Assembly: GCA_003167155.1 (NCBI GenBank)
Contig: PMTY01000166.1
Span: 1 to 34,118, forward strand
DNA from: Candidatus Cybelea tumulisoli
GTDB lineage: Bacteria > Vulcanimicrobiota > Vulcanimicrobiia > Vulcanimicrobiales > Vulcanimicrobiaceae
Direction: 5' to 3'
Length of the DNA: 34,118 nucleotides
A program made the translations under genes and the position numbers. Below are positions 1-34,118 of this stretch, in pieces; position 1 is the stretch's first letter; the number at the start of each line of letters is the position of its first letter. The notes under the pieces were generated by a model. That model was not told the origin of the DNA, ran no database searches, and was given only the letters and a program-made list of their open reading frames with translations.

Positions 1-183
1 GCGGCATACTCCGTCTATCAGCCGGCCGACTTCACGCAGATCGACGCCTACGCCGGCTATCGGCTGGCGACGTCGCTGCTGCTCGAGGTGCGCGGCTACA
101 ATCTCGGCAACGATCGCTACGCGCTCTACGCGGGATATCCGATGCCGGGACGCTCGGTGCAGATCGAGCTGCGGAGCCGATGA
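1..183 (+). CDS. TonB-dependent receptor, C-terminal end (partial)
   Basis: The window opens inside a reading frame that runs 60 codons to a TGA at 181-183. The visible residues alternate polar and hydrophobic positions with many aromatics and include the segment VRGYNLGNDRYALYAGYPMP, followed by RSVQIELRSR and the stop. The pattern 'N-L-x-N-xx-Y ... G-xx-M-P-G-R' is characteristic of the last strands of the beta-barrel of TonB-dependent outer-membrane receptors, with a C-terminal strand that inserts via the BAM machinery. The stop overlaps the ATG of the FecCD permease by ATGA, so receptor and ABC importer are one operon. The ligand cannot be read from this end; a corrinoid, heme or siderophore is expected from the partner genes. 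The plug domain and TonB box lie outside the window. Confidence 0.8.
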   Translation, partial: AAYSVYQPADFTQIDAYAGYRLATSLLLEVRGYNLGNDRYALYAGYPMPGRSVQIELRSR

Positions 184-1169
184 GAGCGGCGGCGCTTGCG
201 ATCTTGCCCCTCTTGGCTGCGATGTTGAGCCTGCTCGTCGGCGGAACCTCGCTCTCGCCGGCGGCGGTCACCTGGGCGCTGCTTCATCCACACGAGACCG
301 GCGTGCTGCACACGATCGTTTGGCAGCTTCGATTGCCGCGCGTCTGCATTGCCGCAACGGTTGGCGCGTCGCTCGCGCTCTGCGGAGCCGTCCTGCAAGG
401 CATGCTGCGCAACCCGCTCGTCGATCCTTATCTGACCGGCGTGAGCGCAGCCGCCGCCGCGGCAATCTCGATCGCGATCGTGGCGGGAGTCTCGGCGGCC
501 GCGACGCCCGGGATCGGCTTTGTCGCCGGTCTCGGTGCCGCACTCCTTGTGGCAGCACTCGCGCGCCGCGGTGGTGGAATCGATTCCAATCGTCTGATCC
601 TGGCCGGCATCTCGCTCTCAACGCTCTTTGCGGCAATCGTCACGTTGGCGCTCGTTCGCGCGCAATCCAACCAGTACGCCAGTGCGGTGGTAGCGTGGCT
701 GGCGGGTTCGATGGCCGGGCGCGGCTGGCCCGAGCTGGCAATGGCGGCCCCGTACGCGGCACTGGGAGCTGTGCTCGCGTTTGCGGTTGCCGCGCCGCTC
801 AACGCGTTGCGGATCGGCGAGCTTCGCGCGCGGGCAGTCGGGCTCAACGTCAATCGAGCACAATGGATCATGCTGGCCGCCTCATCGCTCTTGGCGGCCA
901 GCAGCGTCGTTCTTGCCGGGCTCGTCGGCTTCATCGGATTGATCGTTCCGCACATCGGCCGGCGGATCGTCGGTTCGGACGCTCGAGTGCTGCTGCCGGC
1001 CTGCGCGTCGATCGGCGCCGCGCTCTGCATGGTCGCCGATGCGATTTGCCGCCGAATCGTCGCGCCGGCGGAGCTCCCGATCGGCGTGTTATTGGCCTTT
1101 ATCGGCGTCCCCGCATTTCTCTATCTCTACCTTCGTCCGGCCAGCGCCTTGCGCCGCGACGCCGTTTGA
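180..1169 (+). CDS. FecCD-family ABC importer permease (BtuC/FhuB-like)
   Basis: This 329-residue integral inner-membrane protein is of normal length for the FecCD family, the permease that dimerises in vitamin B12, heme and ferric-siderophore importers. It has about ten hydrophobic segments. The family hallmarks are visible: the early LRLPR motif (residues about 50-54), then GAVLQGMLRNPLVDPYLTG, and late in the chain GLIVPHIGRRIVGSD, which is the cytoplasmic coupling loop that docks the ATPase, followed by DAICR and ELPIGVLLAFIGVPAFLYL. The ATG at 180 overlaps the receptor stop and the stop lies seven bases before the ATPase GTG. The presence of a B12-dependent MetH nearby makes a corrinoid substrate attractive, but this is inference; the binding protein that would settle it is not in the window. 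Confidence 0.9.
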   Translation: MRAAALAILPLLAAMLSLLVGGTSLSPAAVTWALLHPHETGVLHTIVWQLRLPRVCIAATVGASLALCGAVLQGMLRNPLVDPYLTGVSAAAAAAISIAIVAGVSAAATPGIGFVAGLGAALLVAALARRGGGIDSNRLILAGISLSTLFAAIVTLALVRAQSNQYASAVVAWLAGSMAGRGWPELAMAAPYAALGAVLAFAVAAPLNALRIGELRARAVGLNVNRAQWIMLAASSLLAASSVVLAGLVGFIGLIVPHIGRRIVGSDARVLLPACASIGAALCMVADAICRRIVAPAELPIGVLLAFIGVPAFLYLYLRPASALRRDAV

Positions 1170-1176
1170 GGTTCCC

Positions 1177-1956
1177 GTGATCGAGCTGCGCGACGTCACC
1201 CTCGACGTCGGCGGGCGCGCCCTTCTGCGCGATATCGACGCTCGCGTGGCGACCGGGGAGTTCGTCGCGCTGCTGGGGCGCAACGGGGCGGGCAAAACCA
1301 CGCTCCTTCGCGCGATTGCCGGGCTGCATCGCGTGCGCTGCGGCGCGATATCGCTCGACGGCGCGCCGGCCGCGCAACTGCGGGCGCTCGACCGGGCAAA
1401 GCGGATCGCGTTCGTTACCGGCGATGAAGTCTTTCTCGAGTCGCTGCTCGTTCGCGACGTGGTTTCGATCGGACGGTTCGCGCATCACCGCTGGTGGCAG
1501 TGGAACGCCGCGCCCAACGACGAGGATGCCGTCGACGGCGCCCTTGCCGCGGTGCGAATCGAAGCCTTCGCCGAACGACTCTTCTCTACGCTCAGCGCGG
1601 GTGAGCGACAACGCGTTTGGATTGCGCTGGGACTTGCCCAAGAGACTCCGATCCTGCTGCTCGACGAACCGACCAGTCATCTCGACGTCGGCGTCGCGCA
1701 CGAGATTCTCGCATTGCTTTGGCGATTGACGCGAGCGGGGAAGACCGTCGTCTGCGCGCTCCACGATATCAACGAAGCTGCGGGCTACGCCGACCGCATC
1801 GCCCTCTTAGGCGACGGAGCGCTGCTGGCGCTGGATTCGCCGGATGCGGTGCTCACCGGGCCTCTGCTGCAAAAAGCGTACGGAATCGCGTTCGCGCGGC
1901 GGCACGCGCTCTTACCTGCGTCAGTGCTTGCGGAGCGGCCGCACGTCGGAGCCTAA
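1177..1956 (+). CDS. FecCD-type importer ATP-binding protein (BtuD/FecE-like)
   Basis: This is the 259-residue ATPase that powers the preceding permease. I start it at GTG 1177 because TTTGAGG lies five bases upstream and the product then begins VIELRDVTLDVGG, as ABC ATPases do; longer frames would run through the permease. Walker A is GRNGAGKT (residues 34-41), the signature LSAGERQR (about 139-146), Walker B ILLLDEP followed by TSHLD (about 159-170), and the switch histidine sits in ALHD. An odd point is the Q-loop: the usual 'VPQ' appears as AFVTGDEVF, so the conserved glutamine seems to be missing. The 3' end overlaps the converging gene on the minus strand by 36 bases. Cytoplasmic, part of the importer complex. 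Confidence 0.9.
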   Translation: MIELRDVTLDVGGRALLRDIDARVATGEFVALLGRNGAGKTTLLRAIAGLHRVRCGAISLDGAPAAQLRALDRAKRIAFVTGDEVFLESLLVRDVVSIGRFAHHRWWQWNAAPNDEDAVDGALAAVRIEAFAERLFSTLSAGERQRVWIALGLAQETPILLLDEPTSHLDVGVAHEILALLWRLTRAGKTVVCALHDINEAAGYADRIALLGDGALLALDSPDAVLTGPLLQKAYGIAFARRHALLPASVLAERPHVGA

Positions 1957-2304
1957 CACCCACCGAACGGCCCCCCTCGAAGACCCGTTCGTAATCGAAA
2001 CGCCGACCGCATCGTCCGGCGTCGTAAAGAGCGGCGAGACGACATAGCCCGGGATGCAACTGACGACGTCGCCGTGCGTGCCGGGCGAAACCAGCAGGGC
2101 GTGCGGCAACATCGCTTGAGCTTCGTCGAACGATGCGGCGTGATACTCACGCAGGCGCGCGCGTGAATCCCAGATCAGCACGGCGGGATCGTCCGTCGTA
2201 CTATAGAGCACGACGTGTTCGCCCTTATGGACGCGACAGTCGGCCCGCGCATTGCCCGAGACCGAAATCAAGCAGACGATGAGGAAGAGAGACGCCTTAC
2301 GCAC
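1921..2304 (-). CDS. small secreted protein of unknown function
   Basis: I read a 127-residue protein starting at GTG 2304, which overlaps the stop of the upstream PP2C gene by eight bases and has GGGAAGG seven bases ahead. The start VRKASLFLIVCLISVSGNARA is a typical Sec signal peptide with a signal peptidase I site near ARA-D. The mature part is about 105 residues with two cysteines besides one at the mature N-terminus (DCRVHKGEHVVLY and VVSCIPGYVV) and no family I recognise. A longer start at 2394 is possible but would bury the signal peptide. It is probably translated with the phosphatase gene and exported to the periplasm. Its last 36 bases overlap the oppositely oriented ATPase gene. 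Function unknown. Confidence 0.6.
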   Translation of the reverse strand: MRKASLFLIVCLISVSGNARADCRVHKGEHVVLYSTTDDPAVLIWDSRARLREYHAASFDEAQAMLPHALLVSPGTHGDVVSCIPGYVVSPLFTTPDDAVGVSITNGSSRGAVRWVLGSDVRPLRKH

Positions 2305-3667
2305 TGGGCGCCTTCCCGTCGACGACGCGAATCGCAAGAATCGCCAAATCGTCGCCCACGCGATTCCCGCCGCGCGCTCGAACGTTGGCCGCAAGCTCGT
2401 CTGCGAGTTGCTGCGCCCCTGGGCTGGCCCGTTCGATCAGCTCCATCGCGCCCTGGTCGGAGAGCTGTTCGCCGGCAGCGTTGCGAACCTCGGTCAAACC
2501 GTCGGTCGCCAGCACGAGCGTATCGCCGGGCTGTAAGTAAATCGTCTCGGTCCCAAACGGCTCTTCCATGACCCCCAGGACCGGCCCGGTCACCGCGAGT
2601 TGGGCGACGCCGTTGGGACGGCGCACGAAAGCGGCATCGTGTCCGCCGCTGGCGTACGTCAAACGGAACGTGTCGGTATCGAGCACGCCGACGAACATCG
2701 AGACGAAGATGTATGGATCGCCGACCGCCTTGGAGAGGACGACGTTAAACTCCGTCAGGATTGCCGTCGGATCGCTATTGCGCAGCGCAATTGCGCGCAC
2801 CATGAACTTGATGAAGGCGGTAAGGACGGCTGCGTCGACGCCCTTTCCGCTAATGTCGGCAATCAAGATCAGCGCCCGGTTTTCTGAAAGGCGATAGACG
2901 TCGAACACGTCCCCGCCGACCGCGAGGTGGCTGCTCGCCGATAGGTAGGCGCTGCCGACGTCGCAATGCGGCAACGGAGTCGACTCGCTTTTGAAGGCGC
3001 GCTGGAGAATCTCGGTGACGGTGCGCTCTTCTTCGAGCTCGCGATTCAACCGCGAGCGGTACGTGTTAAGGACGATCGCGAACACGCCGAAGACGAGCAC
3101 CCACGCCGCGCGCAGGTAGGAGGAACGATCGAGTTGCTCCTGGGTGCTCAGAGCAAGCTCGTCGCCGGTACTTTCAAGCTCGCGGCGAATCGCCGCAGCC
3201 GTCAGCGTCTCGTAGTCGGCGAAGAGTTTGTTTCGCTTGTCCAACTCTTGCAAACGAAGTCGCGGATGCGCCAGCAGCGGTGCGGCAACGGTATCCCGCC
3301 ACTCGAGCTGAAGATGCGCGTAGTCGATGAGCAGCTTGTCGGCGCCGGGCAGCTCCTGTTCGCCCAGCGTCTTGCGAATCGCATCCTCCTTTGCATCGTA
3401 GCCGGCGGAGGCCGAACGGTATTCGGCGGTGTAGAACGGGTCGCGCGTCAAGAGGTAGCCGCGCAGCGAGTTCTCTTCGTCGATTTGTAGGCGCAGCAAC
3501 TCTTCGAGATCGATCTGGGCCTGCTGGATCTGCGACTGGCGCGTGAACGTGTTGGCGATCTGCGCCCGCGTTTCAAACGTTCCCTCGACGGCAAAACCGA
3601 GCGAGAGAAGCAAGAAGCCAGTCAACAACATCGTCCCCGTGACGCGCACGAATGGGCCGTTTCTCAT
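2297..3667 (-). CDS. CHASE3-PP2C serine/threonine phosphatase (SpoIIE/RsbU-like)
   Basis: A 456-residue membrane sensor phosphatase. A first membrane helix (about 13-30) and a second (about 185-201) bracket an extracytoplasmic helical region (about 38-175) with the CHASE3 flavour, for example EENSLRGYLLTRDPFY. A short linker leads to a PP2C/SpoIIE domain (about 235-448). The metal-binding acidic motifs are intact: GGDVFDVY (D253, D256), ADISGKGVDAAVL (D271), ATDGLTE (D389) and GDDLAILA (D439-D440). In this family the enzyme dephosphorylates an anti-sigma-factor antagonist to release a stress sigma factor. No anti-sigma kinase or antagonist gene is adjacent, so the partner is elsewhere. It is divergent from nagA and co-directional with the small secreted gene that overlaps its stop. 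Confidence 0.88.
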   Translation of the reverse strand: MRNGPFVRVTGTMLLTGFLLLSLGFAVEGTFETRAQIANTFTRQSQIQQAQIDLEELLRLQIDEENSLRGYLLTRDPFYTAEYRSASAGYDAKEDAIRKTLGEQELPGADKLLIDYAHLQLEWRDTVAAPLLAHPRLRLQELDKRNKLFADYETLTAAAIRRELESTGDELALSTQEQLDRSSYLRAAWVLVFGVFAIVLNTYRSRLNRELEEERTVTEILQRAFKSESTPLPHCDVGSAYLSASSHLAVGGDVFDVYRLSENRALILIADISGKGVDAAVLTAFIKFMVRAIALRNSDPTAILTEFNVVLSKAVGDPYIFVSMFVGVLDTDTFRLTYASGGHDAAFVRRPNGVAQLAVTGPVLGVMEEPFGTETIYLQPGDTLVLATDGLTEVRNAAGEQLSDQGAMELIERASPGAQQLADELAANVRARGGNRVGDDLAILAIRVVDGKAPSA

Positions 3668-3700
3668 AAACGCCTCACGAGGATAGTCGAAGAACAGCGG

Positions 3701-3714
3701 GCTGTGTACAGCCG
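3701..3714. promoter_or_regulatory. 6-2-6 palindrome in the PP2C/nagA intergenic region
   Basis: The 14 bases GGCTGTGTACAGCC form a perfect inverted repeat with a two-base centre. They lie 34 bases upstream of the phosphatase start and about 160 bases upstream of the nagA start, in the only intergenic stretch longer than 200 bases. A second, weaker palindrome GGTTT-TT-AAACC follows at 3727-3738. The symmetry suits a dimeric repressor operator, but no regulator gene is adjacent, and a hairpin acting in RNA is equally possible. Confidence 0.4.
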
Positions 3715-3770
3715 AGTCGGAACCACGGTTTTTAAACCCTACGACGCTGGCGGCATTTTATCCGTCTTTT

Positions 3771-3842
3771 CGTCCCCTTGGTGCGAGGCGGCACCTCAGG
3801 GCCCACGACGGCCAAAGGCCAGGGCATGCGCCCCCGGGGACG
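3771..3842 (+). promoter_or_regulatory. GC-rich, multiply self-complementary leader upstream of nagA
   Basis: CGTCCCC at 3771-3777 is the exact complement of GGGGACG at 3836-3842. Between them are three further hairpins: GGTGC/GCACC (3780-3784 with 3791-3795), GGCC-AAA-GGCC (3810-3820) and GGGC-ATGC-GCCC (3822-3833). The result could fold as a closed multibranch element ending 34 bases before the nagA ATG at 3877. It matches no riboswitch consensus I know. The frame through it stays open to the nagA gene, but the encoded residues are unlike the conserved NagA start, so I treat it as leader. Nothing else is visible between 3668 and 3876. Confidence 0.35.
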
Positions 3843-3876
3843 AGGCGCTGGGGCTAATTCGCCGAACCCGAGCGTA

Positions 3877-5019
3877 ATGTCCAAACGCCTGCTTGGGCCC
3901 GCCTTTATTGCGGTCGGCGATGGAACGTCGACGTTCGGGCGTTTGGCAATCGAAGACGGCCGGATCGTTGGCGTTCTTGCAGCCGATGGCCCTTCCGACT
4001 ATCCGCTGCCGACCGGAAGCACGATCGCTCCCGGCATGATCGACGTGCACACCAACGGCGCCGGCGCCTATCTTTTCAATCGAGATCAAGGCAACGCCGT
4101 CGCAGTTGCCGGCACCGCGTATGCGCAGACCGGGACGACGGGCTTCGTGGCGAGCGTCATGACCGCTCCGTGGGAGTCGATGCTCCACGCCGCATCGGAG
4201 ATCGTCGAGGCGGCAAACCAGTTGGAGGAGGATTGGCCAAACGGCGCTCGCTGTCTCGGCGTGCATTTTGAAGGCCCATTCCTCAACCCAAAATTCCGGC
4301 GCATTCATCGTAACGAGTGGCTCCTTACTGCCGGCGCAGCCCGCGCGCAAGAAATGGTCGATTCGTGCAAAGGCGGCTGCCTGTTGGTAACGATGGCCCC
4401 GGAGATCGACGGCGCGAGTGAAGCGCTCCGCGTTTTCTTAGAGAACGGCGTAGTCTGCTCGGCCGGTCACACCGGTGCGCGCTATCGTGAAGGAATGCTG
4501 GCAATCGGGTTGGGCTTTCGGTCGTTGACGCACGCATTCAATGGGATGCCGCCGCTCGACCATCGCGACCCTTCGATCCTGGCAGCCTTCATCCAAGACC
4601 GGCGTACGCTCGTGCAAGTGATCTGCGACGGCTTTCACGTCTCGCCGGTCATGATCGACATCCTGCACCGAACGCTGGGCGATCGGGTCGTGCTGGTAAC
4701 CGATGCGATGCCCGCGGCCGATCCGGGCTACCACATCGATGGCGGCGTGGTGCGCTCGGCCGACGGAACGATCGCCGGGAGCGCACTTCGCATGGACGAA
4801 GCGCTGCGGAACTATATGTCGTACGCGCAGATTCCGTTCGCCGCAGCAATCGTTGCAGCAACCTACGCGCCCGCACGATTGATTCGGCACGACGCCGAAC
4901 TAGGCCGTATCGCGCGCGACGCGCGCGCCGACCTCTCCTTCTGGAATAAGGAGTATCACGTGATCGCAACGATGGTCGGCGGCCGCTTCGTCTACAACCA
5001 GATCGAAGTCGCCGCCTAG
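3877..5019 (+). CDS. nagA: N-acetylglucosamine-6-phosphate deacetylase
   Basis: This 380-residue cytoplasmic amidohydrolase removes acetate from GlcNAc-6-phosphate to give glucosamine-6-phosphate in amino sugar and cell-wall recycling. The start at ATG 3877 gives MSKRLLGPAFIAV, which fits the family better than the longer open frame. The amidohydrolase landmarks are all present: PGMIDVHTNGAG (H58), VHFEGPFLN (E132), VCSAGHTGA (H198), LTHAFNGMPP (H219), ICDGFHV (H254) and the catalytic aspartate in VLVTDAMPA (D276), followed by GSALRMDEALRN. The C-terminus ADLSFWNKEYHVIATMVGGR closes the small beta-sandwich domain. No nagB, nagE or sugar transporter is adjacent. It converges on the TSUP gene with a 14-base gap and no obvious terminator. 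Confidence 0.93.
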   Translation: MSKRLLGPAFIAVGDGTSTFGRLAIEDGRIVGVLAADGPSDYPLPTGSTIAPGMIDVHTNGAGAYLFNRDQGNAVAVAGTAYAQTGTTGFVASVMTAPWESMLHAASEIVEAANQLEEDWPNGARCLGVHFEGPFLNPKFRRIHRNEWLLTAGAARAQEMVDSCKGGCLLVTMAPEIDGASEALRVFLENGVVCSAGHTGARYREGMLAIGLGFRSLTHAFNGMPPLDHRDPSILAAFIQDRRTLVQVICDGFHVSPVMIDILHRTLGDRVVLVTDAMPAADPGYHIDGGVVRSADGTIAGSALRMDEALRNYMSYAQIPFAAAIVAATYAPARLIRHDAELGRIARDARADLSFWNKEYHVIATMVGGRFVYNQIEVAA

Positions 5020-5033
5020 CAAAGGGTTCCCCG

Positions 5034-5921
5034 TCAAGCCTCGTAGGCGTATTCGGTGGTCTCCGGACGCGGCGCGAAGGCGGAGCGCAGCATTACGTAA
5101 CTCGCGTAGAGCACGACGACGACCACGAGCCAGCGTACCGCGCCCAGCGGCAGCGACTTCACGATATAGGCGGCGATCAGCACGCCGGGAATTCCTCCGA
5201 GCGTTAGGCCCAAGACGGCACGCATCGAGATCGCATCGAAGCGGATAAAGCGCAAGCTCGCAATCGGCATCAGAAACGCGCACGACCCCATCATGATCGG
5301 GAAGGCCGCGATCGGACTCATCCCTAGCAGGCTCACCATGATCATGCATGGAGCGTAGAGTCCGATTCCGAGCGTCATCAGCGCGCCGAGGCAGAAGTTA
5401 ATCGCGACGGCGATCCAGAGGCGCGGACCGTCGAGGCCGAGCGCAGTTCCGGTCAATCCGAAGTGGCTGCCCTTATATGCCGTGAGGATGAAGAGCACGG
5501 CCGCGACCAGGAGCGCCGTCCCCATGCCGATCTGCACGTAGCGGCGCGGCAAGCGAGCGACGAATCCCGCACCGAGCCAGGCGCCCGCGATCGAAGCCAC
5601 GATCAGCAGCAGCAACGTTTTGGGCTCGACCGCCACGATAACGATGTAGATGAGCGCCTCGACGACCGTCGGAAGCGCGTGCCCCACGTTGAGCGTGCCG
5701 GGAATGCGCTCGTCGGGCACCGCCCGGAAGAACTTAAAGAGCGAGGTCGTTACCGCGAACGACCCGATACCGAGCGTGTCCAAAAAATCGGTAACAAAAC
5801 CGATCGCGCCCAGCAACGGCGTCGGTGCCGGGCTCTTATACCGCGGCAGCGCCCGGACCAGGGCCACGATTAACACGAGCGCGACGAGGACGAGCGCGAC
5901 GACGAGAAGCGTGTGCGTCAT
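5034..5921 (-). CDS. TSUP (TauE/SafE) family membrane transporter
   Basis: A 295-residue polytopic membrane protein with about eight hydrophobic helices in two related halves, as in the TauE/SafE/TSUP family, whose members export sulfite, sulfoacetate or related organosulfur anions. Recognisable pieces are GAIGFVTDFLDTLGIGSFA near residue 38 of the first half, GLYAPCMIMVSLLGMSPIAAFPIMMG in the second half (split here for description: GLYAPCMIMV, then LLGMSPIAAFPIMMG) and GGIPGVLIAAYIVKSLPLG. It starts at ATG 5921, 38 bases downstream of the metH stop with a GC-rich hairpin in between. Lying last in the cysK-asparaginase-metH series, it is a reasonable candidate for sulfite or sulfur-compound efflux, though substrate is inferred only from position. 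Confidence 0.85.
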   Translation of the reverse strand: MTHTLLVVALVLVALVLIVALVRALPRYKSPAPTPLLGAIGFVTDFLDTLGIGSFAVTTSLFKFFRAVPDERIPGTLNVGHALPTVVEALIYIVIVAVEPKTLLLLIVASIAGAWLGAGFVARLPRRYVQIGMGTALLVAAVLFILTAYKGSHFGLTGTALGLDGPRLWIAVAINFCLGALMTLGIGLYAPCMIMVSLLGMSPIAAFPIMMGSCAFLMPIASLRFIRFDAISMRAVLGLTLGGIPGVLIAAYIVKSLPLGAVRWLVVVVVLYASYVMLRSAFAPRPETTEYAYEA

Positions 5922-5946
5922 GGTTGCAGACGGTACGCCCAGAAAG

Positions 5947-5975
5947 CGCCGCGGCCTGCTTAGCCGGCCGCGGCG
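5947..5975 (-). terminator. 10-bp GC hairpin at the metH stop codon (weak terminator or attenuator)
   Basis: CGCCGCGGCC at 5947-5956 is perfectly complementary to GGCCGCGGCG at 5966-5975, with a nine-base loop that contains the metH stop (5960-5962). On the minus strand the stem is followed only by a short pyrimidine stretch (CTTTCT), not a run of T, so full intrinsic termination is doubtful. It may limit read-through into, or stabilise mRNA ahead of, the TSUP gene. High local GC makes chance symmetry easier, hence the low confidence. Confidence 0.4.
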
Positions 5976-8900
5976 GCGACCTCCCGCGTTGCCGCGGCGT
6001 TAAAGTAGGCTGCCTTGTGGTGATGCATCACGATGGCGGCCGTCGACTGCTCGGGGACGATTTGGAATGCCGGCGTTAGGATGACGCCGATCTTCGCCGT
6101 CGCGTCGAGCAGCCGGAAGACCACTTCGTGCTGTCCTAGATCGGGGCAGGCTCCGTAGCCCCAGGAATACCGCTTTCCGCGGCCGTTTTCCAGCCCCAAC
6201 TCGCGGCGAATGTGACGGTGGGCGTACTCGGCGAGCGCCTCGGCGGCCTGTACCGAAAAACCATGCACGAAGTACGACTCACTATAGTCGCCGGCCGCCT
6301 GTAATGCTTCGGTCCGTTGCGCCGCGTTGCGTCCAACGGTCACGATCTGCAATGCCACGACGTCGCTGGGACCACCCTCGCGCGGCTCGCGCACATAATC
6401 CGCCAGGCTCAAGTGCTCTCCGCCGATTTGGCGCGGAAACTCCATGCGGGCAATCTCGTTGGCCGGCTGCGCCGGATCGTACAGGATGACGTCGTTGCCT
6501 AAACCAGCCGCGGGGAAGTACCCGTACACCACCTTCGCCTCGAGCAGACCGTTCCCAATCGCTTCGGCTTGGTAGCGCGCAAGGCGAGGCTCGAACTCTT
6601 CGGCGACGAGCCGTTGGAACGCGTCGCCTTTGGTGTTCGCCGCTCCCCACGAAAGACGATACAGGCTGCGCAGATCGAAGCAGGGCCAGAGCTCGCGCAG
6701 ATCGATTCGATCCAGCACGCGAACGCCCCAAAACGGCGGTTGCGGAACTTGCGCGTGGTCAGCCTTGACCGCAGAGATCCCCGGTGCCCGCGTTGGTACG
6801 GGCGCGGAGCGCCGCTGGCTCTGCGCAAAAGCTTCGCCCTTCGCCCGCTCGACCAGATCTAGCCGGCGTTGCGGCTCACTCGTGAGCGCATCCACAAGTT
6901 CGAGCCCTTCGAACGCATCGCGCGCGTAAAAGACGCCCGGCGCGAAAAAGCGCGTGCCTCCCTCCAAAAGCGCGATGCGCCGGCCAAAGTCCCGGTTGAT
7001 CGCCGCTCCGCCGATGATGACCGGGAATGCTAAACCGCGCGCATCCTGTTCCTCCAGGCAGACCGGCATCTGTTTGCTGGTCGAAACCAAAAGCGCGGAG
7101 AGGCCGATGGCATCGGCCCGCACCTCCACGGCCTTCTCGAGAATCGTATTCATGGGAACCTGTTTGCCAAGGTCGTGGACCGTGTAGCCATTGTTGGCAA
7201 GGATCGTGTGCACCAGGTTCTTTCCGATGTCGTGCACGTCGCCGAAGACCGTGGCCAGGACGACGGTGCCTTTCGTCGTGCCTTCGGTACGCTCGAGGAA
7301 TTGCTCGAGGTGCGCGACGGCCTTCTTCATCACCTCGGCCGATTGCAAGACGAACGGTAGAATTAATTCACCCTTGCCGAATCGATCGCCGACGTCTTTC
7401 ATCGCGGGTAAAAGAATTTCGTTGAGAACCGCTACCGGCGTTCTCTCCAGCATGGCTTCGTCGATCTTCGCCTCGATGCCGTCTTTTCGGCGCCGCAGAA
7501 TCGCCTGGTGAATTCGCTCGGCGACCGTCGTCTCTTCCGCCGCCTGCTCCTCGGCAGCGTCGGTCTCGGATCGACCGCCCGACGCTTCGCGCTCGAAATG
7601 TTCGATGAGGCGCGCCAGCGCATCGGGTCGCCGATTATAAACGAGGTCGTCACAAAGCTCGCGAACCGTCGAATCGATCTCGAAGTACGGAACGATTTCT
7701 TTGGGATGGACGAGCGCGCAATCCAAGCCTGCCTCGACGCAATGATGCAGGAAGACCGAGTTCAGCGCGGCGCGAGCGTTGGGCCGCAGGCCGAACGAAA
7801 CGTTGGAGACCCCAAGCGAGGTGAGCGGGCCCTGCAACTCGCGCTTGATGAGGCGAATTCCCTCGATCGTTTCGACGGCGGAGTCCAAGAACTCGGGCTC
7901 GCCGGTTGCCAGCGTGAAGGTGAGATCGTCGAAGATCAACGCGCCTGGCGGAAGACCGTACTCGCCGACGGCAATCTCATAGATTCGGCGAGCGACTTCG
8001 AGCTTGCGTTGCGCCGTTTTCGCCATTCCGCTTTCGTCGATCGTCAAGGCGACGACCGCCGCACCATGCTCGCGCGCAAGCGGTAAAACGGCGTCGAGCT
8101 TTGCGCGCCCCGACTCGAGATGCACGGAGTTAAGAATCGCCCGGCCGGGGTAGTTTTGCAGTGCGACTTCGAGCACTTTTGGCTCGGTCGAATCGATCGC
8201 GAGCGGGGCCTCGATGGATTGCGCGAGCCGTCGTACGAGCTCGCGCATCTGTTCGTCTTCGTCGGGCCGCTCGGTCAGCGCGCAGCAGACGTCGAGCACG
8301 TGCGCGCCGCCCTCTACTTGCTCTCGCGCGATCAGCACGACGTCGTCATACCGGTCCTCGAGGAGCAACCGCTTCACCTTCCGTGATCCTTGGGCGTTGA
8401 TGCGCTCGCCGACGATGAGCGGTCGCGGCTGCTGCTCCAGCGAGATTGCCGTCATCGCCGACGCGACCTCTTGCGGGCGTTGCGCACGCGGTCGATTCTT
8501 ACGCTCGATCGACAAGACGGCTTGGCGAAGCGCGCTGATATGCGCGGGCGTCGTACCGCAGCAGCCGCCAACCGCTTCGACGCCGAAATCGCGCACGAAC
8601 GCTACGAGCTCGGCGGCCAGCTCCTGCGGACCTTCGGGATAGATCGTCTCACCCTGCGGACCCATGAGGGGAAGGCCCGCATTCGGTATGACGCTCACGA
8701 AGCAGCGCGACGTTTCGCAGAGGTAGCGAATCGAATCACGCATCTGCGATGGGCCGGTCGAACAGTTGAGGCCGACGACGTCGATGGGCAGCGCGTCGAG
8801 CGTCGCGCGAATCGCGCTGATGTCGGTGCCCAGCAGCATGCGGCCGTCGGTAATGAGCGTCGGCTGCGCTTGAATCGGCACGCGGCGCAAACCGCGTTCG

Positions 8901-9448
8901 AACTCACGGGTTATTCCGGCGATCGCCGCCTTGAGCTCGAGCATATCTTGCATCGTCTCGAGCAAGAGCAGATCGGCGCCGCCTTCAACGAGCGCCCGCG
9001 CCTGCTCGCCATAGATGTCGCGTAACTGCTCGTACGTGATATTCGACAGCGACGGATCCGAAGAGGAGACCAGCATGCCGGTTGGCCCCATGGCACCGGC
9101 GACAAAGCGAGGATGCTGCGATGTCGAGATGGCGTCGCATGCGTCGCGCGCGATCTGGGCGGCGCGGAGGTTGAGTTCTTGGGTTCGTTCGCCGAGGCCA
9201 TACTCGTCGAGTTTTAGTCTCGAGGCCGTAAAGGAATCCGTTTCGACCACGTCCGCGCCGGCCACCAGATAGGCCTCGTGGATCGAACGAACGATATCGG
9301 GCCGCGACAGCACGATCGCTTCGTTACAGCCCACAAGCGTGCTGCCGCCGAAGTCCTGCGCGGAAAGTTCGAGCGCCATGAGCTGCGTGCCCATGGCGCC
9401 GTCGAAGATCGCCACACGCTTTTCCAGCAAGCGTAAGTACTCAGACAC
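5960..9448 (-). CDS. metH: cobalamin-dependent methionine synthase
   Basis: A full-length 1162-residue MetH, transferring methyl from methyltetrahydrofolate through cobalamin to homocysteine. Domains in order: homocysteine-binding barrel (about 1-315) with zinc ligands C229, C296 and C297 (GLNCSTG, GGCCGTT); pterin-binding barrel (about 343-605, starting PLIVGERINAQGSRK); cobalamin cap and Rossmann domains (about 640-860) with the axial-ligand motif DVHDIGKN (H739) and later IIGGAAINRDF; and an S-adenosylmethionine-binding activation domain (about 905-1150) with RYSWGYGACPDL. The activation domain looks some 60-80 residues shorter than in E. coli. I use the GTG at 9448, which overlaps the asparaginase stop by eight bases. 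The cobalamin it needs could be supplied by the importer at the left edge. No riboswitch is apparent upstream in the operon. Confidence 0.95.
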   Translation of the reverse strand: MSEYLRLLEKRVAIFDGAMGTQLMALELSAQDFGGSTLVGCNEAIVLSRPDIVRSIHEAYLVAGADVVETDSFTASRLKLDEYGLGERTQELNLRAAQIARDACDAISTSQHPRFVAGAMGPTGMLVSSSDPSLSNITYEQLRDIYGEQARALVEGGADLLLLETMQDMLELKAAIAGITREFERGLRRVPIQAQPTLITDGRMLLGTDISAIRATLDALPIDVVGLNCSTGPSQMRDSIRYLCETSRCFVSVIPNAGLPLMGPQGETIYPEGPQELAAELVAFVRDFGVEAVGGCCGTTPAHISALRQAVLSIERKNRPRAQRPQEVASAMTAISLEQQPRPLIVGERINAQGSRKVKRLLLEDRYDDVVLIAREQVEGGAHVLDVCCALTERPDEDEQMRELVRRLAQSIEAPLAIDSTEPKVLEVALQNYPGRAILNSVHLESGRAKLDAVLPLAREHGAAVVALTIDESGMAKTAQRKLEVARRIYEIAVGEYGLPPGALIFDDLTFTLATGEPEFLDSAVETIEGIRLIKRELQGPLTSLGVSNVSFGLRPNARAALNSVFLHHCVEAGLDCALVHPKEIVPYFEIDSTVRELCDDLVYNRRPDALARLIEHFEREASGGRSETDAAEEQAAEETTVAERIHQAILRRRKDGIEAKIDEAMLERTPVAVLNEILLPAMKDVGDRFGKGELILPFVLQSAEVMKKAVAHLEQFLERTEGTTKGTVVLATVFGDVHDIGKNLVHTILANNGYTVHDLGKQVPMNTILEKAVEVRADAIGLSALLVSTSKQMPVCLEEQDARGLAFPVIIGGAAINRDFGRRIALLEGGTRFFAPGVFYARDAFEGLELVDALTSEPQRRLDLVERAKGEAFAQSQRRSAPVPTRAPGISAVKADHAQVPQPPFWGVRVLDRIDLRELWPCFDLRSLYRLSWGAANTKGDAFQRLVAEEFEPRLARYQAEAIGNGLLEAKVVYGYFPAAGLGNDVILYDPAQPANEIARMEFPRQIGGEHLSLADYVREPREGGPSDVVALQIVTVGRNAAQRTEALQAAGDYSESYFVHGFSVQAAEALAEYAHRHIRRELGLENGRGKRYSWGYGACPDLGQHEVVFRLLDATAKIGVILTPAFQIVPEQSTAAIVMHHHKAAYFNAAATREVAAAAG

Positions 9449-10448
9449 GATCCCGGCTCACGATCTCTCCAACCTTGATTCCGGCCCGATTATACACCGG
9501 CGGGCGCGCGAATCGGGCGAGCGCGCCGGCTTGGCGCTCGTCGAGCACACCCAACCGCTGTAACGCCGCGATCGAAGAGGGTCCGCGCGCTCGAGAAGTG
9601 CCGTCAATCACTTTGGACGCGTACCCGTAGCCTTGCGAAATGGCCGCCGCTGCGTGAACCCCTTCGGCGCCGGCTTTTGACACGACGTTTCCCGCGCCGG
9701 CGATCATCAGCTCGGTATCGAACTGACCGGTTCCGGCCACGTACTCCGGATAGGCGAGCATCGCATCGCGCACGATTCCAAGTGCCCGCGCGTCGGCGGA
9801 ATTGATGCCGGAGAGCGTTGCCAGCCGCGCAAACGAGATCGCAGCCTTCCGCAGCCCCGTCGCATAAACCGGAATTCCACAGCCGTCGATCGCGACGGGC
9901 CACGTCGCAGCATCGTCGCCGGAGAGTCGCGCGCAAAATGCGAGAATCCGCTGCTGGGCGGGATTCTCGACGCTCAAGTAGGTCGTTGGATCGGCGCCGA
10001 TCGCCAAGCAAAGCGCCAAAATTCCGGCGTGCTTTCCGGAGCAGTTGTTATGGAGCGCAGTTGGCTCTATGCCCTCTTCACGAAGTCCCTCGGCCGCAGT
10101 CTCGTCGTACGGTGGATGCGTCCCGCACTGCAATGCCGATTCTTCCATGCCGATTTTTTCCAAGATCGAAGCGACGGCTTCAACGTGGAACGGCTGACCG
10201 GAATGAGAGGCGGTCATCACGGCGATTTCGCGCGGCTCCAAGTTGAAGCGTTCGCGCACGCCGGCGGCAATCGCCGTGGCCGCAATGAACGGCTTTGCCG
10301 CCGACCGCAGGAAGACCGGCGACTCGATATCGCCGGCCCGATCGAGCACCGTTCCTTGCGCATCCACCGCACAGGCGGCGACGCGATGAACCGACTCGAC
10401 GTATCCGCCGCGGGTTACGTCTACATAGACTTCGTCGCGTGCGATCAA
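9441..10448 (-). CDS. Rhizobium-type L-asparaginase (Asparaginase_II, PF06089-like)
   Basis: A 335-residue enzyme of the thermolabile Rhizobium etli AnsA class, which hydrolyses asparagine to aspartate and ammonia and is unrelated to the E. coli enzymes. The likely start is TTG 10448, overlapping the cysK stop as TTGA and giving [19 protein letters not shown]; a longer frame would run deep into cysK. Family active-site elements can be seen: LRSAAKPF (S49 and K52, the SxxK pair), [11 protein letters not shown] (second serine), [12 protein letters not shown] (zinc-associated cysteine plus lysine), DGCGIPVY and the lysine in [12 protein letters not shown]. It is sandwiched between cysK and metH with overlaps on both sides, an unusual place for an asparaginase; the cognate substrate could be another amide and is not certain. 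Confidence 0.85.
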
Positions 10449-11407
10449 ACGAGCGCGGGTTCGACGATCGTAGCTTCCTGCTCGGCGAAGACCGGATTGC
10501 TCAAATAGCGCTCGCCGGTGTCGCATCCGAAGGTTACGATCGTCTTGCCTCGCATCTCCGGACGTTCCGCGACGCGCAGTGCCGCCCAAACGTTGGCACC
10601 CGAAGAAATACCGACGAGCATTCCCTCTTCGCGCGCGAGCCGGCGCGTCGTTGCGATGGCGTCGGCATCGGTAACGCGCACGACTTCTTGATAAACTTCG
10701 GTGTTGAGCACCTTCGGCACGAAGCCGGCGCCGGTACCTTGAATTTTATGCGGCCCCGGTTTTCCGCCCGAAAGCACGGGCGACGCGTCGGGTTCGACCG
10801 CGACGATCCGTACGCCGGGCTTACGGGCTCGCAGCACCTCACCGACGCCGGTGATCGTGCCTCCAGTGCCAATCGCCGAGACCACGACGTCGACGGCTCC
10901 GTCGGTGTCGCGCCAAATCTCTTCCGCGGTCGTCCGGCGATGAATCTCCGGATTGGCTGGATTCTCAAACTGCTGCGGCACGAAGTATTTGCCTGGGGCG
11001 CCGGCGACGATCTCGTTTGCGCGCCGAATCGCGCCGGGCATGCCTTCTGAGCCGGGCGTCAGCACGACCTGCGCACCGTACGCCTTGAGGAGGTTCCGCC
11101 GCTCGATCGTCATCGTGTCGGGCATGACCAAGATGATCGGATAGCCTTTCGCCGCCGCGACGAACGCCAGCGCAATGCCGGTGTTTCCGCTCGTCGGCTC
11201 GAGAATCGTCATTCCCGGCAAAAGACGGCCGTCGCGTTCTCCGGCCTCGATCATCGAGAGACCGATCCGGTCCTTCACCGAGCCGGCTGGGTTGAACGAC
11301 TCCAGCTTCACGAGAACCGTCGCCGGTATCCCCGCGTTGAGCCGCGGAATTCTGACCAACGGCGTATTGCCGAACGTGTCGGCTAAGTTGTCGTAAATGC
11401 GTGCCAT
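10445..11407 (-). CDS. cysK: cysteine synthase A (O-acetylserine sulfhydrylase)
   Basis: A 320-residue PLP enzyme that makes cysteine from O-acetylserine and sulfide in the cytoplasm. I start it at ATG 11407 ([20 protein letters not shown]), the canonical CysK beginning; the open frame continues upstream but without family features. The PLP lysine is K45 in [11 protein letters not shown]; the substrate loop TSGNTGIAL is at about 72-80; the phosphate-binding loop [14 protein letters not shown] and the C-terminal [23 protein letters not shown] are intact. This is the first gene of a minus-strand operon continuing into asparaginase (TTGA overlap), metH and probably a TSUP exporter. It is divergent from a secreted serine hydrolase with 107 bases between starts; I see no convincing riboswitch there. 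Confidence 0.95.
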
Positions 11408-11514
11408 AATACCGTGTTTAACCCTCGTTTCTCGTTCGAGCGTTGCACGCCCGAGGCACAGGCTCCTCGATTCCAGAAGGAAGCGGGCGCTCCGAACGCA
11501 GATTTCACTCAACC

Positions 11515-13260
11515 ATGCGCCGTCAATCAATGATTGCTCGAAGCCTTTGTGCTCTGATCGCCGTTGCGCTCGTCGTCGTTCCGAGCGCGCGGGCTGCTTC
11601 GCAGGGGGCGCCGACCATCTCGGAGGCGCTCGATGCGATCGCCGCCTACGCGCCTCGCGCGATGCGCGAGCAAGGCACGCCGGGCCTCTCGGTGGCAATC
11701 ACCGATCGCAGCGGGACTTCGCGAGTCATCACGCTGGGATATGCAAACCGCGATTCCCAAACTTCCGTGACCCCGCGCACGCTATTCGCCATCGGTTCGA
11801 TTACGAAATCGATGACCGCGCTCGCGTTGCTCGAGCTACACGATGCGGGGCGACTCGATCTCGACGCACCGGCTCGCCGCTACCTTCCATGGTTTGCGAT
11901 CGAGTCGGTTGGCGGGCCGATCCTCGTCCACGAACTTCTCTCGCACACGGCCGGCCTGCCCGACGATTTCGCGGCGGAGCCCGGCTACGTGTATAACATC
12001 CTGGCGCTGCTCAACGCCAAAACGCTCTTTGCGCCGGGAACCTCCTGGTCGTACTCCAACGACGGGTATGCAACCGCCGGAGCGATATTGGCGCGGCTCG
12101 ACGGGCGATCTTGGGAGCAATCTCTGACGGCGCGCGTCTTGCAGCCGATCGGCATGACGGCCAGCTCCGCCGTCTTTACGCCCGAAGTAATGGCCGGCGC
12201 CGCCGTCGGCTATCAGTTTCGCGACAACGACCGGCCCCAGTCGCAGAATCCGCCGCTGGTTGCATCACCGCCCATGGACTTCGTCGACCCTGCGGGCTCC
12301 GTGCTCTCGACTCCCGAGGACATGGCGCGATACATGCGGTTTTATTTAAACGGCGGAGTAACCGCAGATGGGCGGCGCCTGATAACGGCATCGAGCTTCG
12401 CTGCAATGACTCGCCCCGATAGGCTGAGGAACGGCAAACCGGCCGGCGCCGCGAGCCCTGAACTTGCCGAAGCGCCGGCGTTCTACCGGCAGTATGGCTA
12501 CGGGCTATCGATCTTCGATGAGAACGGGGAGCATCTCGTCGGCCACACGGGTGGCATCTCCGGTTACACCGCCTGCATGCAGATGAACCTGACTCGTGGA
12601 TTCGGCGTAATTGCGTTTGCGAATCTGGTCGAAGCGCCGCTGCATCCGTGCGCGATCGTGCTCTACGCGATGCGCGTGTTGCGAGCGCAAAGCGTAGGCG
12701 AACCGCTTCCACCGCCGCCGCCGGCACCCGACCCTGCGAAGGTCGCTCGCGCGAGCGAGTACGCCGGTACGTACGCGGGGGAAAATGGCTCGTCACTGAG
12801 CGTCGTCGCCGCTTCGGATCGCCTCTATCTCGTGGATGCCGCAAAGCGCATCGCGCTTTACCGGCGCGGCCGGGACCTCTTCTGGGCCGACGATCCTCGC
12901 TTCGCAATCTTTCTGCTGGCTTTTGGGCGCGATCGCGACGGCAAGGTGGTGGAACTCAACTATGGGCCGCGCTGGTACGCCAACGAGCGCTATCGCGGAG
13001 CGCGCACGTTCCCCTATCCGCCGCGCTGGAACGCGTTGGCCGGCCGTTACGAAAACACGTTCTCGGGGCAGCCCGCCGTCACGCGGGTGGTAATCGTTAA
13101 GAACCGCTTGACGCTCGACGGCACCGACATGCTCGAGCCGCTCGCCGGCGGCGCCTTCGCTCTGGGAGATTCGGTCGTTCGCTTCGACGCGTATGCCGGA
13201 AATCAACCGCAGCGCTTAACGATCGACGACACTCACTTCTACCGAGTCGAACTACCGTAA
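11515..13260 (+). CDS. secreted serine hydrolase (class C beta-lactamase/esterase fold)
   Basis: A 581-residue exported enzyme. From ATG 11515 the N-terminus is a Sec signal peptide ([20 protein letters not shown], cleavage near ARA-A). The beta-lactamase domain (about 38-385) has the nucleophile motif S95-I-T-K98 ([10 protein letters not shown]), the tyrosine motif Y180-S-N and the third-box equivalent H344-T-G-G. These are the AmpC/EstB/penicillin-binding-protein 4-like signatures, so the enzyme could be a D-Ala peptidase, esterase or amidase; the substrate cannot be read. A proline-rich linker ([12 protein letters not shown]) leads to a C-terminal beta-rich domain (about 430-581) with two similar segments starting [12 protein letters not shown] and [12 protein letters not shown]. 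An alternative ATG lies five codons downstream. It stands alone, divergent from cysK. Confidence 0.88.
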
Positions 13261-13273
13261 TCCCCCGGCGTAG

Positions 13274-13558
13274 CTACTCGCCGATATCCCAGAGCAGGCC
13301 CAGGTCCTTTTTTGAAAAGGATCGGAAGGCAATGAGCGTCTCGGTGCTCAGGATGCCGTCGAGCGCGGCGACTTGTTCGGTAACGAGATCGTTCAGCTGC
13401 TCGTGCTGTTTCACGCGCACGATCGCGATCAAGTCGTAAGGCCCCGCGACCGAATAGACTTCGGCGATACCATCGATCGCCAGCAGGTCGTCGGCGATCG
13501 ACCTCAGCCGCGGCCGCTCGACGTTCATCAGAATGAGTGCTGCTACCACTTCAGGCAA
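13274..13558 (-). CDS. stand-alone Lrp/AsnC ligand-binding (RAM) domain protein
   Basis: A 94-residue protein consisting only of the RAM domain, the effector-binding and oligomerising half of Lrp/AsnC regulators, without the helix-turn-helix. The sequence has the alternating beta-alpha-beta pattern with the diagnostic middle VYSVAGPYDLIAIVRVK and the end ILSTETLIAFRSFSK. The start is TTG 13558, because an ATG ten codons later would remove the first strand; this TTG lies eight bases inside the end of the zinc-ribbon gene. Solo RAM proteins bind amino acids and form rings, and may modulate partner Lrp proteins. Being the last gene of the BoxB-like operon suggests it senses or fine-tunes that pathway, though it could simply be a passenger. 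Confidence 0.85.
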   Translation of the reverse strand: MPEVVAALILMNVERPRLRSIADDLLAIDGIAEVYSVAGPYDLIAIVRVKQHEQLNDLVTEQVAALDGILSTETLIAFRSFSKKDLGLLWDIGE

Positions 13559-13712
13559 CCTCGCTTACGATCTCGAGCGCGCCCCCGCAGTTCGGACAGC
13601 GGCCGTTCATTGCGGCTGCGCAGGCCGCACAAAACGTGCAGCCATACGAACACGCCCGCGCCTCGGCACGATTTTGAAAGTTCCGGCCACACCCCTGACA
13701 CGAGCTTTTCAT
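13551..13712 (-). CDS. 53-residue double zinc-ribbon protein (DUF1272-like)
   Basis: A very short gene from ATG 13712 to TGA 13551-13553. The product has eight cysteines in four pairs, C5/C8, C21/C25, C28/C31 and C39/C42, ending CTFCAACAAAMNGRCPNCGG. The core CSYGCTFCAACA...CPNCGGAL is what I know from DUF1272 proteins, small bacterial treble-clef or ribbon proteins of unknown role. Two zinc sites are predicted. It lies 15 bases after the crotonase stop and its own end overlaps the RAM-domain start, so it is locked in the BoxB-like operon. I see no clear ribosome-binding site, which suggests coupling to the crotonase gene. A role in metal supply or protein interaction is speculation. Confidence 0.8.
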   Translation of the reverse strand: MKSSCQGCGRNFQNRAEARACSYGCTFCAACAAAMNGRCPNCGGALEIVSEVA

Positions 13713-13727
13713 ACGTGACACGGGGTT

Positions 13728-14585
13728 TTATTTGTTCTTGAAGCGGGCGACGCGCTTTTCGTTATAGGCTGCGAGCCCTTCTTTGGCATCCTCGCTCTTG
13801 AAGAGCAGCGACTGCAGTTCGCGTTCCAGCGCAAGCGCGTCTTGGAGCGGAAGCTCGGCGCCGGTCTGAACGCTGCGTTTGATGTGCCCGACGGCCATCG
13901 GCGCCTTGTTCGGCGAGCAGAACTGCTTGGCGTAGTCCGTTATTTGCTGGCGGAACTCCGCCGCGGTGCCTTCGAAGAGATCGGTGAGCATTCCCCATTC
14001 TAGCGCTTGCTCGAAGCTGACGGTCTTTCCGGTCACCATCATCTCGATCGCGCGCGATTTGCCGACCAGACGCGCCAGGCGCTGAGTTCCGCCGGTTCCC
14101 GGAAGAACTCCGAGCGCAACTTCGGGAAGGCCGATTTTGCCGGCGTCCTTCCGACCGATGCGCATATCCGCCGCCATCGCGATCTCAAGTCCGCCGCCGA
14201 CGCAATGCCCGTTGAGCGCGGCGATCACCAGCTTCGGCGTTTGCTCGAGCCGGGACAGCGTCTCGTTTGCGTGCAGGCAGAACATGTACTTGAACTCGGG
14301 TGTAACTTGGTTGAGCATCCCGATGTTGGCGCCGGCCGAAAAGAACTTTTCGCCTTTGCCGGTAAGCACGATGACCTCGACGTCGTAGTCAAACCGCGCA
14401 TCGAGAATCGCTTCGTCGAGTTGCCGCATCATCTCGTGCGTATACGTGTTGGCCGGCGGATCGTCCATCTCGACGAACGCGACGTGGCCGTCTTTCCAGT
14501 AGTTGACGACGCGCTTGCCGTCTAACGCGCGTTGCTCGCGTCCGAACGGGGTCGGTTTTACTGCGCCGTCGAGTGTAGTCGTCAT
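13728..14585 (-). CDS. enoyl-CoA hydratase/isomerase (crotonase superfamily)
   Basis: A 285-residue crotonase. ATG 14585 overlaps the stop of the oxygenase gene by ATGA and has AAAGGAAACC upstream, so translation is coupled. The oxyanion-hole and catalytic segments are classical: GEKFFSAGANIGML, then ALNGHCVGGGLEIAMAADM and KIGLPEVALGVLPGTGGTQR; both glutamates that activate water in rat crotonase (GGGLE and GLPE) are present, so hydratase chemistry is feasible. It is a single 285-residue module, half the size of BoxC, the dedicated benzoyl-CoA dihydrodiol lyase that normally accompanies BoxB. In this operon it could isomerise or open the epoxide product, as PaaG and PaaZ do in the phenylacetate pathway, or act in later beta-oxidation. 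Cytoplasmic. Confidence 0.88.
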   Translation of the reverse strand: MTTTLDGAVKPTPFGREQRALDGKRVVNYWKDGHVAFVEMDDPPANTYTHEMMRQLDEAILDARFDYDVEVIVLTGKGEKFFSAGANIGMLNQVTPEFKYMFCLHANETLSRLEQTPKLVIAALNGHCVGGGLEIAMAADMRIGRKDAGKIGLPEVALGVLPGTGGTQRLARLVGKSRAIEMMVTGKTVSFEQALEWGMLTDLFEGTAAEFRQQITDYAKQFCSPNKAPMAVGHIKRSVQTGAELPLQDALALERELQSLLFKSEDAKEGLAAYNEKRVARFKNK

Positions 14586-15703
14586 GAAAGGTTTCCTTTG
14601 GGTGCGATCCAGTTTGGTTCTTTGAAGTATTCGTTGAGTATCGTTTCGTCGGCCGCGGTCGGAAGCACCGTCGGAGCGTAGGCTGCCCACTCTTCTTCGG
14701 TAAGTTTGCGGCCGTCCACGGCGTAACGTTCTCCGCCGTAATCGCCGATCTTGCGGTTGAAGCGCATGTCGGGAACGTAGAACTTCGTCTCGCTCGAGTT
14801 GACCTCGTTTACGCGAACGACCGTGGCCGAGATTTCGTCGTAGAACTGTTGGCGAGCGCGCTCGTTGAGATGCTCCTTGTCGGCGCCGTCCCCGGCCTTA
14901 TCCTCGTCGACGCGCCCCTTGATTCCCCAGGTGTAAGCCCATTGCGCCGAGCCCGAGTGATCGGTTCCAAAGAGATCGAGCGAGCCCGAAATCCATTTGT
15001 TGTAGTATTTCTGCTGAATCTCGACGGGGATGACGCCCGCCTTCGCGATGCGCCGCAGCCCCGTGATCCCGGTCCCCATGTGAAAGGCCTCCTCGCGAAG
15101 CATCGGGCCCATGGAGGCCGCGAGCGGAGCGAAACCCGAGTGAGACAGCATCGACAACTGAAACTTGCCGTCGCGGTCCATAAAGTTCGTGTAGGCGAAG
15201 AAGTCGAGCCAGTGCGTCACGTCATCGTTAAACGCGTTGAGCAAGCGATTCTTTTTGCCAAAAGCGCGGCGCTCGAGCATCTTCTGCGCTTCGATCTTTC
15301 CTTCGCTGCCGAAGTGTTCGACCATCAGATGGCACATCTGATAGCCGTGCCGCGTCTCTTCGACCATGATCCGAACGAGCGACGCCAGATCGTATTCGCT
15401 GGGCGCGTTGTTGACCAAGAATCGCTGCTGCTCGTTTGAGGCAAACTCCGTGTCGCCTTGATACACGACCATATTGAGGACCGCGTCTTTCATGCGTTGA
15501 TCGGGAATCTCCCGAACCCGCTCCCAGCGACGATCGCCTTTGAAGTCTCCGAAGTAGATTTCGGGCGTCGGCAGCTCAGCGTACTTCGCTTCAAAGGTAT
15601 ACCCCGGCATGAAGCGGTCGACCAACTCGCGATCGAGCCCGATGTCGCGCCTCCACTCGTCCAGCATGCCGATCCAGTCGTCAAAGGTCGCGATTCGGTT
15701 CAA
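14582..15703 (-). CDS. BoxB-like di-iron aryl-CoA oxygenase/epoxidase
   Basis: A ferritin-like di-iron protein of 373 residues from TTG 15703 (385 if TTG 15739 is used). The iron ligands of BoxB (benzoyl-CoA 2,3-epoxidase) can be matched in order, numbering from 15739: E98 in QGDTEFAS, E128 and H131 in VEETRH, D188 in FMDRDGKFQ, E217 and H220 in REEAFH. The 30-residue step between the first two glutamates equals the E120/E150 spacing of BoxB, and surrounding blocks (DRDGKFQL, KGRVDEDKAGD, RKIG) are also BoxB-like. It is about 100 residues shorter than BoxB and is also related to PaaA. I prefer TTG 15703: GAGGGG lies four bases upstream and the dyad site would otherwise fall inside the gene. 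Expected reaction: O2- and reductase-dependent epoxidation of an aryl-CoA; no reductase gene is nearby. Confidence 0.82.
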   Translation of the reverse strand: MNRIATFDDWIGMLDEWRRDIGLDRELVDRFMPGYTFEAKYAELPTPEIYFGDFKGDRRWERVREIPDQRMKDAVLNMVVYQGDTEFASNEQQRFLVNNAPSEYDLASLVRIMVEETRHGYQMCHLMVEHFGSEGKIEAQKMLERRAFGKKNRLLNAFNDDVTHWLDFFAYTNFMDRDGKFQLSMLSHSGFAPLAASMGPMLREEAFHMGTGITGLRRIAKAGVIPVEIQQKYYNKWISGSLDLFGTDHSGSAQWAYTWGIKGRVDEDKAGDGADKEHLNERARQQFYDEISATVVRVNEVNSSETKFYVPDMRFNRKIGDYGGERYAVDGRKLTEEEWAAYAPTVLPTAADETILNEYFKEPNWIAPKGNLS

Positions 15704-15719
15704 TTTGCCCCTCAAAATC

Positions 15720-15760
15720 GTATAACGGAAATTTCTCAAACGGCGAGAACACCGTTATAC
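15720..15760. promoter_or_regulatory. nested dyad operator, putative PaaX-binding site over divergent promoters
   Basis: GTATAACGG (15720-15728) is the exact inverted repeat of CCGTTATAC (15752-15760), separated by 23 bases. Inside it lies a second inverted pair, TTCTC (15733-15737) and GAGAA (15745-15749). Each outer arm contains a TATAC/TATAA promoter-10-like hexamer and each inner arm a TTCTC resembling a -35: on the plus strand TTCTCA, 17 bases, TATACT (15733-15761) points at paaX. The mirror image points at the oxygenase operon. A repressor bound here would shut both directions, as known for PaaX autoregulation. The symmetry is seen; the binding is inference. Confidence 0.6.
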
Positions 15761-15822
15761 TAAGGTGCTGCGGCAGAAGGTGTCAATCCTTCTCTTAGCG
15801 TCTCATCCGGGCAAAGGAGGAA

Positions 15823-16719
15823 ATGACGAGCGAAGAAGCCGGCCAGCGCCCGGTTACTCGGCCAAACTCGTTCATTTTCACGCTGTACGGCGATATGGTG
15901 CACCGCCTCGCCGGCGACGGAGCGCTTTGGATCGGCGGTTTGATCCGCTTGATGGCCTCGTTCGGGGTCTCGCCCCAGGCCGTTCGCCAAGCCGTCTCGC
16001 GGATGACCCGTCAAGGTTGGCTCGTCGCTCGGCGCGAGGGTAATCTCGCCTTCTATATGGTAACCGCCCGCGGGCGCCGCCGGATCGAGGAGCTCAGCCC
16101 CCGCATCTACGGACCGGTCATCGAGTGGGACGGTCGCTGGCGATTGCTCAGCTATGCTCTCGGGGAGACGGCGCAACGCCAAGTGCGCGACCGCCTCCGA
16201 AAGGAGCTGGCCGCGCTCGGCTGGGCGCAACTCTCCTCCTCGACCTGGATCTCGCCCTCGGATGCGCTCCAAGCCGCTCGCGAAGCGGCCGACGCGACGG
16301 CGGCGTTGGAGGCAATCCATCTGTTCGAGTCCGAATACCGCGGGCCGCTGACCGACCGCGCGCTGCTCGAACGTTGCTGGAACGTGGACTCGATCGCGTC
16401 GGCGTATCGCGAGTTCATCTCCCGCTATCGGCCGCGCTTCGACCTCGAACTCGCCGGCGGCGAGCTGAGCGACGAAGGAGCGTTCGTCGAGCGCCTCTGG
16501 CTCGTCCACGATTACCGAAAGTTTGCCTATCTCGACCCGGGTCTGCCAAGCGAGCTGCTGCCGGCTCATTGGCCCGGTACCGCGGCCGCCGCGCTCTTTC
16601 GCGAATACTACGCCGCGCTCGAAAAAAAATCACAACGTTACTTTCATCTTTGCACGCGCCTCACGAACGGGGGCGAGCGAAAGAGCGTCGAAGCGAGCCG
16701 CCCATGCCCAAACGCCTGA
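15823..16719 (+). CDS. paaX: PaaX-family transcriptional repressor
   Basis: A 298-residue regulator of the PaaX family, which represses aryl-CoA catabolic operons and is released by the CoA thioester (phenylacetyl-CoA in E. coli). The N-terminal winged helix (about 16-85) reads SFIFTLYGDMVHR, then LIRLMASFGVSPQAVRQAVSR as helix-turn-helix core, then GWLVARREGNLAFYMVT. The C-terminal PaaX domain (about 95-285) includes WDGRWRLLSYAL, LGWAQLSSSTWISP and LVHDYRKFAYLDPGLPSELLP, all family hallmarks. An excellent AGGAGG lies at 15815-15820 before ATG 15823. It is divergent from the BoxB-like operon, with the nested dyad in between, so it very likely controls it and itself. The 3' end overlaps the lipoprotein start by 16 bases. 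Confidence 0.93.
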   Translation: MTSEEAGQRPVTRPNSFIFTLYGDMVHRLAGDGALWIGGLIRLMASFGVSPQAVRQAVSRMTRQGWLVARREGNLAFYMVTARGRRRIEELSPRIYGPVIEWDGRWRLLSYALGETAQRQVRDRLRKELAALGWAQLSSSTWISPSDALQAAREAADATAALEAIHLFESEYRGPLTDRALLERCWNVDSIASAYREFISRYRPRFDLELAGGELSDEGAFVERLWLVHDYRKFAYLDPGLPSELLPAHWPGTAAAALFREYYAALEKKSQRYFHLCTRLTNGGERKSVEASRPCPNA

Positions 16720-17096
16720 TGATCGTTCTTTGCGTCGCCGCGCTGGCGGTTGCCGCGTGCCACAACAACAGCTCCACGAGTCCAATGCCATCATTTTCGC
16801 CTGTCTCGTCCTCGCCGAACCCGAAGATTACGGCTGCGCACGTCTTAGTCACGATCAACGGCTTGCCCAAACCAAAAATTCCGGTCGAGGAATCGACGCC
16901 GCGCTCGACGGCGAGTCCGCGCCCCGGGACGCCCTTTGAAACGCTCTTAACCAACAAGCAGGGCAAGGTGAAGTTCACCGACCTCAAACCGGCCAAAACC
17001 TACTGCTGGGTCGCCAACCTCGGCTCGGGGAAAAAGTCGTTTGAATGTGCCGGATGGGCGGTTTGGCAAACCAGCCTCATAACGTTGGGAACCTAA
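16704..17096 (+). CDS. small putative lipoprotein
   Basis: A 130-residue protein starting at ATG 16704 inside the last codons of paaX. The N-terminus MPKRLMIVLCVAALAVAAC is a lipoprotein signal with lipobox VAAC, so the mature protein would start at C19 with a diacylglycerol anchor. A low-complexity Ser/Pro/Asn linker follows (HNNSSTSPMPSFSPVSSSP), then a compact 85-residue domain with beta-strand character (ITAAHVLVTINGLPKPKIPV, NKQGKVKFTDLKPAKTYCWV) that resembles carboxypeptidase-regulatory or prealbumin-like beta-sandwiches in the KVKFTDLKP pattern. The family is not clear. Co-transcription with paaX is likely, but a functional link to aromatic catabolism is not evident. Confidence 0.7.
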   Translation: MPKRLMIVLCVAALAVAACHNNSSTSPMPSFSPVSSSPNPKITAAHVLVTINGLPKPKIPVEESTPRSTASPRPGTPFETLLTNKQGKVKFTDLKPAKTYCWVANLGSGKKSFECAGWAVWQTSLITLGT

Positions 17097-17112
17097 GGCG
17101 TCTTCGGGAGCC

Positions 17113-17439
17113 CTAGGCCTCATCTTCATCTAAATGGAGATGACAGCCGTCTTCGGCTTCGGAGAGCACATCGCGCGCTTCGGCAAGTACCGCTCTTGAA
17201 AGGGGCCGCGGCGGCGGCTCGACGGAGCCCGGCTCGGCCAGAAAGTCTACTTCGCTCCAGTCTTCCCAGGTTTCGAGCGGCTCGCCGTCCTGCAGCGCCG
17301 GAAAGCGCACGCAGAATCCTTGGTCGAGGTGCAGGCCGACGACGGTTACCTCGGTCCCGCGTGGAAAATAGGTCCCATCCTTCCAGAGCGTGCCGTAGCT
17401 CGTGCTATAGTGCTGGCCGATCTTGAGCGCTTCCACCAT
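17113..17439 (-). CDS. acidic 108-residue protein of unknown function
   Basis: An open frame starting at ATG 17439, seven bases after the aldehyde dehydrogenase stop, so the last gene of the paaH-thiolase-aldehyde dehydrogenase operon. The first 70 residues have short alternating strands with SH3- or KOW-like character (LKIGQHYSTSYGTLWKDG, FPRGTEVTVVGLHLDQGFCV), and the tail is strongly acidic with a His-rich bit (GCHLHLDEDEA). I do not recognise a family. Coding is supported by codon usage and tight operon spacing. A regulatory or metal-binding role for the tail would be a guess. Confidence 0.65.
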   Translation of the reverse strand: MVEALKIGQHYSTSYGTLWKDGTYFPRGTEVTVVGLHLDQGFCVRFPALQDGEPLETWEDWSEVDFLAEPGSVEPPPRPLSRAVLAEARDVLSEAEDGCHLHLDEDEA

Positions 17440-17446
17440 ACGCTAG

Positions 17447-18940
17447 CTATACCCGAAACGGGTCCATCGGTTTCTCACCAATGTAGGTGAGCACGCTCTT
17501 GGTCTCGCTGTACAGCCGCATCGTCTCCATCCCCAACTCGCGCCCGTAACCGGACGCCTTATAACCGCCAAACGGAACGCCCGGGAAGACTGCGTACGGG
17601 GTGTTAATCGCAACGGATCCGGCGCGGATCGCACGCGCGACGCGATTCGCGCGCCCGACGTTCGAACTCCAGACGCTGGCGGCCAGCCCATACTCGCTGT
17701 CGTTTGCCAGCGCGATTGCCTCGGCTTCGTCCTCGAACCGTACCAACACGGCGACCGGACCGAAGATCTCCTCGCGAACGATCCGGTGATCGCTTTTGGC
17801 TTCGTAGGCCGTCGGATTCCAGAACATTCCCGCTGCGAAACTTTGGCCGAGGTCGGGCGGAGCGCCGCCGAAAAGCGTCTGAGCGCCTTCGGCCGCGCCG
17901 ATCTCGCAATACGAACGAATCTTTTCGAACTGCTCGGACGTCGTGATTGCGCCGATCTGCGTCTGCGGATCTTCCGGGTCGCCGACGCGCAGCAGTTTCG
18001 CCTTCTGCGCAAACCGTTCGACGAAACGGTCGTAGACGCCGGATTGCAGCAGAATGCGCGAGCGCGCCTCACAGCATTGGCCGGCATTGTAGTAGACTCC
18101 GTACAGCGCACCGGCGACGGCCGCGTCGACATCGGCGTCGTCAAAAACGACCGACGGCGATTTCCCCCCGAGTTCCAGCGTTACGCGCTTGAGCGTACGC
18201 GCTGCCGACGCAGCGACCATACGTCCCGTCTCCGTCGAGCCGGTAAATGCGATCTTGTCGACGGCTGGATGATCGACGAGCCAGCCTCCGAGCCCGCCTT
18301 TCGAACCGGTGACCACGTTGAGAACGCCTTCGGGTACGCCCGCTTCGAGCGCGATCTTGCCCAACTCGATCGCCGTGAGCGGCGTCGCATGCGCCGGCTT
18401 GAGCACGATCGTGCAGCCTGCCGCGAGCGCCGGTGCGACTTTCCACGAAGCCAACAGCAACGGAAAGTTCCACGGAACGATTGCACCAACAACGCCGACC
18501 GGCTCGCGCACGGTGTTGGCGAGATAAGTCGGCAGCGGAGGCGGCAACGTGTCGCCATAGTTTTTCGTTGCCGCGCCGGCATAAAACTCAAAGGTATCCA
18601 CGATTGCGCTCAGCTCGCCTTTAGCGGTCCCGACGGTCTTGCCGTTGTTGCGAACCTCGCACAAGGCCAAATCGGCTGCGCGCTCGCCGATGAGCTGCGC
18701 AACCTTGTAAATGATCTTTGCGCGTCGCGAGGCCGCCATCGACGCCCACTTGCCGGCATCGAACGCCCGGCGCGCCGCGTTTACGGCATCGTTGAGATCC
18801 TCGCGCGTCGCTTCGGCGACGTCGGCGAGCTTCGCCCCCGTGGCGGGATTGCGAACTTCGTACGTGCCGCCATCGGAGGCATCTCGCCAGGCTCCGCCGA
18901 TCAGCAGTTGCGTTTTGGTCATGGTGGGCGCAGTCGTCAT
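17447..18940 (-). CDS. NAD(P)-dependent aldehyde dehydrogenase
   Basis: A 497-residue member of the ALDH superfamily that oxidises an aldehyde to the acid. The start at ATG 18940 has AGAAGGCG about nine bases upstream; a second ATG lies six codons in. Landmarks: PWNFPLLLASWKVAPALAAG in the coenzyme domain, FTGSTETGR, the general base E256 in LELGGKSP, the nucleophile C290 in NAGQCCEARSRI, and EEIFGPVAVLVRF near the end. It is most like the family of betaine, phenylacetaldehyde and hydroxymuconic semialdehyde dehydrogenases, not the fused PaaZ type. In this operon it may oxidise the ring-cleavage semialdehyde, the job of BoxD or the PaaZ N-domain. It starts 12 bases after the thiolase stop. 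Confidence 0.92.
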   Translation of the reverse strand: MTTAPTMTKTQLLIGGAWRDASDGGTYEVRNPATGAKLADVAEATREDLNDAVNAARRAFDAGKWASMAASRRAKIIYKVAQLIGERAADLALCEVRNNGKTVGTAKGELSAIVDTFEFYAGAATKNYGDTLPPPLPTYLANTVREPVGVVGAIVPWNFPLLLASWKVAPALAAGCTIVLKPAHATPLTAIELGKIALEAGVPEGVLNVVTGSKGGLGGWLVDHPAVDKIAFTGSTETGRMVAASAARTLKRVTLELGGKSPSVVFDDADVDAAVAGALYGVYYNAGQCCEARSRILLQSGVYDRFVERFAQKAKLLRVGDPEDPQTQIGAITTSEQFEKIRSYCEIGAAEGAQTLFGGAPPDLGQSFAAGMFWNPTAYEAKSDHRIVREEIFGPVAVLVRFEDEAEAIALANDSEYGLAASVWSSNVGRANRVARAIRAGSVAINTPYAVFPGVPFGGYKASGYGRELGMETMRLYSETKSVLTYIGEKPMDPFRV

Positions 18941-18952
18941 GGCAAACGCCTT

Positions 18953-20146
18953 CTACTCGACCCGCTCGAATACCGTTGCGATACCCTGACCGACGCCGAT
19001 GCACATCGTCGCCAGGCCGAAGCGCGCCTTTCGCCGAGCCATCTCGTGCAGCAGCGTGGTCGCGATGCGCGCGCCGCTTGCTCCGAGCGGGTGTCCCAGC
19101 GCGATCGCGCCGCCGTTGACGTTCGTCTTCGCGGGGTCGAGCCCCAGCTCGCGCGTGCATGCGACGGCTTGCGATGCGAAGGCTTCATTAATTTCGATCA
19201 GATCGAGCTGTTCGACGGTCAGTTGAGCGCGCGCGAGCGCCTTGCGCGTTGCGGGTATCGGCCCCAGGCCCATCACGTCGGGCGCAACGCCCACGCTGGC
19301 GCAGGCGACGATCCGAGCCATCGGCCGCAGACCCCAGCGGCGCGCCGTCTGCGCCTCGCACAGCAGAAGCGCCGCTGCGCCGTCGTTGATGCCCGACGAG
19401 TTGCCGGCCGTCACCGTGCCGTCGCTCTTGAAAGCGGGCTTCAATTTCGCCAAACGCTCCAGCGTCGTCTCCGGCCGCGGATGTTCGTCGCTCGTCACGG
19501 AGGCTGCGGGTGAGCCGTCGATCGGCACGGCAACCAGCTCGCCTGCAAATGCGCTGCGTTGCGTTGCCGCCTTGCACTTCATCTGAGATTCGAACGCGAA
19601 CCGGTCTTGCTCTTCGCGCGTGATGCCATAATCTCGCGCGACGTTCTCGGCTGTCTCGCCGAGGGAGACGGTATGTTGGGGCGGCATCTTCGGATTGATC
19701 ATGCGCCAGCCGAGAACCGTATCGAAGAGCCGTTGGCCTCGACCAAACGGCGCGTCGCTCTTGGGCAAAACATATGGCGCGCGCGTCATCGATTCGACGC
19801 CTCCGGCGATCATCACGTCGCCTTCTCCAAAGGCAATCGCTTGCGCGGCCGAGTTAATCGCCTGCAGGCTCGAACCGCACAGGCGGTTGACTGTAACGCC
19901 CGGCACGCCAAGCGGCAGATTCGCCAAGAGCACGGCCATGCGCGCGACGTTTCGGTTATCTTCGCCGCTCTGATTGGCGGCGCCGAAGTACACGTCCTCA
20001 ACGATCGAGGGACTGATGCCGGTGCGCTCTACGATGGCGCGCAGCGCGATCGCGGCAAGATCGTCGGGCCGAACGGTCGCCAGCGCGCCGCCATGGCGGC
20101 CGATCGGCGTGCGCACGGCATCAACAACCCAAACTTCGCGGCTCAT
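18953..20146 (-). CDS. acetyl-CoA acyltransferase (thiolase; PaaJ/PcaF-like)
   Basis: A 397-residue type II thiolase that cleaves a 3-oxoacyl-CoA with CoA to release acetyl-CoA. The acyl-accepting cysteine is C90 in [13 protein letters not shown]; the catalytic histidine H352 is in [16 protein letters not shown]; the second cysteine C382 is in MCIGVGQG. Other family blocks are [10 protein letters not shown] (here [11 protein letters not shown]) and [17 protein letters not shown] 20146 overlaps the stop of the dehydrogenase gene by ATGA, so both are translated together. Given its partners it most likely performs the last step of aryl-CoA breakdown, 3-oxoadipyl-CoA to succinyl-CoA plus acetyl-CoA, but generic beta-oxidation cannot be excluded by sequence alone. 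Confidence 0.92.
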
Positions 20147-21735
20147 TGCGGCAGGCTCTCCTCCTCGGGCGCGGGCGACTCTTCCATGTCGAGAAGCCAG
20201 ATTGAACGATGCGCCGCGAAGTCATCGCCTTCGGCGTCGGCCAGCCGTTTCAAGATGGCGCGCAGGCGCGCACCGCCGATTTCACGCCCCCACGCGATCG
20301 GACCCACAGGATAGTTGGCTCCCAGCTGCATTGCTTCGTCAATATCTTCGGGCGTGGCGACCTCCAGCGCAACGGCAATCATCGCCTCGTTGACGATCGA
20401 GCCGATGGTCCGTCCAAGAAAGAGTCCCGGCACGTCTTCAACGAGCACGGAAGCTCTGCCGATGGTTGCGAAGAGTTCCTGCGCCAGCTCGAGCGCATCG
20501 TCCGAGGCATTCTCCGAGTTTACGATCTCTACGGCATCCACGGCCGACAAAGACCCGAGGACCCCGAAGCCGACGAGCCGCTCGGGATGACGTAATCGCG
20601 CCGCACACGCCGCAACGTTGGTCGCGTACGCATCGGTAAAGATGACGCATTCCGGCTCGAGCGACGCTTCGAACCGGGCGATGGCATCGCCGCGATCGGA
20701 CGTTCCGTCGCCGGCGTCGATCAGCATCGTCGGATGAGCCGTAAGGTCGTCGAAGAACTCATCGTTGTCGATGCGTTGCACGTTCCGGTAACCTTGCTCG
20801 AGCATCTCCGCCAATTCGTCTGCGCGGTAACCAAAGCCGACGACGACAACGATCTCTTCATCGTTTGGCTCCTCCGCCGGCGCGGGCACGTCGAGCTCGA
20901 ACCGCTCGGTCTTGCCATCGCGATACGAATAGAATCCGGCGCCGGTCTTTCGGCCCAGCAAACCTTCGGCGACCATGCGCCGCTGAAGCTCCAGCGGTTC
21001 GAAACGCTTAGCCTCCGTGCGCGCATAGATCGACTCGCTCGTCGCAAGATTCACGTCGAGTCCGATGAGATCGATGAGCTCGAAAGGCCCCATGCGGAAA
21101 CCGGCTCCGCGCGCGAGCGCATCGAGCTCTTCGGCGGAGGCCACGCCGCGCTCGAGCGCACGCAACGCCTGCAGATAGTACGGCCGAGCCACACGATTGA
21201 CGATGAATCCGGGCGTGTCGGCCGTAAGAACAGGCGTCTTTCCCAGACGCTCGACGATCGCGAACGCGCGGTCGAGCGCATCGTCGCTGGTCTGCGGCGC
21301 GCGAACGATTTCGACGAGCTGCATTCGAATCGGGGGATTGAAGAAGTGCAGCCCGAGCACACGCTGCGGATGGGAGACGGCATCGGCAAGCTCGGCGACC
21401 GAGAGCGACGACGTGTTGGTCGCGAGCAGCGCCTCCGGCGGGAGCGCCTCGGCCAGAGCCGCAAAGACGTCGCGCTTGATTTCGAATCGCTCGGAGACGG
21501 CTTCGATGGCAAGCATCGCGTCGCTGCGGGCAGGGATGGCGCTCGTGCAAGCAACGCGTCGTCCAATCGAAGGATCGCCCGATCGCTCCGCCTGCCGCGC
21601 AATCTCGAGCAACGCCCGCTCGCGCGCCGCCTGCTGCGGCTCGACGATCTCCACGTCGTAGCCCGCTTTGGCGGCGACGAACGCGATGCCGGCGCCCATC
21701 GTCCCGCCGCCGGCAATCAAAATTCGTTCCGTCAT
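20143..21735 (-). CDS. paaH: 3-hydroxyacyl-CoA dehydrogenase, PaaH/PaaC type with duplicated module
   Basis: A 530-residue NAD-dependent dehydrogenase built from two copies of the 3HCDH module. The first copy is intact: nucleotide-binding GGGTMGAGIA (9-18), NTSSLSV (107-113), the catalytic histidine H130 in GLHFFNPP and the C-domain PGFIVNRVARPYYLQA onward (175-270). The second copy (about 293-520) keeps the outline but has lost the activities: the Rossmann start is VVVGFGYRADE, the histidine motif is replaced by VGFGVLGSLSAVD, while the C-domain PGLFLGRTIGSIVNEAM is preserved. This long architecture is typical of PaaH/PaaC, the 3-hydroxyadipyl-CoA dehydrogenase of phenylacetate degradation. 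It begins the operon continuing into thiolase and aldehyde dehydrogenase. An alternative call is FadB-like hydroxybutyryl-CoA dehydrogenase. Confidence 0.88.
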   Translation of the reverse strand: MTERILIAGGGTMGAGIAFVAAKAGYDVEIVEPQQAARERALLEIARQAERSGDPSIGRRVACTSAIPARSDAMLAIEAVSERFEIKRDVFAALAEALPPEALLATNTSSLSVAELADAVSHPQRVLGLHFFNPPIRMQLVEIVRAPQTSDDALDRAFAIVERLGKTPVLTADTPGFIVNRVARPYYLQALRALERGVASAEELDALARGAGFRMGPFELIDLIGLDVNLATSESIYARTEAKRFEPLELQRRMVAEGLLGRKTGAGFYSYRDGKTERFELDVPAPAEEPNDEEIVVVVGFGYRADELAEMLEQGYRNVQRIDNDEFFDDLTAHPTMLIDAGDGTSDRGDAIARFEASLEPECVIFTDAYATNVAACAARLRHPERLVGFGVLGSLSAVDAVEIVNSENASDDALELAQELFATIGRASVLVEDVPGLFLGRTIGSIVNEAMIAVALEVATPEDIDEAMQLGANYPVGPIAWGREIGGARLRAILKRLADAEGDDFAAHRSIWLLDMEESPAPEEESLPQ

Positions 21736-21787
21736 AAAACCGACTTCGCGAAAGGAGGCGCAAACGCTTCGTCGATAGTGATGCGGT

Positions 21788-22336
21788 ATGGAGAAGCCAC
21801 GCTGGCGCGTGCGGAGCTCGAGTTACATCGTAGACTCGCCGTACATGCGCTTACGCGCCGACGAGTTGGAGCTTCCGGACGGGACCATCGTCCCGAACTA
21901 CTACGTGCGCGAGTCGTTTGGCTTCGTCACGATTCTCGCGCTGACCGCCGAGCGGCAAGTAGTACTCGTTCGGCAATATCGCTACGGATCCGATTCAATC
22001 CACCTCGAGCTTCCGGCGGGAATGCTGATCGAGGGGGAGGTGCCGCAAGAGTGCGCGTTGCGCGAGCTGGCCGAGGAGACCGGCTACGAAGTGGCGCGTT
22101 GCGAGCCGGCTGCAGTCTACCTGCCCGAGCCGGTGCGCTCGACCGCGCGCGCTTACGTTTTCGTCGGCTTCGACGCGCGCCGGACCCGCGAACCGCAGCT
22201 CGACGTTACCGAGCACCTTCAGGCCGAGCTTGCCTCGCTGCCCCACTTTCGTGAGATGCTTGCCGACGGAACGATCGATGCGGGCGCCTCGATCGCCGCC
22301 GGCTACCGGGCACTCGACTATCTCAAGCTGCTGTAA
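21788..22336 (+). CDS. Nudix hydrolase, ADP-ribose pyrophosphatase-like
   Basis: A 182-residue cytoplasmic Nudix protein. The Nudix box is perfect: G-MLIEG-E-VPQECAL-REL-A-EE-T-GY, matching GX5EX7REUXEEXGU. Upstream the strands FVTILALTAERQVVLVRQYR and the LPAGM preceding the box are those of ADP-ribose/NDP-sugar pyrophosphatases (NudF/YfcD group), which hydrolyse ADP-ribose to AMP and ribose-5-phosphate. The start is ATG 21788, as an in-frame stop lies at 21779-21781. It is divergent from paaH with 52 bases between them, and the small membrane protein follows after 12 bases. Confidence 0.9.
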   Translation: MEKPRWRVRSSSYIVDSPYMRLRADELELPDGTIVPNYYVRESFGFVTILALTAERQVVLVRQYRYGSDSIHLELPAGMLIEGEVPQECALRELAEETGYEVARCEPAAVYLPEPVRSTARAYVFVGFDARRTREPQLDVTEHLQAELASLPHFREMLADGTIDAGASIAAGYRALDYLKLL

Positions 22337-22348
22337 AAAGGGTGAAAC

Positions 22349-22576
22349 ATGCGCCCGAGGCAGGCGGTAGATGAGGACGTGAATCCCACTCTCGCGCTCT
22401 TCCTGAAACTCACCGCAGTCATCGCCGTCGGCATCGTCCTGCTGGTGGTCGTCGCTCACCTTCTCGTGATCGCGCTCAAGGCGCTCGTCGTCGCGGCGGT
22501 CATCGCCGCCATCATTCTTGGCGGCCTCTTCGTCTACAATCTTTTCCGCCGTTCCAAGTATCCGGTCATTCGCTAA
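22349..22576 (+). CDS. 75-residue membrane protein of unknown function
   Basis: A short protein with one long hydrophobic stretch (about 14-62) that can form two transmembrane helices, one ending near VVVAHLL and the other AAVIAAIILGGLFVYNLF, followed by a basic tail RRSKYPVIR. The charged N-terminus and the positive C-terminus are consistent with both ends in the cytoplasm. It follows the Nudix gene by 12 bases with GGGTGAAA upstream, suggesting co-transcription. Its last 11 bases overlap the converging alpha/beta hydrolase gene. No family recognised. Confidence 0.7.
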   Translation: MRPRQAVDEDVNPTLALFLKLTAVIAVGIVLLVVVAHLLVIALKALVVAAVIAAIILGGLFVYNLFRRSKYPVIR

Positions 22577-23363
22577 GCCATTCGTGCAGCGCGGTGCTGA
22601 CAAGCTGCGGCTCTTCCATCATCGGGAGGTGCCCGCTCTCGTTGCATACGACGAGGCGCCCCCGCGGAAAGCGGCCCACGATCTCCCTCGCTTCTGCTTG
22701 CGTTAGCGTCGCATCTCGCGCGCCCGCAATCATCACCATCGGCACGTCGAGATCCTCGGCAATGTCTTCCGCGGAGGATCGAAGTGCCATGCCGCGCAGC
22801 GCCGCGGCAGCCCCTCCCGGAGCGTTTCGCGCAACGATCTCGTAGGCGCGCTCGGCGACGCCGGGGCGTTCCGCCGGCGTGCTCGGCGCAAAGAGCCGAG
22901 GCAGCATCGACTCGATGACAGGTGCCATACTCTTCTCTCGCTCGATGCGGTCGGCCAGCTCCCACCGCGCCCGCGCCTCTTTCGCCGTGTCGGCCCGCAA
23001 GCGGCTGGGGACCAGCGCAAGGCGAGCGACTCGCTCCGTAAACATGCGCGCGAAGGCCAACGCAACGTATCCGCCCATCGAATGACCGGCGATTGAGACG
23101 CGCTCGACGCCGAGTGCATCGAGCAGCAACGCGACGTCGGCAGCGAGCGTTTCCATAAGGTACGGACCCTCCGATTCGCTCGATTTTCCCGCGCCGCGAA
23201 GGTCCGGACAGACGACGCACGCGTCTTGCGCGAGTGCATCTGCTTGCGCCTCCCAGATGCTTGCGGAGAACGGAAAACCATGGATCAAGACGACGGCGTT
23301 GACGTGTTGCCGTCCGTTTACGCGCGCGTCGATGCGCGTGCCGTCCTCGGTGAAAACTTGCAT
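22566..23363 (-). CDS. alpha/beta-fold hydrolase
   Basis: A 265-residue soluble hydrolase. I start at ATG 23363 (MQVFTEDGTRIDARV). The oxyanion region is LIHGFPFSASIWEAQADAL, the nucleophile elbow GHSMGGYVALAFA (serine near residue 95), the acid lies in MVMIAGARDATLT and the histidine in NESGHLPMMEEP near the C-terminus, so the triad is complete. The sequence resembles the 3-oxoadipate enol-lactonase (PcaD)/esterase group, which could fit aromatic catabolism next door, but general esterase or C-C hydrolase activities are equally compatible. The gene converges on the small membrane protein with an 11-base overlap, and its 5' end abuts the histone-like gene promoter. Confidence 0.88.
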   Translation of the reverse strand: MQVFTEDGTRIDARVNGRQHVNAVVLIHGFPFSASIWEAQADALAQDACVVCPDLRGAGKSSESEGPYLMETLAADVALLLDALGVERVSIAGHSMGGYVALAFARMFTERVARLALVPSRLRADTAKEARARWELADRIEREKSMAPVIESMLPRLFAPSTPAERPGVAERAYEIVARNAPGGAAAALRGMALRSSAEDIAEDLDVPMVMIAGARDATLTQAEAREIVGRFPRGRLVVCNESGHLPMMEEPQLVSTALHEWLSE

Positions 23364-23386
23364 TGAAACCCGTAATACTGTATAAG
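23358..23386 (+). promoter_or_regulatory. putative sigma-70-type promoter of the histone-like gene
   Basis: TTGCAT at 23358-23363, exactly 17 bases, then TATAAG at 23381-23386 makes a good -35/-10 pair pointing at the H1-like gene, with an expected transcription start near 23393. An eye-catching AAGGAGG at 23384-23390 would then lie upstream of the transcript and not serve as a ribosome-binding site. A short inverted repeat CTGGTC/GACCAG (23400-23405 with 23413-23418) follows in the leader. The -35 overlaps the start codon of the divergent hydrolase. Confidence 0.5.
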
Positions 23387-23440
23387 GAGGACAACACCCC
23401 TGGTCGCTTGGTGACCAGAGAAAGGATGACTCCACACTCA

Positions 23441-23794
23441 ATGGCAGTCAAACGTAAAAGAAAGAAGGCTGCGTCCGCAGCTTCTGCAGCGCCCAAACGC
23501 AAGGCTCGCAAAGTCACGCGTAAGGCAGCTCCGCGCAAGAAGGCAACGCGCAAGAAAGCAACGCGCAAGAAAGCTACTCGCAAGAAGGCTACTCGTAAGA
23601 AAGCCACTCGCAAGAAAGCCACTCGCAAGAAAGCTACGCGCAAGAAAGCTACGCGTAAGAAAGCTACGCGTAAGAAAGCTACGCGTAAGAAAGCCACGCG
23701 TAAGAAAGCCGCTCGCAAGACCACTCGGAAAGCCGCAACCCGCCGCCGCAAGGGCGCGCGTAAAGCCACTCGCAGAAAGAAGGCCGCAGCTTAG
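23441..23794 (+). CDS. lysine/arginine-rich histone H1-like protein
   Basis: A 117-residue, extremely basic protein with almost only Lys, Arg, Ala and Thr. From ATG 23441 it reads MAVKRKRKKAASAASAAPKR (first 20), then a run of twelve pentapeptides RKKA(T/A) at 23534-23713, then a degenerate basic tail ending KATRRKKAAA. Such AKP/KAT-repeat proteins resemble eukaryotic H1 tails and bacterial Hc1/AlgP-type proteins, which bind DNA or RNA and compact the nucleoid. An in-frame ATG at 23426 would add five residues; the GAGAAAGG at 23416-23423 is closer to it than to 23441 but leaves almost no spacing, so I keep 23441. It has its own likely promoter and terminator, a single-gene unit suited to strong expression. 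Confidence 0.82.
   Translation: MAVKRKRKKAASAASAAPKRKARKVTRKAAPRKKATRKKATRKKATRKKATRKKATRKKATRKKATRKKATRKKATRKKATRKKATRKKAARKTTRKAATRRRKGARKATRRKKAAA
23534..23713 (+). repeat. 12 tandem 15-bp units encoding RKKA(T/A)
   Basis: Twelve in-register 15-base units of the form CGY-AAG-AAR-GCN-ACN. Eleven encode RKKAT and the last RKKAA. Units 7 and 8 are identical, as are 9 and 10, while others differ only at third positions, which points to recent unit duplication plus silent drift. The repeat number is likely to vary between strains. The antisense strand is also open through this repeat. Confidence 0.95.
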
Positions 23795-23832
23795 GCTCGG
23801 CCTTCTTGATTCCGCAAGGGCGGAGTTGACTA

Positions 23833-23864
23833 AGCGAGTCGCAGCATTGCGGCTCGCTTTTTTT
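23833..23864 (+). terminator. strong intrinsic terminator after the histone-like gene
   Basis: AGCGAGTCGCA (23833-23843) pairs with TGCGGCTCGCT (23848-23858) through 11 pairs including one G-U, closing a four-base loop, and is followed by seven T (23858-23864). It ends transcription of the H1-like gene 39 bases after its stop. The MFS gene on the other strand stops at 23868, so in reverse the element has no long T run for that gene (TGAGGTAAAAAAA precedes the stem as read on the minus strand). Confidence 0.9.
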
Positions 23865-23867
23865 ACC

Positions 23868-25079
23868 TCATATGGTTCTTACGATTGGGGCGAAGATCCA
23901 GATGGCGAGGAAGAGCGCGACGCAGAGGGCGCCGGCCAGCGCGAACGTTTCGCGAAGCCCGATGACCGAGCCGATTGCGCCATCGACCAGCGATCCCAGC
24001 GGCATCACGCCGATTGCGATCATCGTGTAAATCGAAAGCGCGCGGCCGCGCACGTCGTCGGGCGAGAGTATCTGAATCAGCGTGCTCGTCGCACCCATCA
24101 TCGCCATGGTTCCGACGCCGATCACAAAGAGCACGCAGACCGCAAGCCTCAGCGATGGAACGAACGCTAAAACGAGCACGCCCGCCGACATCAGCAACCC
24201 GGCCTGAAGCCAGAGCCGCGAGCGGCGTTCGCGCTGCGCGAAATACGCCGTGAGGAGCGCACCGCCGAATCCGCCGATGCCGATCGCCGAAACCGCCCAA
24301 CCCAAACCCCGCGGGCCCGCATGTAAGACGTTAACCGCAAAAGCCGGGATGAGCTGCGAGTAGGGGCGCGTCAAGATCGCGGTCACGAACTGCGCCAGCA
24401 CGATCCATCGCAGCGCAGGGTGCCTAACGATGAACGTAAGTCCTTGCTTCATGGCGTGCCACGTGGGTTCGGCCCGTTGAGCCGGTGGCGGCGACGGCTT
24501 CATGAGTATCACCGCGACGACGACCGCGAGCGTCGCCCCCGCGTTGAAGTAGAAGGCGCCCGCGACGCCGATCCAGACGATGAGCAAGCCCGCAAATGCC
24601 GGCCCGATGACGGCCGGCGCGTTAAACGCGATCGAATTGAGTCCGACGGCGTTTCCGATGTATCGCCGGTCCACGAGCAAGGGAACCCAGCTTTGACGAG
24701 TCGGCGCATCAAAACCGTTCGCGCCCGAGTTCAGCGCCGAGATCAGCACCAAGCCGATCAGGTTCAGCGCGTGCGCCGTTGCGAGCAGCGCGAGAATGAA
24801 GGCAGCGAGCGCCATCGTCGTATTCGTCACGAACAAGACGCGGCGGCGCGGGAGCCGATCCGCAACGACCCCCGCAATCGGCGACAACAACAGTACCGGA
24901 ATGGCGCGCGACGCTCCCAAAATACCGAGATCGAGTGCCGCTTGATGCGCCGAGCCCGCCATCCGCGCGACGAAGAATCCCATGGCGGTGAACTGCATCC
25001 AGGTTCCGAGATTTGAAACGAGCAGCCCGATCCACAGCAGTCGATAGTCCCGATAGCGCAGCGCGGCAAAAATATTCAC
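23868..25079 (-). CDS. MFS exporter (MFS_3/EntS-like)
   Basis: A 403-residue major facilitator with about twelve transmembrane helices. The start is GTG 25079, overlapping the stop of the kinase-like gene as GTGA and giving VNIFAALRYRDYRLLWIGL; the N-terminal 'FRxYRLLWxGxxxSxxGxWM' pattern is the mark of the enterobactin-exporter-like MFS_3 family. The loop motif between helices 2 and 3 reads GVVADRLPRRRVL, and the APTRQSWVPLLV segment before helix 5 is also diagnostic. These transporters export siderophores, macrolides or unknown small molecules by proton antiport. It forms a two-gene operon with the cytidylate-kinase-like gene. Substrate not predictable. Confidence 0.9.
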   Translation of the reverse strand: MNIFAALRYRDYRLLWIGLLVSNLGTWMQFTAMGFFVARMAGSAHQAALDLGILGASRAIPVLLLSPIAGVVADRLPRRRVLFVTNTTMALAAFILALLATAHALNLIGLVLISALNSGANGFDAPTRQSWVPLLVDRRYIGNAVGLNSIAFNAPAVIGPAFAGLLIVWIGVAGAFYFNAGATLAVVVAVILMKPSPPPAQRAEPTWHAMKQGLTFIVRHPALRWIVLAQFVTAILTRPYSQLIPAFAVNVLHAGPRGLGWAVSAIGIGGFGGALLTAYFAQRERRSRLWLQAGLLMSAGVLVLAFVPSLRLAVCVLFVIGVGTMAMMGATSTLIQILSPDDVRGRALSIYTMIAIGVMPLGSLVDGAIGSVIGLRETFALAGALCVALFLAIWIFAPIVRTI

Positions 25080-25684
25080 GCGCAAGCTTGCACGGCAGCG
25101 ACGATCGATGCCGCGCTTTGCGCCGCATCGAGCCGAGACGCATCGATGCAGAGGTCGTAGTTTTGTAGATCCCCAAAGGTTAGGCCGTACCATTGGCGGA
25201 CATAGGCGATGCGGGCGCGATCGACACGATCGATTTCGCCCTCCGCAAGATCCCGCGACACGTGCGTGGTCTCCACGACGTGCGCGACACGCCACTCGCG
25301 CGGAGCATGCATGAAGACGCGCAAAACGTCCGGTCGGGCGCCGAGGATCGCAAACGCGCCGCGGCCCACGATAACGCAGTTGCCTTTGGCTGCGTACTCT
25401 CGCACCGCGGCTGCGACGGCCGCGAGCAGCTCCTCGTCCAACGGTTCGGCCGCCGAGGCTTGGGCCGTTTCGGGCGTCGCCCGTTCGAGGCTGTCCACCA
25501 GAAGTTCGCCCAGCGTTCGCCTCGAATCTTCGCTAGCTTCCACGGCCTCGGGGGTGATGTGCAGCCGTTTGGCAACCACGACCGGCAGCTGCCGGTCGAC
25601 GTAGCGGTAACCCAGTGCGCGGGCGGCCCGCTCGGCGACGGCGAGCGCGCCGGATCCATACTGGTTCGAGATTGTGATTATCAC
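25076..25684 (-). CDS. cytidylate kinase-like P-loop protein (Cytidylate_kin2)
   Basis: A 202-residue P-loop protein starting at GTG 25684 (VIITISNQYGSG). The P-loop SNQYGSGALAVAERAARALG has the family form 'SxxxGSGxxxIA' except that the position usually holding a second glycine is alanine (GSGA). Next come the family's YVDRQL, a variable helical insert (residues about 45-95), then CVIVGRGAFAILGARPDVLRV and the helix with RVDRARIAYVRQWYGLTFGD, DYDLCID-like NYDLCIDASRLD at the end. Members of this family (PF13189) are usually annotated as cytidylate kinase-like, with few characterised functions. No ribosome-binding site is evident and only 17 bases separate its start from the divergent ATPase start, so the transcript may be leaderless. 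Confidence 0.8.
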   Translation of the reverse strand: MIITISNQYGSGALAVAERAARALGYRYVDRQLPVVVAKRLHITPEAVEASEDSRRTLGELLVDSLERATPETAQASAAEPLDEELLAAVAAAVREYAAKGNCVIVGRGAFAILGARPDVLRVFMHAPREWRVAHVVETTHVSRDLAEGEIDRVDRARIAYVRQWYGLTFGDLQNYDLCIDASRLDAAQSAASIVAAVQACA

Positions 25685-25701
25685 CGGAAAAGGAATACGG
25701 A

Positions 25702-26727
25702 GTGACGAATCGCGGTGTCCTGCCGATCGTTGAAGCGCGCGACCTGCGCAAGGTCTTTCGCACCGCAAAGCGCACGCCGGGAGCCCTCGGCGCCTTGCGC
25801 TCCCTTTTTTCGCCCGTTTACGAGGATCGCGTAGCGGTTGGCGGCGTTACCTTTGCACTGGAGCCCGGGGAGCTCGTCGGGTACATCGGTCCCAACGGCG
25901 CCGGCAAGTCCACCACGATCAAGATGCTTACCGGAATTCTCGTTCCCACTTCGGGCCAGGTGCGCGTCGCCGGATTGGTGCCGTGGAAGAGCCGCAAGGA
26001 GAACGCTCGCAACATCGGCGTGGTCTTCGGCCAGCGAAGCCAGCTCTATTGGGACTTGCCGCTGATCGACTCGTTCGAACTGCTTCGGGCGATCTACGCG
26101 ATTCCGCCCGATCGCTACCGGAAAAACCTCAACGAGTTCATCGGCATTCTCGAAATGAGCGACTTCCTGCGCACGCCGGTGCGCCAGCTCTCCCTGGGGC
26201 AGCGGATGCGCGGGGATTTCGCGGCGGCGCTGCTGCACGGCCCGAGGGTCGTCTATCTCGACGAACCGACGATCGGCCTCGACGTCGTCGCGAAGGAGGC
26301 GATCCGCGAGTTCATCGCCAGAATCAACGCCGAGCGCGGAGCGACGATCGTTTTGACGACGCACGACCTCGCCGACGTCGAGCGGCTCTGCCGCCGGATC
26401 GTGCTCATCGACCGCGGCACGCTGATTTACGACGGCGACATCGATCGAATCAAGAGCGAATACGGGCGGTTCCGCACCCTCGTCGTGCGCTTTAGCGAAC
26501 CGGTAGCGCAGCCCGAGCTTGCGGGCGCGCAGCTGACCGGGGTCGAGGATTCGAGCGCGCGCTTCCGGTTCGATCGCAATCTGCAACGAGCCGACCGGCT
26601 CGTGCGGCAAGCGAGTGAACGCTATAGCGTCGAAGACGTGAGCCTGGAGGAGCCCGACTTGGAATCGATCATTCGCCGCATCTACCTCGAGGGATACGAA
26701 CGCCGGCCGGAGGAGGGTGCGTCATGA
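25702..26727 (+). CDS. ABC-2 type exporter ATP-binding protein
   Basis: A 341-residue ATPase of the drug/polysaccharide exporter class that pairs with PF06182 permeases. GTG 25702 is preceded by AAGGA at eight bases. Walker A is GPNGAGKSTTIK (about residues 73-84), the Q-loop is VVFGQRSQLYWDLP, the signature LSLGQRMRG, Walker B VVYLDEPTIGLD and the switch TTHDLADVE. The N-terminal extension with SLFSPVYEDRVAVGGV and the 90-residue C-terminal regulatory tail (after LIYDGDID) match the family that includes the daunorubicin-resistance-like and YbhF-like ATPases. Its permeases are the genes at 27485 and 29762. The stop overlaps the next ATG by ATGA. Confidence 0.93.
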   Translation: MTNRGVLPIVEARDLRKVFRTAKRTPGALGALRSLFSPVYEDRVAVGGVTFALEPGELVGYIGPNGAGKSTTIKMLTGILVPTSGQVRVAGLVPWKSRKENARNIGVVFGQRSQLYWDLPLIDSFELLRAIYAIPPDRYRKNLNEFIGILEMSDFLRTPVRQLSLGQRMRGDFAAALLHGPRVVYLDEPTIGLDVVAKEAIREFIARINAERGATIVLTTHDLADVERLCRRIVLIDRGTLIYDGDIDRIKSEYGRFRTLVVRFSEPVAQPELAGAQLTGVEDSSARFRFDRNLQRADRLVRQASERYSVEDVSLEEPDLESIIRRIYLEGYERRPEEGAS

Positions 26728-27482
26728 TGCTCTCCAGCCGTACGAAGCGACCAAAAGTTCATTCGAGCGCGTACGTCGCGCCCACGGCGACGCTCGCCGG
26801 AGAGGTGACGATCGGCGCCGGTTGCGCGGTGCTGCACGGCGCCGTCGTCGTCGCGGAGGGTGCGCCGGTGACGATCGGTGCCGATACCGTCGTGATGGAG
26901 AACGCCGTTTTAAAGGCCAGCGGCGGAAGCGTCTTACGGTTTCCCTTGCAGATCGGCAGCCGCTGCATCATCGGTCCACAGGCCTACGTCGTCGGAGCGA
27001 CGATCGGTGACGGCTGCTTCATAGCCAGCGGCTCGAAGATTTTCAACGGAGCGAAGCTCGAGGACGGCAGCGGCGTCGCGCTCGGCGGGATCGTGCATGT
27101 GAATGCCCGCCTGCGCAAAGGCGAGAGCGTGCCGATGCAGCACATCGCTTTCGGCGATCCCGCGCAGGTCTATCCGCCGGAAAAGGCGCCCGAGATCCAC
27201 GCGAAGATGCAGTTCTTCGCCGACGTCTTCAACGTCGAAGGGACCGCAGATGCGCGTGGCCGCGCCGCCCAGACGTATTCCAAGTTCCTGCGCAAGTCTC
27301 ACGCTCAGGACGCCGTCATCGAGGAGTACCGGAACGTCAAGCCGCCTCCGCGGCGATCGGGCGAGGAGCCTCCGCCGACGCAGGTCGCAGAGGTCGATAA
27401 GGTCGTCGACGTCATGATGCTCGAGTTGGAAGAGATGGAGCACCGCCGCCAAGCGGCGATCAAGCGGCAAAAAGGGGGTTAG
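26724..27482 (+). CDS. left-handed beta-helix protein, gamma-carbonic-anhydrase-like without zinc histidines
   Basis: A 252-residue protein whose first 150 residues are hexapeptide repeats of a left-handed beta-helix in the order of gamma-class carbonic anhydrases (AYVAPTATLAGEVTIGAGCAV, VTIGADTVVMENAV, ATIGDGCFIASGSKIFNGA; each given in part). In active enzymes the run 'IGHGAxxHGxxIGD' carries two zinc histidines; here it reads IIGPQAYVVGATIGD, so both are gone. VLHG at 37-40 is not at a ligand position. The C-terminal third is a charged helical tail, VDVMMLELEEMEHRRQAAIK, after a proline-rich linker. It sits between ATPase and permease with ATGA overlap to the former and about three bases to the latter, so it is likely produced in step with the exporter, perhaps as a scaffold or acyl/carbamoyl-binding relic. 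Confidence 0.82.
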   Translation: MMLSSRTKRPKVHSSAYVAPTATLAGEVTIGAGCAVLHGAVVVAEGAPVTIGADTVVMENAVLKASGGSVLRFPLQIGSRCIIGPQAYVVGATIGDGCFIASGSKIFNGAKLEDGSGVALGGIVHVNARLRKGESVPMQHIAFGDPAQVYPPEKAPEIHAKMQFFADVFNVEGTADARGRAAQTYSKFLRKSHAQDAVIEEYRNVKPPPRRSGEEPPPTQVAEVDKVVDVMMLELEEMEHRRQAAIKRQKGG

Positions 27483-27484
27483 CC

Positions 27485-28282
27485 CTGGAAGCCGCGCTCG
27501 CCCCGTACGTCGCGTTTGCGAAAAAGGCGTTCGCGCGCGAGGCCACCTACCGGATCGAGGTTCTCACCGAGATCGGCTCGCTGGTGCTGCGGGTCTACAT
27601 TCTTCGGTCGCTCTGGACGGCGCTCTACGCGCAAAACGTCGCGCCGGTCGGTCTCCCGCTGCACAGCATGATCACGTATGCCACGGTGGCGATGCTGATG
27701 TCGCTGATCCTCGAGGTAGATGCGACGCGGCTCATTCGCGAAAAGCTCCGGGAAGGGACGATCGCGACCGACTTGATGAAGCCGATCAGCGTTCCGTTCT
27801 ACTTTTTCAGCGACGGGCTCGGCCAAACGGCGCTCCACGCACTGCTCGTGATCCCGTCGCTGCTCTGCGCGCTGTTGCTCGTGCGTATCGACGTACCATC
27901 GCCCGCGACCTTCGCAATATTCCTGCTGGCCTTCGTAATCGGCTACGGGGTCAACTTCTTTCTCAATTTTCTGATGAACTGCATCGCGTTCTGGACGCTG
28001 GAGACGTTCGCGGCGCAACTGATCGTGCGCTGGGCCTCCGACCTGCTCTCCGGCCAGATCATTCCGTTGATGTTTTTCCCGGGGATCGTTGGCCGGCTCG
28101 TCTTCGCTCTGCCCTTCGCCGCGATATACTCGACGCCGTTGCTGATCTATGTCGGCGTCATTCCCCCCTCGGGATGGGCGATCGCCATCGCCGTCCAACT
28201 ACTATGGCTCGTGCTCTTCGCCGGGATTGCGTCGGTGGTTTGGCGCGCTGCTTCAAACCGCGTCGTGATTCAAGGTGGCTAA
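27485..28282 (+). CDS. ABC-2 exporter permease 1 (PF06182-like), probable CTG start
   Basis: The open frame reads back from the stop at 28282 past a GTG at 27584 to TTA at 27479 with no ATG, GTG or TTG before 27584. Starting at CTG 27485 gives 265 residues, the same length as permease 2 (264), with the family's N-terminal amphipathic stretch (YVAFAKKAFAREATYRIE) and first membrane helix. AAGGGGG at 27472-27478 lies six bases ahead of this CTG, a strong ribosome-binding site inside the end of the previous gene. Starting at 27584 would delete that N-terminus. About six transmembrane helices follow, with the family motif KLREGTIATDLMKPI and RWASDLLSGQIIPLMFFPG. It pairs with the ATPase and the second permease. 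Confidence 0.85.
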   Translation: MEAALAPYVAFAKKAFAREATYRIEVLTEIGSLVLRVYILRSLWTALYAQNVAPVGLPLHSMITYATVAMLMSLILEVDATRLIREKLREGTIATDLMKPISVPFYFFSDGLGQTALHALLVIPSLLCALLLVRIDVPSPATFAIFLLAFVIGYGVNFFLNFLMNCIAFWTLETFAAQLIVRWASDLLSGQIIPLMFFPGIVGRLVFALPFAAIYSTPLLIYVGVIPPSGWAIAIAVQLLWLVLFAGIASVVWRAASNRVVIQGG

Positions 28283-28303
28283 CCCATCGACAGGAGATAT
28301 CTA

Positions 28304-28723
28304 ATGCAGACGAATCGCTTGATTGCCCTCAACCTCGCCGCCTGCGCGGCGCTGCTTTATCTCGCGCTGCCTTCCGCTGCCTGGGCGCAGACTAGGACGA
28401 TCTCCGTCGAGGCGGGACCGATCTGGAGTCAGTCAGACGCGGAGCAGAAATGCCCGCAAGTGGCCAAGGAAAACCGAGGCACGTGGAACGGCCAGTGGCG
28501 CACGACGGTGCCGGGCAGAATGTCAGTCTGCGAGATTCGCCTCTCGCCATCGAAGGAAATAAAGGTCGTCGAGTCGATCGAAGCCGGCGCGATTTGGAGC
28601 CAGTGGGACGCGGAGAAGAAATGCCCGGAGGTCGCCAAGAAGAACGGCGGCACTTGGAACGGCCAGTGGCGCACTACCGTGCCGGGCAGAATGTCGGTCT
28701 GCGAGATTCGTTTATTGAGCTAG
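28304..28723 (+). CDS. secreted two-repeat mannan-binding lectin (MVL-like)
   Basis: A 139-residue exported protein. Residues 1-28 are a signal peptide ending SAAWA-Q. The rest is two nearly identical 47-residue units (34-80 and 91-137), each running from (V/I)EAG(P/A)IWSQ through GTWNGQWRTTVPGRMSVCEI. This is the fold and motif of the Microcystis viridis lectin MVL, which recognises the Man(alpha)Man(beta)GlcNAcGlcNAc core of high-mannose glycans, and of cyanobacterial/actinobacterial MVL-domain proteins. MVL lacks the paired cysteines seen here (one in KCP, one in SVC per unit), so each unit may have a disulfide. GGAG lies nine bases before ATG 28304 and the gene directly follows permease 1, so it belongs to the exporter operon. 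Its ligand is presumably a mannosylated surface glycan. Confidence 0.85.
   Translation: MQTNRLIALNLAACAALLYLALPSAAWAQTRTISVEAGPIWSQSDAEQKCPQVAKENRGTWNGQWRTTVPGRMSVCEIRLSPSKEIKVVESIEAGAIWSQWDAEKKCPEVAKKNGGTWNGQWRTTVPGRMSVCEIRLLS
28403..28714 (+). repeat. internal direct repeat of the lectin gene (2 x 141 bp)
   Basis: Segments 28403-28543 and 28574-28714 encode the two 47-residue MVL units and are highly similar in DNA as well as protein; the stretch coding GQWRTTVPGRMSVCEIR differs at only a few third positions. The similarity suggests a fairly recent unit duplication or gene conversion. They are separated by a ten-residue linker (SPSKEIKVVE). Confidence 0.85.
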
Positions 28724-28978
28724 GACCTCATCAACGTAGCACCAGCGCCAATGTTCGCCGGGCTGAAACGAGCGGATGACAGGATGGTGCGTCGCGTGAT
28801 AGTGCTTGGTGGCGTGCCTGTTGGGCGATGAGTCGCAGCAGCCGACCTGACCGCAAGTTAAGCAGAGCCGCAAGTGCACCCACGAACCACCGATCTTCAA
28901 GCATTCCTCGCAGCCTTCCGGCGTTCGCGCGTCCGGATGGCCCGCCTCTTCGATGTGTTCGCAGAGATCGTCGGTCAT
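28712..28978 (-). CDS. UBP-type zinc-finger protein
   Basis: An 88-residue protein that is a single ZnF-UBP domain, the module that in eukaryotic ubiquitin proteases binds the free C-terminus of ubiquitin. The ligands are clear: C6 and H8 (LCEHI), C23 and C26 (GCEEC), C39, C42 and C47-C48 (CLTCGQVGCC), and the histidine run RHATKHYHATHHPV. Bacterial stand-alone copies are fairly common but their role is unknown; most bacteria have no ubiquitin. ATG 28978 overlaps the pirin stop by ATGA, so the two are co-translated. Its end overlaps the lectin gene tail-to-tail by 12 bases. Confidence 0.9.
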   Translation of the reverse strand: MTDDLCEHIEEAGHPDARTPEGCEECLKIGGSWVHLRLCLTCGQVGCCDSSPNRHATKHYHATHHPVIRSFQPGEHWRWCYVDEVLAQ

Positions 28979-29706
28979 GGCGCCACCCCCGGTAAATCCC
29001 AGAGAACGAGTTCGGCGTTACCGCTGACGGTCAACTTCCCAACATCGTAAAGGCGAACGGCGTCGCCCGCATTCAAGCGTTCGCCGTTAGCTTCGGCGCT
29101 GCCGGCGGCAACGAAAAGAAACCCATACCGCTCCGGTGCGAACTCCGTCTCGAGCGTTGCATTCTCGAGGCGCGCGACGCGAAACGTCGCGTTCTGCGTG
29201 ATGCGAATCGGTGCGTTGACGGCGGGGTCGCCGCTGACGATGTCGAGCCAGCGGTTACGGCGGTCGTCGACGTCGAAAGCCATCTCTCCGTACGAGGGCG
29301 GCATTCCCATGCGGCCAGGCAGCACCCACATTTGGACGAGATGCAGCGGCTCGCCGGCCTTGTTGTTGTACTCGCTGTGGCGGACGCCGGTACCCGCGCT
29401 CATGAACTGCACGCCGCCGGGTCCGACGACGCCGTGATTGCCCATGCTGTCGCGATGTGCCAGCTCGCCGGAGAGCACGTACGTCACGATCTCCATGTCG
29501 CGATGCGGATGCGTCGGGAAACCCGTGCCGCCGGCGATCGTGTCGTCGTTGAAGACGCGCAAAGCGCCCCAGTTTTCGTTTGCCGGATCGTAATAATCGG
29601 CAAAGCTAAACGAATAATGGGTATCGAGCCAGCCGTGATCGGCGTGCGCGCGCCCAGAGGCGGGCACGACGGCGAAAACGGGCGAGCGTGAGGTCGCGGT
29701 AGTCAT
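28975..29706 (-). CDS. pirin-family protein (YhhW-like cupin)
   Basis: A 243-residue bicupin starting at ATG 29706. The metal site is seen in the first cupin: H-P-H in FPTHPHRDMEIVTYVLSGEL, then HRDSMGN and the later RHSEYN, which are the three histidines and a glutamate of pirins. GVQFMSAGTGVRHSEYNN is the signature block. The E. coli relative YhhW shows quercetin 2,3-dioxygenase activity in vitro; in other bacteria pirins bind and modulate metabolic enzymes. It makes an operon with the UBP zinc finger. The pair is on the opposite strand to the flanking exporter genes and looks inserted between lectin and permease 2. Confidence 0.9.
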   Translation of the reverse strand: MTTATSRSPVFAVVPASGRAHADHGWLDTHYSFSFADYYDPANENWGALRVFNDDTIAGGTGFPTHPHRDMEIVTYVLSGELAHRDSMGNHGVVGPGGVQFMSAGTGVRHSEYNNKAGEPLHLVQMWVLPGRMGMPPSYGEMAFDVDDRRNRWLDIVSGDPAVNAPIRITQNATFRVARLENATLETEFAPERYGFLFVAAGSAEANGERLNAGDAVRLYDVGKLTVSGNAELVLWDLPGVAP

Positions 29707-29761
29707 AGTCTTATCACAGACCGGGGCGGGGCGGGCGAGGGTTGCACCGAAGCGCCCAGCC

Positions 29762-30556
29762 ATGCTCGGGGCCTACGCGCAGTACTGGCGGATCAACCTC
29801 CTCACGATGCTCGAATACCGCGCCAACTTCATCATGTGGTTCGTCTTTACGATCGTCTATCACGGGGTTGCGCTCGGAGCGCTCTTCGTAACGATGGAAC
29901 GCTTTCCATCGATGAACGGCTGGAACTTCCGGGACGTATTCTTCTTGTACGCACTCTGGATGTGCGGCCACGAACTGCACAACACGCTCTTCTTCACGGT
30001 CGTGAGCGTTCCGGAGTACGTGCGCGAGGGGCGCTTCGACCGCTTCCTGGTGCGGCCGCTCGACACGCTCTTCCAAGTACTGACCGTCCCACAGCAGATC
30101 GTGCCCGATGGGTTGATTCTGGGAATCGCCACGCTCGCGGTTGCGACGCATGTCGCGGGCGTGCGCGTGGACTGGGTCTTCGCACTCTTCGTGCCGGCAA
30201 TCGTCTTCGGTGGGGCGCTCATCGATTTAGGCATCTCTTTGGCGATCGCGACATGCTCGTTCTGGCTGGTTCGCGTGGATACGCTACGCTGGGTCGTGAT
30301 GTCGCTCGAACAGGATTTCACGAGATATCCGATCAGCATCTACGGACGCGGCGTCCAGGTCGTGCTCGCCTTCGTGCTGCCGTTTGCCTTCATGAACTAC
30401 TTTCCGGCGACGTACTTCTTGCAAAAGGCCGAAACGGGTCTGCACCTCAACCCCGCGGTCGGCTTGCTCACCCCGGCAATCGGGTTGGCTTGGCTGGGCG
30501 CCGCGTACGCGTTTTGGATCTTCGGCCTGCGACATTATCAGGGAACCGGCTCGTGA
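29762..30556 (+). CDS. ABC-2 exporter permease 2 (PF06182-like)
   Basis: A 264-residue membrane protein with about six transmembrane helices, the same family as permease 1. It begins MLGAYAQYWRINLLTMLEYRANF, the amphipathic N-terminus of this family (described here in two parts: MLGAYAQYWRINL and LTMLEYRANF). The conserved cytoplasmic loop is YVREGRFDRFLVRPLDTLFQ, matching KLREGTIATDLMKPI of permease 1, and late comes FVLPFAFMNYFPATYFL. With the ATPase at 25702 and permease 1 at 27485 it should form the full exporter. It is separated from permease 1 by 1.5 kb holding the lectin and the reverse-strand pair, so it needs its own promoter. The stop overlaps the next GTG as GTGA. Confidence 0.92.
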   Translation: MLGAYAQYWRINLLTMLEYRANFIMWFVFTIVYHGVALGALFVTMERFPSMNGWNFRDVFFLYALWMCGHELHNTLFFTVVSVPEYVREGRFDRFLVRPLDTLFQVLTVPQQIVPDGLILGIATLAVATHVAGVRVDWVFALFVPAIVFGGALIDLGISLAIATCSFWLVRVDTLRWVVMSLEQDFTRYPISIYGRGVQVVLAFVLPFAFMNYFPATYFLQKAETGLHLNPAVGLLTPAIGLAWLGAAYAFWIFGLRHYQGTGS

Positions 30557-31410
30557 AGCGTGCTGCTTTCCTGAGCTGCGCCGGCGCGATGCTGATCGCC
30601 ACGCCCGCCGGTGCGGCATCGGTGAGCCGGCGCGTTGGCTCGATCGCGCGAGCGTTGCCCGGAGTACTCGGCGTCTACGCCCGCACCTTGGCCGCAGGTC
30701 CGCCGCTGGTCGCCTACAACGCTTCCGAGCGATTCCCCACGGCATCGATCATCAAGGTGCTGATCATGACGACGGCCTACGCGCTCGACGAAGCCCGCCC
30801 CGGTGTTCTCAACGATAAAGTCACCTTTCACAGCGACGACCTTATCGGCGGTTCGGATTTTATGGTGAGCGCGCGAGACGGGGAACAATTTACCGTGCGC
30901 GAGCTGATCGTTCCGATGATTACGGTGAGCGATAACACCGCGGCCAATCTCTTGATCGGGCGTTTCGGCGTCGCGACGATCAATGAAATCGGCGCCCGCG
31001 CCGGCATGACGCGGACGCATCTCGCGCGCCGTTTTCTCGACTACGCGGCGATCGCGCACCACAACGATAATCTCTCGACGCCCGCCGACATGGGCCGGCT
31101 GCTCTATCTCATCGAGCACGGCGCGCGCGAAGGAATTCCCACGATCGTTTCGTCCCGGCACTGCGTAACGATGCTCGACATCATGCTGCGCCAGACCGAC
31201 CGCGATGCCATCCCGGCGGCACTCCCGCCCCACGTCGCGGTTGCCAATAAGACTGGCGAGATCGAGGGAACGCGAAACGACATCGCCGTCGTGGCCCCGT
31301 TCGGCGACTCGCCGTTCATTCTCGCGGTGATGACGAAAGACGCCTACGACTACGGTGCTGCCTACGCCGCGATCCACGCGGTGACGCGCGCCGTCTATGC
31401 CTCCGTGTGA
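30553..31410 (+). CDS. class A beta-lactamase-like serine hydrolase
   Basis: A 285-residue exported protein from GTG 30553, co-translated with permease 2. The signal peptide is VKRAAFLSCAGAMLIATPAG with cleavage near GAA. Active-site elements of class A beta-lactamases and D-Ala peptidases are present: S65-I-I-K68 (TASIIKVLIM), the S126-D127-N128 loop (TVSDNTAANLL) and K233-T-G235 (ANKTGEIEGTRND). The omega-loop that should hold the deacylating glutamate (ExxLN) instead reads FLDYAAIAHHNDNLSTP, without an acidic residue at the expected place. It could still acylate but may turn over poorly, which suggests a peptidoglycan- or peptide-active enzyme and not a strong drug-resistance factor. Periplasmic. 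Confidence 0.88.
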   Translation: MKRAAFLSCAGAMLIATPAGAASVSRRVGSIARALPGVLGVYARTLAAGPPLVAYNASERFPTASIIKVLIMTTAYALDEARPGVLNDKVTFHSDDLIGGSDFMVSARDGEQFTVRELIVPMITVSDNTAANLLIGRFGVATINEIGARAGMTRTHLARRFLDYAAIAHHNDNLSTPADMGRLLYLIEHGAREGIPTIVSSRHCVTMLDIMLRQTDRDAIPAALPPHVAVANKTGEIEGTRNDIAVVAPFGDSPFILAVMTKDAYDYGAAYAAIHAVTRAVYASV

Positions 31411-31691
31411 ACGACGCAGCCATAGACCAGGCCGCTGCTCAGCGCGGCCAGCTTCGCCGCGCGTCGCAAGCGCTTGAAGCGCGCCTCGTGCGATTTCGCA
31501 ACCCCGAAGGTTGCGGGATGCCACCATCCGATCAGCGCGACCGGCAGACGCCCGCGCGTATATTTGGCGGCGGTGCCCCGGCGGTGCGCGCCAAGGCGGC
31601 GCGCAAGGTCGACCGTCGCTCCGGTATAGAGCGAGCCATCGCTGCAGGCCAGGACGTAGACGGCCGGAAGGTTGCGCGATGAGTCCGTCAC
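31395..31691 (-). CDS. GIY-YIG nuclease-domain protein (UPF0213/YhbQ-like)
   Basis: A 98-residue single-domain GIY-YIG protein. The two motif halves are VYVLACSDGSLYTGATVDL (the GIY and YIG equivalents are YVL and YTG), followed by the conserved arginine in ARRLGAHRRG, AAKYTRGRLPVAL and the metal-binding glutamate in SHEARFKRLRRAAKLA. These small proteins resemble the UvrC N-domain and the YhbQ family; some nick or cut DNA, the physiological role is unclear. Start is GTG 31691, just before the conserved YVL. Its 5' end overlaps the divergent M28 start by 13 bases and its 3' end the hydrolase gene by 16 bases. Confidence 0.88.
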   Translation of the reverse strand: MTDSSRNLPAVYVLACSDGSLYTGATVDLARRLGAHRRGTAAKYTRGRLPVALIGWWHPATFGVAKSHEARFKRLRRAAKLAALSSGLVYGCVVHTEA

Positions 31692-33043
31692 ACGCAGCTA
31701 ATTTCCGCCGGCGCGCCTCGATCCTTGGCGCGCTGCTGCTTCTGGCAGCGGCAGGCAACGAACCCATGCCGCAGGTACCGGCCTACGCACCGATCGCCAC
31801 GATGGTCGGCGCGGTACGAGCGGATCGCCTGAAGAGTACGCTCGAACGCCTCGTCGAGTTCAAAACGCGCAACGATTTCTCCGAAACGGCCTCGACCTCA
31901 AAGCGCGGCGTCTTCGGCGCGCGGGATTGGATTGCCGGCCGTTTCGCCGCCATCGCCGCGACGGTGCCCGGACGCATGAGCGTCGAGCTCGACACGTTCC
32001 TCCAACCGAAAACGCCGAAAACCCCACGCGCCGTCACCGAATCGAGCGTCATCGCAACGCTGCGAGGCACAACCCCGGGGCGCATCTACATCATGTCCAG
32101 CCACTACGACGACTGCGACGGGCATTGCACCGACGGCGTGGGGATCGCGCCGGGCGCCGACGACAACGGCTCGAGCGTCGCGGCGGTACTGGAAGCCGCG
32201 CGCGTGATGGCTAGTACGGACTTTCGCGGCACGATCGTCTTTGCGTGTTTCGACGGGGAAGAGCTGGGCCTTTGGGGCAGCGACCACTATGCGCACGAGT
32301 TGGCGGCGGCACACGCGCCGGTGCTGGCAGTGCTCAATAACGACATTGTCGGAAACTCCGTTGGCGGTGACGGCAGCTCCGAGCCCGGCGTGATTCGCGT
32401 CTTCAGCGAAGCGCTGCCGGCCGGAACCAAGATCGAGCGAGTCAACCTCGTCGGCAGCGAGAACGACTCTCCCTCGCGCGAACTCTCGCGCTTCATCGCG
32501 GAGATCGTGCCGGTCTACGTTCCAAACTTTATGGTGCGGCAAATCTTCCGCTCCGACCGCTTCCTGCGCGGCGGCGATCAGCAGTCGTTCCAATCCGTGG
32601 GCTACGCCGCCGCCGTGCGTTTTGTCGAAGCGCACGAGAACTTCACCCATCAGCATCAAGACGTCCGCGTGCAAAATGGAGTGCAGTACGGCGACCTTCC
32701 GCAATACATCGATCCCGAATACCTAAAACGCGCGACGCAAGCCAACGTTAGCGCGCTGGCAACGCTGGCCCTAGGCCCCGCACCGCCGGGCGACGTTCGC
32801 CTGGTGACCGCGCGGCTCGGATACGACTCGGCGCTGCGTTGGACGCGCGCCGCCGACGCGGTCTCCTACGAGATCGTCTGGCGATCCACCGATGCGCCGC
32901 AATGGCAAGGGGCGCGCAACGCCGGCGACGTCGGCGAAGCGACGGTCCCGATCTCCAAAGACGATTATATTCTCGGCGTTCGCAGCGTCGATGCTAACGG
33001 GCTGCGTAGCCCCGCCGTCTATCCGGTTCCGGTTCGAGAGTAG
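31679..33043 (+). CDS. secreted M28-family zinc aminopeptidase
   Basis: A 454-residue exported peptidase from ATG 31679. The N-terminus RRRASILGALLLLAAAG is a signal peptide or anchor. The M28 di-zinc site is complete: H142 in MSSHYDDCDG, D161 in APGADDNGSS (bridging), E194-E195 in CFDGEELGLWGS (base and ligand), D222 in VLNNDIVGN and a C-terminal histidine in VEAHENFTHQHQD. A C-terminal fibronectin-III-like module (about 365-454) starts APPGDVRLVTARLG and ends YILGVRSVDANGLRSPAVYPV. M28 enzymes of this type remove N-terminal amino acids from peptides in the periplasm or outside. The converging TPR regulator overlaps its end by 50 bases. Confidence 0.92.
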   Translation: MSPSHAANFRRRASILGALLLLAAAGNEPMPQVPAYAPIATMVGAVRADRLKSTLERLVEFKTRNDFSETASTSKRGVFGARDWIAGRFAAIAATVPGRMSVELDTFLQPKTPKTPRAVTESSVIATLRGTTPGRIYIMSSHYDDCDGHCTDGVGIAPGADDNGSSVAAVLEAARVMASTDFRGTIVFACFDGEELGLWGSDHYAHELAAAHAPVLAVLNNDIVGNSVGGDGSSEPGVIRVFSEALPAGTKIERVNLVGSENDSPSRELSRFIAEIVPVYVPNFMVRQIFRSDRFLRGGDQQSFQSVGYAAAVRFVEAHENFTHQHQDVRVQNGVQYGDLPQYIDPEYLKRATQANVSALATLALGPAPPGDVRLVTARLGYDSALRWTRAADAVSYEIVWRSTDAPQWQGARNAGDVGEATVPISKDDYILGVRSVDANGLRSPAVYPVPVRE

Positions 33044-34118
33044 GCCAAATCGCGCGAAGCATCGCTTTGAATCGCGAGCGCTGGGCGATCGGCTCAAACC
33101 AGGGCAGGCTGCGCAGCATGATGAGCGCCGGCTCGCGCACCTTCAGCGCACGATCGAGATGGTCCAACGCCTCTTCGAGGCGTCCGAGCCCGACGGCGAC
33201 CGTCGCGAGATTGAAGCCCACGACAAACTCGGTACGCGCCATCTCCTGCAGCGTTTGGTAGATGCTTTCGGCACGTTCGGTGTCGCCGCAGTCCGCGTAC
33301 GCGCGGCCGAGCAGCGGCAGGCGCAGCGCCATGTCTTCGGAGCGATCGTGCGGCAAGAGGGTCAAATCGGCGATTGCTTCGGCCGGCTGTCCGTTGAGTA
33401 TGAAGGCTTGAGCCCGGTGACGCCGCGCGATCGCAAAATCCGCGCCGCTTTCGATTAAATTGGAGAACGCACCGATTGCGCGCCGGTACTGGCCGGTGTG
33501 AAGGAATATTCGGGCGAGAAAAAGCTGCAAGGCGGGCGACGACGGCTCGACGAGCAGGGCGCGCTGCATCTCGCGCACGGGTTTGTCGCCGGAGCCCTTG
33601 CACATATTAAACCATGCAGCGTTCATGTAAACCAGCGTGGACGCCGGGTTCAATCGCACGGCCGTCTCGATTTCGCGTTCGGCCTCGATCCAGTTCCAGT
33701 CGCAAAAGAGCAAGATGAGCGCGAGAGTGGCCCGAGCTTCCGCGGATGACGGATCGAGTTCCAGCGCCCGAACGATCGCGGCTTTGGCTTTCGGAAACGT
33801 ATACGAGCCGCTGGCATACCAATACTGGGCCAGGAGCGCGTGCGCGCGAGAAAGCCCGATGAGCGCCGGCACGTGATCTCGGTGGACGCGCAGGACCGCT
33901 TCGAACTGCTCGGCCGCTGCCGTCAACGCGCTCGCCGTCCGCTTTTCGAGCAGGTACGAGCCGCGGCAGTACTGGTGGAAGGCTTCGGGAGCCCCGTTGA
34001 AGAGGCGATCGGCGGAGTCCTCAGCCGCGTGCAGCGCCGTCTCGGCCAGCAGTGGAGCCACGATGCTGACCGGTGCGACGAAACGATAGCCTTTCCCGCG
34101 CACGGTCATGAGGTAGGT
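32994..34118 (-). CDS. CadC-like winged-helix/TPR regulator, 5' end outside window (partial)
   Basis: The frame is open to the right edge. Its first visible residues, TYLMTVRGKGYRFVAPVSIV, are the last strands of an OmpR/PhoB-type winged-helix DNA-binding domain ('VRGxGYRF'), so the helix-turn-helix lies beyond the window. There follows a linker and about eight tetratricopeptide repeats (residues 45-340 of the visible part), for example AKAAIVRALELDPSSAEAR, REIETAVRLNPASTLVYMNA and EEALDHLDRALKVREP. Proteins with this plan (winged helix plus TPR, often called CadC-family or BTAD-like) are soluble or membrane-tethered regulators whose TPR part binds a partner or oligomerises. No membrane helix is seen in the visible part. 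Its tail overlaps the M28 peptidase gene. Confidence 0.85.
   Translation of the reverse strand, partial: TYLMTVRGKGYRFVAPVSIVAPLLAETALHAAEDSADRLFNGAPEAFHQYCRGSYLLEKRTASALTAAAEQFEAVLRVHRDHVPALIGLSRAHALLAQYWYASGSYTFPKAKAAIVRALELDPSSAEARATLALILLFCDWNWIEAEREIETAVRLNPASTLVYMNAAWFNMCKGSGDKPVREMQRALLVEPSSPALQLFLARIFLHTGQYRRAIGAFSNLIESGADFAIARRHRAQAFILNGQPAEAIADLTLLPHDRSEDMALRLPLLGRAYADCGDTERAESIYQTLQEMARTEFVVGFNLATVAVGLGRLEEALDHLDRALKVREPALIMLRSLPWFEPIAQRSRFKAMLRAIWPTLEPEPDRRRGYAAR

Follow-up and report, generated by a model that had tools for sequence, protein, structure and literature searches.

The locus described here, part of a window of 34,118 nucleotides (the whole stretch of DNA that was analysed), is likely to encode a compact form of the box pathway, through which an aryl-CoA, most probably benzoyl-CoA, would undergo aerobic ring cleavage. 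The initial annotation had proposed a further variant of aerobic aryl-CoA epoxidation, hybrid between the box and paa routes. The first half of this proposal stands, since the BoxB-like oxygenase lies outside classic BoxB, and the second does not, because the oxygenase and the crotonase both belong with the Box enzymes and no PaaA or PaaC was found in the genome. From the computed ligands, catalytic residues, clades, gene neighbourhoods and a palindrome, we infer the activities, the substrate, the order of reactions, the repressor binding and the reductase as follows. The compact BoxB (373 aa) would use its di-iron site to insert a single oxygen atom, yielding a ring epoxide, and the mini-BoxC (285 aa), coupled to it by an ATGA overlap and corresponding to the N-terminal half of BoxC, where catalysis takes place, would open the ring hydrolytically. 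The aldehyde dehydrogenase may take the BoxD step, oxidising the ring-opened semialdehyde, and beta-oxidation by the dehydrogenase (PaaH type) and the thiolase (PaaJ type) would then lead to acetyl- and succinyl-CoA. The divergent PaaX-family repressor would act on the conserved palindrome of the common promoter, and an electron carrier other than BoxA would be encoded elsewhere.

The positions and overlaps of the reading frames given in the initial annotation were confirmed by an ORF check (Table 1). The stop of the oxygenase gene and the start of the crotonase gene share the ATGA at 14582-14585, the gap between the crotonase and DUF1272 frames is 6 nt and the DUF1272 and RAM frames overlap by 8 nt. 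These four genes had been thought to form a unit. Among the relatives, whose genome lists were sorted by hand and include contig-end fragments, the DUF1272 protein is detected in 3 of 26 loci and the RAM protein in 12 of them, where 0.16-6.5 kb separate it from the crotonase, and on these counts both were rejected as working parts. For the core of oxygenase, crotonase and PaaX, neither of the two outcomes that would have contradicted the initial annotation was observed, namely a place inside classic BoxB with boxA and boxC elsewhere in the genome, or a loss of the neighbourhood in relatives.

Table 1. Features of the locus and the main evidence for each assignment.
Feature	Position	Strand	Evidence
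RAM/AsnC-ligand-domain protein	13274..13558	-	PF01037, 57.8 bits; neighbour, judged outside the system
DUF1272 protein	13551..13721	-	PF06906, 57.4 bits; neighbour, judged outside the system
Single-domain BoxC-like crotonase ("mini-BoxC"), 285 aa	13728..14585	-	BoxC signature and clade
Predicted compact BoxB-like di-iron aryl-CoA epoxidase	14582..15703 (longer ORF to 15739)	-	TIGR03225, PDB 3per, six ligands
Inverted repeat, probable PaaX-type operator, divergent promoter	15720..15760	.	GTATAACGG-N23-CCGTTATAC
PaaX-family repressor, transcribed away from the epoxidase gene	15823..16719	+	PF07848, PF20803, PF08223
108-aa protein, end of lower operon	17113..17439	-	16/19 f1 loci by tblastn; no Pfam/NCBIfam match
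Aldehyde dehydrogenase, proposed BoxD role	17447..18940	-	PF00171, 569.4 bits
3-Oxoadipyl-CoA thiolase type (PaaJ/PcaF)	18953..20146	-	PRK09050, TIGR02430, identity to PaaJ
3-Hydroxyacyl-CoA dehydrogenase (PaaH type)	20143..21735	-	TIGR02279, identity to PaaH

Compact loci were compared in two sets that overlap in part; the counts of 104 and 87 given below are of distinct sequences, and the counts of pairing and neighbour genes use only the peptide-scan set, the 80 loci that ranked highest, among at least 584, by likeness to the protein of locus L047. The di-iron residues of the oxygenase, E98, E128, H131, D188, E217 and H220 (counted from 15739), align with Glu120, Glu150, His153, Asp211, Glu240 and His243 of BoxB (PDB 3per) at the matching spacing that had been noted earlier, the BoxB ligand list being that in the accessible part of PMC5489048. 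Each of the 104 distinct compact sequences has all six; E98 and D188 sit in the scan peptides QGDTEFAS and DRDGKFQL, which partly forces their conservation in the 80 peptide-scan loci, and the 30 compact rows from a genome search without the peptide pattern keep them too, in an alignment from which two of 121 oxygenase rows (L058, L070) were left out as fragments. The substrate-orienting Gln116, Thr119, Ser123 and Phe193 are likewise kept throughout (104/104), the first three falling in a scan peptide and being retained also in the 30 pattern-free rows. In the ring pocket of these 104 sequences, Phe206 of BoxB is replaced by Tyr in 93, Phe208 mostly by polar residues, and Thr210 by Met, Val or Ile in every one; the window protein has Tyr183, Asn185 and Met187 (counted from 15739) in its pocket. 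Because of these changes, the substrate or the regiochemistry of the compact oxygenase could deviate from those of BoxB.

The estimate that the oxygenase is about 100 residues shorter than BoxB was borne out, with 368-392 aa in 13 compact rows versus 474-476 aa in four classic ones. Its best NCBIfam model is boxB (TIGR03225, 224.3 bits, below the curated equivalog cut-off of 499.1), against 30.9 bits for PaaA (cut-off 280), and its best PDB match is BoxB 3per (E 6.8e-55). In the phylogeny, classic BoxB forms a clade of its own (100/100) on a long branch, with the window oxygenase outside it. The true start of the protein is probably the TTG at 15703, giving 373 aa, rather than 15739, because relatives start there with Met, GAGGGG precedes it and the conserved palindrome covers 15739.

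The crotonase had been described as ordinary, a reading that we reject in view of its BoxC-specific signature and clade; as predicted from these, it is a single-domain relative of BoxC. Its Cys103, Glu108, Glu134 and Glu155 align with Cys111, Glu116, Glu146 and Glu168 of BoxC, where we take Cys111, Glu146 and Glu168 to be the numbers of the catalytic residues and also presume the role of Cys111. Together with Asn107, the four residues make up a signature present in 83 of 87 distinct homologs and 6 of 6 BoxC sequences and in none of 39 other crotonases. The accessible part of a review (PMC4498308) confines the active centre of BoxC to its N-terminal domain and gives it two Glu residues, their numbers unstated. 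In the tree, with own_C171 left out, the crotonase and the BoxC N-domain form one clade of 22 rows versus 14 others (support 100/97.7). The BoxC model TIGR03222 gives 83.7 bits (cut-off 712.3), the best BoxC match of the genome, covering only model positions 44-235 of 548. By plain BLAST, PaaF (138 bits) scores higher than BoxC (97 bits), and the best solved match is PDB 2ppy (243.9 bits; next structure 176.7).

The assignment of the regulator to PaaX was upheld at the level of the family, all three PaaX Pfam domains scoring over their cut-offs. TIGR02277 gives 244.1 bits, under the equivalog cut-off of 264.55, and identity to E. coli PaaX is 33.7%; judged by its domains, the protein is a member of the PaaX family, which does not imply that it is the same regulator as in E. 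coli. The palindrome between the divergent genes is a probable PaaX-type operator. It is the sole such site in the window and appeared in 0 of 100 shuffles, with a pattern derived from the site itself. Of the 25 loci scanned, the window counted, 10 have between their PaaX and oxygenase genes a match, with at most 3 mismatches, to TATRACGGT-N21-ACCGTYATA, a consensus built from the sites themselves and set against a background of one single-letter shuffle. A shared palindrome before the lower operon was not found in the window's own family, and a 3-mismatch site at the start of an f2 operon (L041 14561-14600) was too weak to count. PaaX is present in 17 of the 80 top-ranked loci out of at least 584 (13 from Vulcanimicrobiota and 4 from unclassified bins); among the same 80, a TetR-type gene, so assigned from one member scanned, lies nearby instead in 21 of 25 Acidobacteriota and 6 of 9 Gemmatimonadota loci.

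That the oxygenase and crotonase form one pathway with the operon at 17113-21735, formerly deduced from gene order and family roles, is now supported by comparison of loci, because in the sister family f2 the dehydrogenase, thiolase, aldehyde dehydrogenase, oxygenase and crotonase genes are contiguous on one strand (L041, L042; also L105), and Gemmatimonadota loci have the same functions in another gene order. The thiolase scores 569 bits with PRK09050 (cut-off 605) and 562.5 with TIGR02430 (cut-off 597) and is 55% identical to E. coli PaaJ; the dehydrogenase scores 357.9 bits with TIGR02279 (cut-off 669.4) and is 36% identical to E. coli PaaH. The aldehyde dehydrogenase, 27% identical to the corresponding part of PaaZ, has a homolog (at least 33% identity) encoded on the same contig as the oxygenase in half (40) of the 80 top-ranked loci out of at least 584. 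The 108-aa protein, found by tblastn in none of the 7 f2/f3 loci, matches nothing in Pfam or NCBIfam.

The window genome is about 92% complete, and the search of it for the classic partners of BoxB yielded neither BoxA (no match at E<=1e-5) nor classic BoxC, the best match for the latter being the mini-BoxC itself. PaaA and PaaC were not found there either, the oxygenase being its only PF05138 match. BoxA is also missing at E<=1e-40 from the 149 genomes searched from the phylum, including those with classic BoxB, and its absence therefore fails to separate the compact from the classic form. One FAD_binding_6 match, on contig C107, came from the reductase search of the genome, without a clear link to the locus, and among the loci compared no reductase gene was consistently linked to the compact pair. 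Beside one classic BoxB (L057 7465-8700) we noticed, by eye, a look-alike of FprA-type NADPH:ferredoxin reductases. The best protein of the benzoate-CoA-ligase family in the window genome (358.8 bits; TIGR02262 cut-off 375.25) is encoded on another contig, where it adjoins an apparent acyl-CoA dehydrogenase and a crotonase, and the best match to the 4-hydroxybenzoyl-CoA reductase alpha subunit has 424 bits (cut-off 994.55). In other genomes such genes stand closer to the pair: the operon of L040 holds a benzoate-CoA-ligase-family gene (569.3 bits, cut-off 375.25), ligase homologs follow the pair in L101 and L113, and 4-hydroxybenzoyl-CoA-reductase-like genes are present at 16 of the 80 top-ranked loci out of at least 584. 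A single alpha subunit, that of L136, was scored and reached 1038.6 bits, above the cut-off of 994.55. These neighbours point to benzoyl-CoA as the probable substrate. A CoA-transferase pair beside the epoxidase in L040, considered as a steroid-type ring hydrolase (IpdAB), proved closest to glutaconate CoA-transferases, and the idea was dropped.

Many other uncultured bacteria, among them Acidobacteriota, Gemmatimonadota, Rokubacteria and NC10, have the compact pair, as do marine archaea. A crotonase at least 54% identical, a line drawn for the mini-BoxC set after the hits were seen, shares the contig with the oxygenase at 65 of the 80 top-ranked loci out of at least 584 and lies within 3 kb at 55; in the remaining 15 it is absent, in some of them with full flanks. 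Where loci of this phylum were retrieved, those with classic BoxB have BoxC beside it (6 matches, 682-727 bits) and no compact locus has a BoxC match. Four genomes (G029, G030, G031 and G125, by the hand-sorted lists, contig-end fragments included) hold both oxygenases, and in G031 the classic and compact sets are on different contigs.

The same enzymes and the same logic may serve another native substrate, such as a hydroxy-, amino- or phenylpropanoid-derived CoA ester, through a reshaped pocket. The consistent departure from classic BoxB at positions 206, 208 and 210 would fit this, as would the sub-cut-off ligase of the window genome with its apparent acyl-CoA dehydrogenase and crotonase neighbours, and the retention of both oxygenases in four genomes suggests that they have separate jobs. 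However, the benzoyl-orienting Gln116, Thr119, Ser123 and Phe193 are unchanged and the ligase and reductase-like neighbours, where present, indicate benzoyl-CoA; we consider another native substrate unlikely, with a small but real chance of being correct.

The hybrid of the initial annotation, which joins a BoxB-like epoxidase to subsequent Paa-type (PaaF/PaaG) chemistry and takes the crotonase to be ordinary, draws on the PaaX-family regulator, the PaaH- and PaaJ-type enzymes and the first rank of PaaF in plain BLAST. PaaH/PaaJ-type steps, however, occur in both the box and paa routes, PaaX is found in just the minority of loci given above, with a TetR-type gene near the pair in Acidobacteriota and Gemmatimonadota, and PaaA and PaaC were not found in the window genome. 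Since the crotonase bears a signature specific to BoxC and falls in its clade, we reject the hybrid as very unlikely. It is highly improbable that the crotonase acts only later, as a 2,3-dehydroadipyl-CoA hydratase or isomerase, with another enzyme opening the epoxide. Both hydratase glutamates (E134 and E155) are kept, as in PaaF, and the extra crotonases of Gemmatimonadota and Acidobacteriota loci could divide the roles; yet Cys103 and the NET stretch are characteristic of BoxC, and because ECH3 of L098 groups with PaaF (83/78) together with its L083 relatives and ECH2 of L098 lacks both glutamates, ring opening would be left to the mini-BoxC.

On the preferred reading of a compact box pathway, a broader proposal is possible, which we make only tentatively: the compact pair may be the widespread, general form of aerobic benzoyl-CoA cleavage without BoxA, in at least 7 bacterial phyla and planktonic marine archaea, with the textbook BoxB and BoxC, elongated and provided with a second BoxC domain, as a late, long-branched offshoot. 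The pair of Acidobacteriota would then be fed by 4-hydroxybenzoyl-CoA reductase, which is usually associated with anaerobic degradation. An aerobic benzoyl-CoA pathway was reportedly described from Bacillus stearothermophilus by Zaar et al. in 2001. The accessible part of PMC10803450 places the experimental study of benzoyl-CoA pathways in Alpha- and Betaproteobacteria. No description of a compact or single-domain BoxB/BoxC form was found among the open-access literature matches listed. If real across uncultured soil phyla and marine archaea, the compact version would bring major lineages of soil and ocean into the range of aerobic benzoyl-CoA cleavage. Curated NCBIfam cut-offs overlook both the oxygenase (224 of 499 bits) and the crotonase (84 of 712) of the window. 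The compact version would also give small enzymes with which to study epoxidation and ring opening, and would allow a test of whether BoxB and BoxC originated through elongation and domain gain.

Among known systems, PaaABCE and the paa pathway share with the locus a distantly related di-iron subunit and PaaX-, PaaH- and PaaJ-type neighbours, but the window genome lacks detectable PaaA and PaaC and the oxygenase is 23% identical to PaaA. PDB 2ppy, which we take to come from Geobacillus kaustophilus, carries the FC-x3-NET stretch as the crotonase does, but is described as an enoyl-CoA hydratase only. BoxC has this stretch too, besides the four aligned residues and the clade shared through its N-terminal domain; it differs in having two crotonase domains (556 aa in Mycetohabitans), in contrast to the one of mini-BoxC. 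BoxB (PDB 3per/3pm5) is matched in the six ligands and the four substrate-orienting residues, at 38% over 379 aligned positions with the Mycetohabitans protein. The compact form differs from it in the altered pocket, the position outside the classic clade, the score under the TIGR03225 cut-off and the segments 1-14, 43-66, 259-277, 333-355, 449-452 and 469-475 (Mycetohabitans numbering), which over 70% of the 13 compact rows lack.

The system noted in the window is real, and a compact, widespread form of the box pathway describes it best. Among family models the oxygenase scores highest with BoxB (224.3 bits against a cut-off of 499.1), far ahead of PaaA at 30.9 bits, and its closest solved relative is the BoxB structure 3per. 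The six di-iron ligands of BoxB, as named in an excerpt of PMC5489048, are kept in 104/104 distinct compact sequences, and so are the substrate-orienting Gln116, Thr119, Ser123 and Phe193 (BoxB numbering). Since the scan peptides cover two ligands together with Gln116, Thr119 and Ser123, this conservation is partly forced in the scan's 80 loci; 30 compact rows from a pattern-free genome search also keep these residues. The open reading frames, overlaps and ligand residues of the initial annotation all proved correct on re-examination. The oxygenase itself probably starts at TTG 15703, not at 15739, which would give a product of 373 residues, because the relatives start there and the palindrome spans the upstream start. 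No description of a compact or single-domain form appeared among the literature matches listed.

Coordinates of the features in the window and in related loci
Feature	Locus	Coordinates (strand)	Further loci
RAM protein	window	13274-13558 (-)	
DUF1272 protein	window	13551-13721 (-)	
Crotonase (mini-BoxC)	window	13728-14585 (-)	
Oxygenase (compact BoxB), probable start	window	14582-15703 (-)	
Inverted repeat	window	15720-15760	
PaaX-family gene	window	15823-16719 (+)	
Second operon	window	17113-21735 (-)	
Third BoxB-like type	L051	9310-10620	
Third BoxB-like type	L071	8677-10002	
Third BoxB-like type	L055	9006-10247	
4-Hydroxybenzoyl-CoA-reductase-like molybdenum hydroxylase, at least one subunit	L136	14226-18295	L084, L086, L087, L113, L121, L126, L130, L134, L135, L137-L142
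Ligase-containing gene run, contig C104 of the window genome	L157	8884-12435	
Glutaconate-CoA-transferase-like subunits adjoining the epoxidase	L040	5136-6673	L076, L082, L087, L121, L126, L133 (one subunit), L136, L137, L139, L142
Gene family about 2.8 kb downstream	L097	11648-13522	16 more
2Fe-2S thioredoxin-like and NuoF-like genes	L085	11108-12732	L090, L099
FprA-type reductase lookalike	L057	7465-8700	

A plain BLAST search with the crotonase returned PaaF at 138 bits, BoxC at 97 and PaaG at 89, and each of the 25 top NCBIfam models, mostly enoyl-CoA hydratases, stayed below its cut-off. The catalytic residues of BoxC, which we take to be Cys111, Glu146 and Glu168, align with Cys103, Glu134 and Glu155 of the crotonase, and the two proteins share an FC-x3-NET stretch that is also present in the best solved match, PDB 2ppy. 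Of 87 distinct homologs sharing 54% identity or more with the window crotonase, 83 have the full signature (C103, N107, E108, E134, E155), as do 6/6 BoxC proteins of its phylum, as against 0/39 other crotonases from the same loci. In a tree where they were opposed to 14 other crotonases including PaaF and PaaG, 14 mini-BoxC-type crotonases and eight BoxC catalytic domains formed one clade (100/97.7, the bootstrap being short of fully settled). This crotonase is also the top BoxC-model match (83.7 bits, runner-up 36.1) of the window genome (3.73 Mb, completeness 91.65%), spanning positions 44-235 of the 548 of BoxC. BoxC has two crotonase domains, with the active centre in the N-terminal one only, according to an excerpt of PMC4498308. 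On the strength of the signature, the clade, the model match and this N-terminal location, we read the gene as a putative single-domain BoxC.

An oxygenase relative is present in 104/149 genomes of Vulcanimicrobiota (phylum names follow NCBI; the nearest sequence relatives of the window genome, records titled Candidatus Eremiobacterota, belong to this phylum). Hand sorting assigned 86 genomes to the compact form, 16 to the classic one (four of these with both) and six to a third BoxB-like di-iron type of 413-441 aa with the motif QASTEFGSIQQHR, which branches outside both. In the fetched loci classic BoxB adjoins BoxC (six matches, 682-727 bits), and the compact loci gave no BoxC match; compact BoxB of the families f1-f3 adjoins the single-domain crotonase, and no crotonase match was obtained in L047-L049, three compact loci of this phylum that are more distant. 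One genome (G031) carries both sets, on separate contigs.

The scan beyond the phylum yielded at least 584 relatives, the best 80 being retained as loci. In 65 of them the contig also has a crotonase at least 54% identical, which is no more than 3 kb away in 55 loci and shares the strand of the oxygenase in 62; it accompanies the oxygenase in Vulcanimicrobiota (15/15), Acidobacteriota (22/25), Gemmatimonadota (7/9), Rokuibacteriota (2/2), NC10/Methylomirabilota (1/1), Planctomycetota (1/4), Pseudomonadota (1/2), Armatimonadota (1/1, on a contig that is also L046 of Vulcanimicrobiota) and archaeal records (9/9, adjacent on one strand in five; the titles of two name Poseidoniales or Marine Group II). 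Some of the 15 loci lacking it are contigs too short, and it was absent despite room on both sides in Planctomycetota, Binatota and Myxococcota loci and one Pseudomonadota locus. The archaeal loci L144-L151 combine compact BoxB and mini-BoxC with a HAD gene, a conserved NAD/FAD-binding protein (8/8) and a conserved protein of 187 residues without family assignment (5/8).

The initial annotation had proposed a hybrid of the box and paa routes. Between PaaX and the oxygenase lies a perfect inverted repeat, GTATAACGG-N23-CCGTTATAC, and sites with at most three mismatches occur at this junction in 10/25 loci scanned, the window included, with one extra hit elsewhere; the consensus was drawn from the sites themselves, and the background is a single 349-kb shuffle (1 hit). 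Among the 80 loci PaaX is confined to 13 Vulcanimicrobiota and four unclassified bins, and 31 loci, chiefly from Acidobacteriota (21) and Gemmatimonadota (6), have a TetR-type gene nearby (one member scanned). PaaX thus appears to be a regulator adopted locally and not evidence for the paa route, and we prefer the compact box variant to the hybrid. The assignment of the second operon to the same pathway is supported by the recurrence of equal functions in different orders: HAD (two ORFs)-thiolase-ALDH-oxygenase-crotonase on one strand in f2 (L041, L042; also L105), and crotonase-ALDH-thiolase-second crotonase-oxygenase-HAD in Gemmatimonadota (L095, L097, L098, L103, L119). The 108-residue protein was seen in f1 only (16/19 loci, vs 0/7 in f2/f3). 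DUF1272 and RAM, earlier counted in the set, were left out because DUF1272 was detected in 3/26 loci and RAM in 12/26, at variable distance. Downstream of the epoxidase, at about 2.8 kb, a gene family recurs in 17/80 loci (Gemmatimonadota and Acidobacteriota); the one scanned member is an amidohydrolase (PF04909).

Some loci offer clues to the substrate. A benzoate-CoA ligase family gene follows the pair in L040 (569.3 bits, cut-off 375.25), and ligase homologs of 40-47% identity do so in 2/80 loci (L101, L113). 4-Hydroxybenzoyl-CoA reductase yields benzoyl-CoA, and genes resembling it are on the contig in 16/80 loci, 15 of them Acidobacteriota; in the only set scored (L136) alpha exceeds its cut-off (1038.6 vs 994.55 bits), with beta (331.1) and gamma (181.7) below theirs. 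Apparently, an "anaerobic" enzyme of this kind feeds an aerobic epoxidase pathway, mostly in Acidobacteriota. In the window genome the best reductase alpha matches are well below cut-off (424 vs 994.55), and the best benzoate-CoA-ligase-family protein, just below cut-off, is on another contig. It stands in one gene run (L157) with an apparent acyl-CoA dehydrogenase and a crotonase (both by eye), and could be a source of aryl-CoA for the window's pathway. The ligase is found in 56/86 genomes with the compact form vs 18/51 without it (raw counts uncorrected for shared ancestry, classic-only genomes excluded). The glutaconate-CoA-transferase-like subunits possibly activate the aromatic acid by CoA transfer, replacing the ATP-dependent ligase.

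As for electron supply, BoxA was not found in the 149 phylum genomes at E ≤ 1e-40, classic-BoxB genomes included, nor were BoxA or PaaE relatives among fetched-locus ORFs at E ≤ 1e-5. An excerpt of a SAR324 study lists BoxB, BoxC and a ligase and leaves BoxA unnamed (PMC4782131). A 2Fe-2S thioredoxin-like protein is near compact BoxB in 6/80 loci (Myxococcota 3, Acidobacteriota 2, Binatota 1), in three together with a NuoF-like protein (one member of each scanned); in Binatota and Myxococcota both genes directly follow the epoxidase. These proteins are possible candidates for a BoxA substitute. Directly after one classic BoxB, at the place expected for BoxA, stands what by eye resembles an FprA-type NADPH:ferredoxin reductase.

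In the 50-row tree, classic BoxB formed a single clade (100/100, branch 2.57) with the window oxygenase outside, and a single compact clade was weakly rejected (AU p 0.0245). This rejection suggests that classic BoxB may have derived from within the compact forms, a step that is unsure because both oxygenase trees built carried long-branch warnings. Relative to Mycetohabitans BoxB, the compact form (13 rows) lacks residues 1-14, 43-66, 259-277 and 333-355 and short C-terminal stretches. The ring pocket is altered as well: Phe206 is replaced by Tyr in 93/104 compact sequences, Phe208 by Asn, Asp, Gln or Glu in 92/104 and Thr210 by Met, Val or Ile in 104/104, whereas classic BoxB of the same phylum has Phe206 and Thr210 in 6/6, with Phe or Tyr at position 208.
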